From: a bacterium
GTDB lineage: Bacteria > RBG-13-66-14 > B26-G2 > WVWN01
Assembly (NCBI GenBank): GCA_035529855.1
Contig: DATKVX010000025.1
Coordinates: forward strand, 1-51,664
Direction: 5' to 3'
DNA: 51,664 nt
Of the stretch, positions 1-51,664 are shown piece by piece (positions within the stretch are counted from its first letter, which is position 1; each line of letters opens with the position of its first letter). Position numbers and translations under genes: made by a program. The notes beneath the pieces are model-generated. The model saw nothing but the letters and a program-made list of their open reading frames with translations. It was not told the origin of the DNA and did not search any database.

Positions 1-229
1 CCGGGCCGCAGGGGACGCGGACGATGCGGACGCCCTCGCTCACCGCCTCGAGCGGCGCGCGCCCCTCGAAAGCTCGCGTGTAGAGGTCGACCGCGACGCC
101 GAGCCGGCCTAATGCCTTCGAGAGCTCCAGGACGTACGTCACCTGGCCGCCGGTATCGGTGGCGCCGAGGCGCGGCACGGCGTCGACGTAGCCGTGAACC
201 GAGAACATCCCCAGGCGCTCGAGCCTCAT
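1..229 (-). CDS. Glycosyltransferase family 4, sucrose-synthase/sucrose-phosphate-synthase-like (3' part outside window)
   Basis: Only the N-terminal 76 or so residues are present; the gene runs off the left edge. The protein opens with a short beta strand followed by 'FSVHGYVDAVPRLGATDTGG' and then 'VTYVLELSKALGRLGVAVDLYTR'-type sequence (residues about 9-53). That is the N-terminal Rossmann half of sucrose synthase and sucrose-phosphate-synthase-like GT4 enzymes; the TDTGGQ loop lies at the sugar-nucleotide site. Its ATG overlaps the stop of the upstream kinase gene (ATGA overlap), so the two are probably cotranscribed. The acceptor cannot be told from this fragment. Confidence 0.75.
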   Translation of the reverse strand, partial: MRLERLGMFSVHGYVDAVPRLGATDTGGQVTYVLELSKALGRLGVAVDLYTRAFEGRAPLEAVSEGVRIVRVPCGP

Positions 230-876
230 TTCGCCACCGCCGTTACCGAGTAGTCGGTATTTATGATGATGTCGGCCCCGTCCTTCAGTTTGGAGATGAA
301 CTCGTGCTCGCGGGCGAGGACGCGCTCCAGGAAGTCGTCCTGACCTTCGCGGCCCCGCTCGGCCCGGGCCTCCCGCGTCGCCTCGAAGTCGCGGTCGATG
401 AAGACGCGGCGGTCGACGTTCGCCGGCGACGTGGCGTAGGTCCCTTCTACGACGACGAGCTTGACGCCGGCGAGCGAAACTTTTTCGGCGGTGAGCTCGT
501 CTTCTTCGAATAGGGACAGCGGCTTCTCGAGCTCGGTTACGTTCGCGTCGCGGGCGCGGGCCAGCTGCTCGTCCAGCAGCTCGAGCCGGACCTCGCCCGG
601 GCCCACCCACGCGAAATCGGCGAGCCTCTTGCGGTGGTTGGTCTTGGGGGGCAAGACGAAATAATCGTCTTGTTGGATGACGAGGGTTTTAACGCCGTCT
701 TCGCCGGCCAGCCGGGCCAGCTCCGCGGCGGCCTCGGATTTGCCGGAGCCCGATTCGCCGCCGACGGCGACGACGAAGCGCCCGGGGGCGCGCTTGATTT
801 CGCCGGCGAGGAGGTCGTAGACGGCGCGGGCCGCGGCGGTATGGTGCGGTTTGATTTTTAAGACGTCGCCCTTCAT
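226..876 (-). CDS. Uridine kinase-like P-loop kinase
   Basis: 216 residues. A Walker A loop GGESGSGKS is at residues 39-47, a DDYF motif that resembles the substrate-binding strand of uridine kinase and phosphoribulokinase at 70-73, and an EGTYA strand at 144-148. 'TREARAERGREGQDD' near 167-181 looks like the lid arginine region. The family phosphorylates a nucleoside or small sugar with ATP in the cytoplasm. Translational coupling to the following glycosyltransferase suggests a role in sugar-nucleotide or sucrose-type metabolism, but the substrate is not readable. A minus-strand promoter lies about 110 bases upstream. Confidence 0.75.
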   Translation of the reverse strand: MKGDVLKIKPHHTAAARAVYDLLAGEIKRAPGRFVVAVGGESGSGKSEAAAELARLAGEDGVKTLVIQQDDYFVLPPKTNHRKRLADFAWVGPGEVRLELLDEQLARARDANVTELEKPLSLFEEDELTAEKVSLAGVKLVVVEGTYATSPANVDRRVFIDRDFEATREARAERGREGQDDFLERVLAREHEFISKLKDGADIIINTDYSVTAVAK

Positions 877-982
877 AAGAACGCGTCGCCGTTGCGGTAA
901 CGCCGGCGGCCGGGGGCGCCGGGAACCTTTGGGCGCGAACGCGGGCCCTATTACAGTGAACCGCGGCGCCGCGGGTATGTTT

Positions 983-1012
983 AATATACCCTAAAAGGAT
1001 ACCCCCCGTCAA
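983..1012 (-). promoter_or_regulatory. Sigma70-like promoter for the P-loop kinase
   Basis: On the minus strand TTGACG (1007-1012) and TATATT (983-988) are separated by 18 bases. Predicted start near 976, giving a leader of about 100 bases before the ATG at 876. No other feature was seen between 877 and 982. Confidence 0.5.
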
Positions 1013-1036
1013 GGCGCGGGGCGCGAACGGGGGTAT

Positions 1037-1065
1037 TTGATTTGTCGCGTAGTTTGTGATAATAT
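1037..1065 (+). promoter_or_regulatory. Sigma70-like promoter for selD
   Basis: TTGATT (1037-1042), a 17-base spacer and TAATAT (1060-1065). Predicted start near 1072, only about three bases before the selD ATG at 1075, so the message would be nearly leaderless. No Shine-Dalgarno sequence precedes the ATG. Confidence 0.55.
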
Positions 1066-1074
1066 AACTGGAAA

Positions 1075-2118
1075 ATGTCTTCGGAATCCATAGAGAAACT
1101 GCGTTTAACGCAGTGCACCGCCGCGGCGGGTTGAGCGGCCAAGGTCCCGGCCGAGGCCCTGGCCGAGATAATGGCGGAGTTGCCGGTGCCGGACCACCCG
1201 CTGCTTTTGGCGGCGACGCGGAACGGCGAAGACGCCGCGGTGTATAAAATCAGCGACGAGCAGGCGTTGATCGCGACGGTCGATTTCTTCACGCCCATCG
1301 TCGACGACCCGTACGACTACGGCCGGGTCGCCGCGACGAACGCCCTCTCGGATATTTACGCCATGGGCGGCGAGCCGTTCCTGGCGCTGAACGTGGTGGC
1401 GTTTCCGTACGGCAAGCTTCCGGACGACGTACTGATAACCACCCTCAAGGGGGGCGCCGCGACGTGCGCCGCGGAGGGCGTGCTGCTGGCCGGCGGCCAC
1501 ACCGTCAAGTCGCCGGATATCCTCTACGGCCTGGCGGCGCTGGGTTTCGTGCGGCCCGACCGAGTCATAACCAACGCCGCCGCGAAGCCGGGCGACGCGC
1601 TCGTGCTGACCAAGGCGCTGGGCACCGGCGTCATCCAGACCGCGGTGAAGCGAGGCGAGTGCCCGCCCGAAACGGAGGCTTCGGCGCTGGAGAGCATGCT
1701 GCAAAGCAACAAGGCCGCGGCGGCGGCCATGTCGGCCGCGGGCGCGGTTTGCGCCACCGACATCACCGGCTTCGGCCTGTTGGGGCACGCGCTGGAAGTG
1801 GCCCGGGCTTCCGAGGTCGGCGTGCGGATCTTCGCCTCGCGGGTGCCGCAGCTCCCCCGGGCGCTCGAATTCGCCGACACCTATGTCCCGGGCGGTTTGA
1901 TTAATAACTTGAAATTCGTCGAACCGGATATTAACGTGGTGGCGGAGATATCTCACGCCGCGTTAAACTTGCTCGCCGACCCGCAGACCTCGGGCGGCCT
2001 GCTCGTAGCGCTGCCGCCGGAGCGAGCCGCGGCGTACGCGGCCGCGGTCGGCGGCGCGGCCGCGGTGGTCGGCGAGGTGTTCGCTTCGTCGGCGCCGACG
2101 TTGGAGATAGTAAGCTGA
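1075..2118 (+). CDS. selD: Selenide, water dikinase (selenophosphate synthase), selenocysteine-containing
   Basis: 347 residues when the in-frame TGA at 1132-1134 is read as selenocysteine. The enzyme makes selenophosphate from selenide and ATP, the selenium donor for Sec-tRNA synthesis. The N-terminus reads MSSESIEKLRLTQCTAAAG, then U20, then AAKVPAEALAEIM; RLTQ..AAG-U-xxK matches the family's conserved segment RLTQ...GCGCK, with U20 at the catalytic Cys/Sec position and K23 at the conserved lysine. An open frame starting only at ATG 1171 would lose this catalytic segment. Downstream, NALSDIYAMGG, CATDITGFGLLGHALE and DPQTSGGLL are typical SelD blocks. A hairpin right after the TGA supports recoding. 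The start is nearly leaderless. Confidence 0.93.
1135..1166 (+). promoter_or_regulatory. Candidate bacterial SECIS hairpin in selD
   Basis: CGGCCA (1136-1141) pairs perfectly with TGGCCG (1160-1165). After one A-C mismatch, GG (1143-1144) pairs with CC, leaving an apical loop of about 12 bases. The stem begins one base after the UGA and lies inside the coding frame, as bacterial SECIS elements recognised by SelB do. The region is GC-rich, so the fold alone is modest evidence; the aligned Sec position makes it convincing. Confidence 0.65.
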
Positions 2119-2157
2119 GTTGGTTAAGGAGTGGTGGGCCTCACCTGGAGGTACAAA

Positions 2158-2739
2158 ATGCGGTACGTTACGGCGGTTGTAACCTTGTTCGCGATATCGT
2201 CGCTGGTAGCCGGTTGCCAGAAAAGCCCTGGGGAAAAGGAAGTCCTACCGCCCCCCAAGATCGTAAAGACTATCCCGGCCGACGCTAACCCGCTGCGCAA
2301 GACGTACGAGGCGGAGGAGCTCGGCCCCGAAGTTACCCGCGGCGAGCTGACGTCGGACCCCGCGGCCTCGAACCAGATGTCCCTTTTCGTGAAGCCGGGG
2401 GACGCCAAGCTGGGCGAATACGCGGCCTGGGGGCCGTACGAGGAGATCGCGCCCGGCTCTTACCTCGCGCGCTGGCGCGTGAAGGCGGCGAACCTGCCCA
2501 AAAACGACGAGCCGGTTTTCTGGGTCGACATAGCGGGTTACCCCAAAGCCGACCCCGACAACTATAAAATGATTATGTCGAAGGGTTTGTACGCCAAGGA
2601 TTTCCCGGACCCGGAGAAGTACTATACCTTCAAGATCGGTTTCGACGTCACCGAACCCTTCATTTTCGAGCTCCGCACCCAATACTTGCAGGAAGCGGAC
2701 CTGTGGATCGATTGGACCAGCCTGGAGCTCGCGCCGTAG
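2158..2739 (+). CDS. Secreted lipoprotein of unknown function
   Basis: 193 residues from the ATG at 2158, chosen because GGAGG lies just upstream and because the protein then begins with a clean lipoprotein signal: charged MR, hydrophobic core, lipobox LVAGC with Cys20. An alternative start at 2131 would add nine unlikely residues. The mature part ('AAWGPYEEIAPGSYLARWRVK', 'WVDIAGYP', 'LWIDWTSLEL') looks like a beta-sandwich of the carbohydrate-binding kind, but no family is recognised with confidence. It follows selD by 39 bases and may share its transcript. Confidence 0.75.
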   Translation: MRYVTAVVTLFAISSLVAGCQKSPGEKEVLPPPKIVKTIPADANPLRKTYEAEELGPEVTRGELTSDPAASNQMSLFVKPGDAKLGEYAAWGPYEEIAPGSYLARWRVKAANLPKNDEPVFWVDIAGYPKADPDNYKMIMSKGLYAKDFPDPEKYYTFKIGFDVTEPFIFELRTQYLQEADLWIDWTSLELAP

Positions 2740-2764
2740 GCCGAAGAGGCGGGAAGGACCGGGC

Positions 2765-2793
2765 CGAGTAGGCCGGCGGGCCTGCTCGCTTTT
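2765..2793. terminator. Bidirectional terminator between convergent genes
   Basis: CGAGTAGGCC (2765-2774) pairs with GGCCTGCTCG (2779-2788), with one T-G wobble. TTTT follows on the plus strand. It separates the lipoprotein from the DUF2292 gene. Confidence 0.55.
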
Positions 2794-2944
2794 AGGTTTT
2801 ATCGCCGGCGGCCAGGTCCTCGAGTTTCAACGTCCGGTTGACGCGTACGAAGACGACGCGACCGGCCTCGAATTTAAGCTCCACCGTGCCGTAGAAACGG
2901 TCCCGCGCCAGCCGGCCGAGGTAAAGTACCAATTCCTTTAGCAT
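2792..2944 (-). CDS. DUF2292 (YezD-like) small protein
   Basis: 50 residues, beginning MLKELVLYLGRLARDRFYGT and continuing with V-E-L-K-F-E-A-G-R-V-V-F-V-R-V-N-R-T. The pattern (amphipathic helix, then 'G.VEL.F..G.VV.V...RT.K') is that of the DUF2292/YezD family, whose function is unknown; some members neighbour sulfur-metabolism genes elsewhere. A ribosome site AGGGGGTG lies 10 bases upstream on the minus strand. A strong promoter with an overlapping inverted repeat precedes it, so it is probably a regulated single-gene unit. It is too short for most ORF callers. Confidence 0.7.
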   Translation of the reverse strand: MLKELVLYLGRLARDRFYGTVELKFEAGRVVFVRVNRTLKLEDLAAGDKT

Positions 2945-2971
2945 ATAATGACGCCGCACCCCCTTTCTTTG

Positions 2972-2997
2972 TGCTATATGATATATAGCATATTGCT
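2972..2997. promoter_or_regulatory. Inverted repeat, candidate operator
   Basis: TGCTATAT (2972-2979), three bases, ATATAGCA (2983-2990), followed by an overlapping smaller dyad AGCA-TAT-TGCT (2987-2997). Both sit on the -10 and start region of the minus-strand promoter, where a repressor dimer would block it. Confidence 0.45.
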
Positions 2998-3010
2998 AAC
3001 ACCGTGTCAA
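2982..3010 (-). promoter_or_regulatory. Sigma70 promoter for the DUF2292 gene
   Basis: Perfect TTGACA (3005-3010), 17-base spacer, TATATA (2982-2987), minus strand. The -10 overlaps an inverted repeat. It lies back to back with the promoter of the plus-strand membrane protein. Confidence 0.7.
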
Positions 3011-3032
3011 GGGTTTATTCGGAACCGTTGCC

Positions 3033-3061
3033 TTGACACGCCCCGGCGGCGGTGTTAATAT
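3033..3061 (+). promoter_or_regulatory. Sigma70 promoter for the channel-like membrane protein
   Basis: Perfect TTGACA (3033-3038), 17-base spacer, TAATAT (3056-3061). Predicted start near 3068, less than ten bases before the GTG at 3077. Confidence 0.65.
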
Positions 3062-3076
3062 TGAAAGCTCATATAG

Positions 3077-3748
3077 GTGCTCTCTCGTAGCGAACGCGAG
3101 GCCGACTCGAGCCGGCTGCGCCGCGAGTGCGAACGGCTGGCCGGGGAGCTCGCCGGCGGCCGTCGCGTGGGCCGCGAAGTATTGGTCGAGTTTTTAGGCG
3201 CTGCGGTTCGCGCCCACGGCGATTTGGGGGACGACGAGCGTTACGAGTTGCGTTACGGCCTGGGCCGGTTGGAGCACCTGTTGGCCCAGGGGGGACGGTT
3301 CGCGGAGGCGGACGCCTTCTACCGCGCGCGGCTCGAGCTTACGCGGCGCGACTTCCGCCTGCTATTCCGCGACTACCGGGACGTGGGCGCGCTGGCGCGC
3401 AGTTGGGCGTTCGGCCTCTGGCGGTTCACGAGCCGGTACGGGACGAGCGTGCTGCGGTTGGGGTGGGTGACGTTTAACGTCGCGTTCTGGTTCTCGGTGC
3501 TGTATTTCGTCCTCGACGTCCTGGCGGTGCAATTCTTGGGCCAGCGGGCGTTCTCGTCGTACGCGGTGGTATCTTACTTGAGCTATTTCGTAATCGGGTT
3601 CGAGGGGTTATTTCCCGGGACGGCGGTTTTTTTGGCGAAGACTTTTTGGGCGCAGCTCGCGCTCGCCGTAGAGAACGGGTTGGGCGCGGTTCTGATTTTA
3701 TCGCTGGTGAGTTTGGCGGCGCGTCGGGTTTGGCGAGGTTTGGGTTAG
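3077..3748 (+). CDS. Channel-like membrane protein with soluble N-terminal domain
   Basis: 223 residues. The GTG start is forced by an in-frame TAG immediately upstream. Residues 1-115 are soluble, helical and charged. Two hydrophobic helices (about 130-155 and 190-215) flank a shorter segment rich in aromatics ('VVSYLSYFVIGFEGLFPG'), ending in 'ENGLGAVLILSLVSLAARR'. Helix, re-entrant loop and helix, with the terminal E..G.......L....R pattern, resembles the two-TM pore module of ion channels. The potassium filter TxGYG is absent, so ion selectivity is not implied. It has its own promoter and is divergent from the DUF2292 gene. Confidence 0.6.
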   Translation: MLSRSEREADSSRLRRECERLAGELAGGRRVGREVLVEFLGAAVRAHGDLGDDERYELRYGLGRLEHLLAQGGRFAEADAFYRARLELTRRDFRLLFRDYRDVGALARSWAFGLWRFTSRYGTSVLRLGWVTFNVAFWFSVLYFVLDVLAVQFLGQRAFSSYAVVSYLSYFVIGFEGLFPGTAVFLAKTFWAQLALAVENGLGAVLILSLVSLAARRVWRGLG

Positions 3749-3785
3749 CAGGCCGGGACGCGCCCGGCTCTTCCGGAGGAACGAG

Positions 3786-4706
3786 ATGAAGAGATTAATA
3801 CCCTTTTTGGTGACGGCGTTGGCGGCGGCGTGCGCGGCCGGGGCGGCGGAGGCGGGCTCGTCGGCCGCGGCGTTTCTGAAAATAGGCGTCGGCGCCCGGG
3901 CGGTCGGCATGGGCGAAGCTCAGGCGGCGGCGGCCGAAGGCCCGGAGGCGTTGTATTGGAACCCGGCCGGCCTCGCGGTGGATAGCCGTCGCGCGGTGTC
4001 CTTCACCCACAACGAGTGGCTCGAGGACGTCCGCTACGAGTACCTGGGCCTTTCGTATCCGCTCTTCAACCTGGGTACGGTCGGTTTCTCGGCGGGCCGG
4101 GTGGGCATGGGCAAGCTCACCGGCCGCGACGAGCAGGGTAACTACACCGGCGACTTCAGCGCCAGCGATATGGCGCTGTCGCTCGGGTACGGGCGCCGCT
4201 TCTTCAACTTCCTCGCGGTGGGCGCCGCGGCGGAGTACATATCCTCCACCATCGAAGACGAGAGCGCCTCCGCGTTCGCCGGGTCCCTGGGCGCGGTGGC
4301 GGACTTGCCGCTGCCCGGGCTGGCGGCCGGCGTCTCGGCCTCCAACATCGGCGGCGAGATGAAATTCATCGACGAGGGCGACCCGCTGCCGCTCGCGGTA
4401 CGGGGCGGCGTGGCGTATACGTTGCCCTTCGGCGGCGAGACCAACGAACTTATGGTGGCGGTAGACGGCGTCAAGTTCAACGACCGCGACGACGTTATGG
4501 TCAACACCGGCCTGGAGTACTGGTTTATGAAGACCATCGCCGCCCGCGCCGGCTACAAGGCCAACTACGACGAGGACGGCCTGACCGGCGGCCTGGGCTT
4601 CAAATATTCGCCCGCCGCCAACCTGGGCCTCCTGGCCGACTACGCCTACGCCGATATGGGCCTTTTCGGCGCCACCCACCGCATAACCGTGGGGATGCAG
4701 TTCTGA
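3786..4706 (+). CDS. PorV/PorQ-family outer-membrane protein
   Basis: 306 residues with a signal peptide (about 1-23). The N-terminus of the mature protein holds the family signature 'GVGARAVGMGEAQAA...GPEALYWNPAGLA', and repeated amphipathic strands run to the terminal aromatic 'GMQF', typical of outer-membrane barrels of the UPF0164/PorV group. In Bacteroidetes PorV works with the type IX secretion system; similar proteins occur across the FCB group without it. GGAGG precedes the ATG. A terminator follows. The next gene ends in a T9SS-like domain, which fits a shared export role but does not prove it. Confidence 0.8.
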   Translation: MKRLIPFLVTALAAACAAGAAEAGSSAAAFLKIGVGARAVGMGEAQAAAAEGPEALYWNPAGLAVDSRRAVSFTHNEWLEDVRYEYLGLSYPLFNLGTVGFSAGRVGMGKLTGRDEQGNYTGDFSASDMALSLGYGRRFFNFLAVGAAAEYISSTIEDESASAFAGSLGAVADLPLPGLAAGVSASNIGGEMKFIDEGDPLPLAVRGGVAYTLPFGGETNELMVAVDGVKFNDRDDVMVNTGLEYWFMKTIAARAGYKANYDEDGLTGGLGFKYSPAANLGLLADYAYADMGLFGATHRITVGMQF

Positions 4707-4733
4707 CGGCGAGCGGGGTTACCGTTTATTATA

Positions 4734-4761
4734 GGCCGGCCTACGTGCCGGCCCGTTTTTT
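4734..4761 (+). terminator. Rho-independent terminator after the PorV-like gene
   Basis: GGCCGGC (4734-4740) and GCCGGCC (4747-4753) form a 7-bp stem followed by a T run at 4756-4761. Confidence 0.75.
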
Positions 4762-4806
4762 GACCTATTTCGTTTAAATTTAGATAGGAGCGTACGCGGC
4801 TTTTGC

Positions 4807-4836
4807 TTGCCGCTTAGGCCGCGGCTATGTTATATT
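4807..4836 (+). promoter_or_regulatory. Candidate promoter for the secreted Ig-domain protein
   Basis: TTGCCG (4807-4812), 18-base spacer, TATATT (4831-4836). The surrounding TATGTTATATT recurs upstream of the secreted protein at 20001. Confidence 0.45.
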
Positions 4837-4897
4837 TTTGTAAGATGAAATAAAACCCGCCGGCTTCCCGATACACGCCCGGGAGGGATATACGGAT

Positions 4898-5512
4898 ATG
4901 AAATCCTTCGCGAAATACGGTTTAGTGGTCGGCGCGTTGCTCGGCGCGGCCGCGGCGACGTGGGCCATCGGCGAGCTCACCATCACCAACCCGGCGGACG
5001 ATACCCAGGTCAAGCCGGGCCAGGTGGTTCGCATCACGTGGCGCAACTTCACCACCAACCCCGTGGACGTCTGGTTGAAGTGGGACGGCCACCGCACCAA
5101 GATCGGCGAATACGGCCGCGAGACCGACGGTATGGTGATGTGGCGCGTCCCGGCGGACGAATCGGGCGCGTACCGCATCGTCGTCGAGGAGGCGGGCGGC
5201 CTGGGCTCCGAGGCGTCCGTGAATATAACCGTCGCGGGCGGCGCCCCCGCGCTGCCGGAGGTCTACGCCGCGCCCAACCCGTTCGACCTCTCGAGCGGCA
5301 GAGGGCAACTGACGTTCGTCGGCGCTCCCTCCGGCTCGAGCGCGGCCATCTACGATATGGAGGGCCGCGAGCTCGTCAAACTCTCGGGTTCTCCCCTCCA
5401 ATGGGACGGCCGCAACGAACGGGGCGACATGGTCGCTGGCGGCACGTATATGTTCGTCGTCGAGCTCCCCTCCGGCGAGAAGCACACTGGCAAGATAGCG
5501 GTCGTGAAGTGA
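4898..5512 (+). CDS. Secreted protein with FlgD/T9SS-like C-terminal Ig domain
   Basis: 204 residues. A signal peptide ends near residue 23. Residues 25-105 ('ITNPADDTQVKPGQVVRITW', then a WLKWDG strand and 'GAYRIVVEEA') look like the Ser-Thr-rich/Kre9-KNH type beta-sandwich seen in many secreted bacterial proteins. The last 80 residues carry 'YAAPNPF', 'AAIYDMEGREL', 'WDGRNERGDMVAGGTYMFVV' and 'GKIAVVK', the hallmark strands of FlgD-like Ig or type IX sorting domains. It probably is exported and anchored at the cell surface. The next gene starts within its stop codon. Confidence 0.75.
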   Translation: MKSFAKYGLVVGALLGAAAATWAIGELTITNPADDTQVKPGQVVRITWRNFTTNPVDVWLKWDGHRTKIGEYGRETDGMVMWRVPADESGAYRIVVEEAGGLGSEASVNITVAGGAPALPEVYAAPNPFDLSSGRGQLTFVGAPSGSSAAIYDMEGRELVKLSGSPLQWDGRNERGDMVAGGTYMFVVELPSGEKHTGKIAVVK

Positions 5513-6588
5513 GGACGACGCCGGCTCCGCTATCGCTCATCGCGCCGATTCTCGTTGCCGCGGTCGCCCACGCCGCCGCGGTTCGCTCCGTCTCGGTCGA
5601 CGCGTACGAAGTCTACACCGAGGTGACCGTAGCGTTAGACGGGCCGGCGGCGTTCACGTGCGAGGCCGGCGCTGAGCCGCGGACGCTGGTCCTCACGGTG
5701 GCCGCCGACGCGCCCAAGGGGCTATCGGTCCCGCCGGCGGGGCGCATCCAGAACGTACGCGTCGCCCGGGCGAAGGGCGCGACCACCTTCATCGTAACGA
5801 CTACGGCCGACGTCGGTACGTTTCGCGCGTATTTCCAGCGCGAGCCGGCCACCGTGGCGGTTGGCGTATTCCGCCGACTCGAGCTTACGCCGCCGCGGCC
5901 GGAACCGCTCTTCAAACGCTTTTTGTCTAACCGCAAGCTGTTGCTCGTGGACGACGACGACGGCCCGGGCAACGGCAACAAGTACAGCGTCGACGTCGAC
6001 GCCAAGTACCGCGACGCGCTCCAGCGGTTGGGCGTCCCGTTCGACGCGTACGTCGTACGCGCCGGCCGCGACGGCCCGTCCGCGGCGGAGCTGGCCGCGT
6101 ATCCGCTCGTCATCTGGTTCAACGGCCTGGACGCCCGGCCGGTGGTCATCTCGGCGGCGGACGAACGCGCGATGGCGTCGTACGTCGAGGGCGGCGGCCG
6201 GCTGTTGCTAATATCGCAGAACTACTTGTCGGACGCGTCGCGGGCCCGGACGCCGTTTTGCCGGGAGGTGTTGGGGATAACGTCGTACCAGGCCGATACC
6301 CAGGTGGCCGAGGTAATCGCCGGGCCGGGGGTTTCTTTGCCGCAGGAGAAGTACGGCCTGTCGAACGACCTGACCATAATCGGCAACTGGGGCGACGGCT
6401 TCCGGCCGCCGGCGGACGCGGCGTCGTTCTTCGTGGGCCCGGGCGACGGCCTTTGTTACGGTATGGTGCGGCCGGTCGGCGGCGGGAAGGCGGCGTTCTT
6501 CTCGTTCGCGCTGGAGAACGCGGGGTACGTCAACCGCATCGCGGACATAATGGCGGCGGCGCTGGACGCTTTGGCGGCCGACGATTAA
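5509..6588 (+). CDS. Secreted protein: AMIN-like domain plus glutamine-amidotransferase-like fold
   Basis: 359 residues from a GTG overlapping the previous stop (GTGA). This start was chosen because it gives a proper signal peptide (RTTPAPLSLIAPILVAAVAHA). Residues about 25-125 are beta-rich with 'VYTEVTVALDGPAAFTCEA' and 'PRTLVLTVAAD', the pattern of AMIN domains that bind peptidoglycan or periplasmic partners. From about 145 ('RKLLLVDDDDGPG', 'YPLVIWFNG', 'YVEGGGRLLLISQ') the fold is like the ThuA/class I glutamine amidotransferase group, without an obvious nucleophile-elbow cysteine. Secretion and coupling suggest a partner role with the upstream Ig protein. Confidence 0.6.
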   Translation: MRTTPAPLSLIAPILVAAVAHAAAVRSVSVDAYEVYTEVTVALDGPAAFTCEAGAEPRTLVLTVAADAPKGLSVPPAGRIQNVRVARAKGATTFIVTTTADVGTFRAYFQREPATVAVGVFRRLELTPPRPEPLFKRFLSNRKLLLVDDDDGPGNGNKYSVDVDAKYRDALQRLGVPFDAYVVRAGRDGPSAAELAAYPLVIWFNGLDARPVVISAADERAMASYVEGGGRLLLISQNYLSDASRARTPFCREVLGITSYQADTQVAEVIAGPGVSLPQEKYGLSNDLTIIGNWGDGFRPPADAASFFVGPGDGLCYGMVRPVGGGKAAFFSFALENAGYVNRIADIMAAALDALAADD

Positions 6589-6601
6589 CCGCCGACGCAG
6601 G

Positions 6602-6617
6602 CCCGCCGCCCGGCGGG
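6602..6617 (+). terminator. Short GC hairpin before ruvC
   Basis: CCCGCCG (6602-6608) pairs with CGGCGGG (6611-6617), but the loop is only two bases and the following T tract is weak, so termination is uncertain. Confidence 0.3.
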
Positions 6618-6650
6618 TCTCGTTTAAGCGGCGTAAGGTTTAATTTCTAA

Positions 6651-7142
6651 ATGAAGATATTGGGCATCGACCCCGGCTTGACGGGCTCGGGCTTCGGTTG
6701 CGTCGAGAGTCGCGGCCGGGCGTATTATAAATTGTACGGCGATACCGCGGCGCCGCCCGCCAAGTGGCCGCTCCCGGAGCGGCTGGCCGCCATCCGAAAC
6801 TACACCCTCGAGGTCCTGGGGGCCGTCAAACCGGAGGCGGTGGCGGTGGAGATGCTGTTCTCCCACGCCGAGCACCCCAAGACGGCGCTCCAGATGGCGC
6901 AGGCGCGGGGCGTGATACTGGAGGCGTGCGCGGAGGCCCGGGCGCCGGTGCTCGAGTACGCGGCGCGGCGGGTCAAGCAGGCGGTGGTGGGCGCGGGCGG
7001 CGCTTCCAAGGACCAGGTCTCGCGAATGGTCATAAGGCATTTAAGTTTGAAGGAGCCGCCGGCGACGCAGCACGAGGCGGACGCGCTGGCGCTCGCGTTG
7101 TGCGCCCACTTCCTGTCCGCGCGCCCGAACGATAAGCGATGA
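6651..7142 (+). CDS. ruvC: Holliday junction resolvase RuvC
   Basis: 163 residues, normal length. It cuts Holliday junctions symmetrically, working with RuvAB. Catalytic acids are visible: D7 in GIDPGLTGSG, E67 in VAVEMLF, and H141/D144 in QHEADALALAL. The start has no Shine-Dalgarno sequence; the ATG follows a T/A-rich stretch. The stop overlaps the ruvA start (ATGA), so ruvC-ruvA-ruvB are translationally coupled, and pyrE follows closely. Confidence 0.97.
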   Translation: MKILGIDPGLTGSGFGCVESRGRAYYKLYGDTAAPPAKWPLPERLAAIRNYTLEVLGAVKPEAVAVEMLFSHAEHPKTALQMAQARGVILEACAEARAPVLEYAARRVKQAVVGAGGASKDQVSRMVIRHLSLKEPPATQHEADALALALCAHFLSARPNDKR

Positions 7143-7759
7143 TCTCGCACCTGAGAGGGGTCGTCCTGAAGAAGAAGCGCGACGCCGTCGTGGTGGAGGC
7201 GGGCGGCGTCGGTTACGACGTGTTGCTGCCGGGCGCGGTGGCGGCCCAGCTCGAGGAAGTCGGCCCGGGCGACGAGGTCTCGCTCGTCATCTCGTACCAC
7301 CTGGTCGCGACCCCCTCCCGCATTACGCCCCTTATGGTCGGCTTCGCCAACGACGTCGAACGCGAGTTCTTCGAGCACTTCATCTCGGTATCGGGAATAG
7401 GGCCGAAGGCCGCGGCGCGGGCGTTGACGCTGCCGTTCGCCCGCGTCGCCCAGGCCATCATCGAGGAGGACGTGGCCGCCCTTACGCTCCTGCCCGGCGT
7501 GGGCCGCAAGCGCGCCGAGGAGATAATCCACCAGCTCAAGGGCAAGGTCGCGGCGGCCGCGCTGTGCCGGACGCGGGCGGAGGCCGCGCCCCCGAGCGCC
7601 GCGGGGGCGCTCCTTGAGGCGGAGGCGGTACTCGAGCAGCTCGGCTACAGCCGCGCGGAGATACGGGCCTTAATAGATAACCTCGGCGACGGCGCCCGCG
7701 ATTGCACCACCGCTGAAGAAGTGCTCGCGCTCATCTACGCGCGCCAAAGGGCCAAGTGA
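7139..7759 (+). CDS. ruvA: Holliday junction branch migration protein RuvA
   Basis: 206 residues. Domain I is the OB fold (MISHLRGVVLKKKRDAVVVE, 'GVGYDVLLPG'). Domain II carries helix-hairpin-helix motifs ('FISVSGIGPKAAARAL' and 'LTLLPGVGRKRAEEII'). The short C-terminal domain III ('EQLGYSRAEIRALI') binds RuvB. RuvA tetramers hold the four-way junction while RuvB drives migration. It overlaps both neighbours by four bases or fewer. Confidence 0.97.
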   Translation: MISHLRGVVLKKKRDAVVVEAGGVGYDVLLPGAVAAQLEEVGPGDEVSLVISYHLVATPSRITPLMVGFANDVEREFFEHFISVSGIGPKAAARALTLPFARVAQAIIEEDVAALTLLPGVGRKRAEEIIHQLKGKVAAAALCRTRAEAAPPSAAGALLEAEAVLEQLGYSRAEIRALIDNLGDGARDCTTAEEVLALIYARQRAK

Positions 7760-8826
7760 TGGCGGAAGTTTCGCGCAACGAGCTCATCGCCCGGGAGGAG
7801 AAGCCGGAGGACGCTACGTTCACGGCGCCGCTGCGGCCCCGCCGCTTCGACGAGTTCGTAGGCCAGCGGCAGGTATTAAAAAATTTGGAAATCGCCGTGG
7901 AAGCGGCGACCGAACGCGGCGAGCCGCTGGACCACCTCCTCCTCTACAGCCCGCCCGGGCTGGGCAAGACGACGCTGGCCCACGTCGTCGCCAACGAGAT
8001 GAAGGTGCACATCACCGCCACCTCCGGCCCGGCGCTGGAGCGCCCCGGCGACCTCATGGGGATCCTGACCAACCTCGGCGAACGCGACATCCTCTTCATA
8101 GACGAAATCCACCGCCTCCCGCGGGTGGTGGAGGAGTTCCTGTACCCGGCGTTGGAGGAATTCAAAATAGACTTCATCCTGGACAAGGGCCCCGACGCGC
8201 GGACCGTGAAGTTCAACCTGAAGCGGTTTACGCTCATCGGCGCCACGACGCGGGCGGGTTTGCTAACCACGCCCCTGCGGGACCGCTTCGGCCTGTTCCA
8301 TCACCTCGAGTTCTACCCGCCGGCGGACCTCGAGTGTATACTCCTTCGCTCGGCCGAGATATTGAACGTGCCGCTGACGGCGGGCGGCGCGGGGGCCGTG
8401 GCGCGGCGGGCGCGGGGTACGCCGCGGGTGGCGAACCGCTTGCTGCGGCGCGTCCGGGACTACGCCCAGGTAAAGGGGCGCGACGAGTTGGACGACGAGG
8501 CCGCGGCCGAGGCGCTCAAGTTACTGGGCATCGACGAGGAGGGGTTGGACGCCCTCGACCGCCGCGTGCTGGAAGTGATAATCGAGACCTACGACGGGGG
8601 GCCGGTGGGCCTGAAGGCGCTGGCGGCGACGCTCAACGAGGAAGAGGATACGCTGGCCGACGTCGTCGAGCCGTTTCTACTCAAGATCGGCTTCCTGGGC
8701 CGGACGCAACGCGGCCGCGTCGCGACGCGCCGGGCGTACGAGCACCTGGGGAAGAAGGCGCCCCGCGACCTCCCCGAAATCGAACCCCTGCCCTTCGAGG
8801 AGGACGGCGGCTACGACGCCCTTTGA
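7759..8826 (+). CDS. ruvB: Holliday junction branch migration ATPase RuvB
   Basis: 355 residues from the ATG; a GTG three bases earlier would overlap the ruvA stop. The hexameric AAA+ motor has Walker A GLGKTT (about 67-72), Walker B FIDEIH (about 113-118), sensor 1 at 'LIGATTRAG' and the arginine-finger region 'TPLRDRFG'. The C-terminal winged helix ends with the usual 'LGRTQRGRVATRRAYEHLG'. A charged tail of about 20 residues follows. Confidence 0.97.
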   Translation: MAEVSRNELIAREEKPEDATFTAPLRPRRFDEFVGQRQVLKNLEIAVEAATERGEPLDHLLLYSPPGLGKTTLAHVVANEMKVHITATSGPALERPGDLMGILTNLGERDILFIDEIHRLPRVVEEFLYPALEEFKIDFILDKGPDARTVKFNLKRFTLIGATTRAGLLTTPLRDRFGLFHHLEFYPPADLECILLRSAEILNVPLTAGGAGAVARRARGTPRVANRLLRRVRDYAQVKGRDELDDEAAAEALKLLGIDEEGLDALDRRVLEVIIETYDGGPVGLKALAATLNEEEDTLADVVEPFLLKIGFLGRTQRGRVATRRAYEHLGKKAPRDLPEIEPLPFEEDGGYDAL

Positions 8827-8829
8827 GAT

Positions 8830-9414
8830 ATGGGTAACGTATTCGATATCCCCCTAGCCGAGGCGCGCGCGGAGATGCTCGCGCTCATCCGCGAAGTCGC
8901 GTACGCCGAGGGCGACTTCACGCTGGCGTCGGGCAAGAAGAGCAAATATTACATAGACGGCCGGCGCGTAACGATTCACCCCCGCGGCGCGGTCCTGACC
9001 GGCGTGCTTTTTTTAGATACGATACGCGACCTGCTCGAGGAGGGCGGCGAGCCGCTCGGCATAACCGGCATGACGCTGGGGGCGGACCCCATAATCACGG
9101 CCGCGGCGATGGCGGCGGCGGCCGCCGGGTACGAGCTCTTCCCGGTCTACTGCCGCAAAGAGCCGAAGGGCCACGGCGCCGGCCGCCAGCTCGAGGGCTA
9201 CGTCGACCCCGTGAAGCGGTGCGTCGTCGTCGAGGACACGGCGACGACGGGGGCGTCGGCGCTCAAGGCCGCGGCCGCGGCTCGAGCCGCCGGCATCGAG
9301 CCGCTGGCCGTCGTGCTGCTGGTGGACCGCGGCGAGGGCGCCCGGGAAGCGGTCGAGGAGGCGGGGCTGGAGTTCCGGGCGGTGTTCACCGTCGGAGAAC
9401 TCAAATCTCGGTGA
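8830..9414 (+). CDS. pyrE: Orotate phosphoribosyltransferase
   Basis: 194 residues. It converts orotate and PRPP to OMP in pyrimidine synthesis. The PRPP-binding loop VVVEDTATTGAS lies at about 132-143; 'FTLASGKKSKYYIDGR' (30-45) and the flexible loop 'RKEPKGHGAGRQLEG' (109-123) are characteristic. It begins three bases after the ruvB stop, so it is probably read from the ruv transcript. No terminator was recognised after it. Confidence 0.95.
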   Translation: MGNVFDIPLAEARAEMLALIREVAYAEGDFTLASGKKSKYYIDGRRVTIHPRGAVLTGVLFLDTIRDLLEEGGEPLGITGMTLGADPIITAAAMAAAAAGYELFPVYCRKEPKGHGAGRQLEGYVDPVKRCVVVEDTATTGASALKAAAAARAAGIEPLAVVLLVDRGEGAREAVEEAGLEFRAVFTVGELKSR

Positions 9415-9489
9415 GAAATGGACCGCAGCCTTTTAACGATGATGCGCCGGGGTGTTAGATATTATTAAGGGCGAATAGCGCGCGAGGGC

Positions 9490-9552
9490 GAAATTATACA
9501 AATCTCGCAATCTGTATAATTTCTCGGGCGGGTTTTATACATTTCTATAAAA
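9490..9552. repeat. Two consecutive inverted repeats, candidate operator region
   Basis: GAAATTATACA (9490-9500) and its exact complement TGTATAATTTC (9513-9523) form an 11-bp dyad with a 12-base gap. A second dyad TTTTATA (9533-9539)/TATAAAA (9546-9552) follows, and a third TATAAAA occurs near 9566. The A/T content contrasts sharply with the GC-rich surroundings. The dyads lie 115-180 bases upstream of the CHAT-like gene, and several TATAAT-like hexamers overlap them. The rest of the 9415-9667 gap holds only a small CCGGCGCGCCGG palindrome just before the next start. Confidence 0.5.
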
Positions 9553-9667
9553 GGCCGGTTTGGTATAAAAGGTCGCCGTTGTGCGGTTCCTGCGGCTCGC
9601 TTTCGTTCCGTAAAAGGTAAAAAATAAGCCGGGAAATAAAAAACCGCCGGCGCGCCGGTATTATTTT

Positions 9668-10273
9668 ATGAGGAAGTGCACGAAGAGAGCACGCAAGAAA
9701 TTCCGCACCCTCGACAGGATAATCTGCCTGGAGGGCGAGTGGTCCGCCGACATCCGCAGCGAGGAGTCGGTGAAGCCGCTACTCCAGATCCTGCAGCGGC
9801 GCGGCGAGATTAAATTCATCTACCGCCGGTGCGGGACCAAGGCCGAGCTTGCGTACTACCTCCAACAGAAAAAATATTACCGCGACTACCAGATCGTATA
9901 TCTGTCTTTCCACGGCGCGCGCGGCAAACTAAAGATATCGCCGCACGAGGTGATAACGTTGCCGGAGATAGCGGACCTCGCTCACGGCGCGTTTAAGAAA
10001 AAGCTCGTTTACTTCGGGAGTTGTAAGACGCTGAAAGCGGTTGACGAACAGCTCAAGGATTTTTTGAAGAAAACCGGGGCCGCGGCCGTCGCCGGGTATA
10101 CCAAGGACGTGGGGTGGGTGGAGTCGAGCGCCTTCGAGCTGTTGTTCTTGTATTGGGCGGCATATTATAAAAAACCCGCGTACCTGCTACGCAAGTTGGC
10201 GGCACGTTATTCTCGGTTGCAGAAATTAATGGGATTTAGATATTATACCGGCCGCGGCCCGAGGAGGCTATAG
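9668..10273 (+). CDS. Stand-alone CHAT/caspase-like protein (DUF6642-like)
   Basis: 201 residues, basic. Residues 73-83 (YQIVYLSFHGA) and 112-121 (KLVYFGSCKT) place H82 and C119 at the ends of two beta strands, the spacing and context of the His-Cys dyad in CHAT and caspase-like proteases. 'GAAAVAGYTKDVGWVESSAF' (137-156) matches the strand and substrate region that follows in CHAT domains. There is no fused sensor, repeat or membrane domain, unlike most CHAT proteins. There is no Shine-Dalgarno; the ATG follows a CCGG palindrome and an A/T stretch. The family link to DUF6642 is from memory. Confidence 0.6.
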   Translation: MRKCTKRARKKFRTLDRIICLEGEWSADIRSEESVKPLLQILQRRGEIKFIYRRCGTKAELAYYLQQKKYYRDYQIVYLSFHGARGKLKISPHEVITLPEIADLAHGAFKKKLVYFGSCKTLKAVDEQLKDFLKKTGAAAVAGYTKDVGWVESSAFELLFLYWAAYYKKPAYLLRKLAARYSRLQKLMGFRYYTGRGPRRL

Positions 10274-10277
10274 GCTC

Positions 10278-10303
10278 AAGGCGCCGGCCGCGGCGCCTTT
10301 TTT
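10278..10303. terminator. Terminator after the CHAT-like gene
   Basis: A perfect 9-bp stem AAGGCGCCG (10278-10286)/CGGCGCCTT (10291-10299) with loop GCCG and a T run, strong in the plus direction. It abuts the end of the transposase remnant on the other strand. Confidence 0.85.
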
Positions 10304-10676
10304 ATTTGAAGATGAATACGGCCCGGCCGTCGCCGGCCTGGAGGGGCGCGCCTTCGGCGGGCCAAGGTTGACGACGGCTGCGGTGGCGAGGTCTTCGGCG
10401 TGCCTGCTTCGGCGGTATGCCGTGGGCCCGTAAGAGGGCGCGGACGGTTTCCCGGCCCACGGCTATGCCCTCCACCTCGTTGAGCTTCTCGGTGAAATGG
10501 AGGTCGTTGAAGTCGTGGTAGATGTTGGTTCTAAGCTCCACGATCCGGTCGCGTCTCGCGGGTTCGATGGCCCGGCGGGAGGGACGGCCGCGCCGCGCGG
10601 CCAGCTCGGCCGGGAAGTCGGCGTCGTCCTTGGCGCCGAAGAGGTCGAAATAGGGTGGCGAGCGCTCGTAACTCAC
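10302..10676 (-). pseudogene. ISNCY-family transposase remnant
   Basis: 124 residues remain. 'DFNDLHFTEKLNEVEGIAV', 'RETVRALLRAHGIPPKQ' and 'RPRHRSRRQPWPAEGAPLQ' match the helix-turn-helix region that precedes the DDE catalytic domain of ISNCY transposases, and 'RRGRPSRR' matches the linker before it. The frame stops right where the catalytic 'QIDGS' segment should begin, and the 35 N-terminal residues do not resemble the family. So both ends are lost. No terminal inverted repeats are visible. Confidence 0.65.
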
Positions 10677-10725
10677 TTAGGATTATATAACATATTAGGC
10701 CGGGGCGTGTCAGCGTCAAAAACCG

Positions 10726-10754
10726 TTGCGGGAGAGGGTGTTATCGGTTATATT
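10726..10754 (+). promoter_or_regulatory. Promoter of the first paralogous lipoprotein
   Basis: TTGCGG (10726-10731), 17-base spacer, TATATT (10749-10754). The 3' part TTATCGGTTATATT is nearly identical to that of the paralog's promoter. Confidence 0.5.
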
Positions 10755-10812
10755 CATTACGCGGCCGTACGTAGCGTCGTTGCGCTACTTCGGTACGGGT
10801 GCGAGTACTCGA

Positions 10813-11430
10813 ATGTTGCGTCGGTTTATACAGAAAAGTAATCCCGTAATTGCGGGCGTCGCGTTGGCGGCGGCCGCGGTCCCGTTCCTATTTTCCTGCG
10901 GCGACGACGAGGGCCCCACCGGCCCCACGCTGCCGTTCAACTACCGCCATCCCGACGGCGGGGAGTGGATTTACGGCTACGAGAGCATGGAGTTCGCGCG
11001 GTACGTTATCGCCGGGACCTACGACCACCCCGCGGGCGGCGAGACGCAGAAGTTGTACGAGTACGTCCGCGGCCGGAGCGGTTGGGAGGAGTCGTTCGTC
11101 TACTACCTCAAGGTGGGCGCGGACGACGTAAAGATATACGCCGACGCCGAGGCGAACCAGTTCATAGTGCTGCTCAAGTTCCCGCTGACGCAGGGCGGAA
11201 GCTGGGACGCGGGCCTGGGGCTGAGGGCGACGTTCGTCGCCGTCGAGAAGGTTACGGTCAGCGCCGGCACGTTCAATTGCGCCCGGGTGGCCTATACCGG
11301 CGGCCCGGGCACCTTCACCGTCTGGTGGGCGTCCGGCGCGGGCGGGTGGGGCGCCAGGAACGCCGGCTGGTGGGCCCTGGGCGGAGAACCGATCGTGCTC
11401 GAGCTAGGCTGGTACAATTTACCGACTTAA
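10813..11430 (+). CDS. Lipoprotein, first of a tandem paralogous pair
   Basis: 205 residues from the ATG at 10813; this start gives a standard lipoprotein signal (MLRRFIQKSN, hydrophobic core, Cys29 in FLFSCG), whereas the longer open frame adds 29 residues that overlap the promoter. The mature part begins with a GDDEGPTGPT linker, then a beta-rich domain with 'GGEWIYGYESMEF', 'YDHPAGGETQKLYEYV', 'FPLTQGGSWDAGLGL' and a final 'WWALGGEPIVLELGWYNLPT'. Function is unknown. A terminator at 11483 separates it from its paralog. Confidence 0.75.
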   Translation: MLRRFIQKSNPVIAGVALAAAAVPFLFSCGDDEGPTGPTLPFNYRHPDGGEWIYGYESMEFARYVIAGTYDHPAGGETQKLYEYVRGRSGWEESFVYYLKVGADDVKIYADAEANQFIVLLKFPLTQGGSWDAGLGLRATFVAVEKVTVSAGTFNCARVAYTGGPGTFTVWWASGAGGWGARNAGWWALGGEPIVLELGWYNLPT

Positions 11431-11482
11431 CGTCGGCGCGAGGCCGGGGTCGGGAAGCAACGGTTTAGTTTTAATAAAAAAC

Positions 11483-11506
11483 CGCCGGCCGTCAAGGCCG
11501 GCGTTT
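11483..11506 (+). terminator. Terminator between the paralogous lipoproteins
   Basis: CGCCGGCC (11483-11490)/GGCCGGCG (11496-11503) with loop GTCAA, preceded by AAAAAA and followed by TTTA. It could also act in the other direction. Confidence 0.6.
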
Positions 11507-11589
11507 ACCGCGATTTCCCGACGGGATGTTCACGGCGAGCGAAGCGTCGTAGCGGGGCCCGGGCGTTTTCGGCGAAGGTAAAATAATTG

Positions 11590-11618
11590 TTGCAACCAGC
11601 CGGCTTATCGGTTATGTT
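11590..11618 (+). promoter_or_regulatory. Promoter of the second paralogous lipoprotein
   Basis: TTGCAA (11590-11595), 17-base spacer, TATGTT (11613-11618). TTATCGGTTATGTT repeats the motif of the first paralog's promoter. About 100 bases of leader follow; nothing else was recognised in it. Confidence 0.5.
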
Positions 11619-11725
11619 TACCTTTGCCGAGACGTTTGTGGCGCTTTTCTCAGGGCAGGGGGAATTAACTGCTAACGTCCATAATCGGACGCAGGCGCGG
11701 TCCGCGCCAGAGAGGAGCTAGTCGT

Positions 11726-12346
11726 ATGGTTAAGCGGTTATTAGCAGGGCGTTACGTGATCGCAATCGCGGCGGTTTTGCTGGCGGCGAGTGCCCCGTTG
11801 TTGGTATCGTGCGGAGACGACGACGAGCCCACCGCCCCCACGACGCCGGCGTTTGCGTATCCCCATATGAACGGCGCCGAATGGATTTACAACTATAAGG
11901 GTGAAACGGCCGCGAAGTACACGATATCCGGCGTTTTTAATCACCCCACCGCAGGCGAAACGCAAAAGTTCTACGAGTACGTCCAGGGCGAGAGCGGTTG
12001 GGAGCTGTTCAACCTTTACTATCTTAAAGCAACCGATAACGACGTCCGGTTATACTTAGACCCCGAGAAGAGTCAATTCACGACCTTACTCAAGTTCCCG
12101 TTGAAGTCGGGCGATACCTGGGACGCCGGCCTGGGCTTGACCGCGAACGTTTCGGGGCCGGAGAAGGTTTCGGTCCCCGCGGGTTCGTTCAATTGCTTCA
12201 AGATCGACTACACCGGGGTCGGGACGAGCTTTACCTTTTGGTGGCCTTCCAACCTGGGCGGCATAGGCGCCAAGAACCACGGTTGGTGGTCCTTGGGCGA
12301 GGACCCCATTACCACGGAACTCGCTTCGTACAATTTACCGACGTAG
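11726..12346 (+). CDS. Lipoprotein, second of a tandem paralogous pair
   Basis: 206 residues; GAGGAG stands 10 bases upstream of the ATG. The lipobox Cys29 (LLVSCG) is at the same residue number as in the upstream paralog, and the order of blocks is the same: GDDDEPTAPT linker, 'GAEWIYNYKGE', 'NHPTAGETQKFYEYVQGESGWE', 'FPLKSGDTWDAGLGL', 'VPAGSFNCFKIDY' and 'WWSLGEDPITTELASYNLPT'. The two clearly arose by duplication and have diverged. The exact Cys in SFNC/TFNC is shared. Function unknown; likely an outer-surface or periplasmic beta protein. Confidence 0.75.
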   Translation: MVKRLLAGRYVIAIAAVLLAASAPLLVSCGDDDEPTAPTTPAFAYPHMNGAEWIYNYKGETAAKYTISGVFNHPTAGETQKFYEYVQGESGWELFNLYYLKATDNDVRLYLDPEKSQFTTLLKFPLKSGDTWDAGLGLTANVSGPEKVSVPAGSFNCFKIDYTGVGTSFTFWWPSNLGGIGAKNHGWWSLGEDPITTELASYNLPT

Positions 12347-12396
12347 CGTCCGGAAAGACGCTCCGGTTGTCCGCCGCATCGTCTTCGCGGCGAAAG

Positions 12397-12423
12397 AAAG
12401 CCGGCCCTCGGGCCGGCTTTTTT
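12397..12423. terminator. Bidirectional terminator
   Basis: A perfect 10-bp stem AAAGCCGGCC (12397-12406)/GGCCGGCTTT (12411-12420), loop CTCG, with T's following and A's preceding. It ends the lipoprotein transcript and the minus-strand pseudogene transcript. Confidence 0.85.
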
Positions 12424-12441
12424 AACGGTTTTTGGAACCCG

Positions 12442-12984
12442 TTACGGCGCGGAGGAGGACGTCTCGTCCGTTCCCGCCGGTTCCTCGGCCGCGGCGAACT
12501 CTTCCTCGGCCTCGTCCGCCGGTGCGTCTTCGGCCGGCTCCGCTTCCGTGGGCGGGCCATTACCCCAATCCCAATCCCAACGCCACCGGAAAGGCCCCTC
12601 GTCCCAATCCTCCCAGTCGTCTATTCCGGACCAACCCAGCAGTCGCGCAATCTCGACGGTCTTGCGCACGGTCCCGGTCGCGGCGCCGGACTACAGGACC
12701 TCGCCGGTTTGTACGTCCAGGGTGCGGAGGTTGACCGTTACTTTGGCGTTGGCGCGGACGGTGGGGTCGCCGCCGCGGCCGCGCGAGCTGAAACGGTCGA
12801 ACCAAAGCTCGGCGGCGACGACGCGATACGCCAGCGCCCGGGTCGCGCGGTACGGCGTGAGCGCGGTGTCTTCTTCGCCCGGGTTGGCGATGCCGGGTGC
12901 GGTTGCGTCGGCCGTGCGTTCCTTTCGACCCGTAAAGTCGGGAGATAGTTTAACGCGGGCCGACCCGAGTGGGCCGACCCGCAT
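12442..12984 (-). pseudogene. CsgG/LpoB-like protein gene interrupted by an amber codon
   Basis: Two minus-strand frames (12984-12691 and 12690-12442) are in the same phase and join across a single TAG at 12691-12693. The joint reads 'VTVNLRTLDVQTGEVL', stop, 'SGAATGTVRKTVEIARLLGW'. In CsgG, LpoB and related lipoproteins this strand reads TGEVLW-S-G-x-A-x-G, so the stop replaces a tryptophan (TGG to TAG). The C-terminal tail is acidic (EAEPAEDAPADEAEEE). The 5' end also looks eroded: another frame further upstream reads VRYYVKINFAP and then stops. Either a recent pseudogene or a sequencing error. Confidence 0.55.
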
Positions 12985-13100
12985 GTACGCTCGTCGCGGA
13001 GCGCGAGTCGTTAACGGGGCGCGAAATTTATCTTTACGTAATAGCGCACCCGTCTAGTCACGGCGGTTTTCTCGCCGGCCTGGGCTGGCGTCGTTCCGGG

Positions 13101-14603
13101 CTAACTGTCGGCGGGTTCCGCGCGTACGAAGTATACGAAATAAACGCCGGGCAGGATTTCGGCTTGCGACAGGACGTATTCGCGGCGGAGCCGCGGCGAC
13201 GTCGCCATCTCGCGCTCGGCGGGCCACTGCGTACTTTTAACTACGTCGTCGATGGAGACCGGGCCGGGGGAGAATACGAGGCCGTAGATGAGGACGTAGT
13301 AAGGTTCTTGGTCCAGGACGTAATCGGTCGCGGAGAGATTGTGTCCCGGGAAGGCGAAGGTCCTTTTACCCCGGCGCGCGACGTACGGGTCGGTTAGGCC
13401 CAGCATGTCGACGGTGTAGAGGCCGCTGTAATACGGGATGATGCCGGCCGCGGTCGTCGCCAGCGTAGCCCCGGGCGGCGCGTTCTCGGCGAGCCATTTC
13501 CCGGCGACGACGTGTAGTTCGTGGGGTTGGCGGTACTGGCGGGCGTAGAAGAAGCCGGGGATGAATTGTAATAGGCTGGTCGCGACCAGCGCCACGGCCA
13601 ACGTCGCCAGCACCCACCGGCGTAACCGGCCGAGCGACGTGACGACGTCGTACAGGGTCGCGGCGACGGCGACGAGCGCGAGAGGGATAATCGGCTGATA
13701 GAAGCGCACCGAGGGTTTCATATCGCCGCCGACGGCGATTACGTATACCACGAGGACCGCGAAGAGGGTGCCCCACAGATAGAAGACCTTGCGCGGTTTC
13801 GCGGCAAGCGGGAGGAGCAGGAAGAAAGGCGAAAATTTCAACAGGAAGCCCGCCGTGTACTTAAGGCCGTATATGAATTCCGTCCCCCGGGCCCCTACTT
13901 TGGCGTAAAAAGTATTGGGCAGGAAGGCACCGTAGTAGGCGAGGCGCCAACCTTCGTACGCGGTCGCGGCGACGACGATGGCGCCGAGCCAGAGGGCGAA
14001 GCGGCGCGGGTTGGCGCGCGCCGTCGCGACGTAGAACGGCAGCGCGGCGATGAAGACGAGGGCGCCGTCCGGCCGCGTGAGGAAGGTCAAGATAATCAAG
14101 GCGGCGGACAACGGCTTCCTGGCGGCGTCGACATATTCTTCGCTCGCGCGCCAGGCGGCGGCGGTTACGAGGAGGACGAAGAGGGAGGTCTCCAACCCCT
14201 GGGCGGCCTCCAGCAGAAAGTCGCCGTTGGCCGCGAGCATGGCCGCGGCGACTACGCCCATATATTCGCCCGCGTAACGGCGGCCCAGAAAGGCCGTTAG
14301 TACGATGGCCCCCAGGCTGGCGGCGACGCCGAACCATCGGCCCGCGGCGGGCGCCGCTATCCCCGCCTTTACCGCGGCCGCGACCAACAGCGTCCACAAG
14401 AAGTTCGTGTAACCTTCGACGCGTTCGCCGACGTTGTAGACCAGGCCGTTGCCGGCGACGAGGTTCTCCGCGTAACGAAAAGAGATGTACGCGTCGTCCT
14501 GCGTGATGTCGCCGAAGGAGGCTTCGGTTGCGGCCGCGGCCAGGCATACCGCCGCGACGCCGGCGAAAAAAAATATCCGCCTATTTCTACCGGTGGGGTT
14601 CAA
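13101..14603 (-). CDS. GT-C glycosyltransferase, protein mannosyltransferase/AftB-like
   Basis: 500 residues from a TTG start, about 11 membrane helices. The first extracytoplasmic loop has 'DDAYISFRYAENLVAGNGLV' followed by Y-N and 'GERVEGYTNFLWTLL', a signature of a bacterial GT-C subgroup whose DD pair is the expected metal or catalytic site. A C-terminal soluble domain includes 'WLAENAPPGATLATTAAGIIPYYSG'. Such enzymes move a sugar from a polyprenyl-phosphate donor to an acceptor outside the membrane. It lies upstream of the pseudogene on the same strand. Confidence 0.75.
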   Translation of the reverse strand: MNPTGRNRRIFFFAGVAAVCLAAAATEASFGDITQDDAYISFRYAENLVAGNGLVYNVGERVEGYTNFLWTLLVAAAVKAGIAAPAAGRWFGVAASLGAIVLTAFLGRRYAGEYMGVVAAAMLAANGDFLLEAAQGLETSLFVLLVTAAAWRASEEYVDAARKPLSAALIILTFLTRPDGALVFIAALPFYVATARANPRRFALWLGAIVVAATAYEGWRLAYYGAFLPNTFYAKVGARGTEFIYGLKYTAGFLLKFSPFFLLLPLAAKPRKVFYLWGTLFAVLVVYVIAVGGDMKPSVRFYQPIIPLALVAVAATLYDVVTSLGRLRRWVLATLAVALVATSLLQFIPGFFYARQYRQPHELHVVAGKWLAENAPPGATLATTAAGIIPYYSGLYTVDMLGLTDPYVARRGKRTFAFPGHNLSATDYVLDQEPYYVLIYGLVFSPGPVSIDDVVKSTQWPAEREMATSPRLRREYVLSQAEILPGVYFVYFVRAEPADS

Positions 14604-14634
14604 GCGTTAATCGCCCGTTGATACGCGTCGGGTC

Positions 14635-14997
14635 TTAAGCCTTCTTGGCCGACTCCCACAAGCCCACGACGCCGCCGGCCGGGTCTTCGAATATCGTATA
14701 CCAACCCATTTCGCCTACGGCCGTTTTAGGCGTCGTTATCTTGCCGCCGGCGGCCTCGACTTCCTTCGCCTTTTCATCTACGGAGGCGACGAAGACGTAG
14801 ACCAGGCAGCCCGCCTCGCCGCACTTGCACGGCTCTTTGACGAGGTTGAAACCGCCGCCGGGGCCGTCGTCGGGCGTCCACATGGCGTAATCCGTCTTCG
14901 GGTCGACCTCGACCTTCCACCCGAAGACCTTCTCGTAGAACGCCTTGGATTTGGCGAAGTCGGTCGTCGGGATCTCTATGTGGCATATTCCGTGCAT
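14635..14997 (-). CDS. VOC (glyoxalase/bleomycin-resistance) family protein
   Basis: 120 residues, one VOC unit of two beta-alpha-beta-beta-beta modules. It starts MHGICHIEIPTTDFAKSKAF with 'YEKVFGWKVE', and ends 'GWYTIFEDPAGGVVGLWE'. H6 and E in the terminal GLWE are candidate metal ligands. An internal CKCGEAGC cluster (three cysteines, about 57-64) is a less usual insert. A ribosome site AAGGAG precedes the ATG. Substrate unknown. Confidence 0.85.
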   Translation of the reverse strand: MHGICHIEIPTTDFAKSKAFYEKVFGWKVEVDPKTDYAMWTPDDGPGGGFNLVKEPCKCGEAGCLVYVFVASVDEKAKEVEAAGGKITTPKTAVGEMGWYTIFEDPAGGVVGLWESAKKA

Positions 14998-15034
14998 AAA
15001 GGCTCCTTTCCCCCGCTCGTTACGATTAGAAAGT

Positions 15035-15898
15035 TTATTTGATGAATTTCTTTTTTACCCATTCCAGTTGGTCGACGCCGAATTGGAAATCGTCTTTCTT
15101 GTCCGCGTACTTCTCGGCTCCTTCGCGGAAGGAGGCGACGGCCTTTTCGTACCGGCCTTTACCTTCCCCGTCGCCCCTCACCCACTCGGCGAGCCCTACG
15201 TAGCCGTCGGCCAGTATGAGGCCGAACCCCGCTTCCGCCGATACCTCCGTCGCCGCGCCCTCCTCCTTCGCGACCTCGACGTAATAGTCGAAGGATTTCC
15301 TGAAATTTTCCAAAGCGCCGTCGACGTCGCCGAGCGATAGTAGATGCATCCCTTTGGCCCAATACGCCATAGCGAAAGGGCCCGGCCCTTTTCCGAGCTC
15401 TTCTCGCCAGCGGATGCAGTCTTCGGCGGCCTTGAGGCCCGCTTCGAAGTGGCGCTTCTCCCGGGGCAGCGTATCGCCGGGCCAACACTCCGCCAGGCCG
15501 GCCGAAAGGTTGTACGACAGGACATTGGCGAAGTCGACGAGCTTGGCCGAATACTCGGCGGAAGGCGCGGCTTCGGCCTGGCGGAGGCCCTCGGCTATGC
15601 CGGCGTTGGAGACCTCGACGTAGCCGTCGAAGCTCTTACCCTCCCATTCCCGGCCGTAGAAAGCCCGCTGGGCGAACGAGTAAAGCTTACGGCGTTCCTC
15701 GTCGTTGAAGGCGGCCACGAAGTCGGCCACGGCGGCTGCGCCGCCGGTCTCCATCCTCGTTCGCATCTCGTTCCAGTGGATTTCCGGGAATTCCGCTTCC
15801 GTTTCCACGTTACTCGCCTCGCCGGGGCCTTCGTAGGCCAGGCCGACAGCTGCGGCCGCGACGGTTAACGCGAAAACGAAACGTACGCGAATTTTCAC
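15035..15898 (-). CDS. Secreted helical-repeat (TPR-like) protein
   Basis: 287 residues from a GTG preceded by GGGAGGTG at good spacing. A signal peptide (MKIRVRFVFALTVAAAAVGLA) is followed by an all-helical protein with TPR-like segments: 'AMAYWAKGMHLLSLGDVDGA' then 'LENFRKSFDYY', and 'EKAVASFREGAEKYADKKDD'. It probably acts as a periplasmic scaffold. The gene lies 37 bases upstream of the VOC gene and may be cotranscribed with it. Confidence 0.65.
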   Translation of the reverse strand: MKIRVRFVFALTVAAAAVGLAYEGPGEASNVETEAEFPEIHWNEMRTRMETGGAAAVADFVAAFNDEERRKLYSFAQRAFYGREWEGKSFDGYVEVSNAGIAEGLRQAEAAPSAEYSAKLVDFANVLSYNLSAGLAECWPGDTLPREKRHFEAGLKAAEDCIRWREELGKGPGPFAMAYWAKGMHLLSLGDVDGALENFRKSFDYYVEVAKEEGAATEVSAEAGFGLILADGYVGLAEWVRGDGEGKGRYEKAVASFREGAEKYADKKDDFQFGVDQLEWVKKKFIK

Positions 15899-15926
15899 GG
15901 TAACACCTCCCGCGGGTTCCGCGTTC

Positions 15927-17606
15927 TTATGGCTCCTCGGGCCATAGCTCCCTTTTCCGCAGCGCGACCGTAAACGAGCCGTAGCGGCCTATGTCGTACA
16001 TGTTCTCGAGGACCGTTATCACTCGCGGGTTTTCCAGCGCTTCTTTATACCCGTCGTGTATAAAGTACGCGTCCCGAAGTACGACCGCGCCGGTGTACCG
16101 GTCGCGCACCCACAGGCGGAAAGCCTCGTCGTCGCCGAGGAGGTCCTCGACCGCGACGTGCGGGTGGCGGTACCGCTCGGCGAAGGCGACGTCGACCGGC
16201 ACCACTAACTTCATATATTCGGGAACGGCCCGCAGCGCCGACGCGGCCTCGGTCAGGCCGCGCTCGCCGTAGTTGAAGCGACGTTCGTAGTCGGCCCGGG
16301 CGTGCCGGACGTCGAGGGCCGGGCCGGCGGCGGCGGCCAAAATTACGAACGACATCACCCTCCCGCCTCGCCGCGTCATAACGACGAAGGCGACCAGGGG
16401 CAGGATTATGAAGGCGCCGGTGAGCGCGAGGGCTTTGTTGACGTCCCCCGGCGGCGCGAGGAGTACCTCCTTCGCTTCGCGCGCGACGTACGGCCAATAC
16501 AGGGGGTCGCGGACGACGAGGAGGTAATATATGAAAGCCAGCGCTCCCAAGAACAGGACCGTTCGTTTCGACTCCCCCGCGAAGGCGGGCCCGAAAGTGG
16601 CGCCGAGTACCAGCGCGGCCAACGGTACCAGCGGCGCGTGGTATTTGACGAACCCGTAAGCGTCGCCCCCCACGAGCAGGTAGAAGAGTAGGAGGGCGAG
16701 CGCGGCTACGGCGGCGTACGCTACGGCCGGGTTAACGCGCGCGAACCGCCGCCGGACCTCGCCCAGCGAGGCGACGAAGAAAGTAATCAGGAACGGCAGG
16801 CCGAGCCAAAGGACGAGTCTTAAACTCCGTTTAACTACGACGCCCCAGAACGCGCCGCCCGGCGCCGCGACGCGGCCGAGGGAGTGCTTGAAAGGCTCGA
16901 GCAGCGGCAGCCCTTTTATCGTGGCGTACGGTACGAAGTAGACGGCGAATAAAATCACGCTTATCCCCAAGGCCGCGGCCAGGTAAGCCAACTGACGCGG
17001 CCTTCGCGCCGCGACGTAGTAGATGCCGAGGGCGGCGGCCAACACCGGCGGCGTCGTGAACTTCGCCGTCAAAGCTACGCCGACGAGCAAACCGAGCCCC
17101 AGCCATCCGCCGCGGCCGAGGTCGAAGTCCCGCCGCGAGAGGTACCAAATTAAAACCATGCCGACAAGCGGCATAAGGGCCGTGTCCGTATCAACCGATA
17201 ACGCCGATTGGACGGCCAGCGGGTGAAGGGCGTACAACAGAACGGCCAGGAACGGCCCCCGTCGTTCGCCGGTGACGCGGTGCGCCACGAGCCAGAGTAT
17301 CGCGCCCGTAGCGTAGAAACACGCGAGGCCGGCGAGGCGACCGGCCCAAGGCGCTTTCCCCGCCAGCCCCACGGGCACCGCAACCAGCGAATGGTAAAGC
17401 AGGGGATGGCACAGGACCGCCTTCCACGTCGAGCCCGAGAAGGCCATGGGCCGGGCGGTGCCGGCCAACGAGGAGGCGATGTCGACTTGTTGCGGTTCGT
17501 CGGCGACGAGCGGCCCGTTTATTTGGGAGAAGAGGAAGACGCCGGCCGCGGCGGCGACGGCGGCCAGGAGGAGGGCGTATACGACCGGAGGAATGGGCTT
17601 TTTCAA
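15927..17606 (-). CDS. GT39/ArnT-like membrane glycosyltransferase
   Basis: 559 residues from a TTG start, 11-12 membrane helices. The first periplasmic loop carries 'NGPLVADEPQQVDIASSLAG'; a D-E pair here is the expected catalytic acid site in ArnT/PMT-type enzymes. The helix block 'ARRPRQLAYLAAALGISVIL' and a C-terminal extracytoplasmic domain ending near 'YDIGRYGSFTVALRKRELW' complete it. The donor is presumably a polyprenyl-phosphate sugar. The 107-base A/T-rich gap on its 5' side probably holds its promoter, but no clear -35/-10 pair was seen. Confidence 0.75.
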   Translation of the reverse strand: MKKPIPPVVYALLLAAVAAAAGVFLFSQINGPLVADEPQQVDIASSLAGTARPMAFSGSTWKAVLCHPLLYHSLVAVPVGLAGKAPWAGRLAGLACFYATGAILWLVAHRVTGERRGPFLAVLLYALHPLAVQSALSVDTDTALMPLVGMVLIWYLSRRDFDLGRGGWLGLGLLVGVALTAKFTTPPVLAAALGIYYVAARRPRQLAYLAAALGISVILFAVYFVPYATIKGLPLLEPFKHSLGRVAAPGGAFWGVVVKRSLRLVLWLGLPFLITFFVASLGEVRRRFARVNPAVAYAAVAALALLLFYLLVGGDAYGFVKYHAPLVPLAALVLGATFGPAFAGESKRTVLFLGALAFIYYLLVVRDPLYWPYVAREAKEVLLAPPGDVNKALALTGAFIILPLVAFVVMTRRGGRVMSFVILAAAAGPALDVRHARADYERRFNYGERGLTEAASALRAVPEYMKLVVPVDVAFAERYRHPHVAVEDLLGDDEAFRLWVRDRYTGAVVLRDAYFIHDGYKEALENPRVITVLENMYDIGRYGSFTVALRKRELWPEEP

Positions 17607-17712
17607 TTCTTAAACCGGTACCGGCGGAGCGGTTATTCTTTTATCGTTTAATAACTATATTATTATTAATCCTATCGCCGTATTCGTTTAATACCGGCCG
17701 AAGGAGATATCC

Positions 17713-19149
17713 TTACGCCTTATCCTTCCGCAAGAACCGCTTCACGCCGGCGACGAAGCCGTCGACGCCTAAGGGATACGGGAATATCCGGCGGCGGTTG
17801 GTGTAGCCGTACCACAGCGTGAATATCAACTTGTAGAGGGGGTTGGACGGCAATTTGCACAGCGGCCGGGCGAGGCGCGCGAGGAAAGGCCACTCCACCA
17901 TTACGCCGAAGAGCTTGTGGAGGTTGGCCAGCATTTTTCCCTCGGTTTCGCTTTCGAAGCGGAGGACCGAGTGGTCGTGGAAGGTGTGGAAGACGGCGTT
18001 AGGGTCGCCGTCGTAGTAGCCGCGCTGCACCGCGTATTCGGTGAGCTCGGTGCGGGGGTACGGCATGAATAGCGCGGACCAGGCGAAGGCGGGACGGCAT
18101 TCCTGGTTGAGCCGGAGCGTCTCGAGGGCCTGCTGGAAGGTTTCACCCGGCAGGCCTATCATATTGGAGGCGTAGACGTTGACGCCGTTCTCGCGCAAGT
18201 ACCGGCACGCGGATACGATCGTCTCGCGCGACATGTTTCGCTTTAAGAGCTCGTTGCGGACGGCGTCGTCGCCGGTCTCGATGCCGAGCAATACCGAGAC
18301 GCAGCCCGCCCGGGCGAGGTCCCGCGCCACCTTTTCGTCCACCATGTTGGCCCGTACGTTGCAGTGAAAAGGGAGGCCGACCGCGCGGCCGTACTTGTCG
18401 GCGAACTCCGCGACCCACTCTTTGCCGTTGGTGAAATTGTCCGAGAGGAAGCGGACGAACTTGAGCGGGTACCGTTCGCGCACGTCCTCGATTTCGGCCA
18501 GGACGTTGTCCACCGAGCGCCACCGCAAAACCCGGCCCTTGCCGCGGTAGAGCTGGTTGTATTTATGATTGAAGCAGTAGGTGCACAGGTACGGGCAGCC
18601 GCGCATGGGGAAGAAGTGCTTCATCGTGACGCTGCGCATGTACTTGTCGTAGTCGTAGAGGATGTCGCGCGCCGGGAAGGGAAGCGCGTCGAGGTCGGCG
18701 ACGAGGGGCCGGACGTCGTTGCGGTGAACGGTGCCGTTTTCTTTGGCCCACAGGTTGGGTATGTGGCGGTAGTCGTCGCCGCGGGCCAGCCGGTCCACCA
18801 GCTCGACTACGGCCTCTTCGCCCTCGCCGCGGCACACGACGTCCACGCCCTCCTCCTCCACGAATTCCGGGAAGAAGGTGGCGTGCGCACCGCCGAAGAC
18901 GCTGACGACGGGTTTTTTAAGCGCCGCGCGGAGCTCGCGGTTCAAACGGAGGTAATATTGGTGGTAGCCGGTGGTGACGGAATAGGCGAGGACGTCGGGC
19001 CGGAACGACTCGACGTCGCGGGCGAAGGAGCGGCGGTCGGCGAGGGCCAGCGCCGCCTCGTGGCCCGCGCGCCGGAGCGTCGCGGCCAGGTAGAGGACCC
19101 CCAGCGGCTCGGTGAGCGTTACGTCTTTATATACGAAAAGTACTCGCAC
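17713..19149 (-). CDS. B12-binding-domain radical SAM protein
   Basis: 478 residues from the GTG at 19149, chosen because the protein then begins directly with the first strand (MRVLFVYKDVTLTEPLGVLY) of a cobalamin-binding Rossmann domain. A longer frame from 19188 adds residues with no structure. Residues about 1-130 are B12-binding ('GGAHATFFPEFVEEEGVDVV', 'RGEGEEAVVELV'); the radical SAM cluster is C-PYL-C-TY-C near 184-191, followed by 'VLLGIETGDDAVRNELLKRN'. Family members do methylations, cyclisations or rearrangements of lipids, hopanoids or antibiotics. The substrate cannot be inferred from these neighbours. Confidence 0.85.
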   Translation of the reverse strand: MRVLFVYKDVTLTEPLGVLYLAATLRRAGHEAALALADRRSFARDVESFRPDVLAYSVTTGYHQYYLRLNRELRAALKKPVVSVFGGAHATFFPEFVEEEGVDVVCRGEGEEAVVELVDRLARGDDYRHIPNLWAKENGTVHRNDVRPLVADLDALPFPARDILYDYDKYMRSVTMKHFFPMRGCPYLCTYCFNHKYNQLYRGKGRVLRWRSVDNVLAEIEDVRERYPLKFVRFLSDNFTNGKEWVAEFADKYGRAVGLPFHCNVRANMVDEKVARDLARAGCVSVLLGIETGDDAVRNELLKRNMSRETIVSACRYLRENGVNVYASNMIGLPGETFQQALETLRLNQECRPAFAWSALFMPYPRTELTEYAVQRGYYDGDPNAVFHTFHDHSVLRFESETEGKMLANLHKLFGVMVEWPFLARLARPLCKLPSNPLYKLIFTLWYGYTNRRRIFPYPLGVDGFVAGVKRFLRKDKA

Positions 19150-19266
19150 CGCTTCTGGATTTATAACACAACCGCCGAAAAGGCGCAACAGGAGACCGAC
19201 AACGACGTGGCGTGCGAAAGGCGGCCCGAGGGCCGCCCTTCCGAGTAGCGGTTATTAAGCCGGTCG

Positions 19267-19776
19267 TTATTCGGTTTTTTCTTCCGCCGGGGGCCCCGTA
19301 AGCTTGGCGGCTATTTCCGGCGCGGCGTACTCGCACGCCTCGAGGAATTTGGCCTTGGCGTTGTTGCTGAGCGCTTCCAGCTCTTCTTTGGTCATCGTCG
19401 GCTCTTTGGCCATCGCCGCTTCGGTTATTTTGGCCAGCCCTTCGACGCCCGCCGCCGCGGCCTCGACTTTGGCGGTCGCTTCAGCGTACGCCGGAGCGTC
19501 CGCCTCGGGAGCCTCTATCTCCGTCAGCTCGGTGTGGAGACCCTCGAGTTTGGCGACGTTGTCGTTGAAGGCTTGCGCCAGTTCGGCGGTAGGTTTCTCC
19601 GCGCCGGCGCGCAAGTTCTCAACTTCCTCCAGGACGGCCGCTAGCCGCCCCTTCGCGTCGTCTACGGTCATGGCCGGTGCCGCGGTCTCGGCCGTCGGCT
19701 CCTCGGCCTTCTTGGCGCAACCGAAAATCGCCAACGCTACGGCGACCGCGGCCGCGACCACTATTGCCTTACGCAT
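19267..19776 (-). CDS. Alanine-rich helical lipoprotein
   Basis: 169 residues from the ATG at 19776, set by a perfect GGAGG site and a lipoprotein signal with Cys20 (LAIFGC). A longer frame would add 20 residues before it. The mature protein is acidic, rich in Ala and Glu, and predicted to be helical throughout, with heptad-like segments (AKGRLAAVLEEVENLRAGAE, NNVAKLEGLHTEL). It could be a small coiled-coil lipoprotein spanning the periplasm. No specific family recognised. Confidence 0.65.
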   Translation of the reverse strand: MRKAIVVAAAVAVALAIFGCAKKAEEPTAETAAPAMTVDDAKGRLAAVLEEVENLRAGAEKPTAELAQAFNDNVAKLEGLHTELTEIEAPEADAPAYAEATAKVEAAAAGVEGLAKITEAAMAKEPTMTKEELEALSNNAKAKFLEACEYAAPEIAAKLTGPPAEEKTE

Positions 19777-19936
19777 ATTATGAAACCTCCTATGGGAAGA
19801 TAAAAGAAAGACGGGAAACGGGTTCGAAATTACCACGCGCGGGTGCTGATGTCAAGTTTTAAATCCCCGCCGCGGGTATAATTCACGCGTTTTGCGACGA
19901 GGCGAGGGCCCGGCGGCGGGCGCCGCGGCAAATCGA

Positions 19937-19965
19937 TTGGCGGCTGCGTCGGTTTATGTTATATT
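19937..19965 (+). promoter_or_regulatory. Promoter of the secreted protein at 20001
   Basis: TTGGCG (19937-19942), 17-base spacer, TATATT (19960-19965). TATGTTATATT matches the -10 area upstream of 4898. Confidence 0.5.
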
Positions 19966-20000
19966 CTGACAGGATTTCGGCCGAGAGGAGGATGTACGAA

Positions 20001-20555
20001 ATGGTTCCCAGAACGTTGACGGTTCTCTCGTTGGTTGCGGCGCTGGCCGTCCCTTCGGCGTTCGCCTGGCGCAAGTATTCGGGGCAGTACAACCCTTCCA
20101 CCGGTTGGCCGGGTGTCCGCGTGGTCGACGAAGAGAACCACGTCGTCGCCGTCATATCCTTCGTCACGCCCAACGCCAGCTTCAGCGTCCCGTACATTAC
20201 GCTCGAGGAGACGATGGACCCGAACGACATCGCCACCTGGAACGAGTTCGACAAAAAGCAAGAACCGGTGGTCGCGAAACGGGTGAGCGGCTGCGCCCAG
20301 GCCCTCAAGGTTTGCAAGTTGAAGATCTACGACTACCTGACCGAGGAGGCGTGGGGGAAGTGCGGCGGCCACTCGGCGTTCGTCAATCACAACGTGCGCA
20401 TCGTCGTGGGGTACCTCAAGGGTACGAAATACAAGAAGCTCGAGGTCGAGGATTACGAGGTGGACCCGGCGATGATGGGCGTGGTTTTCGAAGTCGACGC
20501 CGTAAAGGACATAACGGAGATGGGCCCCGTATGCTGGGGTTATTGGTATCCATAA
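20001..20555 (+). CDS. Secreted protein of unknown function
   Basis: 184 residues. Of three possible starts, the ATG at 20001 is best: GGAGG ends nine bases upstream, and it gives a signal peptide (MVPRTLTVLSLVAALAVPSAFA). The mature protein has four cysteines in positions suited to two disulfides (SGC, KVCK, GKCGG, PVCW), one near the C-terminus 'GPVCWGYWYP'. 'VVDEENHVVAVISFVTPNAS' and 'NHNVRIVVGYLKGTKYKKLE' look beta-rich. No family recognised. Confidence 0.65.
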   Translation: MVPRTLTVLSLVAALAVPSAFAWRKYSGQYNPSTGWPGVRVVDEENHVVAVISFVTPNASFSVPYITLEETMDPNDIATWNEFDKKQEPVVAKRVSGCAQALKVCKLKIYDYLTEEAWGKCGGHSAFVNHNVRIVVGYLKGTKYKKLEVEDYEVDPAMMGVVFEVDAVKDITEMGPVCWGYWYP

Positions 20556-20596
20556 CGTCGCGGGTTTAACGAGAAGCGTCTCGAAGGACGGGTGAC

Positions 20597-22606
20597 GTGG
20601 CGCCGGGAAGGTTAAAGGATTACGGCCGGTTCGTGGGCGAGGTCGCGGCCGTGAGTTGCGTCGCGGGCGTGCTGGCCGCGGCCGGCGAGTACGTGTTGGG
20701 CGCGGCGCTGGGCGACGGCCGGTTTTGGGGGCCGCCGCGTTATTTTTTCCAGATATTGTTGGGCGTCGAGGCGTTGTGGGTAGCGTTTTTAGCCGCCGCG
20801 ATTTTCGCGGTGGCCGCTACGGCGTATTTTTGGTGGGCGTCGCGGCGGGGCCCGGTTCGGTTGGCGTCGCCGGCGCTCTTCGCGGTTTTAGCCGCGCTGG
20901 GCGGCGCCGGTGCGGCGCGCTTCTGGGCCACGGTGGACCATCCGGCATTGCACCGCGGGGGCGTTACGACGCGGCTGATTATCGCGGCGGTATTCGTAGG
21001 CGCCGCGGCGGCCTGGGTCGGCCTCTCCGCCGGGATATACCGGCTCCTGCAAAAGGCGCCCCGGGCCGCGGGGGCGAAGTCGTCGGCCGCCGTCGTCGCC
21101 TTACGCCTGTTCGCGCTGGCGCTGCTCCTCCCGTTCGTAGCGGTCGAACTCGGCGGCCTTTGGCGGGCGCAAAAGCCCCGGCCCCACAAACCGGACATAT
21201 TCTTCTTGGTAATGGACGCGTTCCGGGCGGACCGCCTCGAGTCGTACGGCGCGACGCGTCGCCTGGCGCCTACGCTCGAGGCCTTCGCCGGCGAGAGCGT
21301 CCTTTTTCGGGAGGCGTACACCGTCTCGTCGTGGACCAAACCCGCGATCGCGACGGCCCTAACCTCTACCCTCCCGAGTACCCACGGCGTTACGGCGCGT
21401 TTTACCGGGTTGCCCGAGGAGGCGTTGACGCTCACGGCGTACCTGCGGGGGAAGGGATACCGCACGTTGGCGGTATCGGCGAACCCCAACATAAACCGCA
21501 TGGCCGGGATGGGCGACGGTTTCGACGTAATGGACAACGCCTGCGGCGGGAGCATCTTGGAAGCGGCGGGGCCGCCCACGGCCGCGGCGCGTATTCTGAC
21601 GAAGCACGACGTATCGCCGCGCGTCTTCGGCGCGCTGTGGCGGCCTACTCGCGACGGCATGGCCTTGAACCGCAGGCTCGAGCTCTGGATGCGTTATACG
21701 CGGGGGCCCGCGCGCTTCGTGTACGTGCATTATTGGGAGCCCCATACCCCCAATCCGGCGCGGCCCGAGTATATGGCGGAATTGAAACCCTTCCTGGACC
21801 GCGTTGACCCGGCCCGCGCGCGCGAGCTCGCCGAGGGTAGGTATTTCTTCCACGACCTTATCAAGGACCCGTTTTTCCGGCCCGATTACGACGACGACGA
21901 GATCGCCTTGGCCAAAGCGCTGTACGACGCGGAGATCCGCCGGATGGACGTCGTTATCCAAGACGTGCTGGAGAACGTTATTCCCGCCTTCGCCGAGGAG
22001 CCGGAACCGATAATAATAATATTGGCGGACCACGGCGAGGAGTTCCTGGAGCACGGCCGGTGGCTCCACGGCGCCGGCCTGCACCGCGAGGTGGCCGAGA
22101 TCCCGCTGATGTTCAAGGCGCCGGGCTACCCGGGCGCGGTGGTCGAGGGAGCGGTGACGCTGACGGACGTCGCGCCGACGCTGGTATCGCTCGTGGGCGG
22201 GAAGATCCCGGCGGAGTGGGAAGGTTTGGACCTGAAACCGTACTTCGCCGGCGAGGAAGCGGTTCCGCGGCGCGACCTACTTCTGGAGGGGATACAGGAT
22301 TTCCACGTACCGGAGCTCGAGCCGCCGCAGCGGAGCATCGAGATGGACGCGCTGGTGGCGGGCGGTTATTATTACCTTAAAGACGACAATACGGGACGGG
22401 AGTTCTTTTATAAAAGGGAGGCCGACCCGCTTCAGCTGGATAACTTGGTAGGCGAGCCGGCCGGCGTCGACGAGCTGCTGGCGGAGCGCCGGGATACGGC
22501 CGACCGTTTAAAGGCCGAAGCCCAAGCGCGGGCGCTCATCCCCTCGCTCGGTTTCGTTCCGCCCCGGCTCGAGAAGTCGCTGCGGGCGTTGGGCTACGTC
22601 AACTGA
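20597..22606 (+). CDS. Membrane-anchored sulfatase/alkaline-phosphatase-superfamily protein
   Basis: 669 residues from a GTG. Five or so N-terminal helices (to about 195) are followed by a large extracytoplasmic domain of the sulfatase fold: 'DIFFLVMDAFRADRLESYGA' with metal ligand D207, and 'ILADHGEEFLEHGRW' with the D-H pair. The usual formylglycine site C/S-x-P-x-R is replaced by SSWTKPAIAT, with T247 where the modified residue would stand. That makes a phosphotransferase or phosphatase role (as in LtaS/EptA-like enzymes using Thr) more likely than sulfate-ester hydrolysis. It could modify the surface glycan. Confidence 0.75.
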   Translation: MAPGRLKDYGRFVGEVAAVSCVAGVLAAAGEYVLGAALGDGRFWGPPRYFFQILLGVEALWVAFLAAAIFAVAATAYFWWASRRGPVRLASPALFAVLAALGGAGAARFWATVDHPALHRGGVTTRLIIAAVFVGAAAAWVGLSAGIYRLLQKAPRAAGAKSSAAVVALRLFALALLLPFVAVELGGLWRAQKPRPHKPDIFFLVMDAFRADRLESYGATRRLAPTLEAFAGESVLFREAYTVSSWTKPAIATALTSTLPSTHGVTARFTGLPEEALTLTAYLRGKGYRTLAVSANPNINRMAGMGDGFDVMDNACGGSILEAAGPPTAAARILTKHDVSPRVFGALWRPTRDGMALNRRLELWMRYTRGPARFVYVHYWEPHTPNPARPEYMAELKPFLDRVDPARARELAEGRYFFHDLIKDPFFRPDYDDDEIALAKALYDAEIRRMDVVIQDVLENVIPAFAEEPEPIIIILADHGEEFLEHGRWLHGAGLHREVAEIPLMFKAPGYPGAVVEGAVTLTDVAPTLVSLVGGKIPAEWEGLDLKPYFAGEEAVPRRDLLLEGIQDFHVPELEPPQRSIEMDALVAGGYYYLKDDNTGREFFYKREADPLQLDNLVGEPAGVDELLAERRDTADRLKAEAQARALIPSLGFVPPRLEKSLRALGYVN

Positions 22607-22636
22607 GTCCGCGTCCGCCGACGTAGATTATCGCCC

Positions 22637-22664
22637 TTGACTTTTTCTATTTTTTATATATAAT
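22637..22664 (+). promoter_or_regulatory. Sigma70 promoter of the valS leader
   Basis: TTGACT (22637-22642), 16-base spacer, perfect TATAAT (22659-22664). Predicted start near 22671, about 20 bases before the leader ORF. Confidence 0.75.
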
Positions 22665-22691
22665 CTGGGAAAAGAAGGGCCGAGAGCAAAG

Positions 22692-22754
22692 GTGGAAATA
22701 ATAAAAGTAGCGGTAGTCGTAGTTGTAAGGGGGGCACCGGCCCGCCCTTGGTGA
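22692..22754 (+). CDS. Valine-rich leader peptide of valS
   Basis: A 20-codon ORF, GTG start, TGA stop, encoding MEIIKVAVVVVVRGAPARPW. Codons 6-12 read GTA GCG GTA GTC GTA GTT GTA, so six of seven are valine and use three different valine codons. A weak GAGAG site precedes the GTG by five bases. The gene ahead is valyl-tRNA synthetase, so the peptide is suited to sense charged tRNA-Val by ribosome stalling, like leader peptides of amino-acid operons. It has no homolog that I recognise and is too short for ORF callers. Confidence 0.75.
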   Translation: MEIIKVAVVVVVRGAPARPW

Positions 22755-22783
22755 CGTTCGTTCGTTACGCTCCAGCGGGCCGG
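22737..22783 (+). promoter_or_regulatory. Antiterminator pairing in the valS leader
   Basis: CCGGCCCGC (22737-22745) is the exact complement of GCGGGCCGG (22775-22783), a 9-bp helix. The 5' strand lies inside the leader ORF, 7-15 bases before its stop codon. The 3' strand shares bases 22778-22783 with the terminator stem, so the two folds exclude each other. Confidence 0.65.
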
Positions 22784-22812
22784 CCCAAGAGCCGGCCTTC
22801 TTATTATTTTTT
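22778..22812 (+). terminator. Attenuator terminator upstream of valS
   Basis: GGCCGGC (22778-22784)/GCCGGCC (22791-22797), loop CCAAGA, followed by a T-rich tract to 22812. It lies between the leader ORF and valS, so it would stop transcription before the synthetase gene. Confidence 0.75.
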
Positions 22813-22883
22813 CAGGTTAGCGCCGTTACCGGCCCGGTCTAACTCCGACGATTAACGGCGCCGTATTGAACGAGGTGAAAGTT

Positions 22884-25526
22884 GTGCCCAAGAAACTCGT
22901 CCCCCGATACGAAGCCTCGGAGCTCGAGGAGCGATGGTACCGCGAGTGGGAGGAGGCGGGCGTATTCACGCCGCCCGAGAAACCCGCGTCGGAGAAGGGC
23001 GTTTTTTCGGTAGTCATCCCGCCCCCCAACGTAACGGGCTCGCTCCACATGGGCCACGCGCTCAACAACACCATCCAGGACGTCGTCGTGCGCCAACGCC
23101 GGATGGCCGGGTACGATACGCTGTGGCTGCCGGGGACGGACCACGCGTCCATCGCGACCCACACCGTCATCGAGCGCGAGCTCGCCAGGGAGGGGCTGAG
23201 CCGCCGCGACCTCGGCCGGGAGGAGTTCCTTCGCCGCGCCTGGGCCTGGAAGGGGCAATACGGCGACACCATCGTCAACCAGCTCAAGAGGCTCGGCTGC
23301 AGCTGCGACTGGACGCGGCTCCGCTTCACCTTGGACGATGTGCTCTCGCGGGCGGTGGTGGAGGCGTTCGTGCGATATTGGGAGGACGGCCTGCTGTACC
23401 GGGACCTTCGTATGGTCACGTGGTGTCCGCGCTGCCGGACCGCCCTCTCCGACCTCGAGGTGCGCCACGAGGAGACGGACGGCATGCTGTGGTACATCCG
23501 CTACCCCGGCGCGGGGGGCGGCGAGGGCGTCGTCGTCGCCACCACCCGTCCCGAGACCATGCTGGGCGACACCGCGGTGGCGGTCAACCCCAAGGACGAG
23601 CGCTACAAGGGACTGGTGGGCGCCGCCGTCGTGCTGCCGCTCGTAGGGCGCGAGATACCGGTCGTTGCGGACGAAGCCGTTGACGCCTCGTTCGGGACCG
23701 GCGCGGTCAAAATCACGCCCGCCCACGACGCCGACGATTACGACGTGGCGCAGCGGCACGACCTCCCCACGGTCGTGGCCATCGACGAAGAGGGCCGGAT
23801 GACGGACGAGGTCCCGGCCAAGTACCGCGGCCTGACGCGCGAGGAATGTCGCGAGGCGGTTCTCAAGGACCTCCAGGTGGAGGGGCTGCTCGAGACCACG
23901 AAGCCCTACAAGGTCCCGCTCGCGATATGCGACCGCTGCAAGACGGTGGTCGAACCGTACCTCTCGCTGCAGTGGTTCGTCAAGCAGGCCGAACTCGCCG
24001 GGCCGGCGCGCGAGGCCGTGGCCGCCGGCGACGTCAAGTTCGTGCCCGAGCGCTGGGTCAAGGTCTATTACGATTGGATGGACAACGTTCACGACTGGTG
24101 CGTCTCGCGGCAGCTGTGGTGGGGGCACCGCATCCCGGCCTGGTACTGCGACGACTGCGGCGAGGTCGTCGTGGCGCGCGCGGAACCGACGACGTGCAGC
24201 TGCGGCTCGAGCAAACTCCGCCGCGACGAGGACGTACTCGACACCTGGTTCAGCTCGGCGCTGTGGCCTTTCTCCACCATGGGCTGGCCCGACGACACGC
24301 CGGACATGAGGGTTTACTATCCCACCGACCTCCTTTGCACCGCCGCGGACATCATCTTCCTGTGGGTGGCGCGGATGATCTTCTCGGCGCTGAAGTTCAC
24401 CGGCCGCGTGCCCTTCCACACCGTCTACTTCCACCCCATGATACAGACCGCGGAGGGGAAGCGTATGTCGAAGTCGCTGGGGACGGGCGTCGACCCGCTG
24501 TCCCTCGTCGACCGCCACGGCGCCGACGCCACGCGCTACACCTTGACCGCGCTCTGCACGCAGTCGCAATCCTTCCGGCTGTGGGAGGAGCGGTTCGACC
24601 TGGGCCGCAACCTCACCAACAAGATATGGAACGCGGCGCGGTTCCTGCTCCCCTACGTGGGGGAGTCGCCGGACGAGTCGCTTCCGGCGGCGGCCGAGCT
24701 CGAGCCGGTCGACCGCTGGGTGCTGTCGCGGCTCGCCCGGGCGCACGCCGAGGCCCAGCGCGAGTTCGACGAGATGCGGTTCAACGACTACGTGCACACC
24801 CTCTACCAATTTTTCTGGGGTGAATACTGCGACTGGTACCTGGAGGCCATAAAGCCCCGCCTGTACGGCAAGGCGCCGGGCGGCGACGCCGCGGCCCGCG
24901 TCGCCCGGCACGTCTTCGACGTCCTGCTCCGCCTCTTCCACCCGGTAATGCCGTTTATTACGGAGGAGCTTTACCGGTTGGTAGCGCCGGGCCGAGGTTT
25001 TTGCGCCCGGGCGCCCTGGCCCGAGGCCGACGTTGCCGCGGCCGACGAGGAGGCCGAAGCGCGGCTCGAGCTGCTGTTTGACGTCGTCCGCGCGGTGCGG
25101 AACATCCGGGCCGAGATGAACGTCCCGCCCGGGCGCGACGTCGACGTAATGTTGTCCGCCGAGGACGCGGTCGTAGCCGGCGCCGCGGCCGAGGCGCTGG
25201 CGCCTTTCTTCGCGCTGGCGCGCATCGCGAGCGCGTCGTCGCTGGCCGCCGGCAAGCGGCCCGCCCACGCCGCCGCCGCCGTCGCCGGCGAGCTGACGGT
25301 ATTCGTCCCGCTGGAGGGCGTCATAGATTTCGACGTCGAGATAAAGCGGCTGACGCGGGCCAAGGAGAAGCTGGAGGCCGACGTCGCGACGCTGGGCCGT
25401 AAGCTGAGCGACGAGAACTTCGTCAAAAAGGCCCCGGCGGACATCGTGGCCGCGGACGCGGAACGCCTCGAGATCCTCAATGCCACGTTGGCGCGGGTAG
25501 AGGATAACCTGACGGCGCTGCAGTAG
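22884..25526 (+). CDS. valS: Valine--tRNA ligase
   Basis: 880 residues from the GTG at 22884, which has a near-perfect site GAGGTGA five bases upstream; an in-frame TTG at 22866 precedes that site and is less likely. Class I synthetase: HIGH-type HMGH at about 55-58, KMSKS-type KRMSKS near 526-531, and an editing (CP1) domain between ('VATTRPETMLGDTAVAVNP'). Zinc-finger-like Cys pairs are present (WCPRCRTALSD, CDDCGEV, CSCG). The C-terminal coiled coil (about 815-880) is typical of ValS. Expression is probably attenuated by the upstream Val-rich leader. Confidence 0.97.
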   Translation: MPKKLVPRYEASELEERWYREWEEAGVFTPPEKPASEKGVFSVVIPPPNVTGSLHMGHALNNTIQDVVVRQRRMAGYDTLWLPGTDHASIATHTVIERELAREGLSRRDLGREEFLRRAWAWKGQYGDTIVNQLKRLGCSCDWTRLRFTLDDVLSRAVVEAFVRYWEDGLLYRDLRMVTWCPRCRTALSDLEVRHEETDGMLWYIRYPGAGGGEGVVVATTRPETMLGDTAVAVNPKDERYKGLVGAAVVLPLVGREIPVVADEAVDASFGTGAVKITPAHDADDYDVAQRHDLPTVVAIDEEGRMTDEVPAKYRGLTREECREAVLKDLQVEGLLETTKPYKVPLAICDRCKTVVEPYLSLQWFVKQAELAGPAREAVAAGDVKFVPERWVKVYYDWMDNVHDWCVSRQLWWGHRIPAWYCDDCGEVVVARAEPTTCSCGSSKLRRDEDVLDTWFSSALWPFSTMGWPDDTPDMRVYYPTDLLCTAADIIFLWVARMIFSALKFTGRVPFHTVYFHPMIQTAEGKRMSKSLGTGVDPLSLVDRHGADATRYTLTALCTQSQSFRLWEERFDLGRNLTNKIWNAARFLLPYVGESPDESLPAAAELEPVDRWVLSRLARAHAEAQREFDEMRFNDYVHTLYQFFWGEYCDWYLEAIKPRLYGKAPGGDAAARVARHVFDVLLRLFHPVMPFITEELYRLVAPGRGFCARAPWPEADVAAADEEAEARLELLFDVVRAVRNIRAEMNVPPGRDVDVMLSAEDAVVAGAAAEALAPFFALARIASASSLAAGKRPAHAAAAVAGELTVFVPLEGVIDFDVEIKRLTRAKEKLEADVATLGRKLSDENFVKKAPADIVAADAERLEILNATLARVEDNLTALQ

Positions 25527-25545
25527 CCGGTTGGCGCCTTTCCGC

Positions 25546-25574
25546 TTGACGCGTTCGGGCCGCCCTCTTATAAT
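25546..25574 (+). promoter_or_regulatory. Sigma70 promoter downstream of valS
   Basis: TTGACG (25546-25551), 17-base spacer, perfect TATAAT (25569-25574). Predicted start near 25581, 20 bases before the next ATG. It drives a three-gene unit. Confidence 0.75.
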
Positions 25575-25600
25575 AGTCGGCGGGGACCGTACCCATCTTT

Positions 25601-26032
25601 ATGGCGATAGGAGATAACGGCCGCGGTCGGCGCGGCTGCCTCGTCGGCGCGCTCGTTTTGGCGTGCGCGGCGTTGGCCTTAATAGTCTCGGTGTTGATAT
25701 GGTTGGGCCGCGCCGCGGGCGACCCGACGAGCACCGGTTACGAGCTGTTGCGGGTCGTACGGGGCGAGATGCCGGCCGAGGAATTTGTAACGGAAGCCAT
25801 AATCGACCGGATGGCGAAGAAGGCCGGGGTTCCCCCGGACGAGGTAGCGGCGCTGAAGCGGGAGCTGGGGCCCATTACGCGGGACCTGCCGCGCTTGTCG
25901 GAGGGCGAGAAGGAGAAGCTCGCCAACCTCATTCGCGGCGCTGTAGAGGACGGCCGGGTCACCGACGACGAGCTCGCAACCATCCGCTTGTACAGCTACG
26001 AGTCGGCGCGGGATGGCAACGTCAAACCTTAG
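25601..26032 (+). CDS. Small single-TM protein
   Basis: 143 residues. A basic N-terminus (GDNGRGRRG) and one hydrophobic helix (about 13-36) are followed by a helical cytoplasmic or periplasmic part with two similar segments, 'IDRMAKKAGVPPDEVAALKR' and 'NLIRGAVEDGRVTDDELATI'. The second resembles short TerB or EF-like 'DG.VTDDEL' helices, but not enough to name. The 3' end overlaps the MEMO gene by 20 bases. Confidence 0.6.
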   Translation: MAIGDNGRGRRGCLVGALVLACAALALIVSVLIWLGRAAGDPTSTGYELLRVVRGEMPAEEFVTEAIIDRMAKKAGVPPDEVAALKRELGPITRDLPRLSEGEKEKLANLIRGAVEDGRVTDDELATIRLYSYESARDGNVKP

Positions 26033-26825
26033 GGAACCTATCGTGGCGGGGCAATTCTACCCCGCGGACGAGGCGTCGCTCCGCCGCGAGCTGGCGACGT
26101 ACGTCGTGGCCGCGGAGCGCAAGCCTTACCCGGGCGGCCTGTGCCCCCATGCCGGCTACGTCTATTCGGGCCCTACCGCGGGCGAGCTGTTCGCGCGGCT
26201 GCGCGTACCGGCGGTCGTCGTGCTGCTCGGGCCCAAGCACCACTCGGCGGGCGCGCCGTACGCGGTGTGGCCCGCGGGGGCGTGGCGGACGCCGTTGGGC
26301 GACGCGCCGGTGAACGAAGACGTGGCCGCGGCGCTGCTCGAGAAATGTCCCCTGCTGGAGGCGGACGAGGCCGCCCACCTTCCCGAACACTCGCTCGAGG
26401 TCGTCGTCCCGTTCGTGCAGTACGTCAATCCCGACGCGGCAATCGTCCCCGTCGCGCTGGGGCCGATGGCGGCGGCGGCCGTCCGTGATACCGGCGCAGG
26501 GGTCGCGGCCGCGCTCGAGCCTTTTAAACAGGACGCCGTCGTAATCGTCTCGAGCGATATGACCCATTACGAGTCCGCGGCCTCGGCCGAACGCAAGGAC
26601 GCCCTCGCCATAGAACGCCTGAAGGAGTTGGACGGCGAGGGTTTGTTGGAGGTCGTGGCCTCGCACGACATCTCGATGTGTGGCGTCTGGCCCGCGGCGG
26701 TGGCGCTGGTCGCGTTGCGGGCCCTGGGCGCTTCGGGCGGGACGCTGATTCGGTATGCCACGTCGGCGGAGGCGTCCGGCGACTACGGCCACGTCGTCGG
26801 CTACGCCGCGTTGGCCTTCGCGTGA
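26013..26825 (+). CDS. MEMO1 family protein (AmmB-like)
   Basis: 270 residues, the usual length. MEMO1 proteins have a dioxygenase-like fold. Residues equivalent to the conserved His-His-Cys site are visible: H46 in CPHAGYVYSG, H76/H77 in GPKHHSAG, and Cys in SHDISMCGVWP near 226. 'SSDMTHY' and the ending 'GYAALAFA' are also typical. In many bacteria MEMO is encoded with an AMMECR1 protein and a radical SAM protein; neither partner is nearby here. It is translationally coupled to the preceding TM protein. Confidence 0.9.
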   Translation: MATSNLREPIVAGQFYPADEASLRRELATYVVAAERKPYPGGLCPHAGYVYSGPTAGELFARLRVPAVVVLLGPKHHSAGAPYAVWPAGAWRTPLGDAPVNEDVAAALLEKCPLLEADEAAHLPEHSLEVVVPFVQYVNPDAAIVPVALGPMAAAAVRDTGAGVAAALEPFKQDAVVIVSSDMTHYESAASAERKDALAIERLKELDGEGLLEVVASHDISMCGVWPAAVALVALRALGASGGTLIRYATSAEASGDYGHVVGYAALAFA

Positions 26826-26837
26826 GAGGTTGGGATT

Positions 26838-27245
26838 ATGCCGGCTTGGAAAGTTGAGAAGATAGTACTGCCGATAATGGTCGCGGCGGCCGTCCTCATA
26901 CTGGTCTTCGGCGCGCTCAAGGAGACCGAGGAGGAGAACCTCGCCAAGCGGCTCGACGAGTGGCGCGAGGTCCTCCCGGCCGATTTCCGGGCGGAGTTCG
27001 ACGCGGGCGAGGACGCCGCCTGCGCCAAGATGATTGAAGAGCGGCTCGAGTCCGACGCCGGGTTCAAGGAGCGGTACGAGGCGTTGCAGGATGAGGAGCT
27101 GACGCCGGTCTTCTCGCCCGAGGACATGGTGGATTACTACCGCGTGTACTTCGTCGACCGCCTGGCCGAGATCCGCGCCGAGAAGCAAAAGAGTTTCTGG
27201 TACCGCCTCTTTCACGGTTCCGGAAAGCGCGGCCCGGCCGATTAG
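26838..27245 (+). CDS. Small single-TM protein of unknown function
   Basis: 135 residues. One N-terminal membrane helix (about 9-26) is followed by an acidic helical segment (TEEENLAKRLDEWREVLPAD). The C-terminal part is 'MVDYYRVYFVDRLAEIRAEK' then basic. It begins 12 bases after the MEMO gene, likely the last gene of the unit. No family recognised. Confidence 0.55.
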   Translation: MPAWKVEKIVLPIMVAAAVLILVFGALKETEEENLAKRLDEWREVLPADFRAEFDAGEDAACAKMIEERLESDAGFKERYEALQDEELTPVFSPEDMVDYYRVYFVDRLAEIRAEKQKSFWYRLFHGSGKRGPAD

Positions 27246-27284
27246 TGGGCCCGACGGTTGAACTAACTCTATTCCAAACCCCTC

Positions 27285-27312
27285 GGCACGGTAATGGTTA
27301 TGCCGTGCCTTT
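27285..27312 (+). terminator. Hairpin after the MEMO operon
   Basis: GGCACGG (27285-27291)/CCGTGCC (27303-27309), an 11-base loop and a short TTT. A weak rho-independent terminator separating the MEMO unit from the sugar operon. Confidence 0.45.
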
Positions 27313-27339
27313 AACGCAGCGGTAAATTGGCAGCTGGCC

Positions 27340-28491
27340 GTGGTCGCCCGGGCTAAAGTTTTAATGGTTCACAATTACTCGTCGTGGGGCGGAAACCTCG
27401 CGACGGTGTTGGCGCTGTGCGAACGCTTGCCGGCGCGCGGCTTCGACGTCGCGCTCGCGGCCCCGAGCACCCAGCCGTACGCGACGCGTTTCAAAGACGC
27501 CGGCGTTCCCACTTTCGACGCCGAAGTCAAGAGCAAGTACGACGTGTTTACCCATCGCCGTTACGCCGATTTGGTAAAAAAGGAGGGCTTCGACGTAGTG
27601 CACACCCACACCCGGCGCGCCGACTTCGTCGCGGCCCTCGGCGGCCGGCTGGCGGGTGCGGCCACCGTGTCCACGCAGCACGGTCAAATTAACCTCGACC
27701 GCCGTACGTTGAATGAGAAACGGGATTTCTCGGCCAGGTTCTATTGTTTCTGTTTGAGGAATTTTTTCGATAGACACGTCGCGGTCTCGGCGGAGATAGC
27801 TGACGAGCTTCGCGAAAGGTGTCGCGTACCGGCGGCCAAAGTTACCCATATACCAAACGGCCTGGAGGCGGCGCCCTTCCTCGAGGCCGCGCGCGAGCGA
27901 CTGTCGTTCCGACACGAGATCGGCGCGCCGCGCTGGGCGGTGGTCGCGACGGTGGTAGCGTCGCTCGATTCCAAAGGGCACGGCGACCTTCTGGCGGCGT
28001 TTGCGGAGCTGCTAGCCGAGGGCTTAGACGTACGACTCGTAGTGGCCGGGGAAGGGCATTGGGGCCTCCCCGTAATCCGCCGGGCCGCGGCGGAGTTGGG
28101 TATAGCCGAACGCGTCCATATACTCGGCTTCCGCGACGACATCCCGCGGGTCCTCGCGGGTTCGGACGTTTTCGTTTTGCCGACGCCGTCCGAAGGGTTG
28201 TCGATAGCGATTATGGAAGCTATGGCGGCAGCGCTGCCGGTGGTCGCGACGGCCGTGGGCGGCAACCCGGAACTGCTCGAGCCGGGCAAGACGGGTTACC
28301 TGGTTCCGGCGGGCGACGTCGCCGCGTTGGCAGACGCCTTGCGAGAGCTCGCCCGCGACCCGGTCAAGCGTAGGGCCATGGGCCGCGCGGCGCGGTCGCG
28401 CGTCACGCTCGAGTTCACGGCGGATAAGATGGCGGACCGGTACGCTAAATTATACGAAGAGCTCCTGCGAAAGAAGGGGGCCGAGGCGTGA
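27340..28491 (+). CDS. Glycosyltransferase family 4
   Basis: 383 residues from a GTG. GT-B fold: the N-terminal half has 'NYSSWGGNLATVLALCERL' and 'FDVVHTHTRRADFVAALGGR'; the C-terminal half has 'VVASLDSKGHGDLLAAFAEL', 'GFRDDIPRVLAGSDVFVLPT' and the E-x7-E donor site 'PSEGLSIAIMEAMAAALPVV'. It transfers a sugar from a nucleotide donor in the cytoplasm. As first gene of the amino-sugar operon it probably uses that operon's product or extends the same oligosaccharide. Confidence 0.88.
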   Translation: MVARAKVLMVHNYSSWGGNLATVLALCERLPARGFDVALAAPSTQPYATRFKDAGVPTFDAEVKSKYDVFTHRRYADLVKKEGFDVVHTHTRRADFVAALGGRLAGAATVSTQHGQINLDRRTLNEKRDFSARFYCFCLRNFFDRHVAVSAEIADELRERCRVPAAKVTHIPNGLEAAPFLEAARERLSFRHEIGAPRWAVVATVVASLDSKGHGDLLAAFAELLAEGLDVRLVVAGEGHWGLPVIRRAAAELGIAERVHILGFRDDIPRVLAGSDVFVLPTPSEGLSIAIMEAMAAALPVVATAVGGNPELLEPGKTGYLVPAGDVAALADALRELARDPVKRRAMGRAARSRVTLEFTADKMADRYAKLYEELLRKKGAEA

Positions 28492-29489
28492 GCGGCGGCG
28501 ACGACGTCAAGGTTGCGGTCGTCGGCGTAGGCCGGTGGGGTTTGAACCATCTGGCGAAGCTTGTCCCGCTCCTGGGGCCCGAGCGCGTCGCCTTCTACGA
28601 CGCCGACGCCGAGAGGGCGCGCGCCGCCGGGGAACGTTATCCCGAGGTCGCGGCGCTGCGTTCCTGGGAGGAGTTCCTCAAGGGCGGTTATAAAGCCGCG
28701 ATAATCGCCGCGCCGGCGTCCCACCACGCCGAGCTGGCCGGTGCCGCGCTCGCGGCCGGCAAGGACCTGCTGGTCGAGAAGCCGCTGGCGCTCACGCCGC
28801 CCGACGCCGCGGCGCTGGTGCGGTTGGCGGAAGAGAAAAAGGCCGTATTGATGGTGGGGCACATATTGCTCTTCGACCCGGCCTTCGAGGCGTTGAAGGA
28901 CGCTATCGCCGCCGGCGAGCTGGGCGATATCAAATATATGACCGCGGCCCGGGCCAAGCTGGGGACCATCCGCCTCGAGGAAGACGTGACGTTCAGCCTC
29001 GCGGCGCACGACGTCGCGCTCGCGCTCTGGCTTTTGGAGGATGAGCCGGCGTCGGCGTCGGCGGTGGCGGTGGACGCCCGGGGCGCGGGCGTCGCGGACG
29101 CTGCCTTCCTCAACCTGTCTTTCTCCGGCGGCGTCACCGCGCACGTATGGGCGTCGTGGTTGTACCCGCTCGAGACGCGGCGGTTCGTAGTCGTGGGCGA
29201 CGAGGCCATGGCCGCGGTAATCCAGGAGGAGGGCGGCCGCGGTGAACTTACCGTTTACCGTATGGGCGCGCGGGGCGGCGGCGCCGAGGTTTACGACGAC
29301 GGCTCGAGCGCGGTGGAAGTCCCGGTCGTCGACCTGTTGGAAGCGGAGCTCGGGCACTTTCTGGAGTGCGTCGCGACGAGGGCGACGCCGCGGGCCGACG
29401 GCCGCCAGGGGCTCGACGTCGTCAAAGTTTTGGCCGCGGCGCAGAAGTCGGCCGCGGCCGGCGGGGGGCCGGTACGCCTCGAGAACTAG
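28488..29489 (+). CDS. Gfo/Idh/MocA family oxidoreductase, WbpB-like
   Basis: 333 residues; its GTG overlaps the previous stop (GTGA). A Rossmann NAD site [13 protein letters not shown] is at about 12-24, 'LLVEKPLAL' holds the conserved EKP, and '[20 protein letters not shown]' and '[17 protein letters not shown]' match the substrate region with the HD pair. In the WbpB/WlbA subgroup the enzyme oxidises C3 of UDP-GlcNAc uronate to give the substrate for amination. The next three genes encode the matching later steps. Confidence 0.82.
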
Positions 29490-29517
29490 GGCCGCCCGGT
29501 CGGTCTTAAATTTAAAA

Positions 29518-30111
29518 ATGAGCGAAGCGAGCGATTATTTCGTGCATCCCACGGCCGTCGTCGACGACGGCGCGTCGGTGGGCGCCGGCACCAGGATATG
29601 GCACTTCTGCCACGTTATGGGCACGGCCGTCGTCGGCGAGCGCTGCGTCCTGGGGCAGAACGTCTTCGTGGGCGCCAACGTCACCATAGGCGATAACGTC
29701 CACGTCCAGAACAACGTCAGCGTCTACGAGGGCGTGACGTTGGAGGACGACGTCTTCTGCGGGCCGTCGATGGTCTTCACGAACGTACGGGACCCCCGGT
29801 CGGCGTTCCCGCGGGGCTCGAGCGCGGATTACGAGAAGACGCTGGTGCGGCGGGGCGCCACGCTCGGCGCGAACTGCACTATTGTATGCGGCGCGACGGT
29901 GGGCGAGCACGCGTTCGTGGCCGCCGGCGCCGTCGTGACGAAGGACGTGCCGGCGTACGCGGTGGTGGGCGGCGTTCCGGCGCGCCTTTTGGCGTACGCG
30001 TGCGCGTGCGGCGAGCGGCTCGGGATGCTGGTCCCCGGCGACCGGCGGGCGTGCGGCCGCTGCGGCCGGGAGTACGCGTGCGGCCCGGGCGGTTTGCGGG
30101 CCGCTTCTTAA
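29518..30111 (+). CDS. Left-handed beta-helix N-acetyltransferase, WbpD/WlbB-like
   Basis: 197 residues from ATG 29518, placed after an A/T-rich stretch without Shine-Dalgarno. The repeats of the left-handed helix are plain ('[20 protein letters not shown]', '[20 protein letters not shown]'), followed by '[16 protein letters not shown]', the hallmark of acetyltransferases that N-acetylate UDP-3-amino-GlcNAc uronate. The last 35 residues add a zinc-ribbon-like unit C-x-C-G...C-x-x-C-G-x..C ([18 protein letters not shown]), not part of the catalytic helix. It is the third gene of the operon. Confidence 0.85.
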
Positions 30112-30123
30112 GGGTTAAATTTT

Positions 30124-31230
30124 ATGGCCGAAATCAGGATACCGCTAAAAGATCTGGCGGCGCAGTACCGGGCGCTGGAGGGCGAAATAGCGCCGGCGGT
30201 GAAGGAATTCCTCGCGTCGGGACGGTACGTGCTCGGGCCGCCGGTGGAAAAATTCGAGCGCGAGGCCGCGGCGTACGTGGGCGTCGAGCACTCCGTCGGC
30301 GTCGGCTCCGGGACCGACGCGCTGCTCATCGCGCTGCGGGCGTTGGGCGTCGGCGAGGGCGACGAGGTCGTAACGACGCCCTTCACGTTCGTCGCCAGCG
30401 CGGACGTCGTCGTGCGGCTGCGGGCGCGGCCGGTATTCGCGGACGTGGACCCGCAAACCCTCAACGTATCGCCGGCGGCCGCGGCGGCGGCGGTTACGGA
30501 ACGAACGAAAGTGGTGATGCCGGTACACCTCTACGGCCTGCCGGCCGACGTGCCGGCCCTGGCCGAGGCGGCGCCCGGCGTCGCCATTTTGGAGGACGCG
30601 GCGCAGGCCATAGGGGGCGAGCTGGCGGGCCGCAAGGTCGGGGGCCTGGGTGCCGCGGCGGCGTTTTCGTTCTTCCCCACCAAGAACCTGGGCGCTTTCG
30701 GCGACGGCGGCCTGGTGGCCACGGACGACGCCGAGTTGGCGGCGCGGGCGCGGCGCCTCCGCGTCCACGGCGCGGCGACGAAGAATTACCCGGAGGAGAT
30801 AGGTTACAAGAGCCGCCTCGACGGCCTGCAGGCCACGGTCCTCTCGATAAAGCTCAAGCACCTCGACGCCTGGGCGGCGCGGACGCGCGAAATCGTACGG
30901 TTGTACCGCGAGCGGCTGGCGGCGGTCGACGACGTGACGCTTCTGCTCGAGCCGGACGATTGCCGACCCGCCTACCACCAATTCACGGTGCGGGCGGCGC
31001 GGCGCGACGAGCTGCGGGTCTTCCTGGGCGAACGCGGCATCGCCTCCGCGATTTATTATCCGACGGCCGTTCACTTGACGCCGGCCTTCGAATATCTCGG
31101 CTACGGCCCGGGCTCTTTCCCGGAGACGGAGAAGGCGGCGGGCGAAGTGGTGTCGCTGCCGCTCTGGCCCGAGATGACGGGCGAGCAGGTGGAGGAGGTC
31201 TGCGCCGCGGTCGCCGATTTCTATGGATAA
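30124..31230 (+). CDS. DegT/DnrJ/EryC1/StrS aminotransferase, WbpE-like
   Basis: 368 residues. PLP enzyme with K187 in FFPTKNLGAFGDGG forming the Schiff base, 'GSGTDALLIALRAL' near the phosphate site, 'TTPFTFVASAD', 'ILEDAAQAIGGE' (Asp binding the pyridine nitrogen) and 'VYGAATKN'-type loop RVHGAATKNYPEEIGYKSRL. It would transaminate the 3-keto sugar made by the dehydrogenase. It starts 12 bases after the acetyltransferase from an A/T-rich start and overlaps the epimerase by eight bases. Confidence 0.88.
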   Translation: MAEIRIPLKDLAAQYRALEGEIAPAVKEFLASGRYVLGPPVEKFEREAAAYVGVEHSVGVGSGTDALLIALRALGVGEGDEVVTTPFTFVASADVVVRLRARPVFADVDPQTLNVSPAAAAAAVTERTKVVMPVHLYGLPADVPALAEAAPGVAILEDAAQAIGGELAGRKVGGLGAAAAFSFFPTKNLGAFGDGGLVATDDAELAARARRLRVHGAATKNYPEEIGYKSRLDGLQATVLSIKLKHLDAWAARTREIVRLYRERLAAVDDVTLLLEPDDCRPAYHQFTVRAARRDELRVFLGERGIASAIYYPTAVHLTPAFEYLGYGPGSFPETEKAAGEVVSLPLWPEMTGEQVEEVCAAVADFYG

Positions 31231-32320
31231 TAACGGGCGTATAATGCTGGTGGTGGGCGCGCGGCCGCAGTTCGTGAAGGCCGCGCCTTTGCTGGCGCAA
31301 CCGCCGGAGGGCGCGGCGTGGCTGCTGGTCCACACCGGCCAGCACTACGACTACGAGATGTCGGCGGCCTTCTTCGCCGAGCTCGCCATACCGGAGCCGG
31401 CCTACAACCTCGAGGTCGGGCGGCTCGCGCCCGCGGCCCAGCTGGCCGCGATGACGGGGCGGCTGGCGGACGTGGTCGACAAGGAAGCGCCGGCCGCGGT
31501 CGTCGTGGTGGGCGATACGACGTCGACGTTGGCGGGGGCGCTGGCGGCGTCGCTCTCGGGGGTGCCGTTGGCGCACGTCGAGGCCGGGATGCGCTCCTAC
31601 GACTGGGCGATGCCCGAGGAACGCAACCGCGTATTGACGGACCGGCTGGCGGCCTTGCGGCTGTGTCCCCACGATGGCGCCGCGGCGAACCTGGCGCGGG
31701 AGGGCATTACCGACGGCGTAGCGGTCGTCGGCGACGTGATGTACGAGGTGGCCGCGGCCGCGTACCCCGGGCTCGACGCCGCGAAATATATTACGCCGTT
31801 GGCGTTGGAGCCGGGCGGTTACGCGTACGCGACGTGCCACCGCCAGGAGAACGTCGACGACCCGGCCCGGCTCGAGGCGGTGGCCGAGGCGCTGCTCGAG
31901 TTGGAATTTCCGGTCTATTTCCCGGCGCACCCGCGTACGGCGAAGGCGCTCCGGGCGGCGGGCCTTTGGGAACGGCTCGAGGCCGCGCCGCACGTCACGC
32001 TGGCCGAGCCCGCGACCTATTACGCCAGCCTGGCCCTTATCCGGTATGCCGCGGCGGTGCTCACGGACTCGGGCGGCGTCCAGCGCGAGGCGTACTTGTA
32101 CGACGTCCCCGCGCTCACCCTGCGAGACCGCACCGAGTGGCCGGAGACGGTGGCGGCGGGGGTCAACCGCTTGGTCGACGTAGATTCGGAAGCCATAAGG
32201 GCGGGCGTAGCGGAAGCGCGCGCGCGCCGGGAAGGTCCTTCGCCCCGTCTCGAGCTCGTCGGCGGACCGGCGCCGAGCGTACGCGTCGCCGAGGCGTTGA
32301 GTTATTTAATCCAAGGATAA
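31223..32320 (+). CDS. UDP-N-acetylglucosamine 2-epimerase family, WecB/WbpI-like
   Basis: 365 residues. Family blocks: 'MLVVGARPQFVKAAPL', 'HTGQHYDYEMSAAFFAELAI', 'VVGDTTSTLAGALAAS', 'HVEAGMRSYDWAMPEERNR', 'ATCHRQENVDDPARLEAV' and 'LTDSGGVQREAYLYDVPALT'. The fold is GT-B-like with UDP bound in the cleft. In the WbpI pathway the enzyme inverts C2 of UDP-2,3-diacetamido-glucuronate to the mannuronate form, consistent with the three genes before it. Last gene of the operon. Confidence 0.88.
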   Translation: MDNNGRIMLVVGARPQFVKAAPLLAQPPEGAAWLLVHTGQHYDYEMSAAFFAELAIPEPAYNLEVGRLAPAAQLAAMTGRLADVVDKEAPAAVVVVGDTTSTLAGALAASLSGVPLAHVEAGMRSYDWAMPEERNRVLTDRLAALRLCPHDGAAANLAREGITDGVAVVGDVMYEVAAAAYPGLDAAKYITPLALEPGGYAYATCHRQENVDDPARLEAVAEALLELEFPVYFPAHPRTAKALRAAGLWERLEAAPHVTLAEPATYYASLALIRYAAAVLTDSGGVQREAYLYDVPALTLRDRTEWPETVAAGVNRLVDVDSEAIRAGVAEARARREGPSPRLELVGGPAPSVRVAEALSYLIQG

Positions 32321-32336
32321 TTCCCGGGGAGAGTCC

Positions 32337-32365
32337 TTGACGCCCTGCGTTCGTTATGATATCAT
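32337..32365 (+). promoter_or_regulatory. Promoter of the initiator tRNA gene
   Basis: TTGACG (32337-32342), 17-base spacer, TATCAT (32360-32365). The start is expected at about 32371-32372, which is the first base of the tRNA. Confidence 0.65.
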
Positions 32366-32370
32366 TCGGG

Positions 32371-32444
<74 letters not shown>

Positions 32445-32450
32445 ATACGA

Positions 32451-32475
32451 AACGGCCCTTTTGGGCCGTTTTTTA
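32451..32475 (+). terminator. Terminator after tRNA-fMet
   Basis: AACGGCCC (32451-32458)/GGGCCGTT (32463-32470), loop TTTT, followed by a T run. Confidence 0.9.
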
Positions 32476-32493
32476 TTGACGGCGGCCGGGATT

Positions 32494-32522
32494 TTGGTCG
32501 TTGCAATCTGCGTTAATATATT
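32494..32522 (+). promoter_or_regulatory. Candidate promoter for the GT-C pair
   Basis: TTGGTC (32494-32499), 17-base spacer, TATATT (32517-32522), about 65 bases before the ATG at 32588. Confidence 0.45.
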
Positions 32523-32587
32523 TTTTAATAGGAGGGGCGAGCCGGCGCGGACCTCTTTGATTTCGGATTAAATCAGGGAACAGGGAA

Positions 32588-34093
32588 ATGGCAAGCAGGT
32601 TCAACGAGTGGCTCAACGGTTTATCGCCCGGGCGGCTGAGTCTGGCGTTGGCGGCCTCCTTCGCCGCGGCGCACGGCGTCTACTATTTATGGGGAATTCG
32701 TTTCGACGACACGCCGCTGCTCTGGTTCTGGCAATATTCGGACCCGCAGCTTTTAAAGGTTAAGTTACTCGAGAGCGTTTTCTATATGCACAGCCAGCCG
32801 CCCCTTTTCAATCTTTTCCTGGGGGCGGTTTTAAAAATCACGGCCGGCGACGGCCGGTACGTCTTCCAGGGCGTTTACCTCGCCGCGGGCTTAACGCTCT
32901 ACCTCTCCCTTTTTTGGCTGCAGGTTAAGTTGGGCGTCTCGCGCGGCCTCGCGTTTGCGACCAGCGGCCTCTTTATGCTGAGTCCGTCGTTCATCTTGTA
33001 CGAGCATTGGTTGTTTTACACGTTCCCGGTCGCCGCGCTATTAACGCTGTCGGCGTTTTTATTTTACGAGTTGGTAACGACCCGGCGGGGCTGGGCCGCC
33101 GTCGCCTTTTTCGCGACTTCGTTCCTGGTCTGCGGCGTACGGCACGTCTTCCACTTGGCGTACTACGTCGTAGTCGCCGGGGCCGTCGTTGTCTTGTGCG
33201 CCGGTGCCCGGAAGAAGGTCCTACTCGCCGCGGCCGTGCCGTTCGCGGTCCTGTTCTCCTTTTACGCCAAGAACTACGTACTCTTCGGCCAGTTTTCCGC
33301 GAGCTCGTTGGGCGGAATGTACTTGTGGGAGATGACGGGGTACTTCCTGTCGCCCGAGGAGCGGGCGGCGCTGGGGGCGGACGGGAAGCTCTCGCCGGTC
33401 ACGGCGGTACCCGCCTTTTCGGAGCTGGGGCGGTATCCGCCGGCCTTCGCCGAGGATACCCGGTTCGCCGGCGTCGACGCGTTGACGCAGCCGAACAAGT
33501 CGACCGGCCCCAATAATTATAACCACCTGGCGTACGTCGCCATTTCGCGCGTTTATATGAAGGACGCGCTGGCCGTCGTCAGGTATCGCCCTCGAGCGTA
33601 CCTCCGGGGGTTGCTGCGGTCGTGGTTCATGTATTTTCGATCGAGCAGCGACTACGCGAGCGGCGTGCGTTTCCTGGACGAGGCCGGCAACCAGAGCAGG
33701 ATTTCGTACGTTGAACGCTTCTACGACTACTTCTTTTACGGCAAGGTTCCGCTCGGGCCGCCGCTGACGAGGGTATTCGCGCTCTTTAATCTTAAGTGCC
33801 CGCCGTACGCGTATTTGTATCTCGTGATATGGTTGCCCCTTCTCGTCTATTACGGCTTCAGGTTGGTGTTGAAGCGGGACGCCGCGGCCGCGGCCGGCCT
33901 GTCGCGGGAACAGCGGCTGACGGCGCTGTACGTATGCTTCAACGTAATCTACGTAGCTCTGGCGGGCACCATGTTCAACTGGGCGGAGAGTAATCGCATG
34001 CGGTTCTTGTCGGACCCGCTCTACGTGGCGTTGCTGGGCGTCTTCGTCCAGCATTTCCTGGTTCGCAACGTCCGCGCGTCGTTGGGCAAGTAG
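32588..34093 (+). CDS. GT-C-like membrane protein, first of a tandem pair
   Basis: 501 residues, 10-12 membrane helices. The first large loop reads 'GIRFDDTPLLWFWQYSDPQL' and 'SVFYMHSQPPLFNLFLGAVL'; the D-D pair and H-S-Q-P-P turn are the likely active-site loops of a PMT/ArnT-like glycosyltransferase. The C-terminus is periplasmic-helical with 'NWAESNRMRFLSDPLYVALL'. It is followed after 18 bases by a close paralog. A polyprenyl-linked donor is expected, acceptor unknown. Confidence 0.7.
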   Translation: MASRFNEWLNGLSPGRLSLALAASFAAAHGVYYLWGIRFDDTPLLWFWQYSDPQLLKVKLLESVFYMHSQPPLFNLFLGAVLKITAGDGRYVFQGVYLAAGLTLYLSLFWLQVKLGVSRGLAFATSGLFMLSPSFILYEHWLFYTFPVAALLTLSAFLFYELVTTRRGWAAVAFFATSFLVCGVRHVFHLAYYVVVAGAVVVLCAGARKKVLLAAAVPFAVLFSFYAKNYVLFGQFSASSLGGMYLWEMTGYFLSPEERAALGADGKLSPVTAVPAFSELGRYPPAFAEDTRFAGVDALTQPNKSTGPNNYNHLAYVAISRVYMKDALAVVRYRPRAYLRGLLRSWFMYFRSSSDYASGVRFLDEAGNQSRISYVERFYDYFFYGKVPLGPPLTRVFALFNLKCPPYAYLYLVIWLPLLVYYGFRLVLKRDAAAAAGLSREQRLTALYVCFNVIYVALAGTMFNWAESNRMRFLSDPLYVALLGVFVQHFLVRNVRASLGK

Positions 34094-34111
34094 CCGCGAA
34101 GGTTTACGGGA

Positions 34112-35641
34112 ATGGTGCGGTCGGCTTTAAGGGAATCGTGGGCTCGGCTCGAGCGGTGGCCGCCGGCAGCGACGGCGGCCGGCCTCGCCGGCGTCTACGC
34201 CGCGGTGCACCTTTTTTATTGGGCGTTGGGCGTACGGTTCGACGACACGTCGCTCGCGTGGTACTGGCAATATTTGGACCCGGAGCTTTTAAAAGACAAA
34301 CTGCTCGAGAGCGTTTTTTACATGCACAGCCAGCCGCCCCTGTTCAATTTATTTTTGGGGGCGGTTTTAAAAATAGCCGGCGGCGGCGCCCGGTACGTCT
34401 TCCAGGGCGTATACTTCGGCGCGGGGTTGACCCTCTACCTCTCGCTTTTCTGGCTGCAGGTTAAGCTGGGGGTTTCCCGCGGCGTCGCTTTTACGGTAAG
34501 TACGTTGTTCCTACTTAGCCCGTCGTTCGTACTGTACGAACATTGGTTGTTTTACACCTTCCCGCTTGCGGCGCTGGTTACGTTGTCGGCGCTGCTTTTT
34601 TACGACGTGTTGGCGCGGCGGCGGGCCGGGACAATAGCCGCTTTTTTCGCGTGTATATTTTTGATGTGCGGCATCCGTCATACGTTCCACTTGGCGTACT
34701 ACGTCGTCGTCGCCGGCGCCCTGGCAGCGTTCTGCGCCGGGGCGCGCAAGAAGGTGCTGCTCGTCGCCGCGGCGCCGTTCCTGTTGCTTTTCTCCTTTTG
34801 TTTTAAAAATTACGTACTGTTCGGCGAGTTCGCCGCCAGTACGTGGACCGGCATGAACCTCTGGCAGATGACCAGCGGGAACCTAACCGTCGGGGAAAAG
34901 GCGTCGCTACTGGTCGAAGGTAAGCTGACGGACGTCTCGCTGTGCATACCTTTTACGGCGTTGTCGGAGTATTCGCCGTCCTACGCGGACGCCTCGCGCT
35001 TCGCCGACGTCGAGGTGCTCTCGCGGCCGTACAAGTCGACCGGCCCTTGTAACTACAATCACGTTGGGTACGTCGGGATTTCGAGAGCATATCTTACCGA
35101 CTCGTTATACGTGTTAAAGCATTTCCCGCACGCGTATTCGAAGGGGTTAGTCCGGTCGTGGTTGACGTATTTCCGCTCGAGCACCGACTACGCGAGCAAC
35201 GTCGCGTTTCTCGACGAGGCCGGCAACCTCGGCCGCGTCTCGCTTATTACCAGCCTCTTCGACCGCTTGCTCTTCGGTAGAGTCCCATCCAAACCATTTA
35301 CGAAGTTTATCGGCAACATTTTCTTTTCAGAAGATGAAGAGTCCTTTTACTTGTACTTGTTGGTTGGCTTGCCGCTTTTATTGTATTACGGCTTTAGGAC
35401 GGCGCTGGGGAAGAAAACGTTCGGCGAGGGCGCGGCGGCGCGTGCGAGACGGCTGACCGTGCTGTACGTGTGCTTCACCATCTTGTACGTGGCGTTGGTG
35501 GTGAATGGCTTCTCGTGGGCCGAGACCAACCGCATGCGGTTCCCGACCGACCCCCTGTACGTCGTTTTACTCGGCCTGTTTATCCAGTACGCCGTATTGC
35601 GGGGAAGCCCCCGGGCGCGAGCGCGCGAGGCCGGTTTGTAA
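34112..35641 (+). CDS. GT-C-like membrane protein, second of a tandem pair
   Basis: 509 residues, same topology as the upstream gene. The blocks 'VRFDDTSLAWYWQYLDPELL', 'ESVFYMHSQPPLFNLFLGAV' and 'ETNRMRFPTDPLYVVLLGLF' correspond one to one. DNA identity is high in the first 400 bases and falls towards the 3' end, where this copy has an extra loop (FFSEDEESFYLY). The difference in the extracytoplasmic loops suggests different acceptors. The gene is convergent with the following permease. Confidence 0.7.
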   Translation: MVRSALRESWARLERWPPAATAAGLAGVYAAVHLFYWALGVRFDDTSLAWYWQYLDPELLKDKLLESVFYMHSQPPLFNLFLGAVLKIAGGGARYVFQGVYFGAGLTLYLSLFWLQVKLGVSRGVAFTVSTLFLLSPSFVLYEHWLFYTFPLAALVTLSALLFYDVLARRRAGTIAAFFACIFLMCGIRHTFHLAYYVVVAGALAAFCAGARKKVLLVAAAPFLLLFSFCFKNYVLFGEFAASTWTGMNLWQMTSGNLTVGEKASLLVEGKLTDVSLCIPFTALSEYSPSYADASRFADVEVLSRPYKSTGPCNYNHVGYVGISRAYLTDSLYVLKHFPHAYSKGLVRSWLTYFRSSTDYASNVAFLDEAGNLGRVSLITSLFDRLLFGRVPSKPFTKFIGNIFFSEDEESFYLYLLVGLPLLLYYGFRTALGKKTFGEGAAARARRLTVLYVCFTILYVALVVNGFSWAETNRMRFPTDPLYVVLLGLFIQYAVLRGSPRARAREAGL

Positions 35642-35657
35642 TTGCCTACGCTTAACC

Positions 35658-36743
35658 CTAGCCGTCGCAAACGTCGCCCTCGCGGCGGCTCTTTAATTTC
35701 AAGCGGAGGCCGTTCAGGCAGAGCAGGACGAAGGCGGCGGCCGCGACGGTCCCCACGTAGTCGAAGCCCCCCTCGGCCGGCGGCGCGGCGGCGGCGGCGG
35801 TAGCGGCGAGGCCGAGGCCGTCGTAGAACGCGTTGAGGGCGACGCCCGCGGCGACGGCGCAAACTATTATGGTAACGAGGTATATGACCACCGAGCGCCG
35901 GCCCAGGTACTTGGTGAGGACGGCGAGGCTCGCGGCGTTGGTGGCGGGGCCGGCGAGGAGGAAGGCGAGCGCGGCGCCCGGCGAGACGCCTTTCGTCACC
36001 AGCACCGCGGCGATCGGCGTCGCGGCCGTGGCGCAGACGTACACCGGCGCGCCCAGCAGGACCATCGCGACTATTTGGAGCGTGGGCGACGCGAGCCGTT
36101 CGGCGACGAACGCCGGCGGAACCAAAGCGGCCAGCACGCCGGCTAAAAGAAACCCCGCGAGTAGATATACCGCCATATCCTCGAACATCTCGCCGAAGGC
36201 GTAGCGGAGGCCGACGACCAGGCGGCGCGCGAGGCCGGGTGGGGTCTGTCCCTTGGATTCGCCCCGGTCCCCGTCGTCGCAACCGCGGCCGTACGTTTGC
36301 GTCCCCGGCGCGCGCGCGGCCGCCGGCCCGGGCCGGCCGAAGACCAGCTCGGCCACGCCCGCGGCGAACGCGGTAGCGAACGCGACTATCGGCCGCGCTA
36401 TCGTCATCGGGAGGTCCATAAGGGCGTACGTCGCGAGTACGGAGTCGGCGCCCGACTCGGGGGTGGAGATTACGAAGGAGGAGACGGCGCCTTTGCTCGC
36501 GCCCTCCCGCCTGAGCGCCGCGGCCATGGGTATCACGCCGCACGAACACAGCGGCAGCGGTACCCCTATCGCCGCGGCCCAGAATACGGAACCCAGGTCG
36601 CGTTTGCCCAACAACTTCACGACCGTGGCCGCGGGAACGAGGGCCCGGACCAGGCCGGCGAGGAAGAAGCCCGCCAGCATATAGGGACCGGCTTCGGTTA
36701 GGAGCCCCCACGTCGAGGCCGATATGTCGCGTACTATTCCCAC
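35658..36743 (-). CDS. UPF0718/DUF318-type permease (SO_0444-like)
   Basis: 361 residues from a GTG, about 9-10 helices in two halves, each with the family's motif: 'GVPLPLCSCGVIPMAAALRR' with C66-S-C68, and 'GAPVYVCATAATPIAAVLVT', joined by a cytoplasmic linker (PAAARAPGTQTYGRGCDDGD). Members have been linked to efflux of metalloid or divalent metal ions; the paired cysteines fit. It is convergent with the GT pair and lies alone, probably unrelated to the glycan genes. Confidence 0.78.
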   Translation of the reverse strand: MGIVRDISASTWGLLTEAGPYMLAGFFLAGLVRALVPAATVVKLLGKRDLGSVFWAAAIGVPLPLCSCGVIPMAAALRREGASKGAVSSFVISTPESGADSVLATYALMDLPMTIARPIVAFATAFAAGVAELVFGRPGPAAARAPGTQTYGRGCDDGDRGESKGQTPPGLARRLVVGLRYAFGEMFEDMAVYLLAGFLLAGVLAALVPPAFVAERLASPTLQIVAMVLLGAPVYVCATAATPIAAVLVTKGVSPGAALAFLLAGPATNAASLAVLTKYLGRRSVVIYLVTIIVCAVAAGVALNAFYDGLGLAATAAAAAPPAEGGFDYVGTVAAAAFVLLCLNGLRLKLKSRREGDVCDG

Positions 36744-36809
36744 AGTCGCTTCTTGGGTTAACTATACCAAATTAGTCCGGATTGTAAGGGTTTAGCTTTA
36801 CGCGGCCGG

Positions 36810-38792
36810 TTACGGCGAGGGGGCGCGCGCCAGCTCCCTCACCGCCTCCAGCGTAAAGTCGCCGCTGTTAATCGAAACCGCGTCGAAGTAGAACGGTGCG
36901 GTCGAACGGACGGTGAATTTCAGACGGAAGGGGCGGTCGCTTTTGAGCCGAAGGCGGCAGGGTTGGTATCCGCCGCCGGACACCAGCACTTTGGACGAAC
37001 GCCTGAACCGGAATTTCGACTCGTCGTCGGGGTCCGTGAAGTGCGCCGAGTATACGACCCGACAAAACCTCTCGCCGGGGCGGAGCAAGAAAACCAAGCA
37101 GTAACGCCCCGGAGGATAAAGGAAGTCGGACGGCCCTTCGTGCCGCAACTCTTGTTGGACGAAAATGGCGCGGCCGTCGTGGGCCGCGGCGTCGGCTACG
37201 ACGCGCTCCCCGCTCGGCGTCCGACATTGCCATTCCTCGACGGTACCGAACCAGCGGCGGAATAACTCGTCTTCGGAATACCGGGGCGGCCCTCCGGCGA
37301 AGTACGCGTAATCGGCGTTGCAATCCACGAGCGCCAGCCGCCAGGCCGCGGCCTTTTCCAGTATCGTCGGCAAATCGGCCGGCGCGTAGAGGTAGCGGTT
37401 GAGCAGCAGCGCCTCCGGCGTCGCCGGGAGCTCCACGCCGGCGCAGTGTTCGTACGAATACGCGTATTCGCGTTGGGCGAGATGCGCTATGAGCGGGTCG
37501 TCGGCGCAGGCCGGTACGCGGGCCGGCACCCGGGCGACGGCCCCGGCGAGGGCTTTTTCGTGTTGGGTGGGGAAGGCGGCGGCGAGCGTAGGTTCGTAGT
37601 ACGAGCGGGCGAACGCGGCTATCAACAGCAATTGGACGGCCACGGCGGCTAACGCGGCGGCCGTGACGAGGAACGCCCGGGCCGGGCCCGGCGAAGGTCG
37701 GACGAGCCGCCGCGCGCCGACCGCCGCGGCGCCGAAGACGAACGGCACTACGGATAGCGGGTATTGGCAACCGATCTTAAAGGCCGGCGCGACGCTCGAG
37801 CTCGCCGGGACGGCCAGCGGCGTCAGTATCGTCAAGAGGAAGCCGCCGGCCGCGGGCAGGAACGCCGCGACGGGCGCGACGAGCGCGACTACGTAGCCTA
37901 CCTTCTCCAACACGACGGCCTTCATCCCGGCCTCGCTCGCGATGTATCCGCCGTAGTCGAGGTGACGCGTCAAGAACCAGGGGCTCAACGGCCCGGCGCC
38001 GGGCGCGTACGTAAGTTTCGGGTATAGCACGCAGCAAAAGCCGACGAAGTACGCCGCCAGTACGGAACCCGCGACGAGGCCGGCGCGGCGGCGCCCGGCG
38101 GCGAAGCCCCCGTACGCGACCAGCGCCGCGGCGTGCAGCGCGAGCTCTTCGTGGGCCAACGCCATCACGGCGGCGCAGGCCAGGCCGGCCCCGAACCGTT
38201 TGCGGTCGAAGAAGTAAAACGCGCCCAGCGCGAGCGGGACCGCGAAGGCCCGGGGGTGGAAGTCGAAGAGGGTCGCGCCGTGAAGCGCCGGCGATAACGC
38301 GAAGGCGGCAGCCAGCGCCGCCGCCGGCCAGCGCGAACCGGCCGCCGGCCTCGCTACGCCGTAGACGAGCGGTATGCCGGCCGCGACCAGTAATGCTTGC
38401 AGCGGCAAGAGGTAGGCCGGTTCTTTAAAGACGTACGTGAAAGGCGCCAGGACGGCGAGCAGCGGCGCGCAGTGGTTGATGAACCGGTCCGCCGGAAGCA
38501 GCGTTTGGACGAAGAAGTGCCCCCGCCCGAAGTGGTAGATGGCGTTGGCGTAATAGCCGAGGTCGAGGCCGCAGGTGGCCATACCGTAGTGGCGGCCCAG
38601 CGACGCCGCGCCGAAGAATAGGAAGTACGCGCCGGCCAGCGTCCACACCACGAACGCCGGCGAGGGTTTTACGAACCGCAGCCGTCTCCGAAATACGACG
38701 GCGGCCGCCGCGGCCGCGGCCGCCGCGAAAGCGACCGCCGCCACTACGAGGAGGACGTTAATCGGTACGGCTTTCGGCGTTATGTAATCCAT
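36810..38792 (-). CDS. DUF2079-family membrane protein (GT-C-like), second of a pair
   Basis: 660 residues from ATG 38792; a longer frame to 38954 would overlap the upstream gene with low-complexity arginine-rich sequence and is rejected. Around ten helices; the first loop has 'HYGMATCGLDLGYYANAIYH' and 'DRFINHCAPLLAVLAPFTYV', the DUF2079 signature (LDLG at the expected GT-C catalytic loop). A C-terminal extracytoplasmic beta domain of about 200 residues ends 'FYFDAVSINSGDFTLEAVRE', close to its paralog. It is encoded 34 bases downstream of that paralog. Confidence 0.72.
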   Translation of the reverse strand: MDYITPKAVPINVLLVVAAVAFAAAAAAAAAVVFRRRLRFVKPSPAFVVWTLAGAYFLFFGAASLGRHYGMATCGLDLGYYANAIYHFGRGHFFVQTLLPADRFINHCAPLLAVLAPFTYVFKEPAYLLPLQALLVAAGIPLVYGVARPAAGSRWPAAALAAAFALSPALHGATLFDFHPRAFAVPLALGAFYFFDRKRFGAGLACAAVMALAHEELALHAAALVAYGGFAAGRRRAGLVAGSVLAAYFVGFCCVLYPKLTYAPGAGPLSPWFLTRHLDYGGYIASEAGMKAVVLEKVGYVVALVAPVAAFLPAAGGFLLTILTPLAVPASSSVAPAFKIGCQYPLSVVPFVFGAAAVGARRLVRPSPGPARAFLVTAAALAAVAVQLLLIAAFARSYYEPTLAAAFPTQHEKALAGAVARVPARVPACADDPLIAHLAQREYAYSYEHCAGVELPATPEALLLNRYLYAPADLPTILEKAAAWRLALVDCNADYAYFAGGPPRYSEDELFRRWFGTVEEWQCRTPSGERVVADAAAHDGRAIFVQQELRHEGPSDFLYPPGRYCLVFLLRPGERFCRVVYSAHFTDPDDESKFRFRRSSKVLVSGGGYQPCRLRLKSDRPFRLKFTVRSTAPFYFDAVSINSGDFTLEAVRELARAPSP

Positions 38793-38826
38793 AAAGGGCT
38801 TGGCGGTATTACGAGCCCCGGCCCCG

Positions 38827-40794
38827 TTACCCGGGCCCCAACGCGCGTACGTTCTCGAGCGTATAGTCGTCGCTGTTGACCGATACCGCGTCCAGGTATA
38901 AGGGCGAGATGGAATGTACCTCGAGCTGCAGAGTGAACGGCTCTTTACGCTCAAAGCGGATTATGTACGGCCGGTATTTTGCGGAGGCCCTGACGCGGTT
39001 GGTTCTCCGGTAGACCTTAAAAACCGACGGGTCTTCCGCGGAGGCGACGCGTGCCGTAATTACGGCGAAGCAGAATTCGCCCGGGTCGGCGCGCCGCAGC
39101 AGGAAGGCCAGGCCGTATTTACCGGGAGGATAGACGTAACCGTCCCCGGGCGCGCAGTATAAGTAATTCTCGAGCAGTACGGCGCGGCCGTCGTGGGCGC
39201 GCGCGTCCGCTATGGGTCGCTTTCCGCCCGGCGCCCAGCACTGCCACTCCTCGACCGTGCCGTACCACGTGCGGAAGAGCCTTTCGTAATCCAAGGCGTA
39301 ATCGCCCTCCCGCTTCTCGAAATAGGCGTAGTCGGCGCAGAAATCGACCGGCGTCAGACTCAACTTCTCGGCCTGTTCTAAAATTACCGCGAGCTCGAGC
39401 GGCGGGTGGGCGCGGCGCGCGAGCAGCATAGCTTCCGGTTCCTTCGCAGGCCAAAACCCGGGAGCCGGGTAGTTAAGGTAGATGTATCGACGGTGGGCGA
39501 GGTGCGCGGCGAAGACGTCGTCCGCGGATAACGGAATATCGCGGGGCACCCGCGAGACCGCCCCGGCGAGGGCTTTTTCGTGGGCGATCGGGAAGGCGGC
39601 CGAAATATAATCCCGATAGAAACGCCGCGTGAGGGCGATGATGAGGACGATTTGAAGGGCGACGGCCAACGCGCTCGCGGCCGTAATGAAGAGGCGCCGG
39701 CGGCGACCGGCGTCGGCCCGTACGATACGATGCAAACCGACGGCCGCGGCGCCGTACAGAAACGGCAAGATCGAGAGCGGGTATTGCCACCCGATTTCGA
39801 AGACGGTAGGTATACTCGTAAGGGCCGGCACGGCGAGCGGCGTCGCGACGGTTATTAGGGCCGCGCCCGCGGTGGGGAGAAAAGCGACGACGGGAAGGAC
39901 GAGCGCCGCGACGTAACCGCCTTTGGCGGCTAGTACGTGCGCGGAGAGCGGCGACCCCTCGCCGCCCGAGGCGAGGTTTTCGAAGTAACCCAAAAAGTGC
40001 AGCGGTTTTCCGGTAACGCCGTACGTCAGCTTGGGGTAGAGGAAGCAGCAAATCGCGACGAAGTACGCGGCGACCAGGGCCGCGGCGATTAACCCGGCGC
40101 GGCGCCGGCCCGTCGTGAGGCCCCCGTACACCGCGAGAGCGACGGCGTGCACCGCCAGCTCGTCCTGGGCGAGCGCCAAAAGGCCCGTGCAGGCTAAACC
40201 CGCCGCGAGGTTCTTTCGTCTAAAGAAGAGGAAGGCGCCCAGTGCGAGAGGTACCGCGAGCGAGCGGGGGTGAAAATCGTAGAAGTTGGCGCCGTGGAGC
40301 GCGGGGGATAGCGCGAAGGCGGCGGCGAGGGCCGCGGCGGGCCAACGCGAGCCGGTCTCCGGTTTCGCGATGAAGTATATTAGCGGTATCCCGGCGGCGA
40401 GAAAGAGCGCCTGCAGCGGTAGGAGGTACGCCGGGTCCGGGAAGACGTACGTGAACGGCGCGAAGACGGCCAGCAGCGGCGCGCAGTGGTTTAAGTATAT
40501 TTCGTTCGGCAGTAAGGACTGGTGGAAGAAGTGCCCCCGGCCGAATTGGTAGACGGCGTTGCCGTAATAGCCGAGGTCGAGGCCGTACGTCGCCATGCCG
40601 TAATGGCGGGCCAACGTGAGGGCGGAAAAAAATAGGAAGTAAGCCAGCGCCAAACCCCACACGACGGCTTCCGGCGTAGGGGCCTTTACGCGGATTTTAC
40701 GCCGCAGCGCGGCGAGCGCGGTATACGCCGCCGCGACCGCAGCGGCGAGCGCGGATAGGATTAGGACTTCGCCGATCCCGACTGATATGGCCAA
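38827..40794 (-). CDS. DUF2079-family membrane protein (GT-C-like), first of a pair
   Basis: 655 residues from a TTG with GGGAGG upstream. It has the same blocks as the following paralog: 'HYGMATYGLDLGYYGNAVYQ', 'NEIYLNHCAPLLAVFAPFTY', 'GSRWPAAALAAAFALSPALH', and the C-terminal 'LYLDAVSVNSDDYTLENVRA'. The proteins keep almost the same length, so the duplication is functional rather than decaying. A sugar-transfer role outside the membrane is inferred from fold and context; DUF2079 has no proven activity that I know of. Confidence 0.72.
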   Translation of the reverse strand: MAISVGIGEVLILSALAAAVAAAYTALAALRRKIRVKAPTPEAVVWGLALAYFLFFSALTLARHYGMATYGLDLGYYGNAVYQFGRGHFFHQSLLPNEIYLNHCAPLLAVFAPFTYVFPDPAYLLPLQALFLAAGIPLIYFIAKPETGSRWPAAALAAAFALSPALHGANFYDFHPRSLAVPLALGAFLFFRRKNLAAGLACTGLLALAQDELAVHAVALAVYGGLTTGRRRAGLIAAALVAAYFVAICCFLYPKLTYGVTGKPLHFLGYFENLASGGEGSPLSAHVLAAKGGYVAALVLPVVAFLPTAGAALITVATPLAVPALTSIPTVFEIGWQYPLSILPFLYGAAAVGLHRIVRADAGRRRRLFITAASALAVALQIVLIIALTRRFYRDYISAAFPIAHEKALAGAVSRVPRDIPLSADDVFAAHLAHRRYIYLNYPAPGFWPAKEPEAMLLARRAHPPLELAVILEQAEKLSLTPVDFCADYAYFEKREGDYALDYERLFRTWYGTVEEWQCWAPGGKRPIADARAHDGRAVLLENYLYCAPGDGYVYPPGKYGLAFLLRRADPGEFCFAVITARVASAEDPSVFKVYRRTNRVRASAKYRPYIIRFERKEPFTLQLEVHSISPLYLDAVSVNSDDYTLENVRALGPG

Positions 40795-40893
40795 AGGCTT
40801 GCCTCCCGGTTGATATTCTATTATTGCGCTTGGGGTATCGCAACATTAAAAACGCCGTGAAGAGTCTCGGGGCCGCGGGCCCGGCCGGAAGCC

Positions 40894-40922
40894 TTGACGC
40901 CGCCGCCCGGCCGTGGTAAATT
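40894..40922 (+). promoter_or_regulatory. Promoter of the beta-propeller lipoprotein
   Basis: TTGACG (40894-40899), 17-base spacer, TAAATT (40917-40922), 39 bases before the ATG. Confidence 0.55.
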
Positions 40923-40961
40923 CTATCCGCCGGTGCGTGGCGGAAAACGCAGGAGGTTCGT

Positions 40962-41873
40962 ATGCGTAAACATCTGGCGAAAGTAGCGGCCGTGGCCGTC
41001 GTCGTGGTGGCTTGCTCCTCGGGCGGCGGTTCCGGTCCCGAAGAGAACCCCGTACCCTGGCGGCCCGTCCACAGTCCGACGGCCGAAGACGTTCGCGCCA
41101 TCTGGGCCGTCGGCGAGGATGATATCTGGGCGTGCGGCGACAACGGCAATATCCTGTACTACGACGGCTCGGAGTGGCGCCTGGACATCACGACGCTGGC
41201 CCCCGATTTCTTCGACATCCAGTTCGTGTCGTCGACGGAAGGATGGGTTTGCGGTAAAGACGGCTGGGTGGCGCGCCGGGGCGGCGGTAGATGGGAGAGG
41301 GTGCCCGGGAATACGCGCCCCGATACGCTGTACGCGCTCGACGCTCACGGCGTCGACGAGGCGTGGTTCTGCGGCGCGCGCGGGGTCGTCCTTCGTTACA
41401 AGGACGGCGTATGGACCGACGAGTCGCCGAGCATCACCGACGACCTTTACGGCATCCGCGTCGCCGGCGACGACGAGGGCTGGGTCGTGGGCGACAACGG
41501 CCGTATATTGAAGAGGTCGAAAGGAGCGTGGGTAGAGGTCACGAGCCCGGTGGAATCCGATTACCGGTGCGCTTTTTTCGTCAGCGACAACGAAGCGTGG
41601 TTCGGGGCTTCGGACGGCTTCGCGGTGCACCTTAAGGGCGGCGGCCTCAACAAGACCCGCCTCCCGAGTACGGAGACGATTACCGGCCTTTACTTTAGGT
41701 CCGACGGCCGCGGGTTCGCCGTAACCAAGGGCGGCGGCATATACATCTATTCCCCCGCGGCTCGGAATTGGCGCTTGTGGCACAGCCACAATCGACAGCT
41801 GTTCGACATCACTTTTTCTTCGGAGGAACGCGGCTGGGTCGTGGGCGCCGTGGGCACCATTCTCAGGCGTTAA
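40962..41873 (+). CDS. YCF48/BNR-repeat beta-propeller lipoprotein
   Basis: 303 residues; GGAGG stands eight bases upstream. Lipobox with Cys18 (VVVACSS). The rest is a series of about 40-residue repeats each with a 'GWVxG.DGxxxRxxGGxW' core: 'TEGWVCGKDGWVARRGGGRW', 'EAWFCGARGVVLRYKDGVWT', 'EGWVVGDNGRILKRSKGAW', 'RGWVVGAVGTILRR'. These are the blades of a YCF48-like propeller. It is likely an outer-surface assembly or binding protein, upstream of a three-gene GT cluster. Confidence 0.82.
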   Translation: MRKHLAKVAAVAVVVVACSSGGGSGPEENPVPWRPVHSPTAEDVRAIWAVGEDDIWACGDNGNILYYDGSEWRLDITTLAPDFFDIQFVSSTEGWVCGKDGWVARRGGGRWERVPGNTRPDTLYALDAHGVDEAWFCGARGVVLRYKDGVWTDESPSITDDLYGIRVAGDDEGWVVGDNGRILKRSKGAWVEVTSPVESDYRCAFFVSDNEAWFGASDGFAVHLKGGGLNKTRLPSTETITGLYFRSDGRGFAVTKGGGIYIYSPAARNWRLWHSHNRQLFDITFSSEERGWVVGAVGTILRR

Positions 41874-41954
41874 CGCTCGACGGAAGGAGTGCCGGCGTCG
41901 GATATTTCGCGGCCTCCTAACGTCCGTTCGACGCCCGCTTAGGCGCCCGGAGCC

Positions 41955-43295
41955 ATGCGCCAGGTACGCGAGGTATTTTTAATCCTACTCGCGACGTCCA
42001 TCGTATGGGCGTCATTTATAATCGTTATCGACGGGTACCCGCTCCGGAGCGACGAGGCCGAGTACGGCCTTACGGGCCGACGGCTGGCCGCCGGCCTCGG
42101 CCTGACCGACCGCGGCGGCACGTTGTACGTCCACAGCCACCCGCCGCTTTACCCCGTTTTTTTAGGGGCGATTTACGCGCTGGGAGGGGGCGAAGCGGCG
42201 GTGCGGTGGGTGCAACTGGCCTTGGCGCTGGTCACGCTGGTCATAGTTTTCGTGACGGCGCGCCGCGTTTACGGCGCGGCGGTCGCGCGGGCCGCTTTGC
42301 TCGCGGGCGGCGCGTATCTCCCCACGGCCTTTTACGTTGCGCAATTGTTGTCCGAGGTCCTTTTCACGTTCTTCCTCGTTCTGGGGGTTTACCTTTTAAT
42401 CGCGGCGTCGGCGCGCGCGCGTCGGGGGTGGTGGCTCGACGGGGCGGCGGGGGTCGCGTTCGGCGTCGCGGGGTTGACGCGCGGCGTCGCGTTGGCGGCC
42501 GCTTTCGCGATTGCCGTTTTGTTCTTGGCGAGACGGGGGATATCCGGGCGTCGGCGGTGGGTGTCGGCCGCGGCCTTCGCGGTCGGCGTCGCCGTCGCGG
42601 TGTTGCCGTGGAGCGTTTACGTCTACGGCGGGACGGGCAGGCCGGTGCTGGTGGACACCAAGGGGGCGGGGATTTTGTACCTCGGCAACAGCCCCGGCAC
42701 GCCGATGCACCACGCCTGGGACATCATCGACGGGACGGCGGGATACATCGTCCCGCCGGAACGCCCCGGCCCGGGTAGCGTTTACGACCCTACTCGGGTA
42801 TTCGGCGGCGCGGCGTTGAAGTATATGGCCGCTCACCCCCTCCAGACGTCCCTACGTTTTGTGTCGAAATTCGCCGATATGTGGGAGGTGGAGCGGCTTT
42901 TCGTCGGCTCCTGGCGCCAGGGTTTCCTACCGAACGCGCCGGCGCCCTGGGTATATATCTTTATCGTCGCCGAGGTGGCGGCCTCGGCCGCGGCGCTCGC
43001 GTTGTTTTGGTTTACCATGCTTTTGACGGGGAAGAGCCTTTGGCGCGGCCTTACGCTCGCGGTGGTCCTGGGTACCGCGGTCGCGTACGCGGTCACGATC
43101 GCGCATTCCCGGTATAATTACCCCCTGATGGTGCTCGGCATGCCCGCGATCGGCTACTTCTTCGTCTACGTCTTACCCCGGTGGAGGGCGCGGGCGATTC
43201 CCCGCCGTCGCCTCCTTCTGGCCGGCGTCCCGGTGGCGGCTTTAGGCCTCATCTGGGCGAGGATGGTCTGGTTGTTCGTAACGCGGGGTAGCTGA
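41955..43295 (+). CDS. GT39/ArnT-like glycosyltransferase, first of three
   Basis: 446 residues, about 11 helices. First loop 'PLRSDEAEYGLTGRRLAAGL' has the D-E pair of PMT_2/ArnT enzymes, followed by 'LYVHSHPPLYPVFLGAIYAL' (H-x-H-P-P). 'VDTKGAGILYLGNSPGTPMH' and 'HAWDIIDG' recur in the paralog. It ends with 'SRYNYPLMVLGMPAIGYFFV' and a last helix. Three such genes lie head to tail with gaps of 28 and 14 bases, so they form one operon, probably producing enzymes for successive or alternative sugar transfers. Confidence 0.78.
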   Translation: MRQVREVFLILLATSIVWASFIIVIDGYPLRSDEAEYGLTGRRLAAGLGLTDRGGTLYVHSHPPLYPVFLGAIYALGGGEAAVRWVQLALALVTLVIVFVTARRVYGAAVARAALLAGGAYLPTAFYVAQLLSEVLFTFFLVLGVYLLIAASARARRGWWLDGAAGVAFGVAGLTRGVALAAAFAIAVLFLARRGISGRRRWVSAAAFAVGVAVAVLPWSVYVYGGTGRPVLVDTKGAGILYLGNSPGTPMHHAWDIIDGTAGYIVPPERPGPGSVYDPTRVFGGAALKYMAAHPLQTSLRFVSKFADMWEVERLFVGSWRQGFLPNAPAPWVYIFIVAEVAASAAALALFWFTMLLTGKSLWRGLTLAVVLGTAVAYAVTIAHSRYNYPLMVLGMPAIGYFFVYVLPRWRARAIPRRRLLLAGVPVAALGLIWARMVWLFVTRGS

Positions 43296-43323
43296 CGGCC
43301 CTTGGGCCGGCGGCGATAGTACG

Positions 43324-44715
43324 GTGCCGATGGAGATGACAACCCCTCGGGCGAAAAAAGAGCCGCACCCCTTAGGCCGCACGTGGCGGTTCGCGTTGCT
43401 CGTCCTGTGCGTGACGGCTTTCGTATGGGGGTCGTTCATCGTCGTTGTCGGGGAAATCAAACCCGCGAGCGACCAGCGCGAGTACTACTCGGCCGCGATG
43501 AGGTTTGCGAAGGGGCTCGGCCTCACTCACCCCGGCGGCGAACTGTACGTGCACACCCACCCGCCGCTGTACGCGCTGTTCCTGGGCGCGGTCTACCGCG
43601 CCGGCGGCGGCAACGTTACGGCGAAGTTCGTCCAGCTCGCGTTGGCCCTCGCGACGCTGGTGCTGGTCTTCTTGACGGCGCGGGCCGCGTTCGGCGCCGG
43701 CGCGGCCAAGGCGACGCTCGTCGCGGGCGCGGCGTACCTGCCTACGGCCTTCTACGCCACGCAGCTCCTCTCCGAGATACTGTTCACGTTCTTCCTCGTG
43801 TCGGCGGCGTACGTTTTGTACGCGACGATGAAAAACGCCGGCGCCGGCCTTTGGCGCTACGCGGCTACGGGCGTACTTTTGGGTCTGGCGGGCCTTACGC
43901 GCGGCGTCGCGTTGACGGTCGCGTTGGGGCTGGCTTTGTATATTTTACTGCGGCGCGGTTCGCCCTTCGGTCGCCGTGTTGCGGCGGTCGCGATTTTGGG
44001 CGCGGGGGTCGTCGCGGCCGTCGCGCCGTGGAGCGTATACGTTTATTACAAAACGGGTCACGTCGTACTCTTGGACACGAAGAGCTCGGCCGTGTTTTAT
44101 TACGGCAACGGCGTGAGCACGCCGGACCACCACGCCTGGGACATAACCCACGCCGGCAGCGCGTTCGTCCCGCCGCCGGCTATTGCCGAGGCCGACGACC
44201 GCTTCGAGCACTCCCGCATATATCGCGCCGCCGCGCTCGACTACATAAGGGCACACCCCGTCAAGACCTTCGCGCGCTTCTGGTCGAAGTTGGCGGATAT
44301 GTGGGAGCCGGAGCGGCTGTTCTTCGGCGGGTACCGCCGCGGGTATTTGCCCAACGCGCGCCGGCCGTTGGTATTCGGATTTATCGGGGCCGAGGTCGTC
44401 GCTTCCGCGGCGGCGCTGCTCTTGTTCTGGGTCGCGGTGCCGATGATGCCGAGGAGCCCCTGGCGTAACCTGGCGCTCATAGTCGTGTTGTGCACGTCGC
44501 TGGCGTACGCCGTCACCGTCGCGCACCCGCGGTACAATTATCCGCTGATGGTTTTGGGTATGCCGGCAATCGGGTACTTCTTCGCCGAGGTGCTCCCTCG
44601 TTTCAAGGCCGGCATCTATTCCCGCCGCGGCCTCGCGCTCGCCGGGGCCGCCGTCGGGGTCCTTCTGTTAATTTGGGCGAGGATGGTTTGGTTGTACTTC
44701 GCCCGGGGTAGCTGA
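43324..44715 (+). CDS. GT39/ArnT-like glycosyltransferase, second of three
   Basis: 463 residues from a GTG (an ATG two codons later is also possible). Blocks match the previous gene: 'KPASDQREYYSAAMRFAKGL', 'LYVHTHPPLYALFLGAVYRA', 'SAVFYYGNGVSTPDHHAWDI' and 'PRYNYPLMVLGMPAIGYFFA'. In the first loop the acidic pair is D-Q-R-E instead of D-E-A-E, so the catalytic aspartate is kept while the adjacent glutamate is shifted. The last helix ends 'LIWARMVWLYFARGS', nearly as in the first copy. Confidence 0.78.
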   Translation: MPMEMTTPRAKKEPHPLGRTWRFALLVLCVTAFVWGSFIVVVGEIKPASDQREYYSAAMRFAKGLGLTHPGGELYVHTHPPLYALFLGAVYRAGGGNVTAKFVQLALALATLVLVFLTARAAFGAGAAKATLVAGAAYLPTAFYATQLLSEILFTFFLVSAAYVLYATMKNAGAGLWRYAATGVLLGLAGLTRGVALTVALGLALYILLRRGSPFGRRVAAVAILGAGVVAAVAPWSVYVYYKTGHVVLLDTKSSAVFYYGNGVSTPDHHAWDITHAGSAFVPPPAIAEADDRFEHSRIYRAAALDYIRAHPVKTFARFWSKLADMWEPERLFFGGYRRGYLPNARRPLVFGFIGAEVVASAAALLLFWVAVPMMPRSPWRNLALIVVLCTSLAYAVTVAHPRYNYPLMVLGMPAIGYFFAEVLPRFKAGIYSRRGLALAGAAVGVLLLIWARMVWLYFARGS

Positions 44716-44729
44716 GCCGGGGTTCGCGT

Positions 44730-46070
44730 TTGGCCGAGAAGCGAACAGTCTTTTTATTGCTCCTGTTGGCGCTCGCCGTCCAGCTGGCGTTCGTGCTGGC
44801 TTTGGGCGACGCGCCGCTGAACGCCGACGAGGCGGAGTACGTAACGGCGGCCAGGCGCCTCGCCGGCGGCCTGGGCCTTACGGCGCCGGACGGCCAACTC
44901 TACGTCCACCGCCACCCGCCGGGATACGTCGCCTTCTTGGCGGCGATATTTTACGCGGGGGGCGGCGTGTTGGCGGTTCGGCTGGTGCAGGGGGTCGTCG
45001 CGGTCCTGACGCTGGGGTTCGTGTACGCTACGGCCCGCGCCGAGTTCGGCTCGCGGACGGCGAAGGTCGCTTTGCTCGCGGGCGCGCTGTACCTGCCCGC
45101 CGCTTACTATTCCACCAAGGTCTTAACGGAAGCGCCGTTCACGTTCGCGCTCGTCCTGGGTATATACCTGTTGGCGCGGGGGACGCGGGGCGGGCCGCGG
45201 TACCGGTGGCTCGCGTTCGCGGGGGTAACTTTCGGCGCCGCGGCGCTGGTGCGGTCCGTGGCGTTCCCGGTTGCGCTCGCGCTGGCGTTGTTCCTGGCGC
45301 TGGGGCGCGACGGCTCGAGGCGCGCGCGGCTGGCGGCCGCGGCGACCTTCGCCTGCGGCATCCTCGTCGTACTGGCGCTGTGGTCGGGGTACGTCTTCTC
45401 GCGGACGGGCCGCGTCGTCGCGACGGATACGAACGCGTCGGCCGTATTGTATATCGGAAACAACCCCCGGGCGCCGTACGGCCACACCTGGAAGGCGTTG
45501 GAGGACCCGGCGAGCTGCGCGCCGCTGCTCGAGGTGGCCGGCGCGGGCGAGGACGGCTTCCGCGTCGCGGCCGCGTACCGGCGGGAGGCGCTGCGATATA
45601 TCGCGACGCACCCGGCGCAGACGGCGCTCCGGAGCGTAGGCCGCCTCCTCGACATGCTCGAGCCGGAGCGCTTGTTCGCGGCGACGTACGCCGCCGGCCG
45701 CATCCCGGCCTTGCCCGCCGGCGTCGGCTGGCCCATGGCCGCGCTCGAGGCGGCGGCGGACGCCGCGGCGCTGGCGCTGTGCGCCCTCGGCCTGGTCCTG
45801 ATGCCGGCGGGGCGGCTGCGCGGAATCCTGGCCGTCTCGTTCGCGGTCGTCTTCGTCGTCCACGGCGGGACGCTGGCGTACCCGCGGTACCACGTGCCGC
45901 TGGTGGTGGCGGCGCTGGCGGCGGTCGGCTACGCGCTGGCGGCGGGCCTTCCGGCGCTGCGCGAGCGGCGGTTGTCGCGGCGGCAGTGGGCGGCGTTGGC
46001 CGTCGTGGCCGCGGCCTTGCTCGCCTCCTGGACGCGGATGGTGCTGTTGTACGTCTTACGGGGCCAATAG
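44730..46070 (+). CDS. GT39/ArnT-like glycosyltransferase, third of three
   Basis: 446 residues from a TTG, the only plausible initiator nearby; no clear ribosome site. Blocks: 'PLNADEAEYVTAARRLAGGL', 'LYVHRHPPGYVAFLAAIFYA', 'TNASAVLYIGNNPRAPYGHT'. It is the most diverged of the three, with 'YPRYHVPLVVAALAAVGYAL' in place of the NYPLMVLGMP block. The first repeat block begins just after its stop, so it is the last gene of this operon. Confidence 0.75.
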   Translation: MAEKRTVFLLLLLALAVQLAFVLALGDAPLNADEAEYVTAARRLAGGLGLTAPDGQLYVHRHPPGYVAFLAAIFYAGGGVLAVRLVQGVVAVLTLGFVYATARAEFGSRTAKVALLAGALYLPAAYYSTKVLTEAPFTFALVLGIYLLARGTRGGPRYRWLAFAGVTFGAAALVRSVAFPVALALALFLALGRDGSRRARLAAAATFACGILVVLALWSGYVFSRTGRVVATDTNASAVLYIGNNPRAPYGHTWKALEDPASCAPLLEVAGAGEDGFRVAAAYRREALRYIATHPAQTALRSVGRLLDMLEPERLFAATYAAGRIPALPAGVGWPMAALEAAADAAALALCALGLVLMPAGRLRGILAVSFAVVFVVHGGTLAYPRYHVPLVVAALAAVGYALAAGLPALRERRLSRRQWAALAVVAAALLASWTRMVLLYVLRGQ

Positions 46071-46089
46071 GGAAGGGTGCGAGTAGAGG

Positions 46090-46350
46090 AAAACCTCGGC
46101 CTTGCGGCCGAGCCGGGACAAGGGGCTTAAGCCCCTTGTCGGGGGGCGGTGTTCAGACCGATCAACGACGCCGGGCCGACCTGAAGGTCGGCCCCTACAT
46201 AAACGATACCCGGCCTTGCGGCCGGGTTAAAGGATTACGTAGGGTCGTACCTTTAGGTGCGACCGCCTTCTGAATTTCGTATTACTAAAAGATTTCAATC
46301 GGCCGACTGGAAAGTCGGCCCCTACGAAAACCCGGCCTTGCGGCCGGGTT
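46090..46350. repeat. REP-like palindrome block A
   Basis: Fills nearly the whole gap 46071-46376. Units in order: CTCGGCC-TTGC-GGCCGAG (46095-46112); a perfect 24-bp palindrome centred on CTTAAG (46117-46140); GGGCCGACCT-GA-AGGTCGGCCC then CTAC (46173-46198); CCCGGCC-TTGC-GGCCGGG (46209-46226); GTAG followed by an imperfect hairpin GGTCGTACCT...GGTGCGACC (46239-46264); GGCCGACT-GGAA-AGTCGGCC then CCTAC (46301-46324); CCCGGCC-TTGC-GGCCGGG (46331-46348). Several carry a GTAG tag at one stem foot. Confidence 0.85.
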
Positions 46351-46376
46351 TCTTTACGAGGAAAAACGATAGCCGT

Positions 46377-46853
46377 TTATTCGCCGACGCCCGGCGCCGG
46401 CGCGACGGCGTCCTCCGGCACCCAGCCGCGGAGGCCGTCCTCGTTCAGGACCTCTATGAAGCCGGGCCTCGAGCCCGCCTCGGCCGTGGGCGCGAACGCC
46501 AACACCGCGCCCTTCTTCAGCCGCGTGACGTCGGCGGGGACGTCCGCGGGAACGCCGGCCAGCGTCGTCTCTTCCGCGACGACCGTGAGCGCGCGGCCGA
46601 GGTAATCCCATTCCGTCAGGCCGCGGCGGCCGTCTTCCAGCGTCACCAGGCAGTACGTTCGCGGGCTCTCGGGCGTGCCCACGGGTTCCGCGACCACCGG
46701 CGTCCAATACGGCAGCCGCTCGACGATGTAGTCGTCTCCGTAGTTGTGGTCCTCGTCGTACAGCACCGCGCCTTCTACGACCACCAGGTGCGTCGGCGCG
46801 AACGCGAGGGCGGTTGACGCGACTAACGTTAAAGCGGTAAATATCTTCACCAT
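46377..46853 (-). CDS. Secreted SH3-like domain protein
   Basis: 158 residues with a signal peptide (MVKIFTALTLVASTALA). Two beta-rich units follow: 'YIVERLPYWTPVVAEPVGTP' with 'YCLVTLEDGRRGLTEWDYLG', and 'VTRLKKGAVLAFAPTA' with 'GFIEVLNEDGLRGWVPEDAV'. The 'G..GWV' ending is characteristic of bacterial SH3 domains that bind cell-wall peptides. It starts 20 bases after the methyltransferase gene and may be cotranscribed with it. Palindrome block A lies just past its stop. Confidence 0.65.
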   Translation of the reverse strand: MVKIFTALTLVASTALAFAPTHLVVVEGAVLYDEDHNYGDDYIVERLPYWTPVVAEPVGTPESPRTYCLVTLEDGRRGLTEWDYLGRALTVVAEETTLAGVPADVPADVTRLKKGAVLAFAPTAEAGSRPGFIEVLNEDGLRGWVPEDAVAPAPGVGE

Positions 46854-46873
46854 CGCTGGGACCTCGCTGCCGG

Positions 46874-47407
46874 TTAAACCTTCTTTACGAACTCGTACGT
46901 CGGTTTGTTCTTCTTCGAGAATTGGAAGTGGCCGCCTTGCCTCAGGCCGGAGACGAGTTCCTCCGCCTTCAAATGGTCGTCGGTGACGGAGAGGACGGCT
47001 TCCGGCTTCATAACTCGCGCCAGCTCGGCGAGGACCGCCTCCGGCGAGGCGAGGTCGTGGAAGACGTCGTAGAGGAGGACGACGTCGACGCTCTCGTCGG
47101 CCAGGCCCGTCGGGCCGTCGGCCTGGACCGTCTCGACGTGCGCGAGGCCGCGACGGCGTATTTCGGTCCGCACGAGCTTGACAGCGAGGGGGTGAACGTC
47201 GAGGGCGTACACCTTTCCCTCCGGGCCGACCAGTTCCGCCGCCGCGACGGTAAAGCCGCCCCGGCCGCAGCCGAAGTCGAGGACCGTATCCCCCGGTTTA
47301 ATCCCCACCACCGCCAGCGTATTGAGAGGCGGGTGGAAGAGGTCCCGACACGCCGAGTAGAAAGCGAACATCCGGAAGCGGCCGTCGGTCATCGGCTCTT
47401 CGGGCAT
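46874..47407 (-). CDS. Class I SAM-dependent methyltransferase
   Basis: 177 residues. Motif I VLDFGCGRGGF (about 43-53), motif post-I 'YALDVHPLAVKLV', motif II 'VDVVLLYDVFHDLASPEAVL' and motif III 'LARVMKPEAVLSVTD' form a complete Methyltransf_11/25 fold. The N-terminal 'FRMFAFYSACRDLFHPP' may be the lid. Substrate unknown. It is the first of two closely spaced genes. Confidence 0.85.
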   Translation of the reverse strand: MPEEPMTDGRFRMFAFYSACRDLFHPPLNTLAVVGIKPGDTVLDFGCGRGGFTVAAAELVGPEGKVYALDVHPLAVKLVRTEIRRRGLAHVETVQADGPTGLADESVDVVLLYDVFHDLASPEAVLAELARVMKPEAVLSVTDDHLKAEELVSGLRQGGHFQFSKKNKPTYEFVKKV

Positions 47408-47476
47408 CCGCGTTCCCCTTTCTGTTTCTTGAACGCGACCGGTTCCGGCCGAGTCATAATTTAAGCGTCGAGCATT

Positions 47477-48244
47477 CTATTTGAAGAGCGCTCTGACCTT
47501 GCCGAACGAGGCGGCCTCTACGCCGATCCCCGTAGGGCAGTGCACCTGGTAGATTCGATTGTTATCGTTGTCGGTAACCCACAGGTATTGGCCGTAGTAC
47601 GTCAGGCCGACGGGTTGGCGGCTGGGGGAGGCGAACGAGGCCGCGACCGACCCCGTCGTAGAGAAGCCGTAGATGAAGGGAGCGGTCCCGCCAGCGGCCA
47701 ACCACAGGAGGAGGTTGCGGTGGTCCCACGCGACGTCGAGGGGGCTGGGCTTCGGGATCGAGAACGACGACAGGATGCTGCCGGTGGTCAGGTCGTGGCG
47801 GAAACCTTGCGGCGGCGTTTCCCTCGTCGTGAACAGCGCGGTCGTCCCGGCGCCGCCGTCGCCCGTAGCCTCGGGCGCCAGGCCGTGCGCCCGGGCGGGT
47901 ACGGCGAAGGAGCCGTACAGGCTGCCCGTGGGCGAGGCGCGGTAAACGTAGGAGTTGCTAAGATCGCCGACCCATACGTAACCCGGCTCCGAATAGGCGA
48001 GGCCGTGGCTGCCCGGAGACCAGGTTATGGTCCACGAGGAGCGGATGGAACCGCTCGCCGGGTTAACGCGGTACACGCGGTTCAGCGCGCCCGCGGCCAA
48101 TACGTAGAGGTCGGCGTTCGAGCGCGCCAACCCTAGGCCCGGTCCGGGTGGAAACGAGAACGACCCGACGACCTGGCCGAGATCGGCCGACGCCGGCATC
48201 GCGGCTAACGCCACTGCCAGGATCGCGTAAAATATTTTTCTCAT
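47477..48244 (-). CDS. Secreted six-bladed beta-propeller protein
   Basis: 255 residues with signal peptide (MRKIFYAILAVALAAMPASA); AGGGGGAA is the ribosome site. Repeats of about 45 residues, each with 'G.a......lwv.d...n.iYr....G.....s': 'PGLGLARSNADLYVLAAGAL', 'SHGLAYSEPGYVWVGDLSNS', 'PLDVAWDHRNLLLWLAAGG' and 'PVGLTYYGQYLWVTDNDNNR'. It resembles SMP-30/NHL-type propellers. The last residues GVEAASFGKVRALFK do not belong to a blade and may be a C-terminal tag. Confidence 0.7.
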   Translation of the reverse strand: MRKIFYAILAVALAAMPASADLGQVVGSFSFPPGPGLGLARSNADLYVLAAGALNRVYRVNPASGSIRSSWTITWSPGSHGLAYSEPGYVWVGDLSNSYVYRASPTGSLYGSFAVPARAHGLAPEATGDGGAGTTALFTTRETPPQGFRHDLTTGSILSSFSIPKPSPLDVAWDHRNLLLWLAAGGTAPFIYGFSTTGSVAASFASPSRQPVGLTYYGQYLWVTDNDNNRIYQVHCPTGIGVEAASFGKVRALFK

Positions 48245-48351
48245 TTTCTTCCCCCTGGGATTAAGGACCGCGTAAGGAGTCGATCGTTCTTTTAGCGGCG
48301 GGAGGGAAACCGGAAAACCGCCTTCCGGCCGCCTTTTTCTCCTCCCCGCGG

Positions 48352-48894
48352 TTATTTCTTAAACGCCACCAATTCCTGGAACCACTCCTCCTCGCGGTAG
48401 CGCTCGAGGTCGACGTCGGTGGCGGCGTAGACGTGGCTCGGCGGGTCCAGCCGGAGGGCTTCCGCCAGGTGGTGCCGGCACTGCTCGGCGTCGCCCCGCG
48501 CCGCCCAGTAACACGCGAAGTTGTAGTGCTGGTCCGCCCCCTCGGGCTCGAGCGCCAGGGCGCGTTCGAATTCGGCGCGCGCCTCCTCCAGCCGGCCCAT
48601 GTATTCGTAGACCGAGGCGCGGGCGTCGTACGCGCGGGCGTCGTGGGGGTCGTTCCGAAGCATCGCCGCTACGGTTTCGAGCGCTTCGTCGGACCGGCCC
48701 AGCCGGCCCAGCGCCAGGGCCCGGCCCTTCATCGCCCGGCCGTTGCCGGGGTCGTCCGCCAGGACCTCGTCGAACATCCGGAGCGCCTCTTCGTCCCGCC
48801 GTTCCCGGATGTAATTCATCGCGACCGTTACCTGGCCGTCGGCGCGGATGCGGCGGGCTTCCTCTTCCGTAAGGCGTTTTTTCTCCGCTACCAT
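48352..48894 (-). CDS. TPR-repeat protein
   Basis: 180 residues, no signal peptide. At least three TPR units: 'AMNYIRERRDEEALRMFDEV' with 'DPGNGRAMKGRALALGRLG', 'DPHDARAYDARASVYEYMGR' and 'EPEGADQHYNFACYWAARGD'. The end 'ERYREEEWFQELVAFKK' is a C-terminal cap. A cytoplasmic protein-interaction scaffold; partner unknown. Confidence 0.8.
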   Translation of the reverse strand: MVAEKKRLTEEEARRIRADGQVTVAMNYIRERRDEEALRMFDEVLADDPGNGRAMKGRALALGRLGRSDEALETVAAMLRNDPHDARAYDARASVYEYMGRLEEARAEFERALALEPEGADQHYNFACYWAARGDAEQCRHHLAEALRLDPPSHVYAATDVDLERYREEEWFQELVAFKK

Positions 48895-48944
48895 AGTGTC
48901 GCGATTATACGAAAACGGCCCGCGTTTGTCGAGGGGTCGAAAAA

Positions 48945-49330
48945 TCCGGCTTTGCGGCCGGGTTCCGAGAATACGTAGGGTCGTACCTTCCGGTGCGACC
49001 GCCTTATTTCCTTAGACACCGGCGGGTAGGGGCGACTGGCCAGTCGCCCCTACTATCCATCGTCGTGATTTCGGACGGCGGCCGGGCTTTCATATTGTTA
49101 AAAGATTATAGTTGGCCGACTGGAAAGTCGGCCCCACCAACTGAATTTCATATTGTTGGAGGATTATAGCGGGCCGACTGGAAAGTCGGCCCCACGTTTA
49201 ATGGGAAAACCCGGCCTCGCGGCCGGGGAGGGACAAGGGGCTTAAGCCCCTTGTCGGGGGGCGGGCCGACCTGAAGGTCGGCCCCTACGCACTTTGCCGG
49301 AAGCGGCGGGGTTAAACCCCGCCGCTCCCG
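48945..49330. repeat. REP-like palindrome block B
   Basis: Most of the 537-base gap after the TPR gene. Units: CCGGC..GCCGG hairpin near 48947; GTAG plus GGTCGTACC..GGTGCGACC (48975-49000); a perfect 28-bp palindrome GTAGGGGCGACTGG with its complement (49026-49053); GGCCGACT-GGAA-AGTCGGCC CCAC twice (49114-49137, 49171-49195), each preceded by TTTCATATTGTT and GATTATAG; CCCGGCC-TCGC-GGCCGGG (49210-49227); the 24-bp CTTAAG palindrome (49232-49255); GGGCCGACCT hairpin with CTAC (49263-49288); GCGGCGGGGTTAAACCCCGCCGC (49302-49324). Confidence 0.85.
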
Positions 49331-49339
49331 TTTAAATAG

Positions 49340-49392
49340 AGAGGAGAGGATAGGGGGTGTCCTACTCCTACCAGCCGTCGTGCGCGGCGGCG
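49340..49392 (-). pseudogene. Decayed duplicate of the 3' end of the PQQ-repeat gene
   Basis: The stretch aligns with 50408-50457 at roughly 85-90% identity (shared GAGGAGAGGATAGGGG, CCTACTCCT, CCAGCCGT, GCGCGGCG). On the minus strand it reads A-A-A-H-D-G-W-stop, against N-A-A-H-N-G-W-E-E-stop in the intact gene. Nothing else of the gene remains here. Confidence 0.6.
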
Positions 49393-49431
49393 TGGGGGCG
49401 GGTCGACATTTAACCTTGACGGCGGCCGGGG

Positions 49432-49743
49432 GTGATAATAAAATGTTTACGGCGTTGCGGCGCGAAGCCGACGAGAGGTACGGGAACCATAAAAAAAGTA
49501 GGATTATCGGAGCACGCCCGGTACAAGATAGCGCTCCTGGCGGCGTTGGGCGTGCCCGTGGATGAGGAAACGGTTTTGAAAACGGCGACGGCTCCCGAAA
49601 ACGTTAAAGCGGGTTACGGCGGGAGGAGCGTCGCCGAGGCGCCGCTCGATGAAAAGCGTGTTTTACGGGTCCTGTTCGTCGAAGATGCCGACGCGGTTAC
49701 CGTTATAACCGTATATCCCGCCCGAAGGGGGCGTTATGATTAA
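49432..49743 (+). CDS. DUF4258-like toxin candidate
   Basis: 103 residues from a GTG, though the true start may be later since the first 20 residues are arginine-rich and unlike the family. From 'KKVGLSEHARYKIALLAALG' on, the protein shows the small RelE-like layout: an N-terminal helix with 'SEHARYK', then 'VDEETVLKTATAPENVKAGY' and the strand pair 'KRVLRVLFVEDADAVTVITV' with Y-P-A-R-R. DUF4258 proteins are often paired with DUF2283 genes, as here. The stop overlaps the next ATG by eight bases. Confidence 0.55.
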   Translation: MIIKCLRRCGAKPTRGTGTIKKVGLSEHARYKIALLAALGVPVDEETVLKTATAPENVKAGYGGRSVAEAPLDEKRVLRVLFVEDADAVTVITVYPARRGRYD

Positions 49744-49954
49744 AACGAAATACAGCGACGACGTGGACGCGTTGTTAATACAGTTCTCCGAGAAAGCGGT
49801 CGACGTGGCGGAGGAGCGAGGCCCGTATATCCTCCACTACGCCGTCGACGGGGACCTTGTATTGTTGGAGGTCCTGGACGGTCGCGACTTCATTTTGGAG
49901 GCCGTCGCCAGCGTATTTGCGGGTAAAGAGCACGCCGCCGAGGCGCCGGGATAG
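49736..49954 (+). CDS. DUF2283 family protein, antitoxin candidate
   Basis: 72 residues. 'KYSDDVDALLIQFSEKAVDV' followed by 'AEERGPYILHYAVDGDLVLL' and 'EVLDGRDF' is the full DUF2283 pattern (DADALYI.fs, I.dyd.dG.lv.iEildas). Members are small all-beta proteins found downstream of DUF4258 genes in toxin-antitoxin-like pairs. Overlap with the preceding gene indicates translational coupling. A repeat block follows at once. Confidence 0.8.
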   Translation: MIKTKYSDDVDALLIQFSEKAVDVAEERGPYILHYAVDGDLVLLEVLDGRDFILEAVASVFAGKEHAAEAPG

Positions 49955-49979
49955 ACGGGCCGACGGTACGGGCGTATAA

Positions 49980-50400
49980 TAAAAACCCGGGCCTCGCGGT
50001 CGGGTACCTCTTGCGTTCAAGTAGGGTCGTACCTTCAGGTGCGACCACCATAACGGCGGGCCGACCTGAAGGTCGGCCCCTACATTTAATGGTAAACCCG
50101 GCCTTGCGGCCGGGGAGGGACAAGGGGCTTAAGCCCCTTGTCGGGGGGCGGGCCGACCTGAAGGTCGGCCCCTACATTTAATGGTAAACCCGGCCTCGCG
50201 GCCGGGTAGGGGGAATACGTAGGGCCGCACCTTTAGGTGTGGCCGCCTTTTTCCCTTAATAATAAGGGATTATTCAAGGCCGACTGGGAAGTAGGGGCGA
50301 CTGGCCAGTCGCCCCTACCAACGGCTTTCATATTATTAAAGGATTAAGGTGGGCCGACCTGAAGGTGGCCCCCTGCGAAAACCCGGCCTTGCGGCCGGGT
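49980..50400. repeat. REP-like palindrome block C
   Basis: Fills 49955-50428. Units: CCCGGGCCTCGCGGTCGGG (49985-50003); GTAG plus GGTCGTACC..GGTGCGACC (about 50020-50046); GGGCCGACCT hairpin with CTAC (50058-50083); CCCGGCC-TTGC-GGCCGGG (50097-50114); the 24-bp CTTAAG palindrome (50119-50142); another GGGCCGACCT unit with CTAC (50150-50175); a CCCGGCC-TCGC unit (50190-50207); GTAG plus GGCCGCACC..GGTGTGGCC (50219-50244); a GGCCGACTGGGAAG half-unit cut by the perfect 28-bp palindrome (50291-50318); a degraded GGGCCGACCT unit (50351-50376); CCCGGCC-TTGC (50381-50398). Confidence 0.85.
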
Positions 50401-50428
50401 TTCCTTAAGAGGAGAGGATAGGGGGGTC

Positions 50429-51664
50429 CTACTCCTCCCAGCCGTTATGCGCGGCGTTGCCGCCCCACATCGCCCAGCCGTCCGCGGAGCGGTCTTTCAC
50501 GTCCACGCAGAAGATGTTGCCGTAGTCCGTCCCCACGAAGACCTTGCCGCCCATCACGGCCGGCTGGAAGCGGATGGGCTCGCCGACGTTGAAGCGCCAC
50601 AGCTCTTTGCCGTCGCCGGAGCGGACGCAGATGACGTGGCCGTCGGTGGAGCCGAAATATAAATTATCGCCCGCCAGCGAGGGGGGCGTGAGCGCGCGAC
50701 CGCCGACGTCCTCTTCCGGCTTGAATCGCTTTTCCCACAGGACCTTGCCGGATTCGACGTCGACCGCGCGGACCGCGTCGCCCATGGCGTTGTAGGACGT
50801 GTTGTTCAGGACGACGGGCCGCGAGCCCTGGTAAGCCCACACGCCGGATACGGTCCCCACGCCCAGGTTATCCTGGGCCTGGCCCAGCTTGGCCGCTGCC
50901 GGCGCCGTGCCGAAGCCCACCGAGGAGTCGAGGTCGGCCTGCTCCTCCGCGTACCGGCTCGAGGTGTCGTGCTTCAAATAGTCCGCCTTGCCGTAGGCGT
51001 ACAGCTCTTCGTTAGTCTGCGTGCCGGAGCCGCGGCCCAGGCCGGCTATCCCCTCGTACTGGTCCATGGCGCCGCCCTCGCCGGCGACCTCCACGCGCTT
51101 GGAGACGTAGACCTCTTCGCCTACGACCCAGGGCGCCGACGTCGCGAGCTTCTGGTCCTTCCACTTCAACTCGCCGGTGTCGGCGTCGAAGTGGTAGACC
51201 GTCCCCTCCAGCGTCGAGCAGAAGACCGAGCCGCCGTTGACCACCGGCGCGGTGATGACCTCGCCGATGAGCGGTTGGTTCCAGACCTCGCCGCCGTTCT
51301 CCAGCGCCCGGCAGGTGAGATGGTGCTGGCCGTCGCCGCCGGGGTAGGTGATATAGATCTTATCGCCCGCCGCGGCGGGCTGCGCCATCAGCGGGTCGCC
51401 CAGCCACTGGCCCCAAATCTTGTTGCCCTTCTTGGCGTCGAGGACATAGAGGATGCAGGACTCGGTGTTGAAGGCCACGCGGCCGCGGTGTACGACGGCC
51501 GCGGTGGGGCCGTCGTCGCCGACGTGGTACTGCCAGGCCAGGTCGCCGTCGTCGGCGTCGAAGGCGTAGAAGTCGTAGGTGCCGAAGCCGCCGCCGACGA
51601 ATACCAGGCCGTCGGCCACGGCGGGCGTGGCGAGCGGCTTGCCGTCCGGCACGTGGACCTTCCA
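50429..51664 (-). CDS. PQQ-like beta-propeller repeat protein (5' part outside window)
   Basis: At least 411 residues; the frame stays open to the right edge, so the N-terminus and any signal peptide are missing. Blades with the PQQ/BamB signature: 'FYAFDADDGDLAWQYHVGDD', 'VYHFDADTGELKWKDQKLAT', 'VRAVDVESGKVLWEKRF' and 'VICVRSGDGKELWRFNVGEP', each ending in a docking tryptophan. The tail MWGGNAAHNGWEE resembles the W-x-x-x-x-x-x-G-W ends of such proteins. Probably periplasmic or surface, structural or enzymatic; no catalytic site is visible. Its 3' end exists as a second fragment at 49340. Confidence 0.82.
   Translation of the reverse strand, partial: WKVHVPDGKPLATPAVADGLVFVGGGFGTYDFYAFDADDGDLAWQYHVGDDGPTAAVVHRGRVAFNTESCILYVLDAKKGNKIWGQWLGDPLMAQPAAAGDKIYITYPGGDGQHHLTCRALENGGEVWNQPLIGEVITAPVVNGGSVFCSTLEGTVYHFDADTGELKWKDQKLATSAPWVVGEEVYVSKRVEVAGEGGAMDQYEGIAGLGRGSGTQTNEELYAYGKADYLKHDTSSRYAEEQADLDSSVGFGTAPAAAKLGQAQDNLGVGTVSGVWAYQGSRPVVLNNTSYNAMGDAVRAVDVESGKVLWEKRFKPEEDVGGRALTPPSLAGDNLYFGSTDGHVICVRSGDGKELWRFNVGEPIRFQPAVMGGKVFVGTDYGNIFCVDVKDRSADGWAMWGGNAAHNGWEE

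Follow-up and report, generated by a model that had tools for sequence, protein, structure and literature searches.

The gene for valyl-tRNA synthetase in this stretch of DNA (51,664 nucleotides in all, called the window below) is preceded by a short reading frame crowded with valine codons and by a series of inverted repeats. The question raised by the locus is whether transcription of valS is governed by a ribosome reading those codons. That the downstream gene is valS is certain. Its likely start is the GTG at 22884 behind GAGGTGA, and both the start and its Shine-Dalgarno context are the same in the same-genus relatives. Just 5' of this Shine-Dalgarno sequence lies a perfect 9-bp inverted repeat (22820-22828 with 22853-22861, GCGCCGTTA/TAACGGCGC), of which none was seen in one of the relatives (G001). 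The gene and the first part of its leader comprise the following features.

22637-22664, + strand: sigma-70-type promoter (TTGACT, 16 nt, TATAAT), consensus match 11/12
22692-22754, + strand: leader peptide ORF of 20 codons with a GTG start and the stop TGA at 22752-22754, product (M)EIIKVAVVVVVRGAPARPW*
22707-22727, + strand: regulatory codons Val-Ala-Val-Val-Val-Val-Val (GTA GCG GTA GTC GTA GTT GTA)
22884-25526, + strand: valS, valyl-tRNA synthetase (TIGR00422, 1011 bits vs a cut-off of 612)

The promoter, the 20-codon ORF and the six valines in seven consecutive codons had all been claimed in a preliminary description of this DNA, and each was found where it had been placed. Valine is specified by codons 6 and 8-12 of the leader. 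The number of promoter-like matches expected by chance in the scanned region is 0.3, and the gene 5' of the promoter, which encodes a sulfatase-family protein, ends at 22606; the promoter at 22637 is therefore taken to serve valS. In a leader-peptide attenuator, the gene under control is expected to have a short ORF in its untranslated leader with a promoter 5' of it, and this ORF should favour codons for the amino acid with which the gene is concerned. Comparable promoter boxes, and with them this predicted arrangement, were seen upstream of a Val leader in 5/5 genomes of the order described below, and the leaders of the relatives each hold 6-8 Val codons. These predicted ORFs have weak Shine-Dalgarno sequences, with no apparent one in G002.

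Downstream of the valine codons, four strands and a U-rich tail are recognised.

22726-22735, + strand: strand 1, which pairs with 22740-22750 to give the protector/pause hairpin 1:2 (fold of -16.2 kcal/mol)
22737-22745, + strand: strand 2, the 5' arm of the antiterminator, which pairs with 22775-22783 (9 bp, 100% complementary)
22775-22784, + strand: strand 3, common to the antiterminator (22775-22783) and the terminator (22777/22778-22784)
22791-22797, + strand: strand 4, the 3' arm of the intrinsic terminator, whose stem with 22778-22784 has 7 bp (100%)
22798-22813, + strand: U-rich tract of the terminator, UUCUUAUUAUUUUUUC, interrupted, assigned from its sequence

An intrinsic terminator stands between the leader ORF and valS, and an antiterminator exclusive with it has its upstream arm after the regulatory codons and before the leader stop. 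Both the 9-bp antiterminator and the 7-bp terminator stem had been given correctly in the preliminary description; the stem can also be drawn in an extended form (22777-22784/22791-22798). The same account had spoken of a T tract, and the tail is U-rich but interrupted (it reads UUCUUAUUAUUUUUU), weaker than that term implies. It had also missed hairpin 1:2, which competes with the antiterminator, completes the trp-type set of 1:2, 2:3 and 3:4 in the window's genome and, in a modelled ribosome-free fold of the window's leader, would keep the terminator on. This hairpin is absent in some relatives, and an untranslated leader is therefore predicted to read through in G001, G002 and G004.

A constitutive intergenic terminator behind a Val-rich ORF of chance origin, with valS not regulated by that terminator, would give a similar picture in a single genome. 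Around the genes of this genome one often finds GC-rich inverted repeats whose stems are of the CCGGCC type, and the Val5 pattern has 30 matches genome-wide, at ~25 distinct places. Among those places, however, only the one at valS falls in a short ORF with a terminator behind it, and six equal residues in seven codons of a short ORF, counted for any of 12 residues, did not arise in any of 3000 dinucleotide shuffles of the region; on the shuffles and the genome-wide scan, a chance origin of the Val run was rejected. The pairing strength of the window's strands 2 and 3 was reached by 0/300 shuffles. In 12 of the 13 Val, Ile and Leu leaders treated below, the antiterminator was stronger than at least 292 of 300 shuffles, the weak member being the leuS leader of G002, whose antiterminator was matched by 44/300. 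Since the promoter lies upstream of the terminator, all valS transcription from that promoter must pass it, and the layout is kept down to 64% ValS identity and despite an intervening gene. A constitutive terminator with an accidental ORF is accordingly regarded as extremely improbable.

The preliminary description had supposed a Firmicutes setting. The relatives are in fact Candidatus Coatesbacteria, the closest records being the chromosomes CP070633 and CP070755 together with a pair of MAGs that carry the label Candidatus Zixiibacteriota but fall into the same genus here. The contrast with Firmicutes, in which T-box control is usual, is therefore not directly applicable and runs across phyla. 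The order was sampled with five genomes (G000, which is the window's, and G001-G004), four of them from one genus, and a Val-run leader with promoter, antiterminator and terminator was present in 5/5. The leaders of the four relatives are as follows.

G001: MPEVLKVAVVVVVSGAPARPR, ValS identity 91%, directly before valS
G003: MIETASVVVVVVDGASARPR, ValS identity 84%, at the operon head, 1235 nt upstream of valS
G002: MIRSQEVVVVVVVRGARARPR, ValS identity 81%, at the operon head, 1277 nt upstream of valS
G004: MSHDVKKVVVDVVVKGPPVATR, ValS identity 64%, directly before valS, the most distant relative

In G002 and G003 one uncharacterised gene of ~1 kb separates the leader from valS, the leader staying at the head of the operon. 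This intervening gene (L038, L044; two same-genus genomes) has ~320 codons and no Pfam match, and its place behind the Val attenuator would bring it under valine control along with valS.

Alignment of the valS upstream regions of the relatives, a check proposed in the preliminary description, revealed that the Val runs were kept and that compensatory changes had occurred in both stems. In G004 base 22779 is changed from G to A, its antiterminator partner 22741 from C to T and its terminator partner 22796 from C to T. Judged from the alignment, a base common to two putative, mutually exclusive helices is here changed along with both partners. Loss of the Val codons or of complementarity in relatives had been named as evidence that would count against attenuation; the Val codons are kept throughout, while in G002 and G003 a column-by-column reading shows some broken 2:3 pairs, the helix forming there with a one-base bulge instead.

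These features make it very probable that valS is controlled by a classical ribosome-mediated transcription attenuator of the trp type, with charged tRNA-Val as its signal. RNA polymerase would start ~7 nt after 22664, and a ribosome would translate the 20-codon leader. With Val-tRNA plentiful, the ribosome would reach the stop at 22752 and cover strand 2, the 3:4 terminator would form and valS would remain mostly untranscribed. With Val-tRNA scarce, the ribosome would stall on the late Val codons and cover strand 1; strand 2 would then pair with strand 3, no terminator would form and polymerase would enter valS, the expression of which would rise in valine shortage. The cell probably makes more ValS when charged valine tRNA is low.

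The switch was modelled by folding 13 leaders in which the RNA was masked as far as 13 nt beyond the A-site codon while the rest could pair freely, the 13-nt ribosome footprint being an assumption and the calculation thermodynamic, not kinetic. With the ribosome at the stop codon, P(terminator) was 0.86-1.00 in 13/13 leaders. In each leader, a stall at at least one cognate codon placed strand 3 in the antiterminator before strand 4 exists (P 0.71-1.00). In silico, then, the position of the ribosome decides which hairpin forms. For the window's leader, the model predicts P(terminator) of 0.89 with the ribosome at the stop and of 0.00-0.09 when one of codons 10-12 occupies the A site. Masked folding had been proposed in the preliminary description for codons 6-12 and for the stop; the stop gave the terminator and codons 10-12 the antiterminator, but stalls at codons 6-9 permit hairpins 1:2 and 3:4 (the terminator) at equilibrium, where only stalls at codons 10-12 hold the terminator off. 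In the leuS leader of G002 the terminator stays at every stall position at equilibrium. The choice of codons is uneven. GTA makes up 23/34 Val codons in the five Val leaders vs 14% in sampled genes, and CTA 10/20 Leu codons in the Leu leaders vs 2% in genes; ATA shows no clear enrichment in the Ile leaders. Rare codons would be expected to favour stalling.

The preliminary description had missed that leaders of the same design occur elsewhere in the genome, although its valine-codon attenuation is supported. Upstream of ileS in the window's genome there are a promoter, MYSRQPANAIIIIIDLPRSGRLRMP and a terminator, and upstream of leuS MYLKSSRQLVLLLREA and a terminator. An Ile5/Ile6 or Ile3 leader with a terminator precedes ileS in G000, G001, G003 and G004; the last fell below the scan threshold, and MNTFVIIIGNT* with a terminator was found there on direct reading. 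The ileS gene of G002 was left out, its upstream region being N. A Leu leader precedes leuS in G000, G001, G002 and G003, and where upstream sequence was present no cognate leader was found before leuS of G004 and G005, or before valS and ileS of G005, of G006 and of the phylum's other family. Nor was one found, at the thresholds used and in these genomes, before thrS, serS, proS, hisS, pheS, trpS or tyrS, which rules out a general rule for all synthetases; metG, cysS, alaS, argS, glyS, lysS and others lay outside the scope of the scan. The Val attenuator would thus be part of a matched set, with an Ile-codon leader for ileS and a Leu-codon leader for leuS in the same layout.

The ileS and leuS leaders have peculiarities of their own. 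In the window's genome, a second promoter-like site (TTGACT-17-TAAAAT, L202:1634-1662) follows the ileS attenuator and precedes the ileS start. It recurs at the same position in the relatives L190, L192 and L193; lying 3' of the attenuator, it may give ileS an unattenuated promoter besides the attenuated one. No second site of this kind was seen for valS. The AUG of the leuS leader is only 6-7 nt past the -10 box in all four genomes (L203, L196, L119, L121), and translation of the Leu leader would therefore begin on an mRNA that is leaderless or almost so. The spacing is nearly as short for the Val and Ile leaders of G004 (8 and 10 nt).

The agreement between codon run and gene bears on what is sensed. 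A Val-rich arrest or signalling peptide could respond to some other cue, such as an antibiotic or slow translation, and act through the same terminator; such peptides can drive the same antiterminator logic, and the four same-genus leaders also have the C-terminal GAxARPR in common. The codons for this C-terminus overlap strand 2, however, and RNA pairing therefore accounts for their conservation. In G004 the C-terminus differs (KGPPVATR), and the Val codons and the pairing are kept. The identity of the run, moreover, is that of the downstream synthetase in three cases (Val/valS, Ile/ileS and Leu/leuS). Read from the sequences, nothing argues more strongly than this threefold cognate match for the codons, and not the peptide, as the feature that would be sensed, and a peptide sensing another cue is considered very unlikely. 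Valine-codon attenuation of valS, as put forward in the preliminary description, is strongly supported by the five-genome conservation, the compensatory changes, the Ile and Leu leaders and the modelled switching.

The other device to be weighed is a T-box element, which would control valS by binding tRNA, as in Firmicutes, and leave the Val-rich ORF incidental. The T-box motif GGTGGNACC is common upstream of valS elsewhere, being present in 40/105 upstream regions of a first survey and in 3/80 of a second. No Rfam T-box was found in the window's leader, however, at the gathering or a relaxed threshold (E<=5), and a T-box was dropped on this ground; neither a specifier loop nor a T-box bulge (TGGNACC) was found in the leader, and the Val run and its codon frame are conserved. 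A T-box with an incidental ORF has a probability close to nil.

The same surveys define how far attenuation of valS extends. In the first (105 regions, ~13 of them from the phylum), the sole Val leaders were those of G001 and G004, both from this order, and in the second (80 regions from other families) there was no convincing Val leader; neither was there one among the ~170 regions from outside the phylum, the weak Val-rich ORFs of L298 and L324 being judged not convincing. Where upstream sequence was present, none was found in G005 and G006, the class's two remaining genomes, or in the rest of the phylum. Within these sampling limits, the putative attenuators seem to have arisen inside a single order.

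Branched-chain auxotrophy was considered as a cause of the leaders but was not established. Branched-chain biosynthesis has an unusual look in G000 (C47, C108, C50): ilvC is present above its cut-off, and the candidates for acetolactate synthase and ilvD fall below theirs. No Val, Ile or Leu leader was found before the ilvC, AHAS-like and ilvD-like genes that were checked, the ilvC locus of G000 and the ilvD-like locus of G003 being cut by contig ends, so that the stretch taken as upstream may be misplaced. In G000 the AHAS-like reading frame starts with a rubredoxin-like stretch (MAKWKCSVCGYIYDE).

The mechanism itself is known. With the attenuators of Proteobacteria (trp, his, leu, thr, ilvGMEDA and ilvB), the leader shares an ORF of sensed codons, a mutually exclusive antiterminator and intrinsic terminator and, in the window's genome, the 1:2 protector hairpin; those attenuators belong to biosynthetic operons, whereas here the target is a tRNA synthetase in a candidate phylum. 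None of the Rfam leader families matches the window's leader. Attenuation of an aminoacyl-tRNA synthetase through cognate codons is shared with pheST of gamma-proteobacteria and with the attenuators predicted for trpS and leuS in Streptomyces, which differ in amino acid and phylum, and here Val, Ile and Leu cognate leaders occur in one genome. The report of classical attenuation of trpS and leuS predicted in Streptomyces does not mention valS (PMC1262725). In Bacilli, leader-peptide attenuation has been described for hisS*/hisZ, whose authors knew of no earlier case outside Proteobacteria and Actinobacteria (PMC2965389); these too attenuate the synthetase family, with His in place of Val and in Firmicutes. 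The T-box riboswitches of Firmicutes (ileS, valS, leuS and others) have the same outcome, uncharged cognate tRNA raising synthetase transcription by way of an antiterminator, but there the RNA binds the tRNA directly and no leader peptide is needed. No title or abstract describing a valS attenuator was found, and the synthetase survey of Lopatovskaya et al. 2010 (cited in PMC4833913) could list valS. What appears to be new is the use on valS, the occurrence in this phylum and the matching of Val, Ile and Leu leaders as a set, priority for valS being not certain.

It seems on balance probable that one Coatesbacteria order evolved matched leader-peptide attenuators for valS, ileS and leuS, which would do the job of the Firmicutes T-box, with leuS sensors initiating leaderless (at or within 1-2 nt of the 5' end) and with the first described valS attenuator among them. 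The locus offers a case of a base common to two exclusive helices changing with both partners, and a means of predicting amino-acid sensing in uncultivable organisms from nothing but their sequence. Leader attenuation of synthetase genes has so far amounted to a few cases (pheST, trpS, leuS and hisS) in Proteobacteria, Actinobacteria and Firmicutes; three branched-chain synthetases with their own cognate leaders in an uncultured phylum point to repeated invention of the device.
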